Origin: Cytophagales bacterium | GTDB taxonomy: Bacteria > Bacteroidota > Bacteroidia > Cytophagales > Spirosomataceae | NCBI GenBank assembly: GCA_013298025.1 | Contig: JAAFJE010000017.1 | Span: 1 to 64,000 of the forward strand | DNA length: 64,000 nucleotides | Direction: 5' to 3' | In this document: positions 1 through 64,000 of the stretch, piece after piece | Position numbering within the stretch: position 1 is the stretch's first letter | Layout of the letters: every line of letters starts with the position of its first letter | Made by a program: the position numbers and the translations under genes | The notes under the pieces: generated by a model | The model's input: the letters and a program-made list of their open reading frames with translations, nothing else | The model's database searches: none | Told to the model about the DNA's origin: nothing

Positions 1-120
<120 letters not shown>

Positions 121-231
121 GTAAATTTTTTTTCAATGTCGATTATCTTCCCTTTTTTTCAAAAGTTGCGTAATCAACACACTTCTTGTCTCTTAGAATG
201 TCGTATTTGCTATTATTTCCTTATCAATACC

Positions 232-240
232 TCAAAGAAC
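232..240 (-). promoter_or_regulatory. boxA-like antitermination site in the 16S leader
   Basis: On the minus strand this reads GTTCTTTGA, close to the boxA element (TGCTCTTTAACA in E. coli) bound by NusB/S10 in rRNA leaders. It lies about 110 nt upstream of the 16S start and downstream of the two predicted promoters, as expected for an rrn leader. The assignment rests on motif and position only. Confidence 0.5.
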
Positions 241-321
241 TCTTTATCTTATTCAACCTCAATTCCTTACAGAATTAAAACCTCCAAGATTTGTCGCTAT
301 CACTCGTTCGCTTTAGCCTTT

Positions 322-440
322 CCCGTCGTTTGGGAGTGCAAAAATAGAAAAACTTTCTTCAACCTCCAAATATTTTTTGAAAAATATTTTTTCGCTCCCA
401 CATCTTCTTTTCTCCTCCCCCGTCGTTTGGGAGTGCAAAA
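322..440. repeat. 22-bp direct repeat at the two rRNA start sites
   Basis: Positions 322-343 and 419-440 are identical over 22 bp, 97 bp apart. Each copy covers the 3' part of a predicted -7 box and the first transcribed bases of one rRNA promoter. On the RNA strand both transcripts would start with nearly the same sequence around CACTCCCAAACGACGGG. Confidence 0.8.
339..370 (-). promoter_or_regulatory. rRNA operon promoter, proximal
   Basis: On the minus strand a -33 TTTG (370-367) is followed after 20 nt by TATTTTTG (346-339), an exact match to the Bacteroidota -7 consensus TAnnTTTG. Transcription would start near 333-336, giving a leader of roughly 210 nt before 16S. An AT-rich stretch lies just upstream (371-392), as in strong rRNA promoters. 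Confidence 0.75.
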
Positions 441-467
441 TTCCTACTTTTTATCTTTCTTTCCAAA
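436..467 (-). promoter_or_regulatory. rRNA operon promoter, distal
   Basis: It has the same layout as the proximal promoter: TTTG (467-464), 20 nt, then GAATTTTG (443-436), which departs from TAnnTTTG at the first base. AT-rich sequence precedes it. The spacing and the downstream 22-bp block are identical to the proximal copy, which supports a duplicated rRNA promoter unit. Confidence 0.6.
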
Positions 468-479
468 TAGTTTTTGAAA

Positions 480-762
480 AAAATTGAGCAAAAACACTTA
501 AAATTCTACCTGTCAGTAACTTAATCAATAAATATTTTTTCACCTACATTTTCCCAAAAACCATATAATTACATTACTTCTAGCCTAAATCCTATACCGT
601 GTACATTGCTTAGTTTGATGTTTGGCTGTAGATTAAGAAAAAAACAAGCATTTTTCACTAAAAAGGACAACTATCAATCTTCAAGAATAGTTTTTAGAGA
701 AAAAAATCATCTCATTTGCAGTAAAAAATTTCGGTAGTAATATTGCTCATATAATTGACAAC
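480..762. other. Intergenic region between rRNA promoters and uvrC
   Basis: AT-rich sequence between two diverging units. I see no convincing open frame, RNA gene or terminator. A weak -7-like CATTTG lies near 713-719, but I could not find a clean uvrC promoter. Confidence 0.5.
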
Positions 763-2580
763 ATGGAAAAAACAACTTTTGACTATAAAACAGCATTAGC
801 CAAAATACCTGAAGAACCGGGTGTTTATAGATATTTTGATGAAGAAGACACTATCATATACGTGGGTAAAGCCAAAAATTTAAAAAACCGTGTTAGTAGC
901 TATTTTGTAAAATCAAACCAGCATGATAAAAAAACGAAACGCCTTGTTTCACAAATTAGAAGAATTGAATTTACCATTGTTCATACCGAATTTGATGCCT
1001 TACTTCTTGAAAACACATTAATCAAGAAACATCAACCTAAGTTCAATATTTTACTTCGTGACGACAAAATGTATCCATTCATTTGCATCACCAACGAAGC
1101 ATTTCCCAAAGTAGTTACTACAAGAAAAGTAAATCGGTCGCAAGGTACTTTTTTTGGCCCATTTGCTAATCAAAAAGCCATGTATGCAATCCTAGAAATG
1201 TTTAATCAGCTCTATAAATTTAGAACTTGTAACCTACAACTATCTGAAAGCAATATACAAAGCAAGAAATTTAAAGTTTGTTTAGAATACCATATAGGTA
1301 ATTGTAAAGGACCTTGTGAAGGCTTACAACCTAGTAAAGACTATGAAGAAGAAATAGAACAGGCAAAGTATATTTTAAAGGGAAACCTTAGCATTCCAAA
1401 ACAATACTTTGAAGAGCAAATGCTCAAAGCAGCAAGTAAACTGGCATTTGAAGAGGCTCAAGAGTTTAAAGAAAAGCTTCAACTTTTATCAAATTTTCAA
1501 AGTAAATCTACAGTTGTTAACCCTAATATTAAAGATTTAGACGTTTTTGCAATTGTTTCTGATGAGCAAACAGCTTTTTTAAGTTTCATGAAAATCATTA
1601 ATGGCTTTATCACTCAAACGCAAACATGGGATATAAAAAAGAAACTCAACGAATCTGACGACGATATTTTGACCATGTTGGTTTGGGAAATGCGTGAGCA
1701 ATATGAAAGTCAAGCGAAAGAGATTTTGACAAATATCCCTTTGTCTATTGCATTCAAGGGTATCGACAATACTATACCTCAGATTGGTGATAAGAAGAAA
1801 CTGCTTGATATGGCATTGAAAAATGTGTTGTACTTTAGAAAAGAAAAAGCTGACAGGCAAGCAGCCGAAGAAAGTGGGGGCGACAAAAAAATGCGTATTT
1901 TGTTAAAATTGAAGAATGACCTCCAGCTTAAAACAATCCCTAGACATATTGAGTGTTTTGACAACTCTAATATACAGGGTACAAACCCTGTGTCGGCGAT
2001 GGTTTGTTTCAAAGATGGCTTACCTTCTAAGAAAGACTACCGACATTATACACCCAAAACTGTAGAAGGACCAAACGATTTTGCCACCATGTATGAGGTA
2101 ATTACGAGGCGTTATAGTCGTTTGCTTGAAGAAGAGCAAGCCTTGCCTGATTTGATTATTGTAGATGGCGGTAAAGGACAGCTATCGTCGGCCTGTGATG
2201 CTTTAAAAAAAATAGACCTTTATGGAAAAGTCCCTATTATTGGAATTGCAAAGAGGTTAGAAGAAATTTATTTCCCAGAAGACACTATTCCTTTGTACAT
2301 TGATAAAAAATCAGAATCACTCAAGTTGATTCAACGATTACGAGATGAAGCACACCGTTTTGGTATTACCAAACATAGAGATAAACGAAGTAAAAACTTC
2401 ATTATTAGTCAGCTTGAAAATTTAGAAGGAGTTGGAAAAATTACAGCGACCAAACTGCTCAAGCATTTCGGGACAGTCCGTAAAATTTATGAAGCCAGCG
2501 AAGCAGAGCTTGCACAAGTGTTGGGAACAAGCAAAGCTGCTACCATTAAAGCACAACTAAGCATTATAAATCCTAGTTAA
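763..2580 (+). CDS. uvrC: Excinuclease ABC subunit C (UvrC)
   Basis: Nucleotide-excision repair nuclease that makes both incisions around a lesion held by UvrAB. It is 605 aa, the usual length. A GIY-YIG domain is visible at residues about 20-100 (GVY at 20-22, IYVGKAKN near 32-39). Next comes a four-Cys region (CNLQ, KVCLEYHIGNCKGPCEG), the conserved UvrC cluster, then a UVR coiled segment near 200-240. An RNase H-like half follows with CFDNSNIQG and IIVDGGKGQL, and tandem helix-hairpin-helix motifs near the C-terminus (LENLEGVGKITATKLLKHFG). It is monocistronic and ends at a strong terminator shared with the opposing gldN. Confidence 0.97.
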   Translation: MEKTTFDYKTALAKIPEEPGVYRYFDEEDTIIYVGKAKNLKNRVSSYFVKSNQHDKKTKRLVSQIRRIEFTIVHTEFDALLLENTLIKKHQPKFNILLRDDKMYPFICITNEAFPKVVTTRKVNRSQGTFFGPFANQKAMYAILEMFNQLYKFRTCNLQLSESNIQSKKFKVCLEYHIGNCKGPCEGLQPSKDYEEEIEQAKYILKGNLSIPKQYFEEQMLKAASKLAFEEAQEFKEKLQLLSNFQSKSTVVNPNIKDLDVFAIVSDEQTAFLSFMKIINGFITQTQTWDIKKKLNESDDDILTMLVWEMREQYESQAKEILTNIPLSIAFKGIDNTIPQIGDKKKLLDMALKNVLYFRKEKADRQAAEESGGDKKMRILLKLKNDLQLKTIPRHIECFDNSNIQGTNPVSAMVCFKDGLPSKKDYRHYTPKTVEGPNDFATMYEVITRRYSRLLEEEQALPDLIIVDGGKGQLSSACDALKKIDLYGKVPIIGIAKRLEEIYFPEDTIPLYIDKKSESLKLIQRLRDEAHRFGITKHRDKRSKNFIISQLENLEGVGKITATKLLKHFGTVRKIYEASEAELAQVLGTSKAATIKAQLSIINPS

Positions 2581-2581
2581 A

Positions 2582-2611
2582 ACAAAAGCCCGCTACTTAG
2601 CGGGCTTTTGT
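2582..2611. terminator. Bidirectional terminator between uvrC and gldN
   Basis: A perfect 14-bp stem (2582-2595 with 2598-2611) around AGCCCGCTA/TAGCGGGCT, flanked by A-run and T-run. It lies between converging genes and can serve both. Confidence 0.9.
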
Positions 2612-2620
2612 TTTACTGTA

Positions 2621-3595
2621 TTAGTATTCCCAGAGATTATGCTCTTTTTCAAGCAACATATATTCGAGTTGTTGAGACATCATCAATCCTTGTTTTTCTC
2701 CACCATAAATTTCGTACAACAATTTATCTTCGGCGTTACCTTTTTTCACCAAACGAGCGTGAAATAGTCGTAAATCGAAAGCATCTGCCATGTTTTTATG
2801 TTGTGCTTCATTTTGGGCATTGTAATAAATACAATTAGGATTGCTACGGAAAAGTTTGTCCAAATCCTTGTATCTAAACGAACCTATGACTTTATCAAAA
2901 CCTTTACTTCCTGTTTTACTAGCAGGAATTATAATTGTAATAGCCTGAATATCGAAATACAAACGAGAACGTTGTCTATCAAAAATGGCATCCTCCCTTA
3001 TCTCTAATACATCAATGTCTTTGGCAAAGTAATAGTTTACGTCAGTTGCTGTACTAGAAGAATTGGAGAAATCGTCAGGTTTCGTAGTTGTTTTTGTTGT
3101 TCCAGTTCCGGTTCCACCCCAACCATCGTCGCTACCAGCAGGAGCTTTTTTGTCTTTGGAAGCTCCACCACCTCCCCAGCCATCGTCGCCAGAGGACTTG
3201 GCATTCGCACCACCGCCAATGCCTGCTTTTTTCTCTTCATCACTTAGAGCATCAGCATTGAATTCGCCTTCCATCTCAAGGTTTTTTAAGAACTGTTCTT
3301 TGGTGAATTTGCTCGTAAGAGAGTCGTTCTTATACGCCTGAAGAACCCCACTTTGCACCCATTCAATAATGTATTTTGTAATTTCATTATTTTTAGAGAA
3401 AAAAGGACTGTTTTGCTTTTCTTTCAAATCCATTCTTCTCCAAAGACGAGTTTTCCACATAATGTTGGAATCGTCGATAGGACGAACAGAGTTGGGATTT
3501 CTTCCGTAATTATTGTCTCTTTCTTGAGCCGAAGTGAGTGAGCAGGTGGCAACGGTTAATAGCGTAGCTCCTGCAAATTTGATAAAGTTCTTCAT
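2621..3595 (-). CDS. gldN: Gliding motility protein GldN (T9SS core)
   Basis: Last gene of the leftward gldK-L-M-N set. GldN (PorN) is a periplasmic partner of the outer-membrane lipoprotein GldK in the type IX secretion ring. It is 324 aa with a signal peptide ending near residue 23 (SLTSAQE). The conserved start RPIDDSNIMWKTRLWRRMDL and the end NLWEY fit the family. Odd: a Gly/Trp/Asp-rich low-complexity insert around residues 124-170 carries two DDGWGG units and a Thr/Ser-rich tail. A strong terminator follows the gene. Confidence 0.93.
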   Translation of the reverse strand: MKNFIKFAGATLLTVATCSLTSAQERDNNYGRNPNSVRPIDDSNIMWKTRLWRRMDLKEKQNSPFFSKNNEITKYIIEWVQSGVLQAYKNDSLTSKFTKEQFLKNLEMEGEFNADALSDEEKKAGIGGGANAKSSGDDGWGGGGASKDKKAPAGSDDGWGGTGTGTTKTTTKPDDFSNSSSTATDVNYYFAKDIDVLEIREDAIFDRQRSRLYFDIQAITIIIPASKTGSKGFDKVIGSFRYKDLDKLFRSNPNCIYYNAQNEAQHKNMADAFDLRLFHARLVKKGNAEDKLLYEIYGGEKQGLMMSQQLEYMLLEKEHNLWEY

Positions 3596-3665
3596 TTGAT
3601 TTAGTCGTTATTAATTGATATAAACGAACAAGCTATACTTTAAACGACAAACAAGCTATAGTAAT

Positions 3666-5252
3666 TTAGTTCAATGGAATATTTTTTTCAGAATTATATG
3701 GAATGTTTTCTATACTTCCTTTGAAATTTCTACGTTGTACGCCTATAATTTTGATATAGTAACGATCGCCAGGCTGTGCTTGTTGAGCTAATGAGGTTAC
3801 ATTTACGCTTCCTTGTCCAGTCATATCACCAACTTTACGAGTGCCACGGGCAAGTGCTACGTAAATCTCAGAAACCCTGAATTGTGCGTCGTCGGGATTA
3901 GTTGATTTAAATGATTCGTCGGCAAGCGCTCTTGCTTCGATGGTACGTAAACCAGTAGCACTAGCCCCACGTTTTTCGTCTAATTCGCTGCCATTGCCAT
4001 ATACTTTTACATCAGGACGAGGTACTCTTCTTACTTTAAAAGACTCTTTTCCTAGCAGTATTCCGCCATTAGTTACATTCAACGTTACAGTAGCTGCACT
4101 AGGAACAAGCGTAACTTTGCCTCTATCGCCAGCAATGGCTTCGCCACCATCAGCCGAGAAAGAAGGATTCCATAAAGAACCTAGGCCTGGGCTTACAACG
4201 CTTAGTTTGTTGGCACATCCTAAATACAGAGCAGGTAGTGTTGCTGTTTCGATGTTATAAGTAGGTTTTAAGACAAAGTATTCTTTTACAATCGACTCTG
4301 TTTTGGGCCCAGTAGGACTCATGTAAGAAACCGAAGCTGTATAAGATTTTCTTGCTAAACCATTTTTATCATATTCGCCACCAGAAGTTTTGAATTTGAT
4401 AACCCCTCTTCCATCTTTTACAGGCAAAGAAGAGCCATTGAGACTCATGCGAGGAGAAAAGCCACTAGAAGTAGCTGCGATAAACACCTCTGCTTCATAG
4501 TCCATTCCTGCTACGACGGTATTGGCATTAGCTGATACTTGTGCAAATACCTTATCAAATTTCACTTCTTTTGCTCCAACTTTAGCAGCCAATTGACCAA
4601 GCACTTCACTTTCGTATCGTCTTACTTCGGCTTGTTTTTGACTGAGCGTTGCCAGTGCTGCAACAGCAGGCGTTTGTGCAAAGTTTAGTTCTGCAAAATC
4701 TTTGTTTTTTTGATTAGCATCCTTAGCTGCAATGGGGTCCTCACTCGCAGAAAGAGCCAATTGAGGGAACGTTGTACCTTTGTCACTCAAAGCTGTAATT
4801 TTCGCTACATAATCATTTAAGGTATTAGCTAACTTATAAGCAGCTCCGTTTTTGCTTGCACCAATCATCAATTGAAAAACCTTCTCTTCTTCTTTAGGGT
4901 TTTTGATTTGACCAGTTTCGGGGTCGATGCCACCTCCTGCCTCAACAATTTTAGCTTTCAAATCTTCGATTTCTGAAACAGCCGCTTGAGCCAATTGGTG
5001 AGCTTGGTTTGCTTTACTTTTCACATCGGCATAAGCCGCAGGATTGGGCAATTCACTAATTTTATCTTCAATACCTTTCAGTGTTCCTTTATTTTTATCT
5101 GACGCTGATTGGTTTGCTGTTTCCAAACTATTATTTAATAATGCAAATTTCTGCAAAAGGGCATCACTCACTTGCAAGGCAAGCATGGCCGTTAGCACCA
5201 AATACATCATCCCGATCATCTTCTGCCGGGGCGTTTCTTTTAAACCTGCCAT
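3666..5252 (-). CDS. gldM: Gliding motility protein GldM (T9SS motor)
   Basis: Inner-membrane protein of the proton-driven GldLM motor that powers T9SS secretion and gliding. It is 528 aa, the usual size. The N-terminus MAGLKETPRQKMIGMMYLVL is a family hallmark, with one membrane helix at about residues 13-33. A long periplasmic part follows, including coiled-coil-like Ala-rich stretches (60-110) and beta-rich domains that contact GldKN. It lies 65 bp after gldL and 70 bp before gldN, in one operon. Confidence 0.96.
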   Translation of the reverse strand: MAGLKETPRQKMIGMMYLVLTAMLALQVSDALLQKFALLNNSLETANQSASDKNKGTLKGIEDKISELPNPAAYADVKSKANQAHQLAQAAVSEIEDLKAKIVEAGGGIDPETGQIKNPKEEEKVFQLMIGASKNGAAYKLANTLNDYVAKITALSDKGTTFPQLALSASEDPIAAKDANQKNKDFAELNFAQTPAVAALATLSQKQAEVRRYESEVLGQLAAKVGAKEVKFDKVFAQVSANANTVVAGMDYEAEVFIAATSSGFSPRMSLNGSSLPVKDGRGVIKFKTSGGEYDKNGLARKSYTASVSYMSPTGPKTESIVKEYFVLKPTYNIETATLPALYLGCANKLSVVSPGLGSLWNPSFSADGGEAIAGDRGKVTLVPSAATVTLNVTNGGILLGKESFKVRRVPRPDVKVYGNGSELDEKRGASATGLRTIEARALADESFKSTNPDDAQFRVSEIYVALARGTRKVGDMTGQGSVNVTSLAQQAQPGDRYYIKIIGVQRRNFKGSIENIPYNSEKNIPLN

Positions 5253-5317
5253 TTTATTTTTGCTTAAAGGGTTTTAACTGTTTAAGAAAATTGTTTCCGT
5301 ATATCTACGTGAAGGAA

Positions 5318-6115
5318 TTAATTACCTTTCATAGCAGATAGCATACTTCCATAAATAGTATTTAAAGAAGTAAGGTTGTTTGTCAACTTAGCCAATTCTT
5401 GCTTAAACTGTTGTGTATCCTTGCTGGCATCAGCCATATTTTCCATAGCAGATGTAAGGTTTGTATAGAACGCATTCATTGCTTTAAGGTGCTTATTGGT
5501 ATCTTGTAATTCAAGTTCATAAACAGCATTCAAAGCACTCATATTTTGCGTAATTTTTTGGAACTGAGCTCTATAGTCTTTGGCATCTTGAGCAGCACTA
5601 GACATTTCATTCATGGCAGTTAACGTAACGCCATACGCTTTATTCATTTCGCCAATAGCAACAGCAGCAGCCTTTACATTTTTAGCATATTCTGTTGTTG
5701 CGATAGAGGCATCCGAAATTTCTCCAATTTTAGAAACGCTTGCAGTAAGCGACCTCAAGCTTTTGCCTAAGTTATCAAATACTTCTGGCGTAATTTTAGC
5801 ATTGGCTAAAGCCTCATCCATTTTGGCTGTCAAACCACTACCCGTAGAAGCTCCACGAGGAGAAACTTTTGGCAATTCGCCTTGATATTCAGGCGATAAT
5901 TCAGGATAAACTTTTTCCCATTCGTACTCTTTTTCTGGTTTTGAGATAGCAGCCAATACCGCAAATAAGATAAAAATGACTGCTTCTGTACCCATACCAA
6001 TCATTAGCATTTGGTTTGCTCCTTCAAGGTGTAGAATTTTGTACAAAGCTCCTACAATAACTACAGCGGCACCTGCACTGGCGATGATGTTAATAAGTTT
6101 TTCTAAGCCTTTCAT
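5318..6115 (-). CDS. gldL: Gliding motility protein GldL (T9SS motor)
   Basis: Partner of GldM in the inner-membrane rotary motor. It is 265 aa with two N-terminal membrane helices: residues about 7-26, and 35-57 with MIGMGTEAVIFILFAVLAAI. Known GldL proteins carry a key Glu in the second helix, and E44 is a candidate here. The rest is a cytoplasmic helical, coiled-coil-like domain with repeated LTSLNTIYGSML-type segments. It sits between gldK and gldM, transcribed leftwards. Confidence 0.95.
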   Translation of the reverse strand: MKGLEKLINIIASAGAAVVIVGALYKILHLEGANQMLMIGMGTEAVIFILFAVLAAISKPEKEYEWEKVYPELSPEYQGELPKVSPRGASTGSGLTAKMDEALANAKITPEVFDNLGKSLRSLTASVSKIGEISDASIATTEYAKNVKAAAVAIGEMNKAYGVTLTAMNEMSSAAQDAKDYRAQFQKITQNMSALNAVYELELQDTNKHLKAMNAFYTNLTSAMENMADASKDTQQFKQELAKLTNNLTSLNTIYGSMLSAMKGN

Positions 6116-6194
6116 GTGTCTGGAAAGTTAATTTTAATGTGGAATAAAAAGTAACAGTTTCAAATGTTAAATAAATACTAAATGGTAAAATTAA

Positions 6195-6238
6195 AGGATA
6201 ACTACATGATACATCTAAGATGTATTTGTAGCTATCCT
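6195..6238 (-). terminator. Imperfect hairpin in the gldK-gldL gap
   Basis: A long interrupted inverted repeat: AGGATA/TATCCT outside and ATACATCT/AGATGTAT inside, with small internal loops. On the minus strand it starts about 10 nt after the gldK stop and is followed by a T-rich run (TTTAATTTT). It looks like a partial terminator or processing hairpin that could lower gldLMN relative to gldK. Confidence 0.5.
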
Positions 6239-6246
6239 CTTTTATA

Positions 6247-7380
6247 TTATCTTAAATCTCTGCCAGAGTATTTACCCATATAAGTCATTGCACAGCGGAA
6301 GCCAATATAAGAGCGCTTACGGTCTTCATACTCATAAGCTCTTGTCCCAGTTTCGAGGTAATAGGCTACATCTTTCCAAGAACCCCCACGAATGATTTTT
6401 CTTGGCTCATCTTTATCATCATTTAAGGTATTTAAGTCCCAAGTGATAGCTACAGAGTTATCGGTATAGGCATCAATACACCATTCAGCTACGTTGCCTG
6501 CCATGTTGTATAATCCATAATCATTCGGATTGTACGAGTTGACAGGTGCAGTGTAGGCATACCCATCTGCATCATAATTACCACGATGAGGTTTGAAGTT
6601 AGCCAACAAGCAGCCTTTGCCATTCGCAACATAAGGGTTTCCCCAAGGATATTTTGCCGAAGCTTTTCCTCCTCTTGCAGCCCATTCCCATTCAGCTTCT
6701 GTTGGTAAGCGGAAACGAGGATAGATGTACATCCCCTCAGAAGAACGATAATCGTTGAGTGCTTTGGTACGCCATTCGCAGAAGTATTTGGCAGCTTTCC
6801 AACTTACACCTACTACGGGGTAAAGGTCGAAAGCGGCACTAGAGAAGTAATACTCTGTCATAGGGTCGCCATTATGATAGGAAAAGTCTTTACTCCATAC
6901 AGTTGTATCAGGATAGTATTCAGCCATAATTTTTTCTTCGCCTAATACAGCCACTGAATCAGATAGCATAATATCTGTAAATTGGCGGTATTCGTTGTTG
7001 CTAATTTCGGTATCGTCCATAAAAAACTGTGCAACTGAAACACGTTTGTTGAAATTGATACCCGAAGCAATCACGTCTTCATCTGCCTGCCCCATCATAA
7101 AAGAGCCAGAAGGAATGAGCACCATGCCATAAGGCGTTGTTTGTTTCCAGCCTTTTCTTGCCGTAGCTACAATTTCTCCATTAGCTATTCCAGCATCTTT
7201 TTTCTTGCTGTTTCGGCCTTTCTTTCCTTTAGATGCCACAGAACTTCCTCTACTTGCCCGGCTGCTGGTAGATTTTCCTCCTTTAGAACCAGACGAAGAA
7301 CTACAACTCTCTAACACAAGTATCGGAGCTGCCACAAGAAGTAGTAATAGAATTTTCTTGAAAGTTACACTGTAATTCAT
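6247..7380 (-). CDS. gldK: Gliding motility lipoprotein GldK (T9SS core)
   Basis: Outer-membrane lipoprotein that forms the periplasmic T9SS ring with GldN. It is 377 aa. A lipoprotein signal is visible (VLESCSSSSG, lipid Cys near residue 26), then a Ser/Lys/Gly-rich linker. An FGE-sulfatase/SUMF1-like domain fills residues about 80-370 (IPSGSFMMGQADED, RLPTEAEWEWAARGG, NDYGLYNMAGNVAEWCID, RKIIRGGSWKD). First gene of gldKLMN. A possible -7 box TATTTTTG lies at 7497-7490, without a clear -33. Confidence 0.95.
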   Translation of the reverse strand: MNYSVTFKKILLLLLVAAPILVLESCSSSSGSKGGKSTSSRASRGSSVASKGKKGRNSKKKDAGIANGEIVATARKGWKQTTPYGMVLIPSGSFMMGQADEDVIASGINFNKRVSVAQFFMDDTEISNNEYRQFTDIMLSDSVAVLGEEKIMAEYYPDTTVWSKDFSYHNGDPMTEYYFSSAAFDLYPVVGVSWKAAKYFCEWRTKALNDYRSSEGMYIYPRFRLPTEAEWEWAARGGKASAKYPWGNPYVANGKGCLLANFKPHRGNYDADGYAYTAPVNSYNPNDYGLYNMAGNVAEWCIDAYTDNSVAITWDLNTLNDDKDEPRKIIRGGSWKDVAYYLETGTRAYEYEDRKRSYIGFRCAMTYMGKYSGRDLR

Positions 7381-7646
7381 ATTGATTTTCGCTTTTCGAT
7401 TGAAACCTCTTATTCTAATAGGTCAATTAATTCTCAAGATTGTAATCGTTTAGATTTTATAATATGGATATATCAAAAAATTACTAAAACAAAAATAAGT
7501 AAAATATGCCTAATAACGAAATGTTTAACTGTTACTATCAAACTTTTCTTACAACGTTCCACTAGATAAATTAGTATTCGGTCATTTTTTTTTATTATTC
7601 AATTTTTTTTTCCAACAAAAACAACAATATTTTCCGCTTCAAATGA

Positions 7647-8621
7647 TTATTTTCTAAATCGGGGTGTACGTACAGGGGTCTTCTTTCCAGCTAAGAATTT
7701 AGGGGCTGGTAAGCTATACGTCAATACTATTTCGTGCGAAGTAGGCGATTTTGCGGTAACGCCCATTGTTGTCAAATCTAAAGAATATCCAATTTTCAAT
7801 GAGTTATTTGATAATAACGAGATACCCGCCATCACAATTCCAGCATCATTTAGGCGATAACTTCCTCCGAGCCAATACTTTTCTAAATACGTAAAAATAG
7901 CTCCTCCTTCCAAAACGTTAGTTTGTAAATCGGTTCGGAAAAGAGCCGTAGGCGTAATTTTCACATCGTCATTTAGGTAGTAATTATAGCCTCCATGTAC
8001 ATAAATAGTTTGTTGTGTTTTATTACCCGCTACATTCAAGACCCCAAAATTATACGTAGGCGTATTTAAGTGATTGAAACTTGCACCAATAAAAAACTCA
8101 GGGCTACTATACAAAAAGCCCACATTTACATCGGGTTTCGACTGCACCACTTTAGCTGAAACGGCATCAACAATAGGGTCGTTGGCCTCTCTGGCACGAA
8201 AAGCATTATCGAAAGACTTGGTGTAAAAACCACCGCCAAGTCCTAATGAGATATAGTGACCGTTGTTGAATTTGATTTGATACGAATACGAAAGCTTGAT
8301 AGATTGATACCCAGCACCTGATGGCGTTTTGTCATTGACAAAATAAAAACCAATACCACTACTAAGCCCGTTAAGGGGCATTGATGCTGTAAAAATTTGT
8401 GTTCCCAACGAGCCCGAACCATCAAAGCTCGTTTGATAGCCAGTCCATTGATTTCTGTAATGTAGCTGAAATTTGGCAACGCCATCTGTTCCTGCGGTGG
8501 CAGGATTAATGTATAAAGTATTGAACATATATTGGCTCAACTGGGCATCTTGCTGTGCCAATAGCGAGTTCATACTTGTTGCAAGAATAAGAATTAACAG
8601 GAATAATAATTTTTTTTGCAT
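7647..8621 (-). CDS. PorP/SprF family T9SS outer-membrane protein
   Basis: Member of the PorP/SprF family, outer-membrane beta-barrels linked to T9SS substrates and usually found beside gldKLMN or adhesin genes. The start QDAQLSQYMFNTLYINPATAGTDG is the family signature, after a signal peptide ending at about LLAQ. The longest frame begins at 8639. I chose the ATG at 8621 (MQKKLL) because it gives a normal signal peptide; the protein is then 324 aa. It has its own promoter at 8726-8755. Confidence 0.9.
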   Translation of the reverse strand: MQKKLLFLLILILATSMNSLLAQQDAQLSQYMFNTLYINPATAGTDGVAKFQLHYRNQWTGYQTSFDGSGSLGTQIFTASMPLNGLSSGIGFYFVNDKTPSGAGYQSIKLSYSYQIKFNNGHYISLGLGGGFYTKSFDNAFRAREANDPIVDAVSAKVVQSKPDVNVGFLYSSPEFFIGASFNHLNTPTYNFGVLNVAGNKTQQTIYVHGGYNYYLNDDVKITPTALFRTDLQTNVLEGGAIFTYLEKYWLGGSYRLNDAGIVMAGISLLSNNSLKIGYSLDLTTMGVTAKSPTSHEIVLTYSLPAPKFLAGKKTPVRTPRFRK

Positions 8622-8725
8622 AGTATTAATAATCAACAAGGTCTTCGATGCACTATTGCACCAGAATCAAAGGCTCGTTAGGTTTTTGGGCATTATCTTT
8701 CTTGATACATCAACAAGATGCTTAT

Positions 8726-8755
8726 CAAAACTACAAATAAACATTGAATTTGCAA
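8726..8755 (-). promoter_or_regulatory. Promoter of the porP/sprF gene
   Basis: On the minus strand TTG (8755-8753), 19 nt, then TAGTTTTG (8733-8726), matching TTG-N19-TAnnTTTG. The predicted start near 8722 gives a 5' UTR of about 100 nt. Confidence 0.6.
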
Positions 8756-8996
8756 GTTTCTTCAAGCATTAAATCTATTCGTTATTCTGTTAGTAAATCC
8801 ATAATTTGTGCTGTTGGTCAGCACGAGGATTTTACCTTAACAATAAACGAATATAACGAATGTTTTGTTATACATCTCCGAGGGAAACGCTACAATTACA
8901 CCTAACAAACTCATAGTCAGGCTCAAACTATTTTTCTTATTTACCTAGCACCTGTTTTTCTTCACAAAGAAACACCTTGTAAAAGGCTATAAAAGC

Positions 8997-9042
8997 AAAA
9001 GCGGTCTGAATTGCCATCCTACTGACTATCCAGACCGCTTTT
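8997..9042 (-). terminator. Terminator after hemD
   Basis: Twelve-bp stem AAAAGCGGTCTG (8997-9008) with CAGACCGCTTTT (9031-9042), loop 22 nt. It lies just past the hemD stop and is followed by T-rich sequence in the reading direction. Confidence 0.8.
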
Positions 9043-9055
9043 TTGGTCAAAACGT

Positions 9056-9847
9056 TTACACGCCATTCACTTTTTTTATATATAATTCTAAAGCACCCGA
9101 CATAGAAGGAGCATTTGGCAGTGGTGCTTGAATATCTAATATCAAACCAGCGTCGGTAACAGCCTTGGCAGTTGTTGGGCCAAAAGCCGCAATGCGTGTT
9201 TTGTTTTGTTTAAAATCTGGAAAATTTTCAAACAACGACTTAATACCAGAAGGGCTAAAAAATGCCAAAATATCGTAATAAACATTTTCCAAATCTGACA
9301 AATCTGACGAAACCGTTTCGTACATCACCGCTTCGGTCAAATGTAAATCGTTCGTACCCATAAATTCGGGAATATCGTTGCGTCGTTTATCAGAGCATGG
9401 AAACAAAAATTTCTCTGTTTTATGCTTTTTAATCAACTCCAACAAATCGGCAGCCGTGCGTTGACCCGTAAAAATTTTACGCTTACGAATCACAATGTAT
9501 TTCTGTAAATACACAGATGTTTGCTCTGTAATACAGAAGTACTTCATATCGGCAGGAACTTCGATACGAGCTTCTTTACAAATGCGAAAAAAGTGGTCAA
9601 CTGCATTTCTACTGGTAAAAATAATTGCAGTATGATCTAAAATATTAATTTTTTGTTTACGAAAATCTTTGTACGAAACGCCTTGAATCTCTATAAATGG
9701 ACGAAAATCTACCTTGATATTGTATCGTTTAGCCAACTCGAAATAGGGAGATTTTTCATCTGTTGGCTTTGCTTGTGAAACTAAAATGCTTGATACTCTG
9801 GTTAATCTGTCTGGATGTGCGTTTAGTGTTGGTTCGCTCATGCTCAA
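9056..9847 (-). CDS. hemD: Uroporphyrinogen-III synthase (HemD)
   Basis: Closes hydroxymethylbilane to uroporphyrinogen III in haem synthesis. It is 263 aa. Visible HemD-family features are the SILVSQAKP start of the first Rossmann-like half, AIIFTSRNAVDHFF, a FLFPCSDKRRNDIPEFM segment, FFSPSGIKSLFENFP and IAAFGPTTAKAVTDAGL. The family is poorly conserved, so the call uses these motifs plus its position after a DUF4271 gene, a common Bacteroidota pair. Start codons at residue 1 or 3 are both possible. Confidence 0.9.
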   Translation of the reverse strand: MSMSEPTLNAHPDRLTRVSSILVSQAKPTDEKSPYFELAKRYNIKVDFRPFIEIQGVSYKDFRKQKINILDHTAIIFTSRNAVDHFFRICKEARIEVPADMKYFCITEQTSVYLQKYIVIRKRKIFTGQRTAADLLELIKKHKTEKFLFPCSDKRRNDIPEFMGTNDLHLTEAVMYETVSSDLSDLENVYYDILAFFSPSGIKSLFENFPDFKQNKTRIAAFGPTTAKAVTDAGLILDIQAPLPNAPSMSGALELYIKKVNGV

Positions 9848-9892
9848 TGCAGTTAAACTTTAATGTGGTGATTACTGAAACTAAACTCTGAT

Positions 9893-11074
9893 TTACAGGG
9901 CATATCTGACTCCTACAATCAATGGAATAACTTCGACAATGCAAAGATACGAAAATAAATACAGATTTTTTAAAGCTGTCATCTTATTTATCGTAAAGTA
10001 TATCAGGAGCAATCGTAATAAGAAAAAGATGGCAATCAGCACAATTAAATACGATTGAATATTTGCTAATATGGCCGAAGATGAAACAGAAAATACACTC
10101 AGCCCCACCGCAACCAACATAAAAAACAACCCAGATGCTTGTATTACCTTGAAAAAGTGCATATTAGTGATGTTGTCGAGGCGATAAAGATTGGTCAAAA
10201 TCAGCAATCCGAGGTATTTTAGCCACATCACAACAAAGATTAATAGCCCTAGTTCCATAAAATTGCTAAAGATTGTCAAAAGATTTTCTCCTTCTTGCAA
10301 AATAGAACTTACCGAAAACAAATCGGTGTCTTGGTGCTGTATCAGCATAAAAATAAATGCCAAGGTAAAGCTTAGGTTCAAGACAAATAGAATGTTTCCA
10401 AAATCGAAAGGCTTGTTTACAATAAAGGAATCATCTCTTGGATTGATGGTAAGTAAATCTTTGAAACTAAAATAACGAGCAAAAGCTTTGGGTTGAAAGT
10501 TGAACAAAAAAGCATACGAAAATGCCAAAAACAACAAGCCAATCACAAAGAAATCGTCGAAGGCTGTAAAATCTCGTGGCGTAACCGTTAATAATGACTC
10601 TGAAATTTGAATACTTTTTTCAACTTTAGAAATAGGATTCCCAATTAGCAACTGAATATCTTCTGGTGACGACTCTTCTCCGTAAAAAGTCAGAAAAAGA
10701 TTTGGTTTTTGATATACCGCTCGCAAGCTATCAATGTCTATTAAAACCCATGTTTTCAAAGGCATTTTCCTTTGTAAGGAGGCGTTTATAAACAAATAAT
10801 TTTCTTTTGGGGAGAAATAGAGCAACTTATAGCCTTTGTTATTTTCGGTTGTAAAGAAAATACTAAAGGAATTATAGTTTTTATGTTCCGACTTGATGTA
10901 CGGCACATAAGCATCGTAGCGGTCGTCATACACTTGCCAATCGTCGGCAAAAGTATGTACGCTATAATAATTTTGGTTGGGGCCTATATTCTCGGCTGAG
11001 GCTTGCCAGCTTGATGCAACCCAAAGTATGATTGTTAGGCAAGCTATCGTTTTTCTGGAAAAAAAATACAGCAA
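9893..11074 (-). CDS. DUF4271 membrane protein
   Basis: Uncharacterised Bacteroidota family of unknown role, typically next to hemD. A signal-like N-terminus (FFSRKTIACLTIILWVASSWQASA) precedes an extracytoplasmic domain of about 170 residues. Six to seven membrane helices then fill the C-terminal half, ending GVRYAL. The frame is open back to an ATG at 11155, but that longer form would span the sucD terminator hairpin (11086-11117) and give an implausible 45-residue n-region. I therefore place the start at a TTG, 11074, giving about 393 aa. The start is uncertain; the family call is firmer. Confidence 0.7.
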   Translation of the reverse strand: MLYFFSRKTIACLTIILWVASSWQASAENIGPNQNYYSVHTFADDWQVYDDRYDAYVPYIKSEHKNYNSFSIFFTTENNKGYKLLYFSPKENYLFINASLQRKMPLKTWVLIDIDSLRAVYQKPNLFLTFYGEESSPEDIQLLIGNPISKVEKSIQISESLLTVTPRDFTAFDDFFVIGLLFLAFSYAFLFNFQPKAFARYFSFKDLLTINPRDDSFIVNKPFDFGNILFVLNLSFTLAFIFMLIQHQDTDLFSVSSILQEGENLLTIFSNFMELGLLIFVVMWLKYLGLLILTNLYRLDNITNMHFFKVIQASGLFFMLVAVGLSVFSVSSSAILANIQSYLIVLIAIFFLLRLLLIYFTINKMTALKNLYLFSYLCIVEVIPLIVGVRYAL

Positions 11075-11085
11075 TTGTAAACACA

Positions 11086-11117
11086 AAAACCTGACAAACC
11101 GTAGTTTGTCAGGTTTT
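11086..11117 (-). terminator. Terminator after sucD
   Basis: Perfect 14-bp stem (11086-11099 with 11104-11117), core CCTGACAAAC/GTTTGTCAGG, 4-nt loop, then T-rich sequence on the minus strand. It sits 100 nt past the sucD stop and inside the longest possible frame of the DUF4271 gene. Confidence 0.85.
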
Positions 11118-11217
11118 AAAGTTGTGTTACTGTATATGTTCTTGACTTTTAGCAATCCTTCGTTTTTTTTTACAAAAATACGGGACTAAATACCAAAATC
11201 AACGAGGAACAGCACAA

Positions 11218-12096
11218 TTATTTCAAGCCTAAAGCTTTCAACATGGTTGCACCAATATCAGCAGGAGAGTGAACCACGTGGATACCACACTCTTCCATGA
11301 TTTTCATTTTTGCCGCAGCCGTATCGTCGGCACCACCGATGATAGCACCAGCATGACCCATACGACGACCTTTAGGAGCGGTTTGTCCAGCGATAAAACC
11401 AACTACAGGTTTTTTGTTGCCCGATTCTTTAATCCAACGAGCAGCATCAGCTTCCATGCTACCGCCAATTTCACCAATCATGACAATACCTTCTGTTTCA
11501 GGGTCATCCATCAACAATTCTACGGCTTCTTTCGTAGTTGTTCCGATGATAGGGTCTCCGCCAATACCGATGGCAGTTGTTTGTCCTAAACCAGCTTTAG
11601 TCAATTGGTCAACCGCTTCGTAAGTCAATGTACCTGATTTAGAAACGATACCAATTTTACCTTTTGTAAAGATAAACGCAGGCATGATACCAACTTTGCA
11701 TTCGCCAGCAGTCATTACACCTGGGCAGTTTGGACCAATCAAACGAGAGTTTTTCGTTTTGATGTATTCCTTGGCATAAATCATGTCTTTGGTAGGAATA
11801 CCTTCAGTGATACAAATAATCACTTTGATACCTGCATCAGCAGCTTCCATAATGGCATCAGCAGCAAATGCTGGTGGAACAAAAATGATAGAAGTATCTG
11901 CTCCTGTTGATACTACTGCATCCAGTACAGTGTTGAAAACAGGACGGTCAAGATGCGTGCTACCACCTTTACCTGGCGTAACTCCACCTACGACGTTCGA
12001 GCCGTATTCAATCATTTGTTGGGCGTGGAAAGTTCCCTCTGAACCCGTAAAACCTTGTACGATTATTTTTGAGTTTTTGTTAACAAGTACACTCAT
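11218..12096 (-). CDS. sucD: Succinate-CoA ligase, alpha subunit (SucD)
   Basis: Citric-acid-cycle enzyme subunit that binds CoA and carries the phosphohistidine. It is 292 aa, the normal size. Motifs: [18 protein letters not shown] (CoA-binding start), [43 protein letters not shown], and [11 protein letters not shown] with the active-site His near residue 247. sucC is not adjacent, which is usual in this phylum. A strong terminator follows. Confidence 0.97.
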
Positions 12097-12332
12097 CTTT
12101 GTGCCGTTATATATTATTGAAAATGCCTATATATAAGAAAACTTTCGTAAAGGTAAACGCAGAATACGAAAGAGCAAAAAGGATTTCTGTTTTAGGGGGT
12201 AAGTTTTCAATTTTGCCATTTCAACAAATTGAAAATCAACCATTTAAAAAATATTAATTTCTGCTAATTTTTTATATCTTGCTAAAACAATCGCTTTGTA
12301 TTATCTTTTAGAAAGAAAACAAACTAAAAAAT

Positions 12333-13619
12333 ATGGCATCACGACGAACCTTCATCAACCGCATGGTGGCTCTTTCAACGGCTACCAGTTTACCTCTATT
12401 TAAAGGCATTGCCGCCATCGACTTGGCTCAAATCCATCAATACAACTCTTTACAAACAGCACAGCAAATTGCGACAGACGAAGACTTTTGGAGTCAGATT
12501 CAACAAGCTTATACCGTTTCGCCGCAAATTATCAATCTCAACAACGGAGGCGTTAGTCCGTCGCCATTGGTTGTTCAAAATGCCCAAGACCGCTACAATA
12601 AATTGGCCAACGAAGGGCCTAGCTACTTTATGTGGCGTATTCTCGACCAAGGAAGAGAACCACTTCGAGATAAATTAGCCCAATTTGCTGGGGTTTCGCC
12701 AGAAGAAATTGCCATCAATCGCAACGCCACCGAAGCCCTCGACACCGTAATTTTGGGGATGCCCCTTACCCGTGGCGATGAAATAGTACTTTGGCGTTAC
12801 GACTATCCGAATATGCTTCACGCTTGGCGACAAAGAGAAATGCGTGAGGGAATTAAGATTAATTATGTAAACCTTGATTTACCCACTGAAAGCCACGATT
12901 TAATTGTTGAAAAATACGTAGAACAAATGACCGCTCGTACCAAGGTTGTGCATCTAACCCACCTCATCAATTGGAACGGACAAATCATGCCGGTGAAACG
13001 TATTGCAGAAGAAGCCCATAAGCGAGGTATTGAAGTAATAATAGATGGGGCTCATTCTTTTGCTCATTTGCAATACAAAATACCCGATTTAGGAGGCGAT
13101 TATTTTGGCACAAGCCTACATAAATGGCTCTCTGCTCCTATTGGGTCGGGAATGCTTTGGGTCAAAAAAGAAAAAATCAACAAGATTTATCCTTTGATTC
13201 CGAACGACAAACCTACTTCGGATAATATTCGGAAATTTGAAAACCTAGGTACAAGACCCTTTATGATAGAACAAGCCATCGGGCAAGCACTACAATTTCA
13301 ATTAGCTATTGGCAATGCACGCAAGGAAGCACGGCTACATTTTTTGAAAGAATATTGGGCAAAAGAAGCCTTGAAAATCAAGAAAGTAAAACTCAACACT
13401 CCCATTCCCTTGAGTCATTCGGGAGCATTGGCACATGTGGGTATTGAAGGAATGGAAGCAGGCAAAATAGAGGGAGAACTTTTTGCTAAATTCAAAATAC
13501 ATACATCGCCCGTAAAATGGGAAAAGCTCGACGGCGTTCGGGTAACACCGCACGTTTATACCAGTTTACAAGAGTTGGATAGGCTTTTAGAAGGATTGAC
13601 CTATCTGTCAAAACTTTAA
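12333..13619 (+). CDS. Exported class-V aminotransferase-like protein
   Basis: PLP-dependent fold type I enzyme, related to isopenicillin-N epimerase and cysteine-desulfurase-like proteins. It is 428 aa. A Tat-type signal is suggested by SRRTFINRMVAL at residues 3-14 (twin Arg at 4-5). NLNNGGVSPSP, NRNATEALDTVILGM and DGAHSFAHLQ (the Asp contacting the PLP nitrogen) are visible, and GTSLHKWLSAPIGSGML holds the Schiff-base Lys near residue 263. The substrate cannot be told from sequence. It stands alone, convergent with leuA and sharing its terminator. Confidence 0.85.
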   Translation: MASRRTFINRMVALSTATSLPLFKGIAAIDLAQIHQYNSLQTAQQIATDEDFWSQIQQAYTVSPQIINLNNGGVSPSPLVVQNAQDRYNKLANEGPSYFMWRILDQGREPLRDKLAQFAGVSPEEIAINRNATEALDTVILGMPLTRGDEIVLWRYDYPNMLHAWRQREMREGIKINYVNLDLPTESHDLIVEKYVEQMTARTKVVHLTHLINWNGQIMPVKRIAEEAHKRGIEVIIDGAHSFAHLQYKIPDLGGDYFGTSLHKWLSAPIGSGMLWVKKEKINKIYPLIPNDKPTSDNIRKFENLGTRPFMIEQAIGQALQFQLAIGNARKEARLHFLKEYWAKEALKIKKVKLNTPIPLSHSGALAHVGIEGMEAGKIEGELFAKFKIHTSPVKWEKLDGVRVTPHVYTSLQELDRLLEGLTYLSKL

Positions 13620-13626
13620 AAAAACA

Positions 13627-13674
13627 ATGCGTTTTGCGTACAAAAACATTACCTGATTTGTACGCAAAACGCAT
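13627..13674. terminator. Bidirectional terminator between aminotransferase gene and leuA
   Basis: Perfect 18-bp inverted repeat (13627-13644 with 13657-13674), core GCGTTTTGCGTAC/GTACGCAAAACGC, 12-nt loop, between two converging genes. Confidence 0.85.
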
Positions 13675-13690
13675 GAGATAGCTTTTACTT

Positions 13691-14830
13691 TTAGCCAACC
13701 AATTCTTTCAAATCTTCATCATTTAGTTGCTTACGTTCATCGGCCATTAATAAGAAACGTGTGTAAAGTTTATCTAAATCAGGCTTTTCAAAATTAAAGC
13801 CCAACAATTGCAAACGATGACGCAAAGCTGCACGACCCGAACGAGAAGTCAAGACAATGGCAGAAGAAGGCACGCCTACATCTTCTGGATTCATGATTTC
13901 GTAGTTTTGGGCGTGTTTCAAGAAACCATCTTGGTGAATACCCGACGAGTGAGCAAAGGCGTTTGCTCCAACCACTGCTTTATTGGCTTGAACTGACATA
14001 CCCATCAAGTTTGAAACCAATTGCGAGGTAGGATATAAATGTTTAGGGTTAATATTGGTATAGTAGCCCAAATCTTTGTGTACATTCAAAATCATCGCAA
14101 CTTCTTCTAGCGAAGTATTGCCCGCTCTTTCGCCAATGCCATTGATTGTCACCTCTACCTGACGGGCACCAGCCTGAATACCTGCAATAGTATTGGCAGT
14201 AGCCAAGCCAAGGTCGTTGTGGTTGTGCATCGAAATAACTGCATTGTCGATGTTTTTCACATTTTCAAAAAGGAAATTAATGCGTTGGAACATTTGGTGT
14301 GGCAACAAATAGCCTGTTGTATCTGGCAAGTTTACCACCGTTGCACCAGCCGCAATCACGGCTTCGGTAAGTTGAGCTAAAAATTCTAAATCGGCACGGC
14401 CTGCATCTTCGGCAAAAAACTCTACATCTTCTACAAAGCTTTTGGCATATTTTACCGCCCAAACGCCTTGCTCAATCATTTTCTCACGAGTAGAGTTGAA
14501 TTTGTATTTGATATGCACATCCGAAGAGCCCAAGCCCGTATGGATACGAGGATGTTTGGCATGTTTTAGGGCTGCCGCTGCCGCATCAATATCTTCTTTC
14601 TTGGCACGAGTCAAACCACATACGGTGGCATTCTTTACCAGTTTAGCAATTTCTTCTACCGAACGAAAATCACCGGGGGAAGAAATGGGAAAACCCGCTT
14701 CGATAATGTCAACACCTAGTAATTCTAATTGTTCGGCAACTTGCAATTTTTCTTCAGTGTTCAATTGACAGCCAGGTACTTGCTCGCCGTCACGCAAGGT
14801 TGTGTCGAAAATTTGAATTCTTTGACTCAT
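13691..14830 (-). CDS. leuA: 2-isopropylmalate synthase, short form (LeuA)
   Basis: First committed step of leucine synthesis: acetyl-CoA plus 2-oxoisovalerate. HMGL/DRE-TIM barrel with [13 protein letters not shown] at residues 8-20, the metal-binding HNHNDLG near 200, and [19 protein letters not shown]. At 379 aa it ends soon after the catalytic barrel and accessory subdomain. It therefore appears to lack the C-terminal LeuA regulatory domain of the roughly 500-aa enzymes that bind leucine. Citramalate or homocitrate synthase are less likely alternatives. leuB, leuC and leuD are not next to it. Upstream are a promoter, leader peptide and terminator, i.e. an attenuator. Confidence 0.9.
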
Positions 14831-14900
14831 GATTTAGAAAGAATTTTGGGATGAATAATTTTTTTTGTAACAAATATTAGTTGCAATGGGATTTTCACAA

Positions 14901-14941
14901 AAAAGCCTTTTCTCTGTAAAGTATCAAGAGAAAAGGCTTTT
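14901..14941 (-). terminator. leuA attenuator terminator
   Basis: Perfect 15-bp stem (14901-14915 with 14927-14941), core AGCCTTTTCTCT/AGAGAAAAGGCT, 11-nt loop, followed on the minus strand by a run of T. It is oriented towards leuA and lies between the leuA promoter and the leuA start, so it must be controlled for leuA to be expressed from that promoter. Confidence 0.85.
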
Positions 14942-14955
14942 GTACGGCACAAAAG
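14937..14955 (-). promoter_or_regulatory. leuA antiterminator hairpin
   Basis: On the RNA strand CTTTTGT (14955-14949) pairs with ACAAAAG (14943-14937) across a 5-nt loop. The 3' arm overlaps five bases of the terminator's 5' arm, so the two structures exclude each other. CTTTTGT begins 6 nt after the leader stop codon, so a ribosome at the stop would cover it. Confidence 0.65.
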
Positions 14956-14961
14956 ACTTCC

Positions 14962-15021
14962 TCAGACTGTTTGGAGCAGTTGGCTAAGTGTATTTTTCTT
15001 TTTTGTGCGATTGTTTTCCAT
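14962..15021 (-). CDS. leuA leader peptide
   Basis: A 19-codon frame, MENNRTKKKNTLSQLLQTV, between the promoter and the attenuator terminator. Three Leu codons (CTT, CTG, CTC), two of them adjacent, lie 4-8 codons before the stop, the place expected for leucine-dependent ribosome stalling. The ATG begins 5 nt after the -7 box, so the mRNA would be leaderless or nearly so. It is too short for ordinary gene calling. The role is inferred from layout. Confidence 0.7.
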   Translation of the reverse strand: MENNRTKKKNTLSQLLQTV

Positions 15022-15025
15022 GAAT

Positions 15026-15055
15026 CAAAAATACACACTTTTTCATTTTTTACAA
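15026..15055 (-). promoter_or_regulatory. leuA promoter
   Basis: TTG (15055-15053), exactly 19 nt, then TATTTTTG (15033-15026): a perfect Bacteroidota promoter. The predicted start at about 15022 coincides with the leader-peptide ATG. Confidence 0.8.
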
Positions 15056-15217
15056 AAAACCTAAGTATCATCAAACCAAAAAAGAAGGCATTTTTTAAAT
15101 GTTTTTTAGATTTTTTTTCTAGTAAATAGGGATAAAAGCACCTATAGTTAGAATAAAATTCTTCCTTATTTTAGATTAAAAGGCTATAGATTGTTTTAAA
15201 ATAAGATTTTTTTTCGA

Positions 15218-15249
15218 TTGATAAAAAAACGTATTAAATGGTAATTTTG
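15218..15249 (+). promoter_or_regulatory. Promoter of the ABC exporter gene
   Basis: TTG (15218-15220), 21 nt, then TAATTTTG (15242-15249), matching TTG-N19-23-TAnnTTTG. The predicted start near 15253 is about 20 nt before the first ATG. Confidence 0.65.
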
Positions 15250-15271
15250 CAAGAGCATAACTATACGATAG

Positions 15272-17095
15272 ATGCTTACAAAAACAACGATAAGACAGCA
15301 TTTTATGATGAAACATAACCCCTATTTCTCTTTACTCAAAACCGCTTGGCAATATGCAAGGCACGAAAAAAAGCAATTTGTCTTGGTATATGCCATGTTT
15401 GGTATTGCCAACATCATTTTTTCGCTCAATCCACTTTGGTATGGATGGTTTATTGATAATATTCAAAAAAATGGTATCAACGTGCCACATCATGCGTGGA
15501 TTTACGGCTTAGGTTTTGTGGGTTTACGTTTTACAGAATGGCTATTTCATGGCGTTGCTCGGGTAATGGAACGGAGTTTGGCATTTAATTTAAGTAGAAA
15601 TTTTTTACAAGAACTTTATCACCAAACCTTGCATTTGCCCGTCAAATGGCACCAAGACAACCATAGCGGTGCAACCATCAATCGCATTCGGAAAGCCTAC
15701 GAAGCCCTCAAGACCTTCTTTCAAGACGGCTTCATGTATCTGCACGCTTTTTCAAAATTCTTCTTTTCATTCATTGCTATGCTTTATTTTTCGCCCTTGT
15801 TTGGCAGCATTGGCATTGCACTGGGGCTGGTTACGATTTGGATAATTACACAATTTGATAAACCTTTTATCAAAGCCCTCGACGAAACCAACGAGCGAGA
15901 ACACGTGGTTTCTTCTACCCTATTCGACAGCCTTTCAAACATCATTACCGTTATTACGCTCCGCCTCGAACAACGCATGGAAAAAAGTTTAGCTGATAAA
16001 ATAGCCTTTGTGTTTAAGCCCTTTCGCAAACAAGTCGTAGTAAATGAGTGGAAGTGGTTTGTGGCCGATATGCTGGTTGCGGTTATCTATGTTGTGATTA
16101 CGCTTGGCTATGTGTATCAGCATTGGGAAGTTGGGAAGGTGTTTTTGGTAGGAGGTTTGGTTACATTGCTTGGGTATGTCAATAATTTCACGAGTGTATT
16201 TCATGACGTAGCCTGGCTTTATACCCAAATCATTCAGCATAATACCGACGTGCAAACAGCCCGTAGCATCGCCGAAGCCTACAAAGCTCATCATAGAGCC
16301 GAAGCCGTAGAGCCATTACCCGACAATTGGCAAAACCTTGTTATCAAAAATCTTAACTTTTCTCATCAAGAAGTATATCAAGCTCAAAGTCAATCACAAG
16401 CATTACACCAACTGGAAATACATATTCAAAAAGGCAAACGTATTGCATTTATTGGAGAAAGTGGCTCTGGAAAAAGTACATTATTGGCTTTATTAAGAGG
16501 ACTTTACGAAGCAGAAGCAGGTACGAAAATTACCTTAGATGGAAAAGAAATAAGTAATTGGGGAACAATCGCTCAATCAGTCACACTATTTCCACAAGAG
16601 CCCGAAATCTTTGAAAATACCATTGCCTATAATATTACGTTGGGTTTACCATTTGACGAAAACGATATGCAAGAAGTGTGTAATATTGCTCATTTTTCTG
16701 ATGTTGTAGCTCAACTTCCCAACGGATTGCAATCGAATATCCAAGAAAAAGGAGTCAATTTATCGGGCGGACAAAAGCAACGTTTGGCACTGGCGAGAGG
16801 CGTTTTGGCAGCGAGAAGTGCACAAATTATCTTGCTAGACGAACCCACCAGCAGTGTTGACCCCAAAACAGAACTGTTGATTTATCAAAAAATGTTTGAA
16901 GCTTTTGCAGAAAAAGCTGTTCTTTCAACCTTGCATCGCCTGCACCTACTCACCTATTTCGATTATGTGTATGTCTTACAAAAAGGACATATCGTAACCC
17001 ACGGTAGTTTTGAGGACTTGTTGGAACATAGTCCGATTTTTCAGGAATTATGGCAGCATCAAAAGACCCAACACAGCCAGCAAGACGACCTGTAA
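15272..17095 (+). CDS. ABC exporter, fused permease and ATPase
   Basis: Half-transporter of the multidrug/lipid exporter type, acting in the inner membrane as a dimer. It is 607 aa. The N-terminal part has about six membrane helices (from residue 36, VLVYAMFGIANIIFSL, to about 310). The ATPase domain has Walker A GESGSGKST near residue 394, the signature LSGGQKQRLALARG near 496, and Walker B IILLDEPTSSVD near 521. The H-loop is in STLHRLHLL. The substrate is unknown. The ATG at 15305 (MKHNPYF) is an alternative start. It is monocistronic, followed by the duplicated non-coding element. Confidence 0.92.
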   Translation: MLTKTTIRQHFMMKHNPYFSLLKTAWQYARHEKKQFVLVYAMFGIANIIFSLNPLWYGWFIDNIQKNGINVPHHAWIYGLGFVGLRFTEWLFHGVARVMERSLAFNLSRNFLQELYHQTLHLPVKWHQDNHSGATINRIRKAYEALKTFFQDGFMYLHAFSKFFFSFIAMLYFSPLFGSIGIALGLVTIWIITQFDKPFIKALDETNEREHVVSSTLFDSLSNIITVITLRLEQRMEKSLADKIAFVFKPFRKQVVVNEWKWFVADMLVAVIYVVITLGYVYQHWEVGKVFLVGGLVTLLGYVNNFTSVFHDVAWLYTQIIQHNTDVQTARSIAEAYKAHHRAEAVEPLPDNWQNLVIKNLNFSHQEVYQAQSQSQALHQLEIHIQKGKRIAFIGESGSGKSTLLALLRGLYEAEAGTKITLDGKEISNWGTIAQSVTLFPQEPEIFENTIAYNITLGLPFDENDMQEVCNIAHFSDVVAQLPNGLQSNIQEKGVNLSGGQKQRLALARGVLAARSAQIILLDEPTSSVDPKTELLIYQKMFEAFAEKAVLSTLHRLHLLTYFDYVYVLQKGHIVTHGSFEDLLEHSPIFQELWQHQKTQHSQQDDL

Positions 17096-17121
17096 AGAAG
17101 CGTATCTAAAAATATCTTTTT

Positions 17122-17280
17122 GAAAATGTGACTTTTTATGTCGTTGCTCGTCAAAAGGTAAAATCTATGAGCAAAGGGATTTTATACCCTGAAAACGAGA
17201 AAATCTTAATCCCTAGTAAAAAAGTGACGCACCTATTTCTTGACGTTCTACCCTAGCAAGTAAATGTATGTTCCTCATGA
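17122..17280. repeat. Duplicated structured element, copy 1
   Basis: About 160 bp, roughly 80 percent identical by eye to 17446-17613. Shared blocks include GAAAATGTGACTTTTTATG, GTCAAAAGGTAAAATC, AGCAAAGGGATTTTA and ATCTTAATCCCTAGTAAAA. Hairpins: TTGCTC (17144-17149) with GAGCAA (17169-17174), and GGGATT with AATCCC. Loop CGTCAA (17149-17154) can pair with TTGACG (17240-17245). There is no plausible open frame. Confidence 0.75.
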
Positions 17281-17445
17281 AAAAGCAGTACACCATCCAA
17301 ACTATAAACACCTAATTATCAAGCACAAAACCATAAAGAACACATACATTAACCCGTTTACAGCGTTTGGTTTTAAAGCAGATGTCAGTATGTCCCTGCC
17401 ATCACTCTAAGATTAAGTATCCAAAAAATGTAAAAAAATATTCTC
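17281..17445. other. Spacer between the two element copies
   Basis: About 165 bp without an open frame, repeat or hairpin that I can support. It separates two directly repeated copies offset by 324 bp. Confidence 0.5.
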
Positions 17446-17613
17446 GAAAATGTGACTTTTTATGTTGCTTATCGTCAAAAGGTAAAATCAATAAGCAAAG
17501 GGATTTTACACTCCTGAAAACGAAAAAATCTTAATCCCTAGTAAAAAAGTAAAACACCTATCCTTTTACCTTTCTACCCTATCAATAAATTTATGATTTT
17601 ACACTCTTCATGA
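17446..17613. repeat. Duplicated structured element, copy 2
   Basis: Second copy of the element, in direct orientation. The first hairpin is kept but with changed bases: TTGCTTAT (17465-17472) with ATAAGCAA (17491-17498). The GGGATT/AATCCC pairing is kept. Loop AAAGGTAAAA (17478-17487) is perfectly complementary over 10 nt to TTTTACCTTT (17564-17573), a possible pseudoknot. A rightward terminator follows within 5 bp. Confidence 0.75.
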
Positions 17614-17617
17614 TTTT

Positions 17618-17646
17618 GCCACAACTCACAGAGTTGTGGCTTTTTT
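17618..17646 (+). terminator. Rightward terminator after the duplicated element
   Basis: GCCACAACTC (17618-17627) pairs with GAGTTGTGGC (17631-17640), 3-nt loop, then six T on the plus strand only. It indicates that transcripts crossing 17100-17617 run rightwards, either read-through from the ABC gene or a separate RNA. Confidence 0.8.
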
Positions 17647-17658
17647 CTATGACACTTA

Positions 17659-18351
17659 TCATGCTATGATTTTATAGAAACGTTTTGCCTGCTTCCTCGA
17701 CAAAGCATTGAAGTGCCACCATTCAAAATCAATCGGCATGAAACCTGCTTGCTGCATGACAGAACGTAAAATTTGACGATTAGCCACTTGTTTGGCGGTT
17801 AGTTTTCCTTGTTTTAAAAAGCGTTTTTCGTATTTTGGATAAGCCAATTCTCCAAAATAATCATACGGTGTGCCCATATCAAGAGGAACGCCTTCTGCTG
17901 TGGCAACTGTTAAATCTACGGCACAACCATAATTGTGAATAGACCCCTCTGCTGGATTTGCTACATATTTTTGCCGTTCTTTGGGTGGATATTGCGTCAA
18001 TGTATTCCAAAGTATCTGTTGAATACTCGCCGGACGACCACCATCATAGACCAATAAGCGATATTGAGGATATTTTTTTTTCAAAATCGCATGGGCTTTT
18101 ACCAACATTTTGGCTGCTTTTTTTTGCATAAAACAATGGGTGATACAATCATATACATCTTTTTTCATAAAATTATCCGTCGTCGAATATTTTAACGAAA
18201 CCAAAAGACTCGCATCAAGTTTTTGAATATCTACTAATCCTTGCTTTTGCATTTTTTCTTCATAATGACAAGGCTTTTTAGACTTTTGAGCTAAAGCATT
18301 TATTGTAAATAATTGTATTAAACAAAGAAAGGTCATCAAAGGATTTTTCAT
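17659..18351 (-). CDS. D-Ala-D-Ala dipeptidase (VanX/DdpX family, M15D)
   Basis: Zinc peptidase that splits D-Ala-D-Ala, in peptidoglycan turnover or nutrient use. It is 230 aa. A signal peptide (MTFLCLIQLFTINALAQ) makes it extracytoplasmic. The zinc motif SIHNYGCAVD near residues 135-144 (SxHxxGxAxD) and EWWH near 210 supply the zinc ligands and catalytic Glu. It stands alone, without vanHA neighbours, so a housekeeping role is more likely than glycopeptide resistance. It lies just past a terminator facing it. Confidence 0.92.
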   Translation of the reverse strand: MKNPLMTFLCLIQLFTINALAQKSKKPCHYEEKMQKQGLVDIQKLDASLLVSLKYSTTDNFMKKDVYDCITHCFMQKKAAKMLVKAHAILKKKYPQYRLLVYDGGRPASIQQILWNTLTQYPPKERQKYVANPAEGSIHNYGCAVDLTVATAEGVPLDMGTPYDYFGELAYPKYEKRFLKQGKLTAKQVANRQILRSVMQQAGFMPIDFEWWHFNALSRKQAKRFYKIIA

Positions 18352-18370
18352 AACAAAGTTTGTTTTTGGT

Positions 18371-18378
18371 CAAAAATA
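18371..18378 (-). promoter_or_regulatory. Possible -7 box of the dipeptidase gene
   Basis: The minus strand reads TATTTTTG (18378-18371), 20 nt before the start codon. I see no clear -33 TTG at the usual distance, so confidence is low. Confidence 0.35.
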
Positions 18379-18486
18379 AAGGTTAAATTTAAGGGAAAAA
18401 CGCATACTAATTGACCCGTATCTCTCTTGATAGAGGTCTTTTTAAGCAAATTATAACCCAAAACGATACGATAAATCCCCTAAAAT

Positions 18487-19722
18487 ATGGCATTAAATTA
18501 CCTTTGGATAGCCTTTTTCTTGATAGCCTTTGTAGTGGCACTCATCAAATTGATTGTATTTGGTGACACCGAAATATTCAAACTAATCATCGATGGTATG
18601 TTTGAGTCGTCTGAAAATTCAGTGATGAAAATTGCCCTTCCTTTGGCAGGTGTGATGACTTTTTTTATGGGTTTGCTCAATATTGGTGAAAAAGCGGGGG
18701 CTATCAACCTACTGGCACGCATTGTAGGGCCTTTTTTTAATCGACTTTTTCCCGAAGTACCGGCCAATCATCCAGCAAGCGGACAAATGATTATGAATTT
18801 TTCGGCCAATATGTTGGGCTTAGATAACGCCGCCACACCTTTTGGACTCAAAGCCATGCAAAGCCTGCAAGAACTGAATCCGCATAAATCAGTTGCATCC
18901 AATGCTCAAATCATGTTTTTGGTCTTACACAGTGCTGGTCCCGTGCTGATTCCCCTGAGTATCATGGCTCAAAGGTCTATCTATGGTGCAGCCGATGCCT
19001 CCGACGTGTTTATTCCCTGTCTGATTGCCACTTATGTTGCTACTGTCACGGGCTTGCTTTTTGTGGCTATCAAGCAAAAAATCAATCTTCTCGATAGGGT
19101 TATTTTGACTTGGCTGGGAGGTATTACAGCAGGCATCGCTGGTTTGCTTTGGTATTTGTCAAGTATTCCTAAAGAGGACATAGAAGTTTTTTCTAAGGTA
19201 TTGAGCAATGTTTTATTGTTTAGCATTATTGTTGCTTTTTTAGTTGGAGCATTCTGGAAAAAGGTCGATATATTCGATGCTTTTGTAGAAGGAGCGAAAG
19301 GCGGTTTTGAAACATCGGTAAGAATTATTCCTTATTTGGTGGCTATGTTGGTAGCTATTGGAGCTTTGCGTAATTCGGGTGCACTCAACTGGCTTGTCGA
19401 TGGTATGAAATACGTATTTGCTCTTACAGGTATGAATACCGATTTTACCGCCGCCTTGCCTACGGCATTGATGCACCCTTTGAGTGGGGGTGGGTCGAGA
19501 GCGATGATGATTGATACCATGAAAACCTTTGGTGCAGATTCATTTGCAGGGCGTTTGGCTTGTGTATTTCAAGGCTCTGCCGATACCATTTTTTATGTAA
19601 TTGCCTTGTATTTTGGTTCTGTAAACATCAAACAAACCCGTTATACGCTCTGGGCTGGCCTCACAGCCGACCTCGCAGGCATTATTACAGCGATTTTGGT
19701 AAGTTATTTGTTTTTTCATTAG
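18487..19722 (+). CDS. SpmA/SpmB fusion, nucleoside-recognition membrane protein
   Basis: Membrane protein joining the two Gate/nucleoside-recognition domains known as spore maturation proteins A and B. It is 411 aa. The first half (residues about 1-200) carries VMKIALPLAGVMTFFMGLLNIGEKAG and NFSANMLGLDNAATPFGLKAM. The second half, after a helix near 215-250, carries VEGAKGGFETSVRIIPYLVAM and LPTALMHPLSGGGSRAMMID. The organism is not expected to form spores, and the function outside Bacilli is unknown. It ends at a strong terminator. Confidence 0.92.
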   Translation: MALNYLWIAFFLIAFVVALIKLIVFGDTEIFKLIIDGMFESSENSVMKIALPLAGVMTFFMGLLNIGEKAGAINLLARIVGPFFNRLFPEVPANHPASGQMIMNFSANMLGLDNAATPFGLKAMQSLQELNPHKSVASNAQIMFLVLHSAGPVLIPLSIMAQRSIYGAADASDVFIPCLIATYVATVTGLLFVAIKQKINLLDRVILTWLGGITAGIAGLLWYLSSIPKEDIEVFSKVLSNVLLFSIIVAFLVGAFWKKVDIFDAFVEGAKGGFETSVRIIPYLVAMLVAIGALRNSGALNWLVDGMKYVFALTGMNTDFTAALPTALMHPLSGGGSRAMMIDTMKTFGADSFAGRLACVFQGSADTIFYVIALYFGSVNIKQTRYTLWAGLTADLAGIITAILVSYLFFH

Positions 19723-19754
19723 TTTTTGTCTTTCAATTATACAGCCTTCGGCCA

Positions 19755-19795
19755 TACCTAGTTTAAAAAAATCTTTTAAACTAGGTATTTTTTTT
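19755..19795 (+). terminator. Terminator after the SpmA/SpmB gene
   Basis: Perfect 14-bp stem (19755-19768 with 19774-19787), core ACCTAGTTTAAAA/TTTTAAACTAGGT, 5-nt loop, then eight T. Confidence 0.85.
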
Positions 19796-19853
19796 AAATC
19801 CCTGTGACTTTTCTGTTGGGCTGTCGTCTAAATCAATAAAAACAGCCATTCGT

Positions 19854-21101
19854 ATGCAGATTGCCATTATTGGGCTAGGGTATGTAGGCTTACCTTTAGC
19901 CGTAGCATTTGGAAAGAAATATGAAGTATGGGGATTCGACATCAACCCTCACAGAATCAACGAGCTAGAAAGTGGCTACGACCGCACCCATGAGGTGAGC
20001 AACGAAACGCTACAGCAAGCACAGTTCTTGCAGTTTACCGCCGATTGTAGCGATTTGAAGGCTTGTCAGGTTTTTGTCATCACTGTTCCTACCCCTATCG
20101 ACGCTTTTAAAAAGCCCGATTTAAAACCTTTACTGCAAGCCAGTCAAATGGTGGGTAGTTTGTTGAAAAAAGGCGATGTAGTGATTTATGAATCAACCGT
20201 TTATCCAGGTTGTACCGAAGAAGATTGCGTTCCTGTATTGGCAGCCGCCAGTGGACTGACCTATAACCAAGACTTTTTTTGTGGCTACTCGCCCGAACGT
20301 ATCAATCCTGGCGACCGCCACAATACGCTTACGTCTATTCAAAAAGTTACGTCTGGCTCAACACCCGAAACAGCTCTTTTCATCGACCAACTTTATGCTT
20401 CTATTATAGAAGCAGGCACTTGCTGTGTGAGTTCTATCAAAGTTGCCGAAGCCTCCAAAGCCATTGAAAATGCCCAGCGAGATGTAAATATTTCGTTTGT
20501 GAACGAACTGGCACTGATTTTCGACAAAATGGGTATTGATACCACCGAAGTACTCGAAGCCGCCAGTACCAAATGGAATTTTTTGCCTTTCAAGCCGGGT
20601 TTGGTTGGCGGTCATTGCATTGGTGTTGACCCCTATTATTTGGTGTATAAATCTGAAAGTCTGGGCTATTATCCACAAGTCATTTTATCAGGAAGACGAG
20701 TAAACGACAATATGGGTATTTTTGTAGCGAATAATTTGGTCAAACTTTTGATTAAAAAAGGACATAAAATTGATGGTTGCAAGGTGTTACTCATGGGAAT
20801 TACATTCAAGGAGAATTGTCCAGATATTCGTAATTCGAGGGTTATAGATGTGTATAAAGAACTCATAGCCTATGGCATAGATGTTGGGGTATTCGACCCT
20901 TGGGCCAACAAACAAGAAGTACAACACGAATACGGCATCCATTTATTAGACACGCCCGACACGACTTATGCAGGCATTTTACTTTGTGTGGCACACGATG
21001 CTTTTAGAAATATTTGTGTAAAATCGTTGCAAAGCGAAAACGCCGTGCTGTACGATATTAAAGCATTTTGGGATAAATCTTTTTCAGATGCACGACTCTG
21101 A
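19854..21101 (+). CDS. UDP-N-acetylhexosamine 6-dehydrogenase (WbpO/TviB-like)
   Basis: NAD-dependent oxidation of a UDP-sugar to its uronic acid for surface glycan. It is 415 aa. N-terminal NAD domain [18 protein letters not shown] at residues 3-20, then [13 protein letters not shown] and [12 protein letters not shown]. The catalytic Cys is in [12 protein letters not shown] near residue 253, and the C-terminal domain has [15 protein letters not shown]. The PGDRHNTL and PYYL patterns favour an N-acetylhexosamine substrate over UDP-glucose; this is inference. First gene of a four-gene cluster that continues after 39 bp. Confidence 0.9.
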
Positions 21102-21140
21102 TTAAAAGCACATTTGTCACCTTTTAATAAAACATACACG

Positions 21141-21926
21141 ATGATACACCTTAAAGAAACAATCAGTCTTACGGGAACGAGTGGTTTTGTAGGAAAACAC
21201 CTTGTTGCTTCTCTGCAAAAAAGCTATGGTATCCAGCCAATCAACTGGCGGACTACTAGCTTTCCTCCTATCACAGGCGTAGCTTGTGTGCATTTGGCTG
21301 GTATTGCAAAAGATACCACAAGTATAGCTCCCGAAACATATAGAGCTATCAACTACGAAAAAACGGTAGCATTGTACGACCAATTTTTACAAGAAACTCA
21401 CTGTCAGAAGTTTATATTTATAAGTAGTAGCAAGGTAGCTACTGATGTCACTACGCCTTATGTTGTATCCAAACATAAGGCAGAAGCGTACATTACCCAT
21501 AAAATACTACCTGAGCAAAAGTTTTTTTACATCATCAGACCAAGCATTTTATATGGAAAAGGTTGTAAAAATAAGCTCAAATACCTTGCTTGGTGGGGGA
21601 AATTAGGCTTACCTTGGGTATTCGACAACCCTCGTTATGCGGTTTTATATGTCGAAAACTTGTGTTGGCTTATTCAGTATATAATAGAACATGACCTTCC
21701 TTCGGGCATTTATACAGTTGCCGACGAACCCAACATTCATTTAGCCGATTTTGTACTTGCATGGCGAAAAAAGCCTTTGTCTTGGATACAAGAACTAACC
21801 AAAAACGTACATCTATCGCTAGGTATCAAGGCTCAAATCGTTGACACGAAACCCTTGTATAAACACATCACTCAACCTTTGCCTTTTACTACCTTTCAAG
21901 CCATAGCACACTTGCGGAACTCATGA
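21141..21926 (+). CDS. NAD-dependent sugar epimerase/dehydratase
   Basis: Extended short-chain dehydrogenase acting on a nucleotide sugar. About 261 aa from the ATG at 21141 (MIHLKE), which puts the Rossmann motif TGTSGFVGKH at the N-terminus; a frame from 21114 adds nine residues. The SDR active site is SSSKV around residue 92 and Y-x3-K as YVVSKHK near 108. Its place before a WbpL-like transferase suggests a 4-keto reductase making QuiNAc or FucNAc (WbpV-like). Its last 4 bp overlap the next gene (ATGA), so the two are translationally coupled. Confidence 0.85.
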   Translation: MIHLKETISLTGTSGFVGKHLVASLQKSYGIQPINWRTTSFPPITGVACVHLAGIAKDTTSIAPETYRAINYEKTVALYDQFLQETHCQKFIFISSSKVATDVTTPYVVSKHKAEAYITHKILPEQKFFYIIRPSILYGKGCKNKLKYLAWWGKLGLPWVFDNPRYAVLYVENLCWLIQYIIEHDLPSGIYTVADEPNIHLADFVLAWRKKPLSWIQELTKNVHLSLGIKAQIVDTKPLYKHITQPLPFTTFQAIAHLRNS

Positions 21927-22873
21927 TACAACTACTCGGAGAAATATTGATTTGTTGGGGCTTGACGCATGGCTATTGTTATTTGGCTCGAAAATACAAG
22001 ATTTACGACCAACCCAACCACAGAAGTTCGCACCTCCAACCAACCATCAGGGGTGCTGGCATTGTAATAGCCCTTGCTATCAGTTTCACCTTGGGGTATT
22101 ATCAGCAAGCTTGGCTCTGTGTAGGAGGCTTGGTTGTGTTGAGCCTTTGTAGTTATTGGGATGACCTACAAAACCTACCCGTAGCCTTACGTTTAGGGAT
22201 TCAGACCTTGGCGATTGCCTTGGTCATGTATTCACAAACAAACCTTCCTTGGGCATCTATGTTGGGCTATATATTGGCTGGTGTTTTCTTGCTAAATACC
22301 TATAATTTTATGGATGGCATCAATGGCATGATGGGCAGCTACAGCCTACTTACATTGCTCTGCTGTTGGTATGCAAATACCTTCATTACACAAGTAGTGT
22401 CGCCCGATTTGTTTCATCCTGTGGTGGCGGCCTTGCTTGTATTTTTAGGATATAATTTTCGGAAAAAAGCCCTGTGCTTTGCAGGCGATATAGGCAGTAT
22501 CAGCATGGGCTTTTTGGTTGTGTTTATTTTGTTGAAATTCATTCAAATAGTAAATAGCTACTTTATCTTTTTTGCTGGTATTTTTTTACTAGATACAACC
22601 GCTACGCTCATTCAACGGTGTTATCAGGGGCAAACCCTTTGGCAGGCACATCGCTCGCATTTGTATCAAAAGTTATTAGATGTGTATAAAATTCATCCTT
22701 TGTGGATTAGCACATGGTATGTACTAGCACAAATGGGAATTAACCTAGGACTGCTCCTGAGTTATGTCTTATTTCCTAAAACTTTACCGACAATGATTTT
22801 TTATCTGCTTACATCATACGTTACGGTTTATTTATTTTTGAAACATAGAATAAGCACGTACAGTAAAAGTTAG
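21923..22873 (+). CDS. Undecaprenyl-phosphate sugar-1-phosphate transferase (WecA/WbpL-like)
   Basis: MraY/WecA-family integral membrane enzyme that starts lipid-linked glycan synthesis by moving a HexNAc-1-P to undecaprenyl phosphate. It is 316 aa with about ten membrane helices. Family motifs: YDQPNHRSSH near the N-terminus, the Asp pair in WDDLQNLP, NTYNFMDGINGM (catalytic Asp), and the His-rich loop AHRSHLYQ. It overlaps the epimerase gene by 4 bp and is 6 bp before the dehydratase gene. Confidence 0.92.
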   Translation: MIQLLGEILICWGLTHGYCYLARKYKIYDQPNHRSSHLQPTIRGAGIVIALAISFTLGYYQQAWLCVGGLVVLSLCSYWDDLQNLPVALRLGIQTLAIALVMYSQTNLPWASMLGYILAGVFLLNTYNFMDGINGMMGSYSLLTLLCCWYANTFITQVVSPDLFHPVVAALLVFLGYNFRKKALCFAGDIGSISMGFLVVFILLKFIQIVNSYFIFFAGIFLLDTTATLIQRCYQGQTLWQAHRSHLYQKLLDVYKIHPLWISTWYVLAQMGINLGLLLSYVLFPKTLPTMIFYLLTSYVTVYLFLKHRISTYSKS

Positions 22874-22879
22874 GCTCGC

Positions 22880-24145
22880 TTGAGCCTAGCTTTTCTTTCT
22901 ATAAGTACAAAACTCATAGATAAAACCCTTAAAATCAAAAAACTAACGCAGCACTTATCATTGATGACTATGTATTTTTCAACGATTCTACCCTTTTTTG
23001 TTGCCTTTTACGATCGGCTTATGCGTCGTCAGCCTAAAATGCTTTCTCCAGAAGCCATCGCAACGGCTCTTTTTCCGAACAAGGCATTAGCCCCTATTAC
23101 CCTTGAAACCATGGCTCTTTTTCGCCATAAAACTGTCTTGATTACGGGTGCTGCGGGTAGTATTGGTAGTGAGTTGGTCAAGCAAATGGTACATTTTCAC
23201 CCGCAACAACTGATTCTAATAGACCAAGCCGAGTCGCCTTTGTTCGATTTACTGCAAGCTTTACCCCATGATACAACCGTTCGTATCGTTCCTTATATTG
23301 CCGACATAGCCGATGCCCAACGCATAAGTGATATTTTTGAACGCCACCAACCACACTTTGTGCTACACGCTGCTGCTTACAAGCACGTTCCGATGATGGA
23401 ACAGCATCCTTACGAGGCTATCAAAACCAATATTTTAGGTACAAAAAACCTCCTAGAGCTTGCTTGTGCTTGGGCTACAGAGCAGTTTTTACTCATTTCT
23501 ACCGATAAAGCCGTAGAAGCACAAAGCATCATGGGCATGAGCAAACGCCTAGCAGAATTGTACCTATTGGCAAGACAAACAACACAAACCCATACTCGTT
23601 TGGCTATCATTCGTTTTGGCAACGTCATTGGCTCCAATGGTTCGGTGATTCCTTTGTTTTGCAAGCAAATTGCTCAAGGTGGCCCCGTCACGGTGACACA
23701 CCCTGCTTGCACCCGCTATTTTATGAGCGTTCAAGAAGCTTGTAGGCTGGTCTTTGAAAGTTGTGCCTTGAATCATGGAGGAGAAATATTCACTTTCGAT
23801 ATGGCTCAAGCAGTGTCTATTCTCGACCTAGCCAAGCGACTTATTCGCTTGTTGGGCTTGCGTCCTTACAGCGATATTCCGATTATTTTTACGGGTTTGA
23901 GGGCTGGCGAGCGTTTGCACGAACAACTTTGGCACAGCTACGAAATTGGCGAGCCAACCCAACATTCGGCTATTTTCAACATAAAGCCATTGGCTCATGA
24001 TGCCAGAATTGTATCTTTTGTAGAAACATTAGAGCAAGATTTTTACAAAGGACAAAAGCATGATTGGGCAGCACGTTTGAGAAATTATTTTTTGCATGAA
24101 ATTCATCTAAAAACCACCCAAAAAGATTGCCAAAATGCCGTTTGA
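22880..24145 (+). CDS. UDP-GlcNAc 4,6-dehydratase, soluble form (WbpM/CapD-like)
   Basis: Makes the 4-keto-6-deoxy UDP-HexNAc that feeds QuiNAc/FucNAc synthesis. It is 421 aa, so it lacks the four N-terminal helices of full WbpM (about 660 aa). Motifs: LITGAAGSIGSELVKQ near residue 91, AAAYKHVPMMEQHP, STDKAVEAQSIMGMSKR (Met replaces the usual SDR Tyr, as in WbpM/PglF), and RFGNVIGSNGSVIPLF. It completes a wbpO-wbpV-wbpL-wbpM-like order, as in Pseudomonas O-antigen clusters. The N-terminal 40 residues may reflect a late true start. Confidence 0.9.
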   Translation: MSLAFLSISTKLIDKTLKIKKLTQHLSLMTMYFSTILPFFVAFYDRLMRRQPKMLSPEAIATALFPNKALAPITLETMALFRHKTVLITGAAGSIGSELVKQMVHFHPQQLILIDQAESPLFDLLQALPHDTTVRIVPYIADIADAQRISDIFERHQPHFVLHAAAYKHVPMMEQHPYEAIKTNILGTKNLLELACAWATEQFLLISTDKAVEAQSIMGMSKRLAELYLLARQTTQTHTRLAIIRFGNVIGSNGSVIPLFCKQIAQGGPVTVTHPACTRYFMSVQEACRLVFESCALNHGGEIFTFDMAQAVSILDLAKRLIRLLGLRPYSDIPIIFTGLRAGERLHEQLWHSYEIGEPTQHSAIFNIKPLAHDARIVSFVETLEQDFYKGQKHDWAARLRNYFLHEIHLKTTQKDCQNAV

Positions 24146-24267
24146 TAAATTATAGAGAAAAAGCATGGGATTTAAGCGTTTACTTTTTTTTTTTGTTGTG
24201 AAAAAACCTAGTTTTATAGGCTAATCTAATGTAGTAACCAAGAACCCCTTTAACGCTATATCGTCCC

Positions 24268-26202
24268 ATGTGCTTGATTCGTGTATTTATTGCCTGCATT
24301 TTTGCCTTTTGTACCACGCCTGCTCTTCTGGCACAAGACTATGATGCGTATAAGTTTCTTTCTTATGGTGCTTTGCCCACGTGGTCGGCGGTAGCGATAG
24401 ACTGGCAAACGTCGCCCAAAGCGTATATTTACGATGCCAACGAAACCCGTGGCCATGCCGAGTTTGTCAAAAGTAAACTAGGCAGAGCTATTACCTTTCA
24501 AACCTTCAAAGAGCTATCGAGCAATTCGGCCAAACGGCAATATATGCCTTTTTTTATTTATGACTTACGGAAAAAGCCTATCACTGTAAATAAGCTTCCT
24601 TTCGATTATGCTGTACGGCTCGAAGATTATGAGTACGACGATACTCCAGAAATGATGTCGTTGCAGGTATATAAATTGATGAAATTGGTCGGTAATATTC
24701 CTTTTTTACAAAACAAAAAAGGGCTGATTGTGGTCACTCAACGCCTCAAAGACCCACTTAATGTCAATGCTATTAACAAATACTTACAAGCCAAAGATGT
24801 GGCTTATGTTACGCTTAATCAGCTTATCAAGCACGTTGGGGGTAAAAAAATGGAGGTTTTGAATGGCGTTAAAGCCATCGGGCATTTGGTAAAGGTACAG
24901 TCAGAAGCAGAAATGGCTGCACTCACGGCTCATGATATTGCTATTTTTAGCTTTACGCCCAAACGTATTCCTCCGTTGGCAGGTATCATCACACTTGTGC
25001 CGCAAACGCCACTTTCGCATATTAATTTATTAGCAAAAAATCGTAATACGCTCAATATGTATGTCACGAATTTGTCGTTTGTACCAGAATTGACCAAATA
25101 TTTAGGACAAAATGTAGAAATAAATCCGCTTTTTCAAAAACTGACGATTAAGCCCGTTTCCCAAAAATATGTGGCATCGGTCAAAACCAACGCAGCCCAA
25201 GCCCTGCAACTTGTGCAACCTCAAGCAGATTTCGAGTCGGTTATTCCTTTGACAACAGCTTTTAGAAATTACCAACAAGTGAAATTTATCGGTGCAAAAG
25301 CAACCAATTACGCTTTGATGTATGAAATTTTGGGCGAAAAACTGGTGCATCAAGGCTATGCGTTGGGTTTTGGGCCTTATTTAGAGGTATTATCGAAAGG
25401 AGCAGATAAAGAAATTCATTTTTTTCTGAGTAAAAAAAATACGCTTAATTACAAAGAGAAAAAGCAGGCATTAGCACGTATCCGACAAGTGATTTTACAA
25501 TCGAGTATTCCTGCTAAAACACTTGCCTCTATTCGTACCGTGGTAGAAACGCATTTCCCCAAAGGCAAAGTTAAGCTCCGTAGTTCGACCAATTGCGAAG
25601 ATTTGCCCACATTCAATGGGGCTGGTTTGTACGACTCGAAAGGCTTCAAAACCCAAGAAAGTGACGTGGTTTTGAGTAAAAAATTATTGCAGGTTTACGC
25701 TTCTTTATGGAACGATGAAGCTTTTGAAGAAAGAGAACATTTCGGCATGAATCACGAATTGGCTGCGATGGCGGTGCTTATTAGCCCAGCTTTTGTTGGC
25801 GAGTACGCCAATGGTGTGATTTTAGCAACGCCCAACGGCACAAAGCCTTTGCGTATTTTGGTCAATGCTCAAATCGGCGAGCATGAAGTAACCAATCCTA
25901 AAAAAGGCGAAATTCCAGAAGCATTTTTGGTTGGAGCAAAAGGAGATATGGAAAAAATGTATAGCCGTTCAAACGTAGGGAAAGTGTTTGTTGGCAATAC
26001 CAAAGCCACAGCTTTACTCAAAAGTTTGCGTGAAAATACCCTCAAAATTCACGAAGCCCTCAGCAAAAGACAAAAGGCTTTAGGCGATAAAAATACTTAC
26101 AGTACTGATATTGAATTTAAGATTGTAAAGGATAAAAATCAGCAATATTATTTGTACTTCAAACAAGCTCGTTTGCTCAAAAGTAAAATTTTACCCGAGT
26201 AA
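24268..26202 (+). CDS. Exported PEP-synthase/glucan-dikinase-like protein
   Basis: A 644-aa protein with a signal peptide (IACIFAFCTTPALLAQD) that joins two dikinase modules. A phosphohistidine-swivel-like motif, TPLSHINLLAKNRN, has its His near residue 251. A PPDK_N-type ATP-grasp domain covers residues about 330-640 (KLRSSTNCEDLPTFNGAGLYDS near 436, then NDEAFEEREHFG and AMAVLISPAFVGEYANGV). Swivel before ATP-grasp is the order of glucan water dikinases, not of PEP synthase. An ATP-dependent enzyme outside the cytoplasm would be strange, so the substrate and place of action are unknown. It ends at a strong terminator. Confidence 0.75.
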   Translation: MCLIRVFIACIFAFCTTPALLAQDYDAYKFLSYGALPTWSAVAIDWQTSPKAYIYDANETRGHAEFVKSKLGRAITFQTFKELSSNSAKRQYMPFFIYDLRKKPITVNKLPFDYAVRLEDYEYDDTPEMMSLQVYKLMKLVGNIPFLQNKKGLIVVTQRLKDPLNVNAINKYLQAKDVAYVTLNQLIKHVGGKKMEVLNGVKAIGHLVKVQSEAEMAALTAHDIAIFSFTPKRIPPLAGIITLVPQTPLSHINLLAKNRNTLNMYVTNLSFVPELTKYLGQNVEINPLFQKLTIKPVSQKYVASVKTNAAQALQLVQPQADFESVIPLTTAFRNYQQVKFIGAKATNYALMYEILGEKLVHQGYALGFGPYLEVLSKGADKEIHFFLSKKNTLNYKEKKQALARIRQVILQSSIPAKTLASIRTVVETHFPKGKVKLRSSTNCEDLPTFNGAGLYDSKGFKTQESDVVLSKKLLQVYASLWNDEAFEEREHFGMNHELAAMAVLISPAFVGEYANGVILATPNGTKPLRILVNAQIGEHEVTNPKKGEIPEAFLVGAKGDMEKMYSRSNVGKVFVGNTKATALLKSLRENTLKIHEALSKRQKALGDKNTYSTDIEFKIVKDKNQQYYLYFKQARLLKSKILPE

Positions 26203-26211
26203 AAGTTAAAA

Positions 26212-26256
26212 AACAAAACGGCTGAATAACGCTTGTGGTTATTCAGCCGTTTTGTT
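26212..26256. terminator. Terminator after the dikinase-like gene
   Basis: Perfect 19-bp stem (26212-26230 with 26238-26256), core ACGGCTGAATAAC/GTTATTCAGCCGT, 7-nt loop. A-run and T-run flank it, so it could work both ways. Confidence 0.9.
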
Positions 26257-26272
26257 TGGCAACTATATATTA

Positions 26273-26422
26273 GTGCGAAGGGTTTTATTTTGTTCAAAAG
26301 CGTTCTTATCGTTAGCATTTTTGCAGTAGCGGCAACCCTTGCGGTTGCCCAACTCAACATGGCAACCGCAAGGGTTGCCGCTACTGCAATTTTATTTGAA
26401 AGATAAAACCAATCCTTCGTAC
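26273..26422 (+). repeat. Palindromic interspersed element, copy A
   Basis: A 150-bp element with a second copy, inverted, at 45189-45335. The ends are inverted repeats: GTGCGAAGG...TTTTAT at the left and ATAAAACC...CCTTCGTAC at the right. Inside is a perfect 29-bp inverted repeat (26321-26349 with 26361-26389, 11-nt loop) around CGGCAACCCTTGCGGTTGCC. It has no coding capacity. It looks like a MITE or a large REP-type element, in the gap between two converging genes. Confidence 0.8.
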
Positions 26423-26430
26423 ATTATTAA

Positions 26431-27330
26431 CTATACATCACAAATCAAAATTCCTTCACGCAACGAAGCTATTTTGTCTTGGCGTGTAGGAATAAATTCT
26501 TGTCCTACAAATCCTTTATATCCTGTGTCGATAATTGCTTTCATAATCGCAGGATAATTGAGTTCTTGCGAGTCGTTGATTTCGTTACGCCCTGGCACGC
26601 CTCCTGTGTGGTAATGCGAAATATATTGGTGGTATTTACGGATGGTTGCAATTACGTCGCCCTCCATAATTTGCATGTGATAAATATCATACAACAACTT
26701 AAACTTCTCAGAACCAACCATTTCGCAAAGCTCTACGCCCCATTCGGTGCGGTCGCATTGGTAATCTTTGTGGTTTACTTTCGAGTTGAGCAATTCCATC
26801 GACAACGTTACATCGTATTTTTCGGCGGTTTTCATGATACGTTGCAAGGCTTTTTTACAATTCAAAAGTCCCTGAGCATCACTTAATCCATTGCGGTTTC
26901 CTGAAAAACAAATGATATTTTTGATACCCGCTTTTGCTGCTTCTGGAATAAGAAAATCATTGTAAAAATTTACCAATACGTCATGGTTTTTAGGGTTATT
27001 GAAAAAGTTACCCAACCCTGTATTTTCAGGCCATTTTCCCCAGCCAATACCTGCCGTGAGGTCGTATTTCTTCATGATTCCCCATTCTTCTGGGCCCGTC
27101 AATTCGATAGATTTCATGCCAATTTCTTTGGCCGATTTGCATAAATCTTCAAACGGAATCGACTCGTAGCACCAGCGACAAGCCGAGTGGTTGATTCTTC
27201 CTTTGAGTGCTGCACCCATTTGAGTATCGGCAGCCTCAATACGATTGTTGAGCGAAGTACTAAGCATGGCTGCGGTGGTGGCTAAAGCTGTTTTTTGTAA
27301 AACAGAACGACGAGAAATTGTATTTTCCAT
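26431..27330 (-). CDS. Exported TIM-barrel sugar isomerase (hydroxypyruvate-isomerase-like)
   Basis: AP-endonuclease-2/xylose-isomerase-like TIM barrel, 299 aa. The twin-Arg signal ISRRSVLQKTALATTAAM (Arg at 6-7) suggests Tat export. Barrel motifs with likely metal ligands: SMELLNSKVNH, YDIYHMQIMEGD, SHYHTGGVPGR and FVGQEFIPT. It is closest in feel to hydroxypyruvate isomerase and related sugar epimerases that Bacteroidota often export; the real substrate is unknown. It is convergent with the dikinase-like gene, and its stop lies 8 bp from copy A of the interspersed element. Confidence 0.85.
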   Translation of the reverse strand: MENTISRRSVLQKTALATTAAMLSTSLNNRIEAADTQMGAALKGRINHSACRWCYESIPFEDLCKSAKEIGMKSIELTGPEEWGIMKKYDLTAGIGWGKWPENTGLGNFFNNPKNHDVLVNFYNDFLIPEAAKAGIKNIICFSGNRNGLSDAQGLLNCKKALQRIMKTAEKYDVTLSMELLNSKVNHKDYQCDRTEWGVELCEMVGSEKFKLLYDIYHMQIMEGDVIATIRKYHQYISHYHTGGVPGRNEINDSQELNYPAIMKAIIDTGYKGFVGQEFIPTRQDKIASLREGILICDV

Positions 27331-27458
27331 GAATAATTTATAATATTTTTATTGTGACTGTTCTAAGGAGTGATAACGAAAAATCCTTAGAAATATACAA
27401 TATTTTTTTTATAAATTTATGTGTAACTATCCTTTCTCTCATTTCTGTTGCTTGATGC

Positions 27459-27818
27459 CTAACGCTTATACAAAGCCACCGTTTGCAAAGTATCGTAAGC
27501 AGCTTGTTGGTTGTACTCAAAAGTTAAGCTTTTGTAGTTGACCAAATCAACGATTGTCCCAATCATACACAAGCCACCCGTAAAGAAATAGAGCAGGCCC
27601 ATACCTATTTTATCAGTCAAAAAACGTTGGATTCCAGCAAAGCCAACAAAGCCTAATATCGTGGTAATCAGAATCAAAAGACTATCTCTGCGTTTGTTTT
27701 GGTAAATCATCAAAAAGCTTTTGAGTTCATCTTCGGTAAGCTCTTTGGTGATATGTTGGATAAATGCACTCTCTTGTGCATCGAAGTTAGCGGTCATGTA
27801 AGCGAAGTTGGTGTTCAT
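27459..27818 (-). CDS. TM2-domain membrane protein
   Basis: Small membrane protein, 119 aa. An N-terminal soluble part (about 45 residues, FIQHITKELTEDELKSF) precedes two membrane helices, LLILITTILGFVGFAGIQRFL and GLLYFFTGGLCMIGTIVDLV. The turn region G-x-x-x-F-L-x-D-K-x-x-x-G is typical of TM2 domains. Function unknown. It lies 27 bp after the DUF2752 gene on the same strand, probably co-transcribed. Confidence 0.85.
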   Translation of the reverse strand: MNTNFAYMTANFDAQESAFIQHITKELTEDELKSFLMIYQNKRRDSLLILITTILGFVGFAGIQRFLTDKIGMGLLYFFTGGLCMIGTIVDLVNYKSLTFEYNQQAAYDTLQTVALYKR

Positions 27819-27845
27819 GGCTGTAAGTATTAGGTTAAAGTATGA

Positions 27846-28139
27846 TTACGATTTTGAGCAAACGTTTGAGCAAAAAAGGTTTTTGGCCAACTCATAAATG
27901 CGTTTGGCTATGACAAACAAGGCAAAAACACCCAAGGGATGATACGCCCAAGCTTGTTGCCAATCGCCATGCAAGGCACTAGCGATAGAGCGACCAATGC
28001 CGCAACCCAGACAGTGCGTCCAACCCAGTAATGCCCAAGGGCATAAGGTATAGTGTTGGGCGGTGTGGTTGCTCAAGCCTAGGGCTATTAGGCCACCCAC
28101 CCAAAACCATAACTCTATGTGTGTGTGCCGTTTGTTCAT
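27846..28139 (-). CDS. DUF2752 membrane protein
   Basis: Small protein of 97 aa with two to three membrane helices. The family signature CPWALLGWTHCLGCGIGRS is visible, as C-P-x-n-C-x-G-C-G-x-x-R, with the Cys cluster on one membrane face. Function unknown. DUF2752 genes often sit next to TM2-domain genes, as here (27 bp apart). Confidence 0.88.
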   Translation of the reverse strand: MNKRHTHIELWFWVGGLIALGLSNHTAQHYTLCPWALLGWTHCLGCGIGRSIASALHGDWQQAWAYHPLGVFALFVIAKRIYELAKNLFCSNVCSKS

Positions 28140-28231
28140 GGATTAAAGATGAGAGAATCTTTCGGTTTTAGAAACGGTTTCTACAGCAAAGAAGCTTTGA
28201 GCCATGAGAATGGTTATAAAACAGGATGGGA

Positions 28232-29320
28232 CTAAGGCAGGGTTGGGATTCTCAGTGCAGGATAGGCCAAGGCTACGCCTTCTTGCTCTAATAATGCCAA
28301 AATTTGGTAGTTAATTTCTTCTTTGGTCTGGTTTTGTTTGATTACATCATTCCCTGCTACATGGAAAGACACCAGTACATCCATCGACGTTTCGCCAATG
28401 GTATCGAAGCGAGTTTTGCCTGTATCGGGTTGGTAAATATTGGGGTGATTCACCACAATTTGTTGGATACCCTCTACCACGGTTTTTACTTTGTACAAAG
28501 GCGTATCAAGCTGTAATTTCAATACAAACCTTACTCGTCGGTAATTACGCTGGCTTAGGTTTTCGAGTGCTTGGTTTGTAAGCATTCGGTTCGGAATGGT
28601 CACTAGGCTGCCATCGCCAGTACGGATGCGGGTGCTTCTAAAACCTATCGACTCTACATCGCCTGTTACTTTGTCGAGCATAATGGTATCGCCAACCAAA
28701 AAGGGCAAGTCCACAAAGATGGTCAAGGAAGCAAACAAATTTTCGAGGGTTTCACGAGCCGCCAAAGCAATAGCCAAACCGCCTATACCTAAACCTGTAA
28801 TGAGTGCGATGACATCTATCTTAAATACAATGCCCAGCATAGAAAAAAACGAAAGCAAGACCAAGGCAACAATGACCAAATCTTTGGTAAAAGGCACAAA
28901 TTGGTCGTCGAGACGGCTGTCGGTAAGGGCGGCTTTTTCCTGAAAAACAATTCCTAAAAACTTGGTAATACGAATCAAAATCCATGTAAACGATACTATC
29001 AGTGCCATTTGGAAGCCTTTCCATACAACCATACGTATCCCAAACTCATGAATAGGCGTTAAGTGCCAAGCATCAGGTACTTTGATGTGCATAAATGCCA
29101 AGAAAATAGCCATTAAAATGATAAATACTTCTAAAGGCTTGCGAAGCAGGTCGATGCAGGTGTAAATAGGTACACGGTCGTGGCGAATAAAACGATACAA
29201 AACTTTACTTAATACGATAGAAAAATAACGTTTGATTAATATCCCAAAAACCAATGTACCAATACACCACAACAAATCGAGCAGGGTATTTTCGAGAATT
29301 TCTAAAGAAAAAAGTTTCAT
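28232..29320 (-). CDS. Small-conductance mechanosensitive channel (MscS family)
   Basis: Inner-membrane channel that opens under membrane tension to release solutes. It is 362 aa. Four membrane helices lie in residues 10-175. The pore helix and gate are in ALITGLGIGGLAIALAARETLENLFASL (about residues 173-200), then the cytoplasmic beta domain with VGDTIMLDKVTGDVESIGFRSTRIRTGDGSLVTIPN. Divergent from coaX, with a likely promoter at 29351-29384. Confidence 0.94.
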   Translation of the reverse strand: MKLFSLEILENTLLDLLWCIGTLVFGILIKRYFSIVLSKVLYRFIRHDRVPIYTCIDLLRKPLEVFIILMAIFLAFMHIKVPDAWHLTPIHEFGIRMVVWKGFQMALIVSFTWILIRITKFLGIVFQEKAALTDSRLDDQFVPFTKDLVIVALVLLSFFSMLGIVFKIDVIALITGLGIGGLAIALAARETLENLFASLTIFVDLPFLVGDTIMLDKVTGDVESIGFRSTRIRTGDGSLVTIPNRMLTNQALENLSQRNYRRVRFVLKLQLDTPLYKVKTVVEGIQQIVVNHPNIYQPDTGKTRFDTIGETSMDVLVSFHVAGNDVIKQNQTKEEINYQILALLEQEGVALAYPALRIPTLP

Positions 29321-29350
29321 CGTTTGATAAAGTTTAAGTCGGAACTACCA

Positions 29351-29384
29351 CAAAAATAAGGCTCTTCGCTTGAAAATAGTTCAA
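29351..29384 (-). promoter_or_regulatory. Promoter of the mscS gene
   Basis: The minus strand has TTG (29384-29382), 23 nt, then TATTTTTG (29358-29351). The start near 29347 gives a 5' UTR of about 27 nt. Confidence 0.5.
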
Positions 29385-29450
29385 TTTCGAGATAAATAAG
29401 TAAGGAACAAACGCACGACCCAAGATAGTATTTTATGCCTTTTCCTTCCG

Positions 29451-29458
29451 TACCTTTG
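29451..29458 (+). promoter_or_regulatory. -7 box of coaX
   Basis: TACCTTTG matches TAnnTTTG exactly; only a weak TTTT stands in the -33 area. The predicted start near 29462 lies downstream of the ATG at 29435, supporting the coaX start at 29489. Confidence 0.55.
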
Positions 29459-29488
29459 TGGAAACATTGCTTTAGCCAAACTGAATCC

Positions 29489-30208
29489 ATGAAAAATGTA
29501 GCAATAGATATAGGCAATACGTTTGCTAAAATAGGCATTTTTGAAAATGGCGTTTTTCAACAAATGATTCCTCAACTCTCTTACGAGCAAGTGGTCGTAC
29601 ACCTGAGCAGTATTCAACCGCAGTATGTTATTGTGTCGTCGGTGCGGCAAGTCGAAGCAGGGTGGTTAGAGGCATTACAAAACATCGCAACAAAGGTACT
29701 CGTTTTGCACAATGCGATGCCCCTGCCACTCGAAAAACGCTACGATACTCCCGAAACCTTGGGCGTTGACCGAATCGCCGCCGCCGTTGGGGCAGGTGTA
29801 CTTTTTCCACAACAACATTGCATGGTGATAGACCTTGGCACCTGTATTACCTACGATTTGGTAGAAGCACCCGGGATTTTTCAAGGTGGCATTATCTCGC
29901 CTGGTATGCAAATGCGTTTCAAAGCTATGCACACTTTTACGGGTAAATTGCCGTTAGTAGAAGCAGAACCTTCGGTAGCTTTACTTGGCAAAAGCACCAA
30001 AACCGCCATGCAAAGCGGTGTAGTAAATGGACTTCTGGCCGAAATCCACGATTTTATAGACCAATACAGCAGGCTTTTAACAAAAATTAACGTCATTTTA
30101 TGCGGAGGAGATGCTACATTTTTTGCAAACCGCATAAAATACCCGAACTTTGTAATTCATGAGTTAGTGTTGGTAGGACTTAACCGAATATTAGAATATA
30201 ATGTTTAA
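29489..30208 (+). CDS. coaX: Type III pantothenate kinase (CoaX)
   Basis: First step of coenzyme A synthesis: ATP-dependent phosphorylation of pantothenate. It is 239 aa from the ATG at 29489. This puts the phosphate-binding AIDIGNTFAKIG at residues 4-15, as in the family, and agrees with the -7 box at 29451; the longer frame from 29435 adds an unlikely 18 residues. Other motifs: TLGVDRIAAAVGA and CMVIDLGTCITYDLV with the catalytic Asp, then GGIISPGMQMR. It overlaps the next gene by 8 bp, forming an operon with the outer-membrane protein gene and lptC. Confidence 0.95.
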   Translation: MKNVAIDIGNTFAKIGIFENGVFQQMIPQLSYEQVVVHLSSIQPQYVIVSSVRQVEAGWLEALQNIATKVLVLHNAMPLPLEKRYDTPETLGVDRIAAAVGAGVLFPQQHCMVIDLGTCITYDLVEAPGIFQGGIISPGMQMRFKAMHTFTGKLPLVEAEPSVALLGKSTKTAMQSGVVNGLLAEIHDFIDQYSRLLTKINVILCGGDATFFANRIKYPNFVIHELVLVGLNRILEYNV

Positions 30209-31541
30209 CCCCAAGAATTTAGTGTTTCATTCAAAAAATACATCGAACCTCGCTAAGGTAAAACTTCCGCATACGTATCAAGCCTTGTTGTGGGCTTTGT
30301 TGACGGTTCTAGCTTCTTCCTCTTTTTCGGTTGCACAGCAAAGCAATTCGCCTTATTCTTTCTTAGGCATCGGCGAAAGTATCACCGAAGGTACGGCCGT
30401 TAATAGCATGATGGGTGGCTTGGGCGTAACCAACGCCACGGGGTTATACATCAACAACATGAACCCTGCCTTGTTGGCTCGCAACCGCTTTACGATGTTT
30501 GAAATGGGCGTAAGTACAGAAGCTAAAGCTATGCAAAACAACGGGCAACGCTCTAGTACTTATCAAGGAACTATCGCTCCTATTTCCATTGCCTTACCAG
30601 TTTCGTCACGTTGGACAATGCTTTTGGGCTTGCGTCCTTCTACTCGTGTCGATTATGCCTCGTACATCGTAAACAAACTCGACCCTCTTGGTGTCGATAG
30701 CGTCACTTATAGCTACAATGGCAGCGGCGGCCTCAACAAAGCAGTAATAGGCAATGGCGTAAGGGTTTCTAAAAATATATATGTAGGGATTGAAACTGCA
30801 TTTACATTTGGGGTAATCAACCACGATATTACGAGCCAAAATTGGAGCGACAACCAACGTTATCAAGTAAAATTATCAGACCGTACCAATTATTCAGGTT
30901 TAAACTACAAATTAGGCTTTGTTTGGCGACCACAGTTGAGCAAAGAGTATTTTTTGAACGTCGGTGGAACAGCAGAGTTTGGTCAATCGCTCAATGCCAA
31001 TAATATCCGCCAGTTTTTAACCCTCACTTCTAGCGGTTTGTCAACAATCAATGCCGATACGCTTACGCAAATTAAAAATGCGAGCGTGACTCTTCCTGCT
31101 ACCTATCGCTTTGGCGTAAGTTTGGAAAAACCCGGACAATTGGTTGTCTCATTAGATTATTCGATGACTCAATGGACATCGTTTAAAAATATTTCAGGAA
31201 GTAATGAAGGCTTGAAGAACGCCTATACCGTAGCTGTTGGTGCTGAATATATTCCTAAATTCGATGCTATTTCGGGCTATTTCAACCATGTGGCTTATCG
31301 TGTGGGGGCATCGTTTACACAATCGCCTTATACCCTAACAGGTACTACAGGAGCAAAAGATTATAACTTCTCTGTAGGGGCTTCGTTTCCTTTACGAACC
31401 ATTTCTTACATGAACCTCGGTATTGTGCATGGCAAACGTGGTGTCTTGAGTACAAACGGTTTAGAAGAACAATATACCAAAATAGTATTGGGCTTCTCAT
31501 TGGGTGATTTCAACTGGTTCCGTAAACCAAAAATAGACTAA
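30201..31541 (+). CDS. Outer-membrane beta-barrel protein (function unknown)
   Basis: A 446-aa protein with an N-terminal export signal (LLWALLTVLASSSFSVAQQ, residues about 28-47), then SPYSFLGIGESITEGTAVNSMMGGLGVTN. Many alternating aromatic/polar beta strands run to the end (GFSLGDFNWFRKPKID), like PorV/FadL-type barrels. The n-region of about 27 residues is long, but there is no later Met. It overlaps coaX by 8 bp and precedes lptC, a gene order I recall from other Cytophagales. The role is not known; outer-membrane biogenesis is a context guess. Confidence 0.75.
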   Translation: MFNPKNLVFHSKNTSNLAKVKLPHTYQALLWALLTVLASSSFSVAQQSNSPYSFLGIGESITEGTAVNSMMGGLGVTNATGLYINNMNPALLARNRFTMFEMGVSTEAKAMQNNGQRSSTYQGTIAPISIALPVSSRWTMLLGLRPSTRVDYASYIVNKLDPLGVDSVTYSYNGSGGLNKAVIGNGVRVSKNIYVGIETAFTFGVINHDITSQNWSDNQRYQVKLSDRTNYSGLNYKLGFVWRPQLSKEYFLNVGGTAEFGQSLNANNIRQFLTLTSSGLSTINADTLTQIKNASVTLPATYRFGVSLEKPGQLVVSLDYSMTQWTSFKNISGSNEGLKNAYTVAVGAEYIPKFDAISGYFNHVAYRVGASFTQSPYTLTGTTGAKDYNFSVGASFPLRTISYMNLGIVHGKRGVLSTNGLEEQYTKIVLGFSLGDFNWFRKPKID

Positions 31542-31636
31542 GAGGGCATTGCTTTTATTGAATGTCAATTTTATAATACTGATAATCATTAAGATAGCAT
31601 TCAATACAAGTAATTATCTTTAAACTTTACTATTTT

Positions 31637-32194
31637 ATGCGTAACCTTTTTGTATATGCCAAACACCTGTTTGTTTGTTTGAGCACAGCGTTTTGTTTCT
31701 TTTTTCTATCGTGTAAACAAGAAGAGAAAGTAAACAAAAAAGAGTTTTACGAAGGCCCTCTTTCCGAATTGTATGGCATTAATATGACTTACAGCGACTC
31801 GGCAAGAACGGTTGTACGGATGTCAACAGAAGTACAATTGACCATGCCCAACGAAGATAAAATTTATCCGAAAGAAGTAAGGGTATTTTTCTTCGACCGA
31901 GAAGGCAATAATACCACCATTTTAAGGGGCGATTCGGCAAGGTTTATTCGTGCCAGAAACCTATATCATGTGATGGGAAGGGTCAATATCAACAACCAAG
32001 TAAAACACGAAACCCTCGATACCGACGAGTTATTTTGGAATCCAGATACTAAAAAAGTTTATACCGATGTGGCGGTTCATGTAAAAACTCCTGAACAAAT
32101 TTTACACGGTGTAGGCATGGATTCTAACCAAGACTTTACAGAATATACCCTCCGAAAGGTCAATGGCGTAGTAAGTGTGAAAACATTACCCTAA
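31637..32194 (+). CDS. lptC: LPS export protein LptC
   Basis: Bitopic or lipid-anchored periplasmic protein that hands LPS from the LptB2FG pump to LptA. It is 185 aa. The N-terminal segment LFVCLSTAFCFFFLSCKQEEK resembles a lipoprotein signal (Cys near residue 26). The OstA/LptC-like beta-jellyroll shows in SELYGINMTYSDSARTVVRM, GDSARFIRARNLYHVMGRVNINN and KVYTDVAVHVKTPEQILHGVGM. It lies 95 bp after the outer-membrane protein gene and ends at a strong terminator. Confidence 0.9.
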   Translation: MRNLFVYAKHLFVCLSTAFCFFFLSCKQEEKVNKKEFYEGPLSELYGINMTYSDSARTVVRMSTEVQLTMPNEDKIYPKEVRVFFFDREGNNTTILRGDSARFIRARNLYHVMGRVNINNQVKHETLDTDELFWNPDTKKVYTDVAVHVKTPEQILHGVGMDSNQDFTEYTLRKVNGVVSVKTLP

Positions 32195-32195
32195 T

Positions 32196-32231
32196 AAAAA
32201 ATCCCAAGAAGCGACCTTCTTGGGATTTTTT
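32196..32231. terminator. Bidirectional terminator between lptC and the cytochrome c gene
   Basis: Perfect 16-bp stem (32196-32211 with 32216-32231), core ATCCCAAGAAG/CTTCTTGGGAT, 4-nt loop, A-run and T-run on the two sides. It overlaps the last base or two of the opposing cytochrome gene. Confidence 0.9.
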
Positions 32232-32649
32232 ATTCACATTTCTCTAAAATTTTTTGCACCTCTTTTACGGGTGTTATTTTCTTTTCGTTGCCCCATTCGT
32301 TATAAATATAAGTGACAATCTCGGCGATGTCAATGGCTTGCAGTTGAGCATTGGCTGGCATTGGTTGACGATACGTTTTCCCATTGACTTGAATCGTATC
32401 ACTGATGCCATGTTTGATGCCACAAATAATGTAGTTTTTGTTGTTTGTCAAAAAATCAGATTTAGCAATAGGCGGATACAAGCCTGCTAATCCTTCTCCA
32501 TTTTCTTGGTGGCAATTGGCACAATGCGTTGTATAAAGGGCTTGTCCTTCAATATAATAATGCTTGAGCTTCAATTCATCTTGCGACTGGCAAGCAGCCA
32601 ACGCATACACCATACCCAACAGGTAAATACTTCTTTTTAAAGTTATCAT
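32230..32649 (-). CDS. Mono-haem cytochrome c lipoprotein
   Basis: A 139-aa class I cytochrome c. The lipoprotein signal is LLGMVYALAACQSQ (Cys near residue 20). The haem site CANCH lies in LYTTHCANCHQENGEGLAGLYPPIAKSD near residues 43-47, and the Met ligand is probably in PMPANAQLQAIDIAEIVTYI. Last gene of a leftward set with a Sco-like protein and a small lipoprotein, suggesting a link to copper-oxidase respiration. Confidence 0.9.
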   Translation of the reverse strand: MITLKRSIYLLGMVYALAACQSQDELKLKHYYIEGQALYTTHCANCHQENGEGLAGLYPPIAKSDFLTNNKNYIICGIKHGISDTIQVNGKTYRQPMPANAQLQAIDIAEIVTYIYNEWGNEKKITPVKEVQKILEKCE

Positions 32650-32672
32650 ATAGTAAAACGCACCAGCCTGCC

Positions 32673-33323
32673 TTATTTTTCTTGTAATAAAATATCAATA
32701 TCGGTCAACAATTTATCTACTTTGTCTGGCACAGTACCATCGTAAATACCTCTAATATGGCGATTTTTGTCAACCAAAATAAAAGCCCCGCTATGCACCA
32801 CGCCACCGGGCTGCGTAGGGTCATCTACCGCCGTTACCATATAGCTTTTTTGACCGATTTCAAAAATTTTCATTTTGTCGCCAGTGACCATTTGCCAGCT
32901 ATTGCCTGTTACGCCCAAATTCGTTCTAAATTCCTTCAATACGCTAGGCGTATCGTGGCGTGGGTCGATAGAATGTGACAAAATCATCACTTGCGGATTT
33001 GTCTTGTACTTTTCATACACACGCAACATCTGAGCCTTCATTTTCGGGCAAATCGTAGGGCAAGTCGTAAAGAAAAAATCGGCAATATAAATTTTACCTG
33101 CCACCTCTTTTTGCGTCACTGTCACCGAATCTTGGTTGGTAAAACTAAAATCTGGAATGCTATGGTAAAGCGTATCAGTTACGGGCTTACCATCGACCAT
33201 TGTTGTTTTAAAAGTTTTTTCGCCTAAATAAGGTAAAGTTTTCGGAGCATCGCTACAACTGCTCATAAACGATACCATTGCGAGCCCCCATACAAACGCC
33301 TTTACAATTGTATTTCTTTTCAT
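32673..33323 (-). CDS. Sco1/SenC copper chaperone lipoprotein
   Basis: Thioredoxin-fold protein for CuA-site assembly of cytochrome oxidase or thiol redox, 216 aa. The lipoprotein signal is AMVSFMSSCSDAPK (Cys near residue 23). The metal/thiol motif CPTICPKMKAQM (C-x3-C) is near residue 88, and the third ligand His is in GGVVHSGAFILVDK. It sits 23 bp before the cytochrome c gene and overlaps the preceding lipoprotein gene by 4 bp, so the three form an operon. Confidence 0.93.
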   Translation of the reverse strand: MKRNTIVKAFVWGLAMVSFMSSCSDAPKTLPYLGEKTFKTTMVDGKPVTDTLYHSIPDFSFTNQDSVTVTQKEVAGKIYIADFFFTTCPTICPKMKAQMLRVYEKYKTNPQVMILSHSIDPRHDTPSVLKEFRTNLGVTGNSWQMVTGDKMKIFEIGQKSYMVTAVDDPTQPGGVVHSGAFILVDKNRHIRGIYDGTVPDKVDKLLTDIDILLQEK

Positions 33324-33718
33324 TTCTCCAAAAATTGTTTCGCTTTAGTAATGCTCGTATTAGTCAATTCTTTTACCTCCGAAATGCGTTTTTTCTCACC
33401 TTCAAAGTATTTTATTACTTCATCCGAGCCTTTTTCTTTCACCGCTTCGGGATTGTATTCTTCCATCCAAACCGACATTTTTATATCAGCCGAATCTAAT
33501 GCAGAAATCAGTTCTTTTGCCTGAACAGAATCGGCAGACACCTTCGCTACGCTGTCTAACTCACTTTTCAGCGTCATGATTTCCTCCATTTTAGGCATCA
33601 CTTCATCATGAATTGCCATCACTTCGTCAATCAACTTTTTCTGTTTGTCTTCTTGTTGAGCTTTATCACACGAGAAAGTCAACGTTAACATCGCTATTGG
33701 TAGAAGTATTTTTTTCAT
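33320..33718 (-). CDS. Small lipoprotein, function unknown
   Basis: About 132 aa from the ATG at 33718 (MKKILLPIAML); the frame is open to 33757, but the shorter form gives a normal signal with lipobox LTFSCDK. The mature part is highly charged and helical (KKLIDEVMAIHDEVMPKMEEIMTLKSELD), probably coiled coil, like a Bacteroidota family often beside Sco and cytochrome genes. No enzyme motif is visible. It overlaps the sco gene by 4 bp. Confidence 0.75.
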   Translation of the reverse strand: MKKILLPIAMLTLTFSCDKAQQEDKQKKLIDEVMAIHDEVMPKMEEIMTLKSELDSVAKVSADSVQAKELISALDSADIKMSVWMEEYNPEAVKEKGSDEVIKYFEGEKKRISEVKELTNTSITKAKQFLEK

Positions 33719-33807
33719 ATAATTACGCATAATAATGGCTATTTCTTTGGAAATCAACAGCCTGTGTTTATAGTAAAGTACGCTTAACTCTATTTTTACA
33801 AATTAAC

Positions 33808-35469
33808 TTAGGCTTCGTGTTTTGCCAACATTTCACTGGCATTAGCCAAAATAGCCGCCGACGGGTTTTGCCCGCCTATCATTTGAGCGATTTCCCTAAT
33901 GCGTTCTTCTTTAGATAACTCTTTCATGCGTGAAACAGTTCGTTCGGAAGAATGGTCTTTGTAAACAAAATAATGTGCCGTGCCTTGTGCCGCTATTTGG
34001 TGCAAATGCGTAATGGCAATAATCTGGTGTCCTTTGCCCATTTCTCGCATCATATTACCCACTTTGATTGCCACCTCTCCCGAAATACCTGTATCTATTT
34101 CGTCGAAAACAATGGTTGGCAATGCCCTTTTATTGGCTAAAATGTATTTGATAGCCAACATCAAACGGCTAAATTCACCTCCCGATGCCACATTTCTGAG
34201 TGGTTGAGGTTTGATGCCTTTATTGGCCGAAAATAGTAAATTCACTACGTTGATACCCGTAGCCGACGGCTTTATCAATTCATGCTCAATTTTGAGCACA
34301 GCATTGGGCATACCAAGGTCGAGAAGCAAGGCTGTAATTTGACTTTCTATCAAAGGTAAAACCGCCAAGCGTGACTGCGAAAGTGTCGTGGCACTGATTT
34401 GGAGGGCTTTTTCGGTTTTTTCTACTTGTTGTTTGGCTAAAGCAATGGCTTCGTCGAGGTTAAGGACACGCCCAACTTTTGCCGCCAAATCGGCTTGAAT
34501 GGCAAGCAATTCTCTATCCGTTTTTACCTGATGTTTTTGTAATAAAGCATAGAGTAAATCTACTCTTTTCTGTAATGCTGTAATTTTCTCGTCGTCAATT
34601 TCTACTTGTTCTAGTTCGGTTTCAACCTCGTTGGTCAGGTCTTTGAGTTCGATAAAACACGATTGAAGACGCTCGGCTAATTGGGCAAAATTTGCTCCAA
34701 ATTTGCCAATGCTACTCATATTTGCCAGCGAAGTAGCCAGCAATGATAAAACGGACTGTTCGCCTTCGTTCAGATACGCTGCCGTTTGTGCTAGTTTGGT
34801 GCGTACTTCTTCGGCATTTTCTAGTTTATTTAATTCTACTTCAAGCGGTTCTAGCTCGTTGGGCTTGATTTTGGCTTTTTGTAATTCTTCTAAAAGAAAA
34901 GCATTGTAATCTAGCTCTTTTTGTCCGGCTTTGGCTTCTTGTAAAAGAGCTTCGTATTGTTTGGTAGCTTTTTGGTAAGCTCCAAAATCTTTTTTATAGG
35001 CTTCTTGCAAGGCATCGTTTTGGGCAAACGTATCAACGATTTGCAACTGGTACTCATTGGCAGCCAGCAATAAATTGTCGTGTTGCGAATGCACGTCCAT
35101 CAACTGCGAAGCGATTCGTCTGAGGGTTTCTAAATTGACAGGCGTATCGTTGATAAACGCACGAGTTTTACCTTGTGGCGAAATTTCACGTCGAATAATA
35201 CAATGAGCTTCGTAATCTAATTCTTCTTCCTCAAAGAGATTTTTGATAATAAAGCCCTCTATGTCGAACTCGCCTTCTATCACGCATTTTTCTTGCGGAT
35301 TATACAAGGCTTTGGTGTCGGCACGGTTGCCTAGGAGCAAACCGATAGCTCCGAGCATGATAGATTTACCCGCACCTGTTTCGCCCGTTACGATGTTCAG
35401 GGCTTTGGAAGGCGACAGTTCTAAATGCTCGATAAGAGCATAGTTCTTTATTTTGAGATGAGTAAGCAT
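33808..35469 (-). CDS. recN: DNA repair protein RecN
   Basis: SMC-like ATPase in double-strand-break repair, 553 aa. Walker A is NIVTGETGAGKSIMLGAIGLLLG near residues 28-50. A central coiled-coil arm spans about 150-370. The C-terminal ABC head has NVASGGEFSRLMLAIKYIL (signature) and TIVFDEIDTGISG (Walker B), then ITHLHQIAA. It is monocistronic and starts right after a gap without a clear promoter. Confidence 0.96.
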   Translation of the reverse strand: MLTHLKIKNYALIEHLELSPSKALNIVTGETGAGKSIMLGAIGLLLGNRADTKALYNPQEKCVIEGEFDIEGFIIKNLFEEEELDYEAHCIIRREISPQGKTRAFINDTPVNLETLRRIASQLMDVHSQHDNLLLAANEYQLQIVDTFAQNDALQEAYKKDFGAYQKATKQYEALLQEAKAGQKELDYNAFLLEELQKAKIKPNELEPLEVELNKLENAEEVRTKLAQTAAYLNEGEQSVLSLLATSLANMSSIGKFGANFAQLAERLQSCFIELKDLTNEVETELEQVEIDDEKITALQKRVDLLYALLQKHQVKTDRELLAIQADLAAKVGRVLNLDEAIALAKQQVEKTEKALQISATTLSQSRLAVLPLIESQITALLLDLGMPNAVLKIEHELIKPSATGINVVNLLFSANKGIKPQPLRNVASGGEFSRLMLAIKYILANKRALPTIVFDEIDTGISGEVAIKVGNMMREMGKGHQIIAITHLHQIAAQGTAHYFVYKDHSSERTVSRMKELSKEERIREIAQMIGGQNPSAAILANASEMLAKHEA

Positions 35470-35856
35470 TTGATAGATTTTACCCTAAAAATTAGCCAAC
35501 AATATACAATGAAAATCGATAATAAAAATCAATACTTTCTGCCATACTTCATAATGCTTGCTGTACTATTGGCAAGGCTATGTATCGTTATACGCCAGTA
35601 AACACGTGTAAGCTACGCACAAAAATACAATACTTCGTGCGAACGGCGTGTTATTTTTACGGTCAATTTTAGGAAAAGTCACAGTTTAGGTACAGTATTT
35701 TGTAGAAGTTTCAACCTGCTGGTTATCGTAGAAGCATAAAAAACAAAAAAGCCACTTCCAAATAAGCTGAAGTGGCTTTTCCATAAACCCTAAACCAAAC
35801 TAAATTTATCTATTTGATTATCTTGATGGAAAATGGTTTAACAGGCATTTTCCTAA
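35470..35856. other. Intergenic region between recN and the efflux adaptor gene
   Basis: It holds the adaptor operon terminator (35747-35780). A -7-like TATTTTTG lies on the minus strand at 35627-35620, without a good -33; it could serve recN. No gene or repeat is visible in 35480-35740. Confidence 0.5.
35747..35780 (-). terminator. Terminator after the TolC/adaptor operon
   Basis: Twelve-bp perfect stem (35747-35758 with 35769-35780), core GCCACTTC/GAAGTGGC, 10-nt loop, followed by T-rich sequence on the minus strand. Confidence 0.85.
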
Positions 35857-37236
35857 CTATTTCTCTTTTTTGTCTTTATTGGGGTCTTTTTTTTGTACAA
35901 GTTCACCGTCTTTTAATTTTTTAGAAACGGTCAAATATGGCCCTGCAATAATTTGTTCGCCTTCGCTTAAACCACTGATAATCTCTATATTTTCAAAATC
36001 TGAAATACCTGTTTTTACTTCTTTCAGTTTTGCGTGATTATCTTTGGTAAATACAAAAACAACTTCTTTAATCTTCTCTTTCTTACTAACTTTTTCTGGC
36101 TCGTTATTATTGTTTTCTTCGCCTTCTTTTTTCTCCGTTTCTTGCTTTTCTGCATTAGGGTCACGAGTAGTGACAGCCGCTAATGGAACAGACAACACGC
36201 CATTTTTACGATTAGTAATAATTTCAACCGATGCCGTCATACCGGGCTTGAGTGGGTACGAGTTTTTGCCTTTAATCAAATCGGCATAAGAGCTTTTTAG
36301 CACCCGAATTTTTACCTCAAATTCGGTTACGCCATCTACAGCCGTTGTGGTGGCAGTGCTAAGACCATTGGCCGAACTCGCAATTTCATAAACAATTCCT
36401 TTAAACTTACGCCCCGAGGCACTGTAAGAATCGACATCTATTACTACGGTATCATTAAGACTAACACGAGTAATATCATTTTCGTTCACATTTACCCGAA
36501 CTTCCATTTTATTTAAGTTGGCAATGCGAAGTAATTCTGTACCAGCCATTTGAGAAGTACCTACTACCCGTTCGCCAAGCTCGATATTGAGTTTAGAAAT
36601 TGTACCACTTTGCGGTGCATAAATGGTTGTTTTGGTCAAATTGGTGCGGGCTTCTTTCAAAGCGGCTTCTGTACTTTTGACACGGAAAGCGGCTGCTTGC
36701 ACATTGGCTTTTGCCGATTCTACCTCTTGTTTGGCAACCAAATATTGCGAATTAAATTGGTCGAAATCGGCATCAGAGATTACTTTATCATCGTGAAGTT
36801 TTCTATTACGGTCGAAATCAACTTTGGCTTTTACCAAACGTGCTTCGGCTTGCGACTGCAAAGCTTTAGACTGCTCTAAAGCAGCTTTGGTGCTATTGAC
36901 TTCGGCTTCGGCTCTTGCCAACAATGATTCGTAATTATCGGGACGAATTTTGAGCAATAATTGTCCAGCCACTACCGAATCGCCCTCGCTCACATACAAG
37001 CCCACGATTTCGCCCGAAACATCTGGCGATAACTTCACTTCTATTTCAGGTTGAATTTTACCCGAAGCAGATACCCTTTCAATAATATCTGCTTTTTGGG
37101 CTTTTGCCAGTTCTACTTCTGTAGCAGGCTCTTTGCCTATCAAGCCTTGCTTTTTGGCTACAATAAGCCCGACAACCAATACAACGGCTACCGACAGGAG
37201 GATAATCCACGTTTTTTTTGATGATTTTGCTGCCAT
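35857..37236 (-). CDS. Efflux periplasmic adaptor (MacA/HlyD family)
   Basis: Membrane-fusion protein linking an inner-membrane pump to TolC, 459 aa. An N-terminal membrane anchor (TWIILLSVAVVLVVGLIVA, residues 9-27) precedes a lipoyl-like half (IQPEIEVKLSPDVSGEIVGLYV) and a long coiled-coil hairpin (about 100-200). The second lipoyl half is TIYAPQSGTISKLNIELGERVVG, then beta-barrel domains. Odd: a charged Lys/Glu/Asn-rich insert near residues 368-395. It lies 51 bp after the tolC-like gene. No MacB-type permease is adjacent. Confidence 0.9.
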   Translation of the reverse strand: MAAKSSKKTWIILLSVAVVLVVGLIVAKKQGLIGKEPATEVELAKAQKADIIERVSASGKIQPEIEVKLSPDVSGEIVGLYVSEGDSVVAGQLLLKIRPDNYESLLARAEAEVNSTKAALEQSKALQSQAEARLVKAKVDFDRNRKLHDDKVISDADFDQFNSQYLVAKQEVESAKANVQAAAFRVKSTEAALKEARTNLTKTTIYAPQSGTISKLNIELGERVVGTSQMAGTELLRIANLNKMEVRVNVNENDITRVSLNDTVVIDVDSYSASGRKFKGIVYEIASSANGLSTATTTAVDGVTEFEVKIRVLKSSYADLIKGKNSYPLKPGMTASVEIITNRKNGVLSVPLAAVTTRDPNAEKQETEKKEGEENNNNEPEKVSKKEKIKEVVFVFTKDNHAKLKEVKTGISDFENIEIISGLSEGEQIIAGPYLTVSKKLKDGELVQKKDPNKDKKEK

Positions 37237-37287
37237 TATTATAATAGATTTGCTATAAGTTTTGTTTTCAAAACTTACCTAGTTTGG

Positions 37288-38748
37288 TTAAAAAGTGAGC
37301 GGTTTGTTTTGGTAGTAATCTAAGATTTTGATTCTAAAAACATAGTCGTATTTTGCCTGCACCAAATTGGCTTTAGCCTTGTCGAGGTTTGTCTTTTGAA
37401 GATTATAAGCAACAAAGTCGATAGCTCCCGCATTGAAACGACTTTCGGCAGCCCTAAACGACTCTTCGAGGGCCGTTACTTGGGTTGTGATGGCTTCAAA
37501 TCTTTTGGCAGCATTGGTCATATTGGTATAAGCCTGTTCGATATTTTGACGCAACGTTTGGCGTGTTTTTTGGGCTTCTAAATCTGCGTTGAGGCGTTGC
37601 AATTTGGCTTGTCCGACCCTCGTTTTATTGGCAAATCGGCTAAAAATAGGAATGTTCATGTTAATCCCAAAGCCGTAGTTAAAGGTATTTTCTAGCTGCT
37701 TAAAATACCCAATTGTACCCGATTCTACCATTTTGGGTTGTTTTACCACCAACGGATAATCCACATTATTGAGGGTGACTGTACCCAAACTGGTTTCGCT
37801 TACACCATCGATTTTATATTCTTTTTGGGCATTTGATTGGTTTGCCCCAAAGCTTCCCGACAACGACACCGTGGGCATAAAGCCAGCTTTGGCGATGGCA
37901 ATGCCTTTTTCGGCACTTTTTACACGCAAATCGGCGGCTTTTACTATCGGTTGATTGGCTTCGGCAACTTGAAATATATTGGCAGCCGACAACTCATACG
38001 TGCTACTAGCAGGCGTAGGCACAGCGATGCGGTCGAGCGAAACGTCACCAATATTCTTGTCGTTGAGCAACTGTAAAAGCGATAATTTTGCCAATTCGAG
38101 GGTACTTTGGTTGTTGATAACGGTTGTTTCTTCGTTGGCCAACTGAGCTTTTAAGTCCAATACATTTGATTGTGGCAAAGAGCCTGCACGCACCAATTTT
38201 TCGGTACGCTCGATTTGCAGACGAGTGATACCCGTTTGGCTTTGGGCAATACTGAGTTGGTCTTCGGCATTGAGGGTATTGAGGTAGGCAAGCACCACTT
38301 GCATGGCTACACTTTCTTTCATTGCCTGCATATCTAACTGGGTAGCTTGTACCAACAATTGATTTTGAGCAATGGTATTTTTGATAAAATAACCATTAAA
38401 AACCGTTACACCAGCATTCAAACTAAGCGTGTTATAGTTGATATTTCGGGCAACGTAAGTGTTGGTAAAAGGGTCGAGGCTTCGGCCAAAGTTGAAATAT
38501 TCGTTGATATTGCCCGTAGCATTAGGCAACATATTGTTTTGTGCTTGTTGGTGGTTGAGTAAGGCATTTTGTAACTGAACCTCTGCTTGTTTCACGGAAA
38601 TATTGTTACGAAGAGCCATATCAACCGCTTGTTGAAGCGTAATTTTTGGTGCTGTTTGCGATGAAGCCTGTATGGCATTTTGAGCGTTAGCCTGTAAGCT
38701 CGCCACCAAAAGGCCACCCAAAAAGACTTTGTAAATGCTTGATTTCAT
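37288..38748 (-). CDS. TolC family outer-membrane efflux protein
   Basis: Outer-membrane channel of a tripartite exporter, 486 aa from the ATG at 38748 (MKSSIYKVFLGGLLVASLQANAQ). That start gives a standard signal peptide; the frame from 38793 adds 15 residues. The duplicated helical repeats are visible: TLQQAVDMALRNNISVKQAEVQLQ, and NIFQVAEANQPIVKAADLRVKSAEKG with MPTVSLSGSFG. It is transcribed with the adaptor gene (51 bp). Confidence 0.9.
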   Translation of the reverse strand: MKSSIYKVFLGGLLVASLQANAQNAIQASSQTAPKITLQQAVDMALRNNISVKQAEVQLQNALLNHQQAQNNMLPNATGNINEYFNFGRSLDPFTNTYVARNINYNTLSLNAGVTVFNGYFIKNTIAQNQLLVQATQLDMQAMKESVAMQVVLAYLNTLNAEDQLSIAQSQTGITRLQIERTEKLVRAGSLPQSNVLDLKAQLANEETTVINNQSTLELAKLSLLQLLNDKNIGDVSLDRIAVPTPASSTYELSAANIFQVAEANQPIVKAADLRVKSAEKGIAIAKAGFMPTVSLSGSFGANQSNAQKEYKIDGVSETSLGTVTLNNVDYPLVVKQPKMVESGTIGYFKQLENTFNYGFGINMNIPIFSRFANKTRVGQAKLQRLNADLEAQKTRQTLRQNIEQAYTNMTNAAKRFEAITTQVTALEESFRAAESRFNAGAIDFVAYNLQKTNLDKAKANLVQAKYDYVFRIKILDYYQNKPLTF

Positions 38749-38913
38749 AAGACTGATTTGTTTTCGATAGAAGACAGCCCTGCTCTTATGCACAAGCGGG
38801 ATGTTCTTTATTTTGATAAATCAATGTTACGAATGAAATAGCAAGCCATGAAATAGTTTAGGATAAATGGTTTGACAGTAGGGTTTAGTGGTGTTTTGAG
38901 AACGGTATAAAAT

Positions 38914-39774
38914 CTATTCTCGATAATGGCTAGGCGTTTCGCCATATTTTTCTTTAAAAGCTTTGATAAAATGTGATACACTTTCGTAGCCAATTTCCAT
39001 ACTGATTTCTGAAACATTCATCTGCGAATTTGCCAACAGCAAGCGTGCATATTCGAGGCGTTTGTTTTTGAGCCATAAAGCAGGCGAGGTTTGAAACTGC
39101 TTCTGAAAATCTCTTTTGAAAGCCGACAAGCTTCTTCCCGACAAACGAGAGAGTTCTTCCATTGACAAGGGTTTGAGATAATAGCTTTGCATGAGATATG
39201 CTAAGTCGGCTTTTTCGCCTTTGTAAATGGCATAAATAAGGGCTTTGAGCTCGCCTGAAGGGTCTATGGCCAACAAATGCAACAATAGCTCTTGCAACTT
39301 GAGGTTTAGGAAATAATTGAGGTAGGGCGTTTGTAGGTGAAAATAGGGAAAAATAGAATCAATAAACTTTTCGAGGCTTTCGTTGATGCCAAAAACCAAC
39401 AAGCCCGTATTAGCATCGGGTTCGTTGAGGCGTGTTTCTTCAAATAAAGCCAAATGTACGCCTACAAATTCTTTGAGCAATTTTTCGTTGAAAAAAAACA
39501 CCAAACTACGGTATTGCTTATTGATGGTTTCTTGCATCAAATAATACCCCCGCTTGATAAATACGATATTTCCTTTTTTTACATGAATTTCTTGTTGAGG
39601 CGTAACAAATTTCTTTTCTCCTTCTAATACAAAAATCAAGGCGTGTTCCTCAAAAAACACCTCATTTTTGAGCGGAGGGTCTTGGTTGCGATAAGCCACA
39701 AAAGTCATGTCTTTGATTTTCAAAGACTGAAATTCTTCTGCGTGCATAAAAGATGGAACTCTAATCATATACAA
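38914..39774 (-). CDS. AraC-family transcription regulator
   Basis: Cupin-like sensor domain (residues about 20-120, HALIFVLEGEKKFVTPQQEIHVKKGNIVFI) plus a C-terminal AraC double helix-turn-helix. The HTH segments are MEELSRLSGRSLSAFKRDFQKQF and VSEISMEIGYESVSHFIKAFKEKYGETPSHYR. It is 286 aa. It lies on the same strand, about 165 bp upstream of the tolC start, so it may control or be co-transcribed with the efflux pair. The ligand is unknown. Confidence 0.92.
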   Translation of the reverse strand: MYMIRVPSFMHAEEFQSLKIKDMTFVAYRNQDPPLKNEVFFEEHALIFVLEGEKKFVTPQQEIHVKKGNIVFIKRGYYLMQETINKQYRSLVFFFNEKLLKEFVGVHLALFEETRLNEPDANTGLLVFGINESLEKFIDSIFPYFHLQTPYLNYFLNLKLQELLLHLLAIDPSGELKALIYAIYKGEKADLAYLMQSYYLKPLSMEELSRLSGRSLSAFKRDFQKQFQTSPALWLKNKRLEYARLLLANSQMNVSEISMEIGYESVSHFIKAFKEKYGETPSHYRE

Positions 39775-39775
39775 T

Positions 39776-39935
39776 TAGTGAGTGAGTAAGTTAGTGAGTG
39801 AGTGAAAATCATAAGTTAAACTATTCATTTTCAAAAACTTAAAATTCAATTATTACTATAAAAAGGTTGGCTTTGGATTTCATATAAATTTGATTAAAAG
39901 TAAGTTTATAAAAATCAAAACACTCATTCATAATT
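39776..39935. repeat. GTGAGT-type inverted array after ilvA
   Basis: Left array 39776-39804 consists of repeated TTAGTGAGTGAG units; the partner ACTCATTCATAATTC lies at 39921-39935. It is the same repeat type as in other junctions of the ilv operon, here between ilvA and the AraC gene. Confidence 0.55.
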
Positions 39936-39965
39936 CAGCATTGGTACTTAACGACAAAGCTATAT

Positions 39966-41228
39966 TTATACCAAAAATGTAAACAAATCTGGTTTTTCGT
40001 TGAGCAACTGAAATTCTATTTTGTGGGCTTCCATGCGTTCGATGAGGGGCTGAAAATCGCTTTTCGATTTCAGTTCTATGCCCAACAGCACTGGCCCCGA
40101 CTCACGGTTGGTTTTCTTTTGGTATTCAAAATGCGTAATGTCGTCGTCTTCGCCTAATACATTATTCAAGAAATTACGCAAAGCTCCTGCTCGTTGGGGA
40201 AAACGAATGATAAAATAGTGCTTCAAGCCTTCATACAATAACGAACGTTCTTTGATTTCTTCGGTACGGGTAATGTCGTTGTTGCCACCCGACACCAAGC
40301 ATACTACATTTTTACCTTTGATTTTATCTTTCAAAAAATCTAACGCCGCAATGGTCAATGCTCCTGCTGGCTCGGCTACAATGGCCGATTCGTTGTATAA
40401 TTCTAAAATGGTGGTACACACTTTACCTTCTGGCACAGAAATGATGTGGTCGAGGGTTTCTTTACAAATATGATAGGTGGTATCTCCTACCCGCTTCACG
40501 GCTGCCCCATCGACAAATTTATCCATCGTAGCCAGTTCTAGTACTTCGCCCGCTTCGATACTGGCTTTCATCGAGGCCGCTCCGGCAGGTTCAATGCCGA
40601 TGATATGTGTATGGGGCGACAACAACCTAAATACCGTGGACGTACCAGCCGCCAAGCCTCCGCCTCCAATCGCCAGTAATAAATAATCAATTTTCATGGC
40701 GGCATCTCTGAAAATTTCTAAACCCACCGTGCCTTGTCCAGCAATCACATCCATGTCATCGAACGGATGCACATAAGTAGCGTTTTGTTCTTGGCAAAAT
40801 TGCTTGGCTGCTTTAGAGGCATCGTCGTAAGTATCGCCGATAAGTTGGATATTGATATGCTCACGCCCAAACATTTTAACCGATTTGATTTTTTGGTTAG
40901 GCGTAGTGGTGGGCATAAAAACCGTGCCCATCACTTTCATTTTATGGCAAGCATACGCCATGCCTTGTGCATGGTTGCCAGCACTGGCACATACCACACC
41001 CTTGGCGAGAGCTTCGGGCGATAGTTGCGACATTTTGTTGTAAGCACCCCTAATTTTATAGGAACGTACAATTTGTAAATCTTCTCTTTTCAAGAAAATA
41101 TTGGCTTCGTATTTCTCCGAAAGGACCAAATTTTCCATCAAAGGCGTATGCGTAGCAATGCCACGCAAACGCTCGGCGGCATCGTAGATGCTTTCGAGCG
41201 AAGGAAATACAGCAGAATGAAGTTGCAT
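39966..41228 (-). CDS. ilvA: Threonine ammonia-lyase, biosynthetic (IlvA)
   Basis: PLP enzyme making 2-oxobutanoate, the entry to isoleucine. It is 420 aa. The Schiff-base Lys is in SYKIRGAYNKM near residue 58. SAGNHAQGMAYACHK, a PLP phosphate-binding Gly loop (AIGGGGLAAG near 190) and VVCLVSGGNNDITR are visible. A single ACT-like regulatory domain forms the C-terminus (LKHYFIIRFPQRAGALRNFLNNVLG, with GIELKSKSDFQPLIERM), as in the shorter one-domain class. It ends the ilvD-B-N-C-A operon. Confidence 0.95.
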   Translation of the reverse strand: MQLHSAVFPSLESIYDAAERLRGIATHTPLMENLVLSEKYEANIFLKREDLQIVRSYKIRGAYNKMSQLSPEALAKGVVCASAGNHAQGMAYACHKMKVMGTVFMPTTTPNQKIKSVKMFGREHINIQLIGDTYDDASKAAKQFCQEQNATYVHPFDDMDVIAGQGTVGLEIFRDAAMKIDYLLLAIGGGGLAAGTSTVFRLLSPHTHIIGIEPAGAASMKASIEAGEVLELATMDKFVDGAAVKRVGDTTYHICKETLDHIISVPEGKVCTTILELYNESAIVAEPAGALTIAALDFLKDKIKGKNVVCLVSGGNNDITRTEEIKERSLLYEGLKHYFIIRFPQRAGALRNFLNNVLGEDDDITHFEYQKKTNRESGPVLLGIELKSKSDFQPLIERMEAHKIEFQLLNEKPDLFTFLV

Positions 41229-41294
41229 AGAATAAAGCGTATGGTTTGTTGTGTGAAGTTAAGATAAAACTACGAAATAGACGGCTCAAAACAC

Positions 41295-41336
41295 AAATGA
41301 GTGAGCAATAGAAAATAATCTATTACTCACTCATTT
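41295..41336 (-). repeat. Hairpin in the ilvC-ilvA junction
   Basis: An 18-bp inverted repeat with one mismatch (41295-41312 with 41319-41336), core ATGAGTGAG/CTCACTCAT, 6-nt loop. It shares the GTGAG motif of the other junction repeats. No long T-run follows, so processing or stability control is as likely as termination. Confidence 0.65.
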
Positions 41337-41422
41337 TATAGCCTATTTGAATATTTAGACAAAAGAATTAGTTGAAAACGATATGAACATTTTCAAATTG
41401 CCTATACCTTCAAATACAAGAA

Positions 41423-42466
41423 TTAGTTTCTTTCAGGACGAAGGCTACGTACAGCCGCACCAGCTTGCCACATTTCAGAATTGCGAAGCTCTTCTAATTC
41501 AGCTTCCAACTTCACACGGTAGTCTGGTTGAGAGTTCAATGTGATAGAACGCTCGGCTTCTGCTTGTGTTTTCACAGAGTTGTACAATTGAGCGAATACA
41601 GGTTTTGTCGCTTCTTTGAAAGGTCTCCACCAGTCTAAAGCACCACGTTGAGCTGTAGTAGAACAGTTGGCGTACATCCAGTCCATACCGTTTTCAGCTA
41701 CTAAAGGCATCAACGATTGCGTCAATTCTTCTACCGTTTCGTTGAAAGCTTCAGAAGGAGAGTGACCGTTTTCACGCAATACTTCGTACTGAGCAGCAAA
41801 AATACCTTGGATAGCTCCCATCAATGTACCACGCTCGCCAGTTAAGTCAGAAGTTACTTCTTTGTAGAAATCTGTTTCAAACAAATAACCCGAACCTACA
41901 CCGATAGCCATAGCGATACATTTTTCACGAGCTTTGCCCGTAGCATCTTGGTAAACAGCGAAAGAAGAGTTTAAGCCTTTGCCTTCTACAAACAAACGAC
42001 GAAGTGAAGTACCCGAACCTTTAGGGGCAGCCAAGAATACGTCAACATCGGCAGGAGGCACGATGCCCGTTTTTTCTTTATAAGTGATACCGAATCCGTG
42101 AGAGAAATACAATGATTTACCAGCAGTCAAATATTTTTTCACAGTTGGCCACAATTCGATTTGAGCAGCATCTGAAAGCAAGTAGCAAATGATAGTGCCT
42201 TTTTCTAGTGCTTCTTCGATTTCAAACAATGTTTCGCCAGGAACCCAACCATCAGCTACGGCTTTGTCATAGGTTTTTCCTTTACGTTGACCTACAATTA
42301 CGTTCAAGCCGTTATCTTTCATGTTCAAAGCTTGACCAGGCCCTTGTACACCGTATCCGATTACAGCGATAGTTTCATTAGCCAATACTTCTCTTGCTTT
42401 TTCTAATGGGAACTCCTCACGAGTCACGATATCCTCTACCACTCCGCCAAAATTAATTTGTGCCAT
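41423..42466 (-). CDS. ilvC: Ketol-acid reductoisomerase (IlvC)
   Basis: Mg- and NAD(P)H-dependent second step of valine/isoleucine synthesis, 347 aa. The Rossmann motif IAVIGYGVQGPGQALNMKDNG is near residue 33, SHGFGI near 123, and the metal Asp/Glu are in LTGERGTLMGAIQG. The segments APKGSGTSLRRLF, ENGHSPSEAFNETVEELTQSLMPL and DWMYANCSTTAQRGALDWW look more like the fungal Ilv5 type than E. coli IlvC, as I recall for this phylum. Fourth gene of the operon, 193 bp after ilvN. Confidence 0.96.
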   Translation of the reverse strand: MAQINFGGVVEDIVTREEFPLEKAREVLANETIAVIGYGVQGPGQALNMKDNGLNVIVGQRKGKTYDKAVADGWVPGETLFEIEEALEKGTIICYLLSDAAQIELWPTVKKYLTAGKSLYFSHGFGITYKEKTGIVPPADVDVFLAAPKGSGTSLRRLFVEGKGLNSSFAVYQDATGKAREKCIAMAIGVGSGYLFETDFYKEVTSDLTGERGTLMGAIQGIFAAQYEVLRENGHSPSEAFNETVEELTQSLMPLVAENGMDWMYANCSTTAQRGALDWWRPFKEATKPVFAQLYNSVKTQAEAERSITLNSQPDYRVKLEAELEELRNSEMWQAGAAVRSLRPERN

Positions 42467-42537
42467 GATTTGATTTGTTTTTTGGAATTATGTTTTACTG
42501 AAAATGATTTACAACAAAAAATTTAAGTATTAATGTA

Positions 42538-42655
42538 CAATTGTGAATTGCCAGTTAGTGAATTAGTGTTTTGACTTTTTAAGTATTTACACTTTATTTT
42601 TATCAAAAATGAAAATATTAACTCACAATTCACTCATTCACAACTCACTCAATAG
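42538..42655. repeat. Inverted GTGAATT array in the ilvN-ilvC junction
   Basis: The left arm is about 42538-42566 (TTGTGAATT, GTTAGTGAATTAGTG). The right arm is about 42619-42653 (CTCACAATTCACTCATTCACAACTCACT). The arms are imperfectly complementary and could fold over an AT-rich loop of about 50 nt. Confidence 0.6.
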
Positions 42656-42659
42656 ATGA

Positions 42660-43190
42660 TTACACCACTTCCCAATCGCCTTCGGGCAGGTATTCGACCA
42701 AGCCTTTTTCGGTTTTCCCTACAGCCACACGGCCCGATTTGAGGTATTCGAGAATTTCCCAATTTTTGATATAGTGGTAAAATTCTGCTATTTCTTGCTC
42801 TGTGCCATTTTTCTCAATTACCACGTAATCGAGTCCCCAATGCACTACTTTGGCATTCCAATCGAGGTTGATTTCCTTGATATTGAGCGGTACGCCGCCC
42901 AAAGGCGTAGCAATTTTAAACAGAGCAATTTCGTTAAAAACGATTTCGTGGTCGAGGTAGCCAAATACAGCCAATACATCAACCACCTTACGAATTTGAC
43001 GTACTAATTTTTCGACAGCCTCACGAGAATCGTGGCGAATCACAATAGTAAATCTCGATACACCTTTTCTTTCTGTTTCGCAAACCGTTAGCGATTCGAT
43101 ATTCAAGCGTCTGCGTGTGAATATAATCGTGATGCGGTTTAATAAACCAATGGTATTGGAGGTAAATATCGATAATGTGTATGTTGTCAT
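42660..43190 (-). CDS. ilvN: Acetolactate synthase small subunit (IlvN/IlvH)
   Basis: Regulatory subunit that activates IlvB and confers valine feedback. It is 176 aa. The N-terminal ACT domain has YTLSIFTSNTIGLLNRITIIFTRR and LNIESLTVCETERKGVSRFTIV, the typical valine-binding region (residues 3-75). The C-terminal domain is shorter and less conserved. It lies 101 bp after ilvB. Confidence 0.94.
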   Translation of the reverse strand: MTTYTLSIFTSNTIGLLNRITIIFTRRRLNIESLTVCETERKGVSRFTIVIRHDSREAVEKLVRQIRKVVDVLAVFGYLDHEIVFNEIALFKIATPLGGVPLNIKEINLDWNAKVVHWGLDYVVIEKNGTEQEIAEFYHYIKNWEILEYLKSGRVAVGKTEKGLVEYLPEGDWEVV

Positions 43191-43291
43191 GGTCTTACAT
43201 GAAAATCGGGGACAAAGGTAAAAAGATATTTACGAATAAACTTTACTTAATCCCCAACTTAAATTTATTTAGTCATAAAAGTCTTCAAAAA

Positions 43292-45037
43292 TTACTCCAA
43301 TATCACTTTGGTAACACAAGCACCAGCAGGCACCATCGGGAATACGTTTTCTTCTTTTTCGCAGATAATTTCCAATAAATAGGGTTTATCTGATTGTAAA
43401 AGGGTATCGAGCGATTCCGATAATTTGGCACGGTCAGACACCGTATGTCCTGCAATACCAAAGCCTTTGGCAATCGTAATGAAGTCGGGATTTTGCAATT
43501 CTACGAAAGAGTAGCGTCTATCAAAGAACAATTGTTGCCATTGGCGTACCATTCCCAAGAAGTTGTTGTTGAGAATAATAATTTTCACAGGCAAGCCACT
43601 TTGGGCAATTGTACCCAATTCTTGAATCGTCATTTGGAAACCTCCATCGCCAATAATCGCCACTACTTCACGGTCGGGAGCACCCATTTTAGCTCCAAAA
43701 GCGGCTGGAAGTGCAAAGCCCATTGTACCTGCACCGCCCGACGTTACGCTAGAAAACGGCTTTTTGAAACGATAGTAACGATTGGCAATCATTTGGTGCT
43801 GTCCAACGTCGGTTACGGTTACGGCTTCGCCCTTGGTTTTATCCGAAAGCATGGCTACAGCCTCGCCCATTTTGATTTGATCGCCTTCGTGGAATAAATC
43901 TTTCTTCGTAATCTTTTCGTATTCGATGGCATCGTATTTAGCAAATTCGGCACGCCATTCAGGATACGAATTGGTGTTAATCAAGGGTAAAAGAGCTTTT
44001 AAAGCTTCTTTGGCATCGCCTACCACTGGTGCATCGGCAAATACGTTTTTGTTGATTTCGGCAGGGTCTATTTCAATATGTACCACTTTGGCTTGTTTGG
44101 CATACGTACCCAAATCGCCAGTAATACGGTCGTCGAAACGCATTCCGATGGCAATTAATACATCGCATTCGTTGGTCAAAACGTTTGCTCCGTAATTGCC
44201 GTGCATACCGGGCCAGCCCACGTAAAGCGGATGGTCGGCATCTACCGCCGACATCCCCAAGAGCGTTGTAGCCACAGGAATACCAGCCTTTTCGATAAAT
44301 TGTTTCAATTCATCTTGAGCATTAGCAAGCAAAACGCCATGACCAGCCAAGATATAAGGTTTTTTGGCGGCATTAATCAATTTGGCTGCGGCTTCGATAT
44401 GCTCTTGTTTAGGCACAACCCTTGGACGATAGCTGATGACATCTACCTTTTTCTCGTATTTGAAAGGTTGGGTCATTTTATCGGTTTGGGCGGTGCGAGT
44501 AATATCAATCAACACAGGGCCAGGTCTGCCAGATTCGGCAATATGAAATGCCTTAGCGATAATTTCGGGGATTTCGTTGGCATCTACTACTTGGTAATTC
44601 CATTTAGTAATAGGCATCGAAATACCAATGATGTCGCATTCTTGAAAAGCGTCTGTTCCGAGTAAATTTCCTTTTACTTGTCCAACGATACACACCAACG
44701 GTGTCGAATCAAGCATGGCATCGGCGATAGGAGTCATCAGGTTGGTTGCCCCTGGGCCCGAAGTCACCATCGCTACACCCGCACGGTTGGTCATACGGGC
44801 ATATCCTTGTGCCGCATGACCAGCACCTTGCTCATGACGCACGAGGATGTGTTTGAGTTTATCTTGATAATCATATAGGGCATCATACGTGGGCATGATG
44901 GCGCCACCTGGATAGCCGAAGATAGTATCAACACCTTGCTCGACTAAAGATTGCATTATGGCTTGTGCACCCGTAAGAAACTGTTCGGGTTCTTTGTTTT
45001 TTGGTGCTGCGGTCATGGTTTGTGTCTGTGCTGCCAT
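43292..45037 (-). CDS. ilvB: Acetolactate synthase large subunit (IlvB)
   Basis: ThDP/FAD enzyme condensing pyruvate with pyruvate or 2-oxobutanoate. It is 581 aa. The catalytic Glu is in LVRHEQGAGHAAQGYARM near residue 68. VTSGPGATNLMTPIADA is visible, and the ThDP/Mg motif is GDGGFQMTIQELGTIAQSGLPVKIIILNN near residue 455. The C-terminal end CEKEENVFPMVPAGACVTKVILE is typical. Second gene of the operon, separated from ilvD by a 396-bp repeat-filled gap. Confidence 0.97.
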   Translation of the reverse strand: MAAQTQTMTAAPKNKEPEQFLTGAQAIMQSLVEQGVDTIFGYPGGAIMPTYDALYDYQDKLKHILVRHEQGAGHAAQGYARMTNRAGVAMVTSGPGATNLMTPIADAMLDSTPLVCIVGQVKGNLLGTDAFQECDIIGISMPITKWNYQVVDANEIPEIIAKAFHIAESGRPGPVLIDITRTAQTDKMTQPFKYEKKVDVISYRPRVVPKQEHIEAAAKLINAAKKPYILAGHGVLLANAQDELKQFIEKAGIPVATTLLGMSAVDADHPLYVGWPGMHGNYGANVLTNECDVLIAIGMRFDDRITGDLGTYAKQAKVVHIEIDPAEINKNVFADAPVVGDAKEALKALLPLINTNSYPEWRAEFAKYDAIEYEKITKKDLFHEGDQIKMGEAVAMLSDKTKGEAVTVTDVGQHQMIANRYYRFKKPFSSVTSGGAGTMGFALPAAFGAKMGAPDREVVAIIGDGGFQMTIQELGTIAQSGLPVKIIILNNNFLGMVRQWQQLFFDRRYSFVELQNPDFITIAKGFGIAGHTVSDRAKLSESLDTLLQSDKPYLLEIICEKEENVFPMVPAGACVTKVILE

Positions 45038-45118
45038 GCGTTTAATGATTATTTTTTTGAAAATTGGCTTATTATCCCGTTTTCTTTTGGTTAAAACTCT
45101 TGTGGTTTTGTTTGCTGC

Positions 45119-45180
45119 TCAATTGTGAATTGTGAGTTAGTGAATTGTGAATTAGTGAGTTGTGAATTGATTAATTAAAT
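45119..45180. repeat. Left GTGAGTTAGTGAATT array, ilvD-ilvB gap
   Basis: Tandem degenerate units of AATTGTGAATTGTGAGTTAG type over about 60 bp. They are inverted relative to the array at 45341-45427, so the two bracket the interspersed element between them. Confidence 0.75.
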
Positions 45181-45188
45181 TTAGAACT

Positions 45189-45335
45189 GTACGAAGGATT
45201 GGTTTTATCTTTTAAAATTGCAGTAACGGCAGCTCTTGCAGTTGCCACACTCAACATGGCAACCGCAAGGGTTGCCACTACACCAAAAAATGCGAATAAT
45301 AAGAACGCTTTTGAACAAGATAAAACCCTTCGTAC
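45189..45335 (-). repeat. Palindromic interspersed element, copy B
   Basis: Inverted copy of the element at 26273-26422. The ends are GTACGAAGG...GGTTTTATC and GATAAAACC-CTTCGTAC. The inner inverted repeat has decayed (GGCAACCGCAAGGGTTGCC remains on one side only). It shares GTTCAAAAGCGTTCTTAT and AGATAAAACCAATCCTTCGTAC with copy A. It lies inside the ilv operon between ilvD and ilvB, within the loop formed by two inverted arrays. Confidence 0.8.
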
Positions 45336-45340
45336 AGTAT

Positions 45341-45427
45341 TAAATTAAATTTATTGATTCACAACTCACTAATTCACTAACTCGCAATCCACTAACTCGC
45401 TAATTCACAACTCACTAACTCACAACT
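45341..45427. repeat. Right TCACAACTCACTAA array, ilvD-ilvB gap
   Basis: About eight degenerate units of TTCACAACTCACTAA and CACTAACTCGCTAA type. They are complementary to the left array at 45119-45180; the inner parts (GTTGTGAAT... and ...GATTCACAAC) pair best. Confidence 0.75.
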
Positions 45428-45433
45428 TCTTTC

Positions 45434-47110
45434 TTACAAATCTGTCACACAACCTTCACTTGCAGAAGCCACGTTTTTCACGTATTTACGCAAGACTCCT
45501 TGCTTAAATGGCGATTCGAGTGGTTGCCAATCTTTACGGCGTTCTGCCAATTCTTCGTCTGATACGTGTAAATGGATAACGTTGTTTACCGCATCAATCG
45601 TAATCAAGTCGCCATCTTTTACCAAAGCGATATTGCCCCCTACTTGTGCTTCGGGTGTTACGTGACCCACTACAAAGCCGTGCGTACCTCCCGAAAAACG
45701 ACCGTCGGTAATCATCGCTACTTTATTGCCCAATCCAGCACCCATGATAGCAGAGGTTGGTTTCAACATTTCTGGCATACCGGGGCCACCTTTAGGACCT
45801 TCGTTACGAATCACGACTACTTGTCCTTCTTTGATTTCGCCTCTTGATAAATATTCTATTACTTCTTCTTCACGCTCACATACTTTAGCAATTCCTTCAA
45901 AACGCTCTCCTTCTTTGCCTGTGATTTTTGCTACAGCCCCGCCCGTTGCCAAGTTTCCGTACAATACTTGTAAGTGACCTGTAGGCTTGATAGGGTTGGT
46001 AAGTGGCATGATGATTTTTTGTGATTCAAAATCTAAATCTGGCACATCCGCCAAGTTTTCTGCAACAGTTTTACCTGTTACAGTCATACAGTCGCCATGC
46101 AAATAGCCTTCTTTCAACAAATATTTCATCAAAGCAGGTACGCCACCGATTGAAAGCATATCTTCCATGTAGTATTTACCCGAAGGTTTCAAGTCGGCAA
46201 TCAACGGTGTGCGGTCAGAAATCGCTTGAATATCTTTTAAGGTAAAATCCACTTGTGCAGCACGAGCAATAGCCAAGTAGTGCAATACGGCATTGGTCGA
46301 GCCACCCATCGTCATTACCATCGTGAGGGCATTTTCAAACGCCTTGCGGGTCATGATGTCTCTTGGACAAATATTTTTCTCCAATAAGTTTTTCATGGCT
46401 GCACCAATGGCCAAACATTCAGCTTTTTTGCCTTCGTGTGTTGCAGGATACGACGAAGAGTTGGGGAGCGTCAAGCCCATAGCCTCCATCGACGAAGCCA
46501 TCGTATTGGCGGTGTACATTCCTCCGCAAGCACCAGCACCAGGAATGGCATTGCGAATGACACCTTCGTAATCTTCATCCGAGATATTGCCAGCAAATTT
46601 TTTACCCAAAGCTTCAAACGCCGAAACGATGTCGAGCTTTTGTCCTTTATATTCTCCTGTACGAATTGTACCACCATACACCAACATACCGGGGCGGTTT
46701 AGACGAGCCAAAGCCATCATAGCACCGGGCATATTTTTATCGCAACCAACCACCGCAATTACGCCATCGTACCACTGAGCACCCACTACATTTTCGATTG
46801 AGTCGGCGATGAGGTCACGAGAAGGCAACGAGTAAGACATCCCATTGTTGCCGTTGGTCATCCCGTCAGACACCCCGATTGTGTGAAAAATCAAGCCCAC
46901 CATTCCATTATCTTGAACTCCTTTCTTTACATGAACCGATAGACCATTGAGGTGCATATTGCAGGTATTGCCTTCGTAGCCAGTACTGGCAATCCCAATT
47001 TGAGCCTTTTGCATATCTTCTGACGAAAGACCAATGCCATAAAGCATGGCTTTAGCAGCAGGGTTGGTAATTTCTTGCGTGAGCGTTCTGGAGAATTTGT
47101 TTAGTTCCAT
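45434..47110 (-). CDS. ilvD: Dihydroxy-acid dehydratase (IlvD)
   Basis: Iron-sulfur enzyme, third step of valine/isoleucine synthesis. It is 558 aa from the ATG at 47110 ([13 protein letters not shown]); the frame from 47137 adds nine unlikely residues. Cluster Cys motifs are [17 protein letters not shown] near residue 113 and [20 protein letters not shown] near 190. The C-terminal [20 protein letters not shown] is also present. First gene of ilvD-B-N-C-A, behind a leader-peptide attenuator (47215-47412). Confidence 0.97.
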
Positions 47111-47214
47111 AATGAAATTGTTTCGTTTGCTGTCCAATAATCAATTTTTGGCAAGACTTTGGACTATTTTGGCATTAATTGACTTATTTTAAGTTAAAGC
47201 TTCTTTAGATGACA

Positions 47215-47247
47215 AAAGACCTTTCTCGTGGTATGAGAAAGGTCTTT
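47215..47247 (-). terminator. ilvD attenuator terminator
   Basis: Perfect 13-bp stem (47215-47227 with 47235-47247), core GACCTTTCTC/GAGAAAGGTC, 7-nt loop, followed by TTTTG on the minus strand. It lies between the promoter and ilvD in the direction of transcription. Confidence 0.85.
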
Positions 47248-47281
47248 CGGAAATATATACAACAAGAACCCGTCTCATACC
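47230..47281 (-). promoter_or_regulatory. ilvD antiterminator pairing
   Basis: On the RNA strand GGTATGAGA (47281-47273) can pair perfectly over 9 bp with TCTCATACC (47238-47230). The first segment contains the leader-peptide stop codon; the second covers the terminator's loop and the end of its 5' arm. The pairing therefore excludes the terminator. A ribosome finishing the leader would mask it; one stalled upstream would leave it free. Confidence 0.75.
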
Positions 47282-47337
47282 TGATAGCAGAGCAGAATGA
47301 CAACGAGGATGATATTTACGCTTGAAAGTTTTAACAT
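47275..47337 (-). CDS. ilv operon leader peptide
   Basis: A 20-codon frame starting MLKLSSVN, continuing IILVVILL and ending CYQV. Twelve of the 20 residues are Leu (5), Ile (3) or Val (4), including eight in a row. It lies between the ilvD promoter and the terminator, and its stop codon is part of the antiterminator. This is the classic layout of amino-acid attenuation for a branched-chain operon. It is too short for ordinary gene calling and has no visible ribosome-binding site, usual here. Confidence 0.88.
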   Translation of the reverse strand: MLKLSSVNIILVVILLCYQV

Positions 47338-47344
47338 TTGCAAC

Positions 47345-47360
47345 TAGCGAAATTTCGCTA
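47345..47360. promoter_or_regulatory. 16-bp palindrome in the ilvD 5' UTR (operator 1)
   Basis: Perfect palindrome TAGCGAAATTTCGCTA, repeated at 47587-47602. It falls about 17-32 nt after the predicted ilvD start site and just before the leader peptide, where a bound protein could block elongation. TAG...CTA ends with an AT core resemble Lrp/AsnC sites in outline only; the binding protein is unknown. Confidence 0.65.
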
Positions 47361-47380
47361 ATGTTTTATTTAGTCCTTCA

Positions 47381-47412
47381 CAAATATACAGGAGTATTTT
47401 TTTTAATTGCAA
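47381..47412 (-). promoter_or_regulatory. ilvD operon promoter
   Basis: The minus strand has TTG (47412-47410), 21 nt, then TATATTTG (47388-47381), an exact TAnnTTTG. The start is predicted near 47377, 40 nt before the leader peptide. Confidence 0.75.
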
Positions 47413-47586
47413 GAAATAACCAAATAAAATTTTAGTAATAAATACTTACTCCTAAGAAAATACTAGAAAAACAGCTTGATTCATAGATTTTTATCCTGTG
47501 TAAATATCTTATTGTAGCATAAAAATCTATGATAAATCATATCATTGAAATAATATTTTTTGCAAAATTAATATACAAAATTACTC

Positions 47587-47602
47587 TAGCGAAATTTCGC
47601 TA
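47587..47602. promoter_or_regulatory. 16-bp palindrome (operator 2) and half site
   Basis: Second exact TAGCGAAATTTCGCTA, 242 bp from the first. The next bases are also shared (TTGTTTTAT here, ATGTTTTAT there). A half site TTTCGCTA followed by TCTTGTTTAAT lies at 47652-47659. The sites lie between the diverging ilvD and sigma-factor genes and could serve either. Confidence 0.65.
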
Positions 47603-47797
47603 TTGTTTTATGTGATTGTACGCTTTACTTGTTTAACTAAGAAAAGTAATATTTCGCTATCTTGTTTAATTGTTACTTTTTCCTAAAAAAGCACCATACT
47701 GACAGCTTTTTTTTGAACAAAAAAAATATTTTTTAAAATCTTTTAGGGATTTTACCGATTTGTTTGACTATACAACAAATTTAGCTTTTTACGACCC

Positions 47798-48355
47798 ATG
47801 AAGCATTCAGAACTGAGTGATGAGCAATTGATAGGATTTCTTCAACAAGACGACAAACGGGCTTTTGAAGAAATTTACTACCGCTACTGGTACAAGCTTT
47901 TTGGCATTGCGTATCATGAAACTGGTACGAAAGAAGAAGCCGAAGAACTGGTACATGATTTATTTGAAAGTCTTTGGCAACGCCGACAACAACTAAACAT
48001 TCGTTTATTGAGTGCCTATTTGGTCGTATCTATCAAGCACCTAAGCGTCAATTATATCAAATCACAAATTACTAACCGCAAATTTCAAGAGTACCTTATT
48101 TTTAATGAAATCAGACAGAATCTTTCTACAGAAGAAAGTGTTCATTTCACCGATTTGTCGAAAGCTGTTGATGAAGCCTTAAAAAAATTACCTGAAAAAA
48201 CCTGTGAGGTATTCAGGATGAGTCGATTTGAAAACCAGTCGGTCAAAGCCATCGCCCAACGCCTCCAAATCAGCGAAAAAGCCGTGGAATACCACCTCAC
48301 CAAATCGCTCAAAGTATTAAGAGAAAATCTGAAAAACTATCATTCAGACAATTAA
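47798..48355 (+). CDS. ECF sigma factor (FecI-like)
   Basis: RNA polymerase sigma-70 factor of the Bacteroidota ECF group that works with FecR anti-sigma factors. It is 185 aa. Region 2 is visible in FEEIYYRYWYKLFGIAYHETGTKEEAEELVHDLFESLW, and region 4 with its HTH in LPEKTCEVFRMSRFENQSVKAIAQRLQISEKAVEYHLTKSLKVL. It lies 13 bp before the FecR gene, and the regulon very likely includes the SusC/SusD locus downstream. Confidence 0.95.
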   Translation: MKHSELSDEQLIGFLQQDDKRAFEEIYYRYWYKLFGIAYHETGTKEEAEELVHDLFESLWQRRQQLNIRLLSAYLVVSIKHLSVNYIKSQITNRKFQEYLIFNEIRQNLSTEESVHFTDLSKAVDEALKKLPEKTCEVFRMSRFENQSVKAIAQRLQISEKAVEYHLTKSLKVLRENLKNYHSDN

Positions 48356-48368
48356 AAATGAAGGAAAA

Positions 48369-49373
48369 ATGAATCAACACGACTTTGATAAGCTCTTAGA
48401 AAAATACCTTGCGGGTTTATGCACCGAAGAGGAGGAAATATTTATTCACCAATGGTCTGAAAGATTACTACAAAACAGTGATTTTCAGATGAATACTTTT
48501 GAAAAAAAACGATTCGAGCAAAAGCTTTGGCAACGGATTCAACGCACTTTATTCCCACGTCAACCGTATAAAATATATGCCTTATGGACTTCGCTGGCAG
48601 GCGTTGCTTGCTTGCTTGTAGTGTTGTTTACGTTTTTGTGGCAAAGTCCTAGCACAGGCATTTTGCCTACCAATGCCCAAGAAATAAGCAATGCCTCGGG
48701 CGAAATAGAAGTCCGCAATACCTCCGCCAAACCGCAGCAGATTAAGCTAGAAGACGGCAGCCTGATTGTACTAAAACCCCAAAGTAGCATCAGTTATCCA
48801 GCCCATTTCAACGATAAAAACCGTGCGGTGTATTTACAAGGAGAAGCCTTTTTTCAGGTAAAACGCAACCCAAGCAAGCCTTTTATCGTACACACCAAAG
48901 ACCTCGTAACAGAAGTATTAGGCACAAGTTTCAACATCAAATCGTATGAGCAATCGAAAGCTATAGAAGTGTCGGTTGTGACGGGACGGGTATCGGTTTA
49001 TGAAAATTCAATTAAAAATGAAAAGCGAAAAAATGGCGTAATTTTGAGTCCTAACCAAAAGATTCTTTTCGACAAAGAAACCAAAAAATTAGTCCCCAGT
49101 TTGGTAGAAAATCCCATCGTTATCAATACACCCGTTACAACCCTCGATTTTGTTTTTGAAGAGACGCCCCTAGCCTTGGTACTGAGCCGCTTGCAGAGTG
49201 CCTATCAAATAGAATTTGTTATCGAAAACCATCAGCTTGCCAAGTGTGCATTCACGGCCGACCTCAACGAGTTGCCTTTGCACAAACAACTCGATTTGAT
49301 TTGTAAAGCATTAGATGCCACCTACGAGCAACGAGGAACGGTCATTTTTATCAATGGTACGGGTTGTCAATAA
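48369..49373 (+). CDS. FecR-family anti-sigma factor
   Basis: Inner-membrane anti-sigma factor that receives a signal from the TonB-dependent receptor. It is 334 aa. A short cytoplasmic N-terminus (residues 1-70) precedes one membrane helix (IYALWTSLAGVACLLVVLFTF, about 73-93). The FecR domain runs from 105 to 210 (VRNTSAKPQQIKLEDGSLIVLKPQSSISYP, VTEVLGTSFNIKSYE). The C-terminal STN-like DUF4974 domain is FVFEETPLALVLSRLQSAYQIEF. It sits directly after the sigma gene. Confidence 0.95.
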   Translation: MNQHDFDKLLEKYLAGLCTEEEEIFIHQWSERLLQNSDFQMNTFEKKRFEQKLWQRIQRTLFPRQPYKIYALWTSLAGVACLLVVLFTFLWQSPSTGILPTNAQEISNASGEIEVRNTSAKPQQIKLEDGSLIVLKPQSSISYPAHFNDKNRAVYLQGEAFFQVKRNPSKPFIVHTKDLVTEVLGTSFNIKSYEQSKAIEVSVVTGRVSVYENSIKNEKRKNGVILSPNQKILFDKETKKLVPSLVENPIVINTPVTTLDFVFEETPLALVLSRLQSAYQIEFVIENHQLAKCAFTADLNELPLHKQLDLICKALDATYEQRGTVIFINGTGCQ

Positions 49374-49490
49374 GGGTCACGTGCCATAAAACCATTGCAG
49401 CAACAAACCCAATTCGTAAAATTCATATTATAACTCAAACTTACTATTTAACCCTCATGAAAACATAAGTACTATTCTCTCACAAAAAAA

Positions 49491-49562
49491 GCCGATAATG
49501 TTGCGAGCATTACCGGCCAGAGCAACCCACCAAACGCCAATTTGGTGGCATCGAAGCGATGC
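49491..49562 (+). promoter_or_regulatory. Three-hairpin leader before susC
   Basis: Three adjacent hairpins precede the SusC start: GCCGATAATG/CATTACCGGC (49491-49500 with 49508-49517, one mismatch), CCACCAAA/TTTGGTGG (49527-49534 with 49541-49548) and GCATCG/CGATGC (49548-49553 with 49557-49562). They lie 49-120 nt upstream of the ATG. Transcription past this point would give a highly folded 5' UTR. Confidence 0.65.
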
Positions 49563-49610
49563 TTAGGATGCTGTTTTTCTCCATGTTACAGTCAAAAAAC
49601 ATTTAAAAGT

Positions 49611-52600
49611 ATGAAAAAAAAACAATCATTAAAAAAGATTCTCTCCAAAGCGATGCGAATTACTCTCACGCAATTATTCCTTTCGGTTATCTGTTGCGGC
49701 GTTTCGCTTGCCAACAGTGCTTTTTCGCAAGAGCTACTCAATAAGAGTATCACCCTGCGAACAGGAACCAGTACTGTGAAGCAAGTGTTGGTTCAGATTG
49801 AGAAGAAAGCCGACGTAAAATTTGTTTATAGCTCAAACGCCATCCAAGCCGAGCAAACGGTATCGCTTGAGTTTAAAAACGATAAACTTTCTAAAGTATT
49901 AGAAGAATTACTGAATCCCCTCAATATTTCTTACGAAGTAATAGAAAACCGTATTTTACTTCGTAAAAAAAATGGTGTTGAAAAAGACAACACCCCTGCG
50001 GTTGTCCCAAACGACATCATCGCCGAGCAAAGCGTATCGGGTATCGTCACAGACGAAAAAGGACAACCCTTACCGGGCGTATCGGTATTGGTAAAAAACA
50101 CCAATAGAGGTACAACTACCGACGGCAAAGGACAATACAAAATCAATGTGCCAGAAGCCAACGCAACTTTAGTGTTTTCGTTTGTAGGCTACAAAAAGCA
50201 AGAAGTATCGGTCAGCAACCGCTCTACTGTCAATGTATCGCTACAAGTAGAAAACCAAAACCTCGAAGAAGTAGTCGTGGTAGGTTATGGTACACAATCA
50301 CGTAAAAACCTCACCAGTGCCATTACGACCATCAAGCCCGAAGACCTCAACAAAGGAGCTATCAGCGACGTAGGGCAATTGTTGCAAGGAAAAGTACCCG
50401 GCTTGAATATCACCAGAAGTGGCGACCCCAACCGCTCGGCTGCCATCATTTTGCGTGGTGCTTCGTCGTTGCGTGACGGTGCACAATCGCCTTTGTTTGT
50501 GATTGATGGCGTACCCGGTGCCGATATTTCATTGATTGCCCCTGACGATATTGCTACCATGGACATCCTGAAAGATGCGGCTGCAACGGCAATCTATGGA
50601 AACCGTGCCGCCAATGGGGTAATTATGGTGACAACCAAGCGTGCCAACAAAGGACAAATGCAGGTAGCCTATAGCTCGTACATGGCCATCGACAAAGTAT
50701 CTAATCAATACGAAATGATGGATGCCAATCAGTTGAAATCGTTTTTGGCGGCCAACGGCCAGTCGCTTACTCCAGAAGACGACTTAGGAGCAAATACCAA
50801 CTGGCAAGATGCCGTACAACGCAGCACGGCCATCAGCCAAAACCACAATATTTCGTTTGGTGGTGGCAACGAAAATACCGTTTATAACGCCAGCCTCAAC
50901 TATTTCGACCAAGAGGGTATCATCAAATCGAGTGCCTTAAATCGTATTGTGGCACGTTTATCTATTGAACAAAAAGCTTTTAACGACAAAGTAAAATTAG
51001 GTTTATCGGTAACAAACTCTATCACAGATTCTAAATTAGTACCTTATCGTAATACCGTATTGGCTCAAATGCTTACGTATTTACCAACTTCACCCATACG
51101 TAGAGATAACGGTTCGTTTTACGACAACTTCAACAAGTCGAGCTATTACAACCCTGTATCGCTCATCGAAAACGCACAAGAACGGTTGAAATACAAAAGT
51201 TTGTTAGGTACATTCTTTACACAAATAAAGCTTCCTTTCGGCTTGACTTACGATTTGAAACTTTCGTACCAAAACTTCCAAACCAACTACGGGGCTTATT
51301 ACAACAGCTATTATACCCAATACTACAACAACGTGCGTAGCACACCAGAACCTCCGGGCAACCCTACGTTCATTACGTTGGTAGGGGCTAATGGCTTGGC
51401 TACACGCAATGCTTACCAAAACTCACAAAGTTTGTTGGAAACCTATCTTACTTGGGATAAGCAGTTTGGCGACCATTCTATCAACGCCGTTGTGGGTTAC
51501 TCTTGGCAAGAGAGCATCAATGGTGATGGCTTCCAAGCTACCAGTACCAACTTCCCGGTAGATGCCGTTGGGTACAACAACCTTAGCCTTGGCAACCCTT
51601 ATGCGGTGGCTTCTTTTAGGGTAAATTATGGTGGCGACAACTACCAACAGGTTCGCTTAATTTCGGATTTCGGTCGTTTGAACTATAACTACAAAAACAA
51701 GTATTTGGTACAAGCTTCTGTGCGTAGAGATGGCTCTTCGGTATTTGGTGTAAACAAACGCTGGGGATATTTCCCTGCGGTAGGGGTTGCTTGGCGTATC
51801 GACCAAGAACCATTTATGGAAAAACAAAAAGTATTTACCGAACTCAAACTCCGTGCCAGTTATGGTGTAACTGGTAACTCGCTAGGCTTTAGTCCTTATA
51901 CCACTAAATTGATTTATGGTAATATCGGTACGTTCTATTACAACGGAACACAGCAAACAGCTATTGGTGCTTTGCAAAACGAAAACCCTGATTTAGGTTG
52001 GGAAAAAACAGCTACCTCAAACATCGGGGTTGACTTTGCCATCTTGAAAGGAAAATTGAGCGGTACGCTAGAAGTATATGACAAAACTACTTCTGATTTG
52101 ATTTGGACTTACCCTGTAAGTACCGTATTGTACCCCAATGGTTCGTTAACAGCCAACGTAGGTAAAATGAGCAATAAAGGGATAGAATTTACCTTGAATG
52201 CAAGCCCTGTGCAAACAAAACACTTCTCTTGGAACACAACCCTTAATTTGGCCCATAACCAAAACAAAATTGTAAGTCTTTCTAACGCAACACTCAAAAC
52301 CGACTCTATCAAAATCGTACAACCCGATGGTGCTGGTCAAACAGGTGAAACCGTTATGTTGATTGCGGCGGGTTTACCTATCGGACAATTCTTTACCTAT
52401 GAATACGCAGGGAAAGATGCCAGTGGGGTATCGCAGTACTACAATGCCAAAGGTGAGCTTACAACGAAGCCTTTAAGCGTAAAAGATTACAAGGCTTTGG
52501 GCAATGCACAACCTACTGTATTGTTGGGTTGGTCGAACAGTTTTACATACAAAAATTTAGACCTAAACATTTTTATGCGTGCAGTATTGGGCAACAAAAT

Positions 52601-52961
52601 CATGAATATTACCCGTGCCGATTTAATCAGACCTAGTACAGCCCGCTTTACCAATATTCCTGTGGAAGTAGCCAGCGAATCGGCCAACGACTACAACTCG
52701 TACCGTTATTCATCTCGTTTTATAGAAGATGGTAGCTACCTACGTTTAGACAACGCCACGTTGGGATATTCTTTCAAGAATATCGCTAAAAACATCAAAC
52801 GTGTGAGGGTTTATGCCTCTGTCAACAACCTGTTTGTGATTACTGGCTATAAAGGTATAGACCCCGAAATCAACCAAGGCGGTACAGCCCCCGGTGTAGA
52901 TGCCAACAACTTCTACCCCAAAACTCGTACTTTCTTGTTTGGGGTGTCGGCTTCTTTCTAA
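49611..52961 (+). CDS. SusC/RagA TonB-dependent receptor with signalling domain
   Basis: Outer-membrane importer working with the SusD lipoprotein. It is 1116 aa from the ATG at 49611 (MKKKQSLKK); the frame from 49542 would add residues encoded by the hairpin leader and is rejected. Domains: signal peptide to about 43, STN signalling domain (ITLRTGTSTVKQVLVQIEKKADVKFVYSSN, about 50-120), CarboxypepD-like repeat (VSGIVTDEKGQPLPGVSVLVKN), plug (LEEVVVVGYGTQSRKNLTSAI) and a large barrel. The STN domain implies signalling to the FecR/sigma pair upstream. Confidence 0.95.
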   Translation: MKKKQSLKKILSKAMRITLTQLFLSVICCGVSLANSAFSQELLNKSITLRTGTSTVKQVLVQIEKKADVKFVYSSNAIQAEQTVSLEFKNDKLSKVLEELLNPLNISYEVIENRILLRKKNGVEKDNTPAVVPNDIIAEQSVSGIVTDEKGQPLPGVSVLVKNTNRGTTTDGKGQYKINVPEANATLVFSFVGYKKQEVSVSNRSTVNVSLQVENQNLEEVVVVGYGTQSRKNLTSAITTIKPEDLNKGAISDVGQLLQGKVPGLNITRSGDPNRSAAIILRGASSLRDGAQSPLFVIDGVPGADISLIAPDDIATMDILKDAAATAIYGNRAANGVIMVTTKRANKGQMQVAYSSYMAIDKVSNQYEMMDANQLKSFLAANGQSLTPEDDLGANTNWQDAVQRSTAISQNHNISFGGGNENTVYNASLNYFDQEGIIKSSALNRIVARLSIEQKAFNDKVKLGLSVTNSITDSKLVPYRNTVLAQMLTYLPTSPIRRDNGSFYDNFNKSSYYNPVSLIENAQERLKYKSLLGTFFTQIKLPFGLTYDLKLSYQNFQTNYGAYYNSYYTQYYNNVRSTPEPPGNPTFITLVGANGLATRNAYQNSQSLLETYLTWDKQFGDHSINAVVGYSWQESINGDGFQATSTNFPVDAVGYNNLSLGNPYAVASFRVNYGGDNYQQVRLISDFGRLNYNYKNKYLVQASVRRDGSSVFGVNKRWGYFPAVGVAWRIDQEPFMEKQKVFTELKLRASYGVTGNSLGFSPYTTKLIYGNIGTFYYNGTQQTAIGALQNENPDLGWEKTATSNIGVDFAILKGKLSGTLEVYDKTTSDLIWTYPVSTVLYPNGSLTANVGKMSNKGIEFTLNASPVQTKHFSWNTTLNLAHNQNKIVSLSNATLKTDSIKIVQPDGAGQTGETVMLIAAGLPIGQFFTYEYAGKDASGVSQYYNAKGELTTKPLSVKDYKALGNAQPTVLLGWSNSFTYKNLDLNIFMRAVLGNKIMNITRADLIRPSTARFTNIPVEVASESANDYNSYRYSSRFIEDGSYLRLDNATLGYSFKNIAKNIKRVRVYASVNNLFVITGYKGIDPEINQGGTAPGVDANNFYPKTRTFLFGVSASF

Positions 52962-53051
52962 CAAAATGTATCATGAATCAAAACAGTTCTTTTACCAAAG
53001 AAATGTGCCAAATGAAAACAAGAACTGTTTAAAACTAAATTCTAGCAACAG

Positions 53052-54635
53052 ATGAAAAAAATATTTCAATTCATAATAGCCATTGCAAGCATGAGTGGGT
53101 TAATTGCCTGCCATGACCTTGAAGTACCCGTAACAACACAACTCACGCCCGATATTTTTCCCCAAACACCTACGCAGTTTATCCAAGCGGCTGGGCCAAC
53201 TTATACGGCGTTTCGTCAGAACTTCTCTACCGACTACTGGTTTTTACAGTCGTTAAGTACCGACGAAGCTATTTTGCCAGCCAGAGGCGGTAACTGGTTC
53301 GACGGCGGACGTTACGAACAACACCACAAGCACACTTGGAACCAAGATAACCCGCACGTGCAAAGTGCTTGGGGCTGGCTTACCAGTACCATTAGTACAA
53401 GTAACCAAAACATTTTCTTGATTTCAAAAGCACCCGAATCGCCAGCGAAAGCCACCAGTTTGGCAGAACTTCGTTCGATGCGTGCTTTGTGCTATTTTAT
53501 GATGATGGATTTATGGGGAAATATTCCAATTTCAACCAAATTTGGCGATACCACCACAGCACAAACCACCGCCAGAGCCGATGTTTTTAAGTTTATTGAA
53601 AAAGAATTACAAGAAAGTATTCCTAATTTGAGCGAAGTGATAGGACAAGAAACCTACGGTCGTCCAACCAAATTTACGGCGTATGCAATTTTGGCAAAAA
53701 TGTACCTCAATGCCGAAGTTTATACAGGTACACAACGCTGGAACGACGCTATTGCTGCTTGCGACCAAATCATCAATTCTGGAAAATTTGCCCTTGAAAG
53801 TGATTTCAGAAAGATGTTTTTTGTTGATAATGGCCCACAAATCAAAGAATTTATCTTTGCTTTGCCTTACGATGCCGCTGCCCCGAACGGCTATATGTTT
53901 TATGCTCGTTATTCGTTGCCTCGTTCGTTGCGTGCCAAATATAGCTTGCCATTTACGCCAAGTTCGGCGGCTAGTACTATTCCTCGCTTTTATGCCTACT
54001 TCAACGACCCCAACGACGTGCGTAACCAACAGTGGATTACAGGCAAGCAATTCGATTACAAAGGAAATCCTGTTACTGTAAGTACTACCAAAAAAGGCTA
54101 TGACGAAGATTATACAGGGGCAGATGCGGCGGCGGCTTTGACGTACCAAGTAGAAATTACGCCCGATGTTGTCATCAAAAAACCCGCCAGCTTCGACTTG
54201 GGTAACGATGAAAAAGCCTGGAACATGGGCTACCGCAACAATAAGTTTTACTGCGATTCGACCTCGGCGACTCGTAACCAAAACAACGACGTTCCTTTGT
54301 TCAGATACGCCGATGTTTTACTCATGAAAGCAGAGGCAATCCTCAGAGGCGGAACGGCCACTGGTGGACAAACGGCTCTTTCCTTGGTTAATACACTCAG
54401 AGCCAAACGCACGACTTCGCCTGCTTGGACTTCGGTGACATTAGATTTGATTTATGCCGAAAGAATCAGAGAATTGTCGTGGGAAACTTGGCACCGCAAC
54501 GATATGATTCGCTTTGGTAAATTTGAGGAATCATGGGCAGCCAAAACCGACAACAACCCTCAAAAACGCCTGTTGCCTATTCCAACCAACGCCCTGCAAC
54601 TCAACAAGGCATTGAAACAAAACCCAGGCTACTAA
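53052..54635 (+). CDS. SusD/RagB glycan-binding lipoprotein
   Basis: Surface lipoprotein that caps SusC and binds the glycan, 527 aa. Lipoprotein signal IIAIASMSGLIACHDLE (Cys near residue 20). SusD-fold segments: SLAELRSMRALCYFMMMDLWGNIP, PTKFTAYAILAKMYLNAEVYTGTQRWNDAIAACDQIINSG, and the C-terminal VPLFRYADVLLMKAEAILRGG with LIYAERIRELSWETWHRNDMIRFGKF. It lies 90 bp after susC. A terminator follows. Confidence 0.95.
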   Translation: MKKIFQFIIAIASMSGLIACHDLEVPVTTQLTPDIFPQTPTQFIQAAGPTYTAFRQNFSTDYWFLQSLSTDEAILPARGGNWFDGGRYEQHHKHTWNQDNPHVQSAWGWLTSTISTSNQNIFLISKAPESPAKATSLAELRSMRALCYFMMMDLWGNIPISTKFGDTTTAQTTARADVFKFIEKELQESIPNLSEVIGQETYGRPTKFTAYAILAKMYLNAEVYTGTQRWNDAIAACDQIINSGKFALESDFRKMFFVDNGPQIKEFIFALPYDAAAPNGYMFYARYSLPRSLRAKYSLPFTPSSAASTIPRFYAYFNDPNDVRNQQWITGKQFDYKGNPVTVSTTKKGYDEDYTGADAAAALTYQVEITPDVVIKKPASFDLGNDEKAWNMGYRNNKFYCDSTSATRNQNNDVPLFRYADVLLMKAEAILRGGTATGGQTALSLVNTLRAKRTTSPAWTSVTLDLIYAERIRELSWETWHRNDMIRFGKFEESWAAKTDNNPQKRLLPIPTNALQLNKALKQNPGY

Positions 54636-54660
54636 ATATCTCCTATTATCTGACCCCTAC

Positions 54661-54692
54661 AAAGGCTTTGTATCTTTCGGTACAAAGCCTTT
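54661..54692 (+). terminator. Hairpin terminator between susD and the GH92 gene
   Basis: Perfect 12-bp stem (54661-54672 with 54681-54692), AAAGGCTTTGTA/TACAAAGCCTTT, 8-nt loop, then ATTTTAG. It probably lowers read-through from susCD into the GH92 gene. Confidence 0.7.
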
Positions 54693-54735
54693 ATTTTAGA
54701 CTATCGAATCAATTCCGTTTCCCATTTGTACAAGT

Positions 54736-56997
54736 ATGATGAATGTTAAACTACTTTTCCTAAGTTTTTCACTGGTTTCTTTGGTGGCTACAGCACAAAA
54801 ACAGCCCGCCGATTACGTAAATCCGCTGATTGGTTCAGCCCCAAGTACCACAGAAAGTGCCAAAAAACACAGCGAGGCAGGTTCTGAAATGAAAGGGCAA
54901 ATTGTGCCTGCCATCGGCGTACCGCAAGGCATGACTTCGTGGACTCCCCAAACCCGTGCCACCGAACTCAAATGTATTCCGCCTTTTTATTATAACGATA
55001 CCAAAATCCAAGGTTTTAGAGGAACGCATTGGATGAATGGCAGTTGCGTACAAGATTACGGCAGTGTAACTATTATGCCGATGTCGGGCAAACTTACCGT
55101 GAACCCTAACGAAAGAGGCAGCGATTTCGACCGTAAAACCGAAACCGTAAAACCTTATTTTTATGAAGTAATCCTAAAAAAAGATAATATCAAAGCCCAA
55201 ATGACGGCACTGGCTCGTGCTGGCTTTTTGCAGTTTAGTTTCAGCCAAAAGCAAGAAAACTACATTCTTGTAGAACCCAACTCTGATGAAGGCGAAGGTT
55301 TTGTAGAAATTCATCCCGAAAAAAATGAAATTGTAGGCTATAATCCCGTTCACCGCATTTATCAAGGCTTTGGCAAATCGGCTGGTTTTAGTGGCTATTT
55401 CGTCATACAATTCGACCAAAGTTTTACGGATTATGGCGTTTGGAAAGACCAAATCATCAGTGCTAAGGCAACACAAGCACAAGGCAACGGACAAAAACAG
55501 GCGGTGGGTGCTTATGCAAAGTTTGGCAATCAATTGGTAAAAGTACGCATTGGTACTTCTTTCACGAGCTTGGAAGGAGCAAGAAAAAATTTAGCAGGCG
55601 AAATCAATCATTGGGATTTTTCTAAAACTCAACAAGCCTCCAACCTCGCTTGGAACAAAGCTTTAGGAAAAATAGAAGTAAAAGGCAGCGATTACGACAA
55701 AACCTTGTTTTATTCAGCACTGTATCATGCCAAACTTACGCCAAGAATTTTCTCGGATATTGACGGCTCTTATCCCGGTTTTGCCGACGACAACAACCTT
55801 TACAAAGCCCAAAACTTTACTTATTACGAAGATTACAACCTTTGGGACACCTATCGAGCGGTGCATCCTTTGCATACTTTATTAGAACCCAAAGTATCTG
55901 CCGACATGATGCAGTCGCTGGTCAAAAAAGCCGAACAAGGTACTTGGTTGCCCATTTTTCCTTGCTGGAATCATTACACCGCCGCCATGATTGGCGACCA
56001 CGCCATTGCCGCCATCGGCGATGCCTACATCAAAGGCATTCAAGATTTCGACATCAAAACGGCTTATCGTTATATGCGAAAAAATGCTTTTGAAGTAAAC
56101 ACCGACCCCAAAAGCTACGAAGAAGGCAAGGGACGCAGGGCTTTGGCATCGTATTTACAGTACAATTATATTCCTTTGGAAGATTCCGTTTGGCAGGCTT
56201 TTCATAAAAGAGAACAAGTATCTCGTACTTTAGAATACGCCTACGATGACTTTGTCTTAGCACAAGTAGCCCAAAAATTAGGCGAAAAAGCTGATTATGA
56301 AACGCTGATAAAAAGGGCTAAAAACTACCAAAACGTTATCGACCCAGCAACAGGCTACGCCCGTGGACGCTACGCCAATGGCACGTGGATAAAACCATTC
56401 GACCCTTTTGTACAACGCAGCAGTTTTATCACCGAAGGCTCACCAGCCCAATATACTTTTTACGTACCACAAGATGTACAAGGTTTGATTAAACATATTG
56501 GCGGCACAAAACGTTTCGTCGAAAAGTTGGATACGCTCTTCGAGCAAGGCTATTATTGGCATGGCAACGAACCCAACAACCAAATCGTGTATTTGTATCC
56601 TTTCGCCAATCAAGCTTGGAAAACACAGGAAAAAGTACGCCAAATTATCAAAGATGAATATGATATTTCGGCAGGTGGGATGAGTGGCAACGAAGACGGC
56701 GGACAAATGTCGGCTTGGTTGGTTTTTAGCATGATGGGCTATTATCCCGTTTGTCCGGGTACGCCCAATTATGTGCTGGGAAGTCCAAGTTTTGAAAAAA
56801 CCACTTTGCATTTGCCTAATGGCAAAACCTTCAAAATTGTGGCAAAAGGTAATTCGGCTACAACGCCTTACATTCGGGCGATAAAACTCAATGGCAAAAA
56901 ATACCAAAATTTTATGATTAGTCACCAACAAATCATGAATGGAGGTATTTTGGAAATAGAAATGTCAAATCAACCGCTAAAACAGGGTAATTTTTAA
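54736..56997 (+). CDS. GH92 alpha-mannosidase
   Basis: Calcium-dependent exo-alpha-mannosidase, probably periplasmic, for trimming N-glycan or yeast-mannan-type substrates. It is 753 aa. A signal peptide (LLFLSFSLVSLVATAQ) precedes YVNPLIGSA, GAIG-like PAIGVPQGMTSWTPQTR and GFRGTHWMNGSC in the N-terminal domain. The catalytic domain has DYNLWDTYRAVHPLHTL, WNHYTAAMIGDHAIAAIGDAYIKGI, YWHGNEPNNQIVYLYPFANQAWKTQEKV and SGNEDGGQMSAWLVFSMMGYYPVCPG. It follows susD in the same direction and indicates a mannoside target for the locus. Confidence 0.95.
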   Translation: MMNVKLLFLSFSLVSLVATAQKQPADYVNPLIGSAPSTTESAKKHSEAGSEMKGQIVPAIGVPQGMTSWTPQTRATELKCIPPFYYNDTKIQGFRGTHWMNGSCVQDYGSVTIMPMSGKLTVNPNERGSDFDRKTETVKPYFYEVILKKDNIKAQMTALARAGFLQFSFSQKQENYILVEPNSDEGEGFVEIHPEKNEIVGYNPVHRIYQGFGKSAGFSGYFVIQFDQSFTDYGVWKDQIISAKATQAQGNGQKQAVGAYAKFGNQLVKVRIGTSFTSLEGARKNLAGEINHWDFSKTQQASNLAWNKALGKIEVKGSDYDKTLFYSALYHAKLTPRIFSDIDGSYPGFADDNNLYKAQNFTYYEDYNLWDTYRAVHPLHTLLEPKVSADMMQSLVKKAEQGTWLPIFPCWNHYTAAMIGDHAIAAIGDAYIKGIQDFDIKTAYRYMRKNAFEVNTDPKSYEEGKGRRALASYLQYNYIPLEDSVWQAFHKREQVSRTLEYAYDDFVLAQVAQKLGEKADYETLIKRAKNYQNVIDPATGYARGRYANGTWIKPFDPFVQRSSFITEGSPAQYTFYVPQDVQGLIKHIGGTKRFVEKLDTLFEQGYYWHGNEPNNQIVYLYPFANQAWKTQEKVRQIIKDEYDISAGGMSGNEDGGQMSAWLVFSMMGYYPVCPGTPNYVLGSPSFEKTTLHLPNGKTFKIVAKGNSATTPYIRAIKLNGKKYQNFMISHQQIMNGGILEIEMSNQPLKQGNF

Positions 56998-57013
56998 CTA
57001 TTTATATAAAAAA

Positions 57014-57046
57014 TTGATTGTAAATTATTCGACAGTACTATTTTTG
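57014..57046 (+). promoter_or_regulatory. Promoter of the gluconate-dehydrogenase-type pair
   Basis: TTG (57014-57016), 22 nt, then TATTTTTG (57039-57046). A nearer TTG at 57018-57020 gives 18 nt. It would start the two oxidoreductase genes independently of the GH92 gene. Confidence 0.55.
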
Positions 57047-57114
57047 TTAGGTACTTTTTGCTAAAAGCCATTTTAGCATCCTTCCATAGCTTACTATCTT
57101 AAATATTTAACTGA

Positions 57115-57648
57115 ATGATGAACCGTAGAGATGCCCTTCAAAGCATAGCCCTGTTGCTTGGAGGTACAATTTCGAGTCCTGTGTTGGCAGGCGTAATGGG
57201 CGAAAAAACCAATTTGGGTGCAAGCGTAACGGCAGCCCCCGAACAAGAAGCGTTGCTTGCAGAAGTTGCCGACGTGATTATTCCCACCACCAGCACGCCT
57301 GGAGCAAAAGCGGCAGGCGTAGAAAAATTTATTGTTAGGGTCATGCGTGATTGCTACATAAAAGAAGACCAAGAGAAGTTTTATGCAGGTTTGTCAAAAC
57401 TTGATGCCGACAGCAAAACCAAGTTTGGAAAAGGCTTTATCGACCTTGACGCAAGCCAGAAAAACGAAATGGTAAAACAATCGACCGTGGACAATAAGGC
57501 ATTCTTTCTTCGTATGAAGGAACTCACCGTAACGGGCTATTTTACGTCTGAAATCGGAGCTACCAAAGCCCTCGAATACTTGCCTATTCCGGGTCGTTTT
57601 GAAGGCTGTGTGCCGCTCAAACCGGGACAAAAAGCTTGGGCGATTTAA
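57115..57648 (+). CDS. Gluconate 2-dehydrogenase subunit 3 family protein
   Basis: Small subunit that partners a GMC flavoprotein, 177 aa. A signal of MNRRDALQSIALLLGG type (Arg pair at 4-5, Tat-like) agrees with export of a folded FAD complex. Family segments: LAEVADVIIPTTSTPGAKAAGVEKFIVRVMRDCY and FLRMKELTVTGYFTSEIGATKALEYLPIPGRFEGCVP. It is 87 bp upstream of the GMC oxidoreductase gene, the usual pairing. Confidence 0.92.
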   Translation: MMNRRDALQSIALLLGGTISSPVLAGVMGEKTNLGASVTAAPEQEALLAEVADVIIPTTSTPGAKAAGVEKFIVRVMRDCYIKEDQEKFYAGLSKLDADSKTKFGKGFIDLDASQKNEMVKQSTVDNKAFFLRMKELTVTGYFTSEIGATKALEYLPIPGRFEGCVPLKPGQKAWAI

Positions 57649-57735
57649 GTGTTTCGATAAAAGAATCAGGTACTTTTATTTTATTCTCTAACAATTTTTA
57701 TTCTAAAAACTACAAATCATGCCCGTGATGCGTAG

Positions 57736-59469
57736 ATGATGAAAGCAATGTCATATCTCAACATAGATGCTGTGAAAGGCAACACTTACGATGCCATTGT
57801 CGTAGGTTCAGGAATTACAGGCGGCTGGGCTGCCAAAGAATTAACCGAAAAAGGTTTACGGGTATTAATGCTCGAAAAGGGGAAAAACCTCGAACACGTA
57901 TCAGGCTACGAATACGCCATGAAAGACCCTTGGGAAACCAAATACAATGGCCGCCTAACGGTAGAACAAAAAGAAACGCACCCGAAATTATCCCGTGATT
58001 ATCCGTACAACGAAATGACGGAAAAATACTGGATGAATGACTCGGATGCTTTGTATAAAGAAGAAAAACGTTTCGACTGGTATCGCCCGAATATTGTAGG
58101 GGGAAAATCAATCATGTGGGGCCGTCAATCGTACCGCTGGAGTGACCTCGATTTTGAAGCCAATCTCAAAGACGGCATTGCTGTTGACTGGCCTATTCGC
58201 TACAAAGATGTAGCACCGTGGTACAGTTATGTAGAAAAATTTGTGGGTATTTCTGGTGAAAAATTGGGTTTGCCTCAATTGCCAGACAGCGATTTCTTAC
58301 CGCCAATGGATATGTATTGCGTAGAAAAAGAAGTACGCAAACGCATTGAGAAAAACTTTCCGGGCCGTGTAATGACCATCGGGCGTGTAGCCAACTTGTC
58401 GAAAGCCGCCGCCGCACAATTGGGCGTTGGACGTACCGCTTGTCAGTTCCGTAACAAATGCTCGTTGGGTTGTCCGTATGGGGCGTATTTCAGTACCCAA
58501 TCGGCTACGCTTCCAGCTTGTATGAAAACGGGTCGTTTGACGCTTCGCCCCGACTCTGTGGTAAGTGAAGTATTGTATGACGAGAAAAAACAAAAAGCCA
58601 CAGGTGTAAGAGTAATCGACGCTGTGACGCTTCAAACTACGGAGTATTACGCTAAAGTTATTTTCTTATGTGCCTCAGCATTAGGTACTACTGCCTTGAT
58701 GCTCAATTCTACTTCGCATCGCTTCCCGAATGGTTTTGGTAATGATTCAGAACAATTAGGCCACAACCTCATGGACCACCATTTCAGAATTGGAGCTTCG
58801 GGTGTTTGGGAAGGCGACGAAGACAAATATTTCTATGGCCGTAGAGCCAATGGTATTTATGTGCCTCGTTACCGCAACGTTGGTAGTGACAAACGTGACT
58901 ATCTGCGTGGCTTTGGCTACCAAGGTGGGGGCGGTCGTGGGCGTGGTACGTGGGCTCAAAATGTGGCTGAATTGAGTTTTGGGGCGGAATTTAAAGAGCA
59001 AGCAACGCACCCTGGCCCTTGGACAATCGGTTTGAGTGGTTTTGGCGAAACACTGCCATATTACGAAAACCGTATGTATCTCGACAAAACAGCCAAAGAC
59101 AAATGGGGTATGCCAATTGTAGTATTCGATGCTGAGTTGAAAGAAAATGAAAAGAAAATGCGTGTCGATATGCTCAACGATGCCAAAGAAATGCTCGAAG
59201 CATCGGGTGTGAAAAACGTCACTACCTACGACCGTGGCTCTTGGCTAGGCATGGCTATTCACGAAATGGGTACGGCTCGTATGGGTCGTGACCCGAAAAC
59301 TTCGGTTTTGAATGGCAACAACCAAGTACACGCCTGCAAAAACGTATTCGTAACCGACGGTGCAGCGATGGCTTCGGCTTCTTGCGTAAACCCTTCGCTT
59401 ACGTACATGGCGCTCACAGCCCGTGCTGCCGATTTTGCCGTAAAAGAATTGAAAAAACAAAATTTGTAG
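57736..59469 (+). CDS. GMC family oxidoreductase (FAD)
   Basis: Glucose-methanol-choline-type flavoprotein, probably a periplasmic sugar or sugar-acid dehydrogenase. It is 577 aa. The FAD motif VVGSGITGGWAAKELTEKGLRVLMLEKG is near residue 21. VGGKSIMWGRQSYRWSDLDF is visible, plus a Cys cluster CQFRNKCSLGCPYG near 236. The C-terminal GMC domain has HEMGTARMG and NVFVTDGAAMASASCVNPSLTYMALTAR (active-site His and Asn). It has no signal of its own, so it may ride on the Tat signal of the small subunit. The pair follows a mannoside-use locus. Confidence 0.94.
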   Translation: MMKAMSYLNIDAVKGNTYDAIVVGSGITGGWAAKELTEKGLRVLMLEKGKNLEHVSGYEYAMKDPWETKYNGRLTVEQKETHPKLSRDYPYNEMTEKYWMNDSDALYKEEKRFDWYRPNIVGGKSIMWGRQSYRWSDLDFEANLKDGIAVDWPIRYKDVAPWYSYVEKFVGISGEKLGLPQLPDSDFLPPMDMYCVEKEVRKRIEKNFPGRVMTIGRVANLSKAAAAQLGVGRTACQFRNKCSLGCPYGAYFSTQSATLPACMKTGRLTLRPDSVVSEVLYDEKKQKATGVRVIDAVTLQTTEYYAKVIFLCASALGTTALMLNSTSHRFPNGFGNDSEQLGHNLMDHHFRIGASGVWEGDEDKYFYGRRANGIYVPRYRNVGSDKRDYLRGFGYQGGGGRGRGTWAQNVAELSFGAEFKEQATHPGPWTIGLSGFGETLPYYENRMYLDKTAKDKWGMPIVVFDAELKENEKKMRVDMLNDAKEMLEASGVKNVTTYDRGSWLGMAIHEMGTARMGRDPKTSVLNGNNQVHACKNVFVTDGAAMASASCVNPSLTYMALTARAADFAVKELKKQNL

Positions 59470-59480
59470 TATAAAAAAAC

Positions 59481-59513
59481 AGCCGTGTGCAAGCAAACGC
59501 TTTGCACACGGCT
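59481..59513 (+). terminator. Terminator after the GMC gene
   Basis: AGCCGTGTGCAA (59481-59492) pairs with TTGCACACGGCT (59502-59513), 9-nt loop, followed by AT-rich sequence. Confidence 0.85.
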
Positions 59514-59830
59514 ATTTATTGGCTTGGAGATTACAGATTTGAACACATTTAGAAAACACCTTCATTTTCTATAAAACTATGGCTCAAAAAGTATGCTTAT
59601 ATCCGAAATCAATGATTTTCACAATTCTTCGTACAGTACTAATGTTGAATGTTGAGTAAAAAACGTTCAATTTTGTCATTAAAATCCGATAGCTTTCCCC
59701 TTCTAGTACCTATAGTAAGCGAGAAAAATACGTTTTTCAGGGAATCGCTACTATTTTCGTTCATATTGCGTAAAATATCTGTATTTTTGCTTACACGAAA
59801 GTTTATTATCTGTAGTCCCTGTTCGCGCGC
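59514..59830. other. Intergenic region between the GMC and S41 peptidase genes
   Basis: AT-rich. A -7 box TATTTTTG at 59782-59789 (no good -33) may start the peptidase gene. The short stretch CTTCGTACAGTACTAA near 59626-59641 resembles the end of the interspersed element, but no body is present. A 61-codon frame at 59649-59834 shows no protein-like features. Confidence 0.5.
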
Positions 59831-61321
59831 ATGAGGTTATTCCATTATATATTGCTCTCTTTCTATGTTATTGGGTCGTGTCGAGTTGTGGCTCAGGGCA
59901 TTGTTGTTCCCGATAAAAAATATTCTAAAATAGAACTCCGAGCCGATTTTCGCTTTCTCCGAGCCATTTTAGAAGAAGCCCATCCGAGCCTTTACCAATA
60001 CACCTCTAAAGAAGTGATGAGTACGCTATTTGACGAAACCTATAGAAAAATTGGGGATGAAATGACGGAAAAAGAGTTTGGTTTATTGCTCAAGCCCTTG
60101 GTGACAAAAATTCGCTGTGGGCATACCGATATTCGCTATTCGCCAGAAACCCGTAAAATCAACCGCATTCGCAACCGTACCCAAGCATTACCCTTGGGCT
60201 TTTGGATAGACAACGACAGGTTGTTTGTAGCCAAAAACGATAGCAAAGATAGCATCCGACTGGGCACAGAAGTGCTAGAAATAGAAGGTAATTCTGTTGG
60301 TAAAATATTACGTACTTTACGCAAATATTTACCTGCCGACGGCTACGGCGAACAGTACAAAGATGCCATGCTCGAAAATGGATTTTTTGAAGATTATTAT
60401 TTAGATGTCTTCGGAGGAAAAGAACGCTACCAGTTTGTGATTAAAACCGACAACGGCTTGGCAAAAAGCATTATGCCAGAGCTAAAACCCCGTATCTTAC
60501 CCACACGTCCGCCCAGAGTAGCTCCTGATGTAGAGCTCAATAATCGCCTGAATCGCCTTCGTAATTTGACGTATCCGACGGAAGTTGCTTCGACGGCTTT
60601 GTTGAAAATTGCCAGTTTTTCGTATGACGATTACGAATCATACTTGATGATTCACGAACGATTTTTTAAAGAATTAGAACAAAGAAACATCAAAAATCTC
60701 ATCATCGACTTGAGGCAAAATTTGGGAGGCAACCACGAAATCGCCTTAGACTTGATGAAGTATTTGATGGATACCGACTTTATCCTTACGGCTAGTGCCG
60801 AAGCCCCTGTGTTTATTCCATCCTTCATCAGCAATAACGACGTAGAGCAACAAGAAAGCAACAGGACTTTTTCGGAAAAGATGATAAAAAAATGTGCCGA
60901 AGGAACGTATTGCCTCAATATTCCCTCGGTTGGGAAACACAAGCCCTACGATTTATACCGCTTTAAAGGCAGTGTGTATGTACTTATCAGCGAACAAACC
61001 TTTTCGGCAGCATCGAGCTTTGTTGCCAGCTTGAAAGCCCAAAAAGCCGTGACACTCATCGGACGAGAAACGGGCGGAGGCGAAGCTGGTTGCAATGGCG
61101 GTATTATTTCTACCGTAGTACTTCCAGCCACTAAATTACGGGTGCTTTTTCCGCATTTTCGTATTACTACAGCCGTAAAAGTACCCAATATTGGGCGTGG
61201 CGTTGAGCCAGACATTGCTATTCATTATAGCATTGCCCAACGTTTAGACAAACAAGATTTAGAGCTTTCAAAAGTTTATGAACTGATTCGGAAAAGAGAA
61301 CTTTCTAAGTTGGGGCATTGA
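59831..61321 (+). CDS. S41 family (tail-specific-like) peptidase
   Basis: Exported serine protease of clan SK, 496 aa. Signal peptide LSFYVIGSCRVVAQG. The N-terminal helical part (YSKIELRADFRFLRAILEEAHPSLYQYTS) and a PDZ-like middle (LGTEVLEIEGNSVGKILRTLRKYLP) precede the catalytic S41 domain (NLIIDLRQNLGGN near 299). The nucleophile Ser is probably in SEQTFSAASSFVASLKAQK near residue 391, and GRETGGGEAGCNGG follows. The substrate is unknown. Monocistronic with a strong terminator. Confidence 0.9.
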   Translation: MRLFHYILLSFYVIGSCRVVAQGIVVPDKKYSKIELRADFRFLRAILEEAHPSLYQYTSKEVMSTLFDETYRKIGDEMTEKEFGLLLKPLVTKIRCGHTDIRYSPETRKINRIRNRTQALPLGFWIDNDRLFVAKNDSKDSIRLGTEVLEIEGNSVGKILRTLRKYLPADGYGEQYKDAMLENGFFEDYYLDVFGGKERYQFVIKTDNGLAKSIMPELKPRILPTRPPRVAPDVELNNRLNRLRNLTYPTEVASTALLKIASFSYDDYESYLMIHERFFKELEQRNIKNLIIDLRQNLGGNHEIALDLMKYLMDTDFILTASAEAPVFIPSFISNNDVEQQESNRTFSEKMIKKCAEGTYCLNIPSVGKHKPYDLYRFKGSVYVLISEQTFSAASSFVASLKAQKAVTLIGRETGGGEAGCNGGIISTVVLPATKLRVLFPHFRITTAVKVPNIGRGVEPDIAIHYSIAQRLDKQDLELSKVYELIRKRELSKLGH

Positions 61322-61330
61322 TAGAGATAA

Positions 61331-61364
61331 AAAATAGCCAACCAATTAACGGGTTGGCTATTTT
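61331..61364. terminator. Bidirectional terminator, S41 peptidase and fructosamine kinase genes
   Basis: Thirteen-bp stem (61331-61343 with 61352-61364), AATAGCCAACC/GGTTGGCTATT, 8-nt loop, between converging genes. Confidence 0.85.
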
Positions 61365-61421
61365 TATTTACAAGAACGGAATGAACCTTTCCCAATTCAC
61401 GCTTTGCAACTACTAAAATCT

Positions 61422-62306
61422 CTATTCAAATTTACGTAAAATCTTTTCTACCGCACTTAAATATCCTCCACCAAACAAATTGACGTGTACCATCAACGGA
61501 TACAAATTATAAAGCGGAATACGGTCGCCGAAGCCGTTTTCAATAGGATATACCTCGTGGTAAGCTTCATAAAAAGCAGTTTCAAAGCCTCCAAACATCG
61601 TGGTAAAAGCCAATTCGGCTTCTCGTAAGCCATAATAACACGAAGGATCGACCAATGCCACCGCTCCTTGGGCATCGGTCATCACATTACCCGACCATAA
61701 ATCTCCATGAAGCAAGGCTGGCTTTTCGTTAGGAAGCAATTGCGGCAACTTTTCGCATAAAGCAACCAAACGACCGTGCATTTCAGGACTAATCCGTCGT
61801 TCGTACAGCGCTAATCCTGCTTGTACTTTCAATCTCTTTTCTGCAAAGAAAGCAATCCCATCGCTCATCCACTCATTGCTTTGTGCCAACGCACCAATGT
61901 AGTTGTTGAAGGAAAGACCATGTTTGGCGGACGAATGTAAATGCAAACGAGCTAGTTTTTGTCCAAAATCACGCCAATAATTGTCTTTACGAGGACTTGG
62001 CGACAAAAACTCCATCATGAGGTAATCTTTATCCACAATTTTCCCAAAATTCACCACCGAAGGAATCGTTAGTACTTGCGTTTCGCCTAATATTTGCAAG
62101 CTTTTCGCCTCTGTTTCAAACATTCCTTCATGGTCGCCTTGGTTCCATTTAATAAAAAAGTCCCCTTCTTGCAATTTAATCCGCACAGCTAAGTTGAAAT
62201 TGCCCCCATAAAAAAATTGAAAATCTTGAATGGTAGGTTCATATCCAAAATTCTCAAATAAAATCTTTTCGATAAACTGATATTGTTCTTGTACCTGAAA
62301 TGTCAT
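61422..62306 (-). CDS. Fructosamine kinase family protein
   Basis: APH/choline-kinase-like fold enzyme that phosphorylates ketosamines on glycated proteins or amines for repair. It is 294 aa. The ATP-loop region is YGGNFNLAVRIK near residue 29. YLMMEFLSP acts as the hinge. The catalytic loop is LLHGDLWSGNVM near residue 198, and the metal Asp is in ALVDPSCYYGLREAELAF, in place of DFG. These match the fructosamine-3-kinase family rather than antibiotic kinases. Confidence 0.93.
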   Translation of the reverse strand: MTFQVQEQYQFIEKILFENFGYEPTIQDFQFFYGGNFNLAVRIKLQEGDFFIKWNQGDHEGMFETEAKSLQILGETQVLTIPSVVNFGKIVDKDYLMMEFLSPSPRKDNYWRDFGQKLARLHLHSSAKHGLSFNNYIGALAQSNEWMSDGIAFFAEKRLKVQAGLALYERRISPEMHGRLVALCEKLPQLLPNEKPALLHGDLWSGNVMTDAQGAVALVDPSCYYGLREAELAFTTMFGGFETAFYEAYHEVYPIENGFGDRIPLYNLYPLMVHVNLFGGGYLSAVEKILRKFE

Positions 62307-62444
62307 CTGTTATTTTTAGCTAAAATTCGTTGATACGACGCAATAGAATCGTCATTCTGCATAACCAAAATTACAAGAAAAGACCTAAATTGCGTTCGAA
62401 TATTTTCATAAATCCATTTTCAGTCACTGTTATTGTATTAAAAT

Positions 62445-62747
62445 ATGAAATACCAAAAACACGTATTTATTTGTACCAATCAAAAACCTGCACCCAAAAA
62501 ATGCTGCGGTGAAGAAAGAGGGATGGCATTGGTAAACGCTTTCAAAGATAAATTGAAGGAAAAAGGCTTAAACATAGAAATCCGAGCACAAAAAGCTGGT
62601 TGCTTAGACGTATGTGCATTTGGTCCAGCCTTGGTAGTATATCCAGAAGGCGTTTTTTACGGCAATGTACAATTGTCGGATGTGGACGAAATCATCGAAA
62701 GCCATTTAATAAACAACCAAAAAGTAGAACGTTTGGTTATTGCCTAA
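62445..62747 (+). CDS. Thioredoxin-like [2Fe-2S] ferredoxin
   Basis: Small electron carrier, 100 aa, of the Shethna/NuoE-like fold. The Cys ligands are spaced as C-x10-11-C in HVFICTNQKPAPKKCCGEERG (residues 10 and 20-21) and C-x3-C in KAGCLDVCAFGPALVVYPEGV (residues 53 and 57). Its redox partner is unknown. It is followed by a terminator and then a long non-coding stretch. Confidence 0.92.
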   Translation: MKYQKHVFICTNQKPAPKKCCGEERGMALVNAFKDKLKEKGLNIEIRAQKAGCLDVCAFGPALVVYPEGVFYGNVQLSDVDEIIESHLINNQKVERLVIA

Positions 62748-62796
62748 TAATATGTTTTTGCTGTAGCAAAATTACACATCGTTATTATCAACACTT

Positions 62797-62835
62797 TTGC
62801 CCTTGTCGAATGTATCTTTGGCAAGGGCAATTTTT
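62797..62835 (+). terminator. Terminator after the ferredoxin gene
   Basis: TTGCCCTTG (62797-62805) pairs with CAAGGGCAA (62822-62830), extendable by two pairs, then TTTTT on the plus strand. Confidence 0.75.
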
Positions 62836-63042
62836 GTAAACGCACCTCATTGTCTTTATATTCTATCGTTATACACGGCTATTAACCTTCGTATAACCCT
62901 ACATTTAAACTCATTATAGCCATTTCTTCATTGAATTTGACCGTTTACTCAATAATCATGCAGTTTTCTTGGTTTTTTCTTGGCTTTTACAAACAGTATT
63001 ACTAACTTCGAGTAGGATTTACAGGTACTATATCTTATTGAA

Positions 63043-63458
63043 AGTGTGTTGTTTATAGAGAAATTACACTTTCATGTAAAGAAAGTGTCACTTACAATCA
63101 AGAAATAGAATTTTACATTTGAGAAACGATAAATTACAAATCAGAAAAGGAAATTTACATTCAAGAAAAGGCTTCTCGCAATAAAGAAATTGTTTTTTAC
63201 ATACAAGAAAAGTGTTTTGCAAGTAAGAAAATGTAATCGTCATTTAAGAAACGTCATTTGCAAATAAGAAATAGCAATCTACATCAAAGAAATGACCGAT
63301 TGCAATACAGAAACAAACACTAAAATTTAAGAATAGTCTTCTACAACAAAGAAATAGTAGTTTACAATCAAGAAACAAGTATCTGTTGTGCGTAAATGTA
63401 ATCTATTAATAAATAATAGACATCTACATCAAAAAAATAGACATTTGAAAAAAAATAT
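63043..63458. repeat. Array of 20 phased, degenerate 21-bp repeats
   Basis: Units of 20-21 bp run without a break, each ending in AGAAA or a close variant. Consensus: about 8 variable bases, then TTACA or TTGCA, 3-4 bases, AAGAAA. Units 1-16 (63043-63375) are clear, and units 17-20 keep register but are weaker; unit 19 at 63417-63437 matches well. The period equals two DNA turns, so all A-rich blocks face the same side. No frame is open through it on either strand. Confidence 0.85.
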
Positions 63459-63556
63459 TGAGCGTTGACAAATAAGTAATGCGTGTTGTAGAAAAATTTA
63501 GTACTCAACTCATTTGATTACTCACATATTTCTATTAAACATAACACACACCACTT

Positions 63557-64000
63557 ATGAATGCACGTCAAGAATCAAAGCTAAATATGTACCAAGGCGT
63601 ACAATTGCTATGTAAAAACAACAGTACCATTACCAATACCAACATTGCATTTACAGAGGCTTTAAATGTTTTAGACCTCAACATTACCGAAATTCAAAGT
63701 TATGCTACGTTGGCAATTAAACACACCAAAGGTATTTCGACAGACAAAAATCTAGTCAAAGCCAATCTTTGTTTAGTAGCCTCTAAAGTTGCAGGATTTA
63801 TTTTTGCTTATGCCAGTACCGTCAACAACACGGTGCTTATGGAAGAAGCCAACTATCCTTTGAATACTTTGAAGAAGCTTAGGGAAGATGTAATTGTACC
63901 CACAGTAAACAACATCTACCAAGTGGCACACGCCAACCTCAACGTTTTGGCAAACTACGGCATCAATCAAGCCAGTTTAGATGAACTGAGCCATGCCATA
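63557..64000 (+). CDS. Hypothetical protein (partial, cut by window end)
   Basis: Open frame from the ATG at 63557 to the window end, 148 codons so far, no stop. The start reads MNARQESKLNMYQGVQLLCK, then a helical, mostly uncharged protein (ATLAIKHTKGIST, VASKVAGFIFAYASTV, NNIYQVAHANLNVLANYG). There is no signal peptide, membrane helix or catalytic motif. I do not recognise the family. Codon use looks normal for the window. It follows the 21-bp repeat array by about 100 bp; a weak promoter (TTG, 20 nt, CTCATTTG) may lie at about 63487-63518. Confidence 0.75.
   Translation, partial: MNARQESKLNMYQGVQLLCKNNSTITNTNIAFTEALNVLDLNITEIQSYATLAIKHTKGISTDKNLVKANLCLVASKVAGFIFAYASTVNNTVLMEEANYPLNTLKKLREDVIVPTVNNIYQVAHANLNVLANYGINQASLDELSHAI

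Follow-up and report, generated by a model that had tools for sequence, protein, structure and literature searches.

The ilvDBNCA operon of this Cytophagales bacterium is preceded, with a probability that we put at roughly 0.85, by a leader-peptide transcription attenuator, which stands behind a promoter also carrying an operator. The window, i.e. the whole stretch of 64,000 nucleotides that was analysed, had been credited with such an attenuator in a first-pass annotation made from the letters alone, and the comparison of related genomes supports this reading at the sequence level, by the conservation of the leader and by two-sided changes in both of the alternative RNA helices. The frame, its predicted pairings, their conservation and covariation and the distribution of the attenuator could be observed directly.

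All five genes are on the minus strand: ilvD (45434-47110, start ATG taken at 47110), ilvB for the acetolactate synthase large subunit (43292-45037), ilvN for the small subunit (42660-43190), ilvC for ketol-acid reductoisomerase (41423-42466) and ilvA for threonine ammonia-lyase (39966-41228), thus the operon order ilvD-B-N-C-A proposed earlier was correct. The consensus promoter was likewise found on the minus strand as it had been described, with a -33 TTG element at 47412-47410, 21 nt of spacing and the -7 element TATATTTG at 47388-47381; by its consensus it is of the Bacteroidota type. TTG is present in all nine aligned genomes, and the sequence CTGTATATTTGT (47391-47380), which spans the -7 element, is identical across them. 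Upstream of the -33 element an AT-rich block, AGTATTTATTACTAAAATTTTATTTGG (about 47450-47420, minus strand), is well conserved in most of the nine genomes and is a possible further protein site. Positions 1-122 (minus strand), at the window edge, belong to a 16S rRNA gene, of which they cover the 5' portion.

The leader frame (47337-47275, minus strand) encodes MLKLSSVNIILVVILLCYQV followed by a stop codon, and 12 of its 20 codons specify branched-chain residues (5 Leu, 4 Val, 3 Ile), in agreement with the first description; it is read from the sequence and conserved, and in the list of open reading frames it can be read also from a TTG two codons upstream. The terminator could be confirmed too: AAAGACCTTTCTC (47247-47235) pairs with GAGAAAGGTCTTT (47227-47215) over 13 bp ahead of a T-run, and the predicted hairpin has -19.6 kcal/mol. 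The perfect 9-bp alternative pairing of GGTATGAGA (47281-47273) with TCTCATACC (47238-47230), which includes the TGA stop of the leader, exists as claimed, but the further claim that it breaks the terminator does not hold for these 9 bp on their own, which remove only the top 4 nucleotides of the stem and the loop and spare the lower 9 bp. Folding of segments 2 to 3 predicted an antiterminator of 16 bp (47281-47264 with 47246-47230, -18.6 kcal/mol) that had been missed at first; it comes in three blocks of 9, 4 and 3 bp, where GGGU pairs with ACCU and CUU with AAG beyond the first nine, and it occupies nearly all of the terminator 5' arm. Since the helix extends past 9 bp to 16 bp, antiterminator and terminator are mutually exclusive, and their predicted energies (-18.6 versus -19.6 kcal/mol) are balanced. 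Segment 2, the 5' strand of the antiterminator with the leader stop codon in it, lies at 47264-47281, segment 3, its 3' strand, whose first 13 nt are the terminator 5' arm, at 47230-47247, and segment 4, the terminator 3' arm with the start of the U-run, at 47214-47227, all on the minus strand. The region thus has a short frame rich in the codons of the pathway, an intrinsic terminator between the leader stop and ilvD, and an exclusive antiterminator with the stop codon inside.

According to the mechanism that we propose, transcription would start about 15 nt ahead of the proximal operator, and a ribosome would load on the leader with no help from a Shine-Dalgarno sequence. In a shortage of charged Ile-, Val- or Leu-tRNA this ribosome would stall in the IILVVILL run and leave segment 2 free, which would pair with segment 3 over 16 bp, block the terminator and let RNA polymerase enter ilvD. 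With the tRNAs charged the ribosome would get to the stop codon inside segment 2 and mask this segment, as the size of the ribosome footprint implies, and segments 3 and 4 would form the terminator. We infer the dependence on translation, the amino-acid signal and the termination in vivo. A transcript without a loaded ribosome would be read through by default, since no protector hairpin is supported: the predicted fold of the window's own leader RNA does show a 1:2 pairing, nevertheless only 1 of the 24 family leaders beat 95% of the codon-order shuffles in a search for an enteric-style 1:2 hairpin. As the first-pass annotation had noted, the leader has no Shine-Dalgarno motif, and GGAG, GAGG or AGGA was absent from positions -18 to -4 in all of the 24 family leaders checked. 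Ribosomes of Bacteroidia have been reported, in the part of the source available, as unable to recognise Shine-Dalgarno sequences (PMC9976891).

The conservation of the leader frame, its Ile/Leu/Val run and both stems in relatives, which had been suggested as a check of the first reading, was investigated upstream of ilvD. A search for IlvD gave a match in 84 of 99 relatives, and from the named genomes 80 of 594 loci were retained; a detector was then applied that requires a minimum of 6 Ile/Leu/Val in 9 codons of a short frame and a terminator within 5-75 nt after it. It matched 56 of 163 upstream regions (31/83 in the relatives' set, 25/80 in the named-genome set), the locus L051 with its 22 nt of upstream sequence being excluded. 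With L133, which contains N, also set aside, the 56 matches in 162 real regions stood against 5/162 in antisense and 41/1620 in dinucleotide shuffles, and the strong cases, in which terminator and antiterminator both had -12 kcal/mol or lower, numbered 37/162, 0/162 and 3/1620 respectively. Three pairs of upstream regions are identical between the two sets, none of them a detector match. By family we mean the GTDB family of the source genome, which includes ilvD upstream regions identical to those of Lacihabitans, Spirosoma and Fibrella records (in the NCBI taxonomy Lacihabitans belongs to Leadbetterellaceae and Fibrella to Spirosomataceae, two families of Cytophagales). Of the 58 loci of this family 28 have the leader attenuator ahead of ilvD, 24 by the detector and 4 (L021, L038, L053, L060) added by eye, the truncated L051 being left out of the count. 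Each of 24 family leaders examined has 7-13 Ile/Leu/Val residues, and this run is conserved while the other residues vary.

Matches among the named genomes included those from Runella, Flavobacterium, Lutibacter, Meridianimaribacter, Aurantibacter, Elizabethkingia, Sediminibacterium, Segetibacter, Saprospiraceae and an Ignavibacteriae MAG, and the arrangement was also found in Chitinophagaceae. Four of the 56 matches (L037, L071, L125, L162) were removed as spurious by eye, although at L125 a Flavobacterium-type leader overlooked by the detector is visible. In the remaining 52 the segment 2:3 duplex was better than in shuffles (at most 10 of 200 as good) in 42 cases and not clearly above them in ten, namely 5 of 6 Flavobacterium loci, L154, L158, L160, L177 and the family locus L084; when nine of the ten were retested with a longer segment 2 stretch, only L158 passed. 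Given these ten failures, we are less sure of the antiterminator than of the leader beyond the family and a few other lineages. Two loci of another family of the order (L024 in G098 and L026 in G083) encode an IlvD 79-80% identical to that of the window and have the same type of leader attenuator, and the operator described below was not found there; their ilv operon was possibly transferred horizontally.

Covariation was assessed in an alignment of 18 loci, 16 of the family together with L024 and L026, after L004 had been excluded from 19 sequences. Two-sided changes occurred in 7 of 12 antiterminator pairs and 5 of 13 terminator pairs, as high a number being reached for the latter by 1/500 shuffles. 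In the antiterminator 85.6% of the cells were paired, compared with 79.0% in shuffles and at most 66.1% in slid controls, and none of 500 shuffles was as high on all five measures; in the terminator 95.7% were paired (0/500 shuffles as high), and its further pair types were matched by 7/500. The covariation score of either helix exceeds all 500 shuffles and all slid versions, where it should be kept in mind that kinship alone can beat shuffles without any structure and that the stretches were picked with the structure in mind. Since both helices share segment 3, segments 2 and 4 have changed alike.

Between promoter and leader, within the stretch covered by the first-pass annotation but overlooked there, lies the palindrome AGCGAAWWTTCGCT. 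The proximal operator, AGCGAAATTTCGCT, occupies 47346-47359, the -7 element beginning 29 nt before it, and a distal copy at 47588-47601 is 242 bp away. With at most one mismatch the operator is found upstream of ilvD in 50 of the 58 family loci, with or without a leader, and the reversed consensus and up to 50 permuted palindromes gave none in these 58; exact sites numbered 60 in 59 genomes, compared with 3 for the reversed pattern. Leader and operator occur together in 25 family loci, the leader only in three (L021-L023), the operator only in 25 and neither in five (L013, L014, L016, L018, L052). The sole detector match in an operator-only locus, at L037, lies upstream of the operator and is the one rejected as spurious. 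In loci having both, the nearest operator is at least 162 nt from the ilvD match. In 12 family loci (L001-L009, L012, L017, L020) the operator is preceded at 28-29 nt by a strict -7 pattern, which is absent at that spacing from the other 38, consequently a fixed distance between promoter and operator can be stated only for the 12. In the loci from other families of the order (L024, L026, L061-L083) the search at ilvD gave no operator.

The palindrome might instead act as an RNA hairpin just before the leader start codon, that is, as a translational or stability element and not as a DNA operator. It would indeed be transcribed, it folds into a hairpin of 8 bp in the predicted leader RNA, and in the 25 loci without a leader it is 40-70 nt ahead of the ilvD match start, near a possible start codon in the examples inspected. 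What makes this unlikely is that the sequence of the palindrome is conserved in the 50 loci and not merely its pairing, and that exact copies are found far upstream of the ilv promoter and also upstream of a RamB-like gene in 13 genomes.

Operator-only loci, 25 in number, mean that the attenuator is dispensable, and they would also suit the idea that leader and terminator operate without amino-acid control, the termination being constitutive or vestigial and the regulation left to the operator. There is a precedent in actinobacteria: the ilvB leaders described in the available part of PMC1262725 share with the window runs of Ile/Val/Leu codons in short frames at a terminator, replacing codons in the leader of S. 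coelicolor made no difference, and the authors call the mode of regulation unclear; these short frames differ from ours in overlapping the terminator hairpins. However, in the ilvD leaders the Ile/Leu/Val run is maintained amid changing residues, and segment 2, for which a constitutive terminator would have no use, covaries with segment 3. Leaders of like anatomy precede trpE as well. In the contig of the window, outside the window itself, trpE has the leader MKQTIKNTAWWWQLTNLG and a terminator (L188, G000:C9, upstream of 148641, minus strand). The gene was sought in 59 genomes, 56 of which had a match, and among the 30 loci analysed 26 combine a terminator with a preceding frame that holds a minimum of two Trp codons (WW or WWW), compared with 3/30 in antisense and 0/150 in shuffles; this frequency of Trp leaders before trpE shows attenuation to be common in the family. 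Constitutive or vestigial termination is, in our opinion, quite improbable.

A second attenuator in the window is probable at leuA (14830-13691), which is of the 2-isopropylmalate synthase type and is preceded by the leader MENNRTKKKNTLSQLLQTV (15021 to about 14900, minus strand) and a terminator of -20 kcal/mol. This leader is weaker in Leu, and clearer Leu runs such as LLIIQLLALV appear in some relatives (30 loci viewed, without controls). Upstream of hisG and two aspartokinase genes no convincing leader was seen by eye. That segments 2, 3 and 4 form a riboswitch or a tRNA-sensing element beside which the short frame is incidental is very improbable: structured RNA is present in the 5' UTR of this biosynthetic operon, but no Rfam family, T-box included, matched the leader region at the gathering score (the three matches at a relaxed threshold, E 0.78-3.4, were to microRNA and snoRNA families), little is conserved beyond the two alternative helices, and the composition of the frame tracks the pathway, I/L/V for ilv and W for trp.

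Besides the leader-peptide attenuator, the ilv operon probably has another input that precedes it, a RamB-like regulator. We rather favour the view that this regulator, a protein with HTH_3 and M78 domains, acts on AGCGAAWWTTCGCT just downstream of the transcription start. The window's genome has five exact sites: two are at ilv, a third lies between the RamB-like regulator gene and malate synthase/isocitrate lyase (L102 at about 4001, G000:C51), where autoregulation and glyoxylate control are likely, a fourth precedes a glyceraldehyde-3-phosphate dehydrogenase gene, and the fifth is flanked by genes for an SCP2-domain protein and a sigma factor. The RamB-like gene adjoins malate synthase/isocitrate lyase in five genomes (G000, G001, G003, G008, G029), and the stretches examined in G021 and G036 did not show this neighbour. 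Of the 31 genomes having an exact site, 13 have one 43-155 bp upstream of a RamB-like match, namely G000-G004, G008, G021, G029 and G036 of the family and G066, G068, G071 and G076 of four other families; the other 18 have none just upstream of a RamB-like gene, and in G079 an exact site is present and no RamB-like gene was found at E 1e-30. At the same threshold every one of the 50 family genomes that carry the operator at ilvD has the gene, as do 3 of the 8 that lack it (Fisher 1.2e-5, the true weight being smaller as the genomes are related), the matches in G012, G013 and G017 being partial. Sites in G010 were flanked also by an ATP-type PEP carboxykinase gene, an acyl-CoA dehydrogenase gene and leuA, and in G035 by a leuA-like gene, while the site stretches of G030 contain pheS and the genes of a peptide transporter and of glutamate synthase; several sites in G010 and G030 are beside genes of unclear connection.

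The regulator is only distantly RamB-like, as it scored 39.8 bits against the NCBIfam RamB equivalog cut-off of 700. Pfam found only HTH-type domains and Peptidase_M78 in it, and a sequence search of solved structures gave matches to the HTH part only. For RamB of Paracoccus denitrificans, a member of the ScfR family, the available text of PMC10370305 describes a regulator gene beside malate synthase in reverse orientation, as here; its sites are two boxes 18 bp apart, unlike our 14-bp palindrome, which stands also before ilvD.

Two operator copies are 240-242 bp apart in nine genomes, although the intervening stretch is only 58-96% identical pairwise and the distance from the proximal operator to ilvD varies by 96 bp. 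This constant spacing of about 23 helical turns, such as a DNA loop would have, suggests looping, and in the clade of the window the regulator perhaps uses the second site 240-242 bp upstream in this way; the binding of the RamB-like protein, the looping and the sign of the control are presumed from these patterns. The distal operator has ilv on one side and a divergent ECF sigma/FecR/SusC-like gene set (47798-52961) on the other, and might act on that set too. We give about even chances to the full picture of two signals in series, in which the RamB-like regulator, probably sensing acyl-CoA, would act on initiation via the paired palindromes, a Shine-Dalgarno-free attenuator would then sense the branched-chain amino acids, and gain or loss of the attenuator between operator and gene would have left two alternative 5' UTR designs in one family.

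In the enteric ilvGMEDA and ilvBN attenuators a short frame of Ile, Val and Leu codons is followed by an alternative antiterminator and terminator and by an ilv gene. The window shares with them the I/L/V-rich short frame, the competition of antiterminator and terminator and the downstream ilv gene; it differs in having no supported 1:2 hairpin and no Shine-Dalgarno-like motif, in the leader stop inside the antiterminator strand, in the Bacteroidota promoter, in the gene order ilvDBNCA and in the operator between promoter and leader. Regulation by leader-peptide attenuation is known as such and was already suggested in the same phylum for Flavobacterium psychrophilum, where strong clues for it upstream of amino-acid biosynthesis operons are described in a main text that does not contain 'ilv' and shows no alignment, as far as its available part goes (PMC9723704); for short frames of Bacteroides thetaiotaomicron it was suggested less directly in the corresponding part of PMC7366714. 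Among the open-licence PMC matches listed, no aligned, covarying ilv leader attenuator was found for Bacteroidota, and, judging by the matches listed in a single search on RamB, an operator of the RamB-like kind on ilv may be new.

The conserved and covarying ilv leader, together with its trp and apparently leuA counterparts, is comparative evidence for transcription-translation coupling in Bacteroidota. Attenuation by a leader peptide demands a ribosome that keeps up with RNA polymerase, and the ilv leader offers a reporter for the timing of ribosome loading. The operator adds a candidate regulator, which would link the synthesis of branched-chain amino acids to acetyl-CoA or glyoxylate metabolism.
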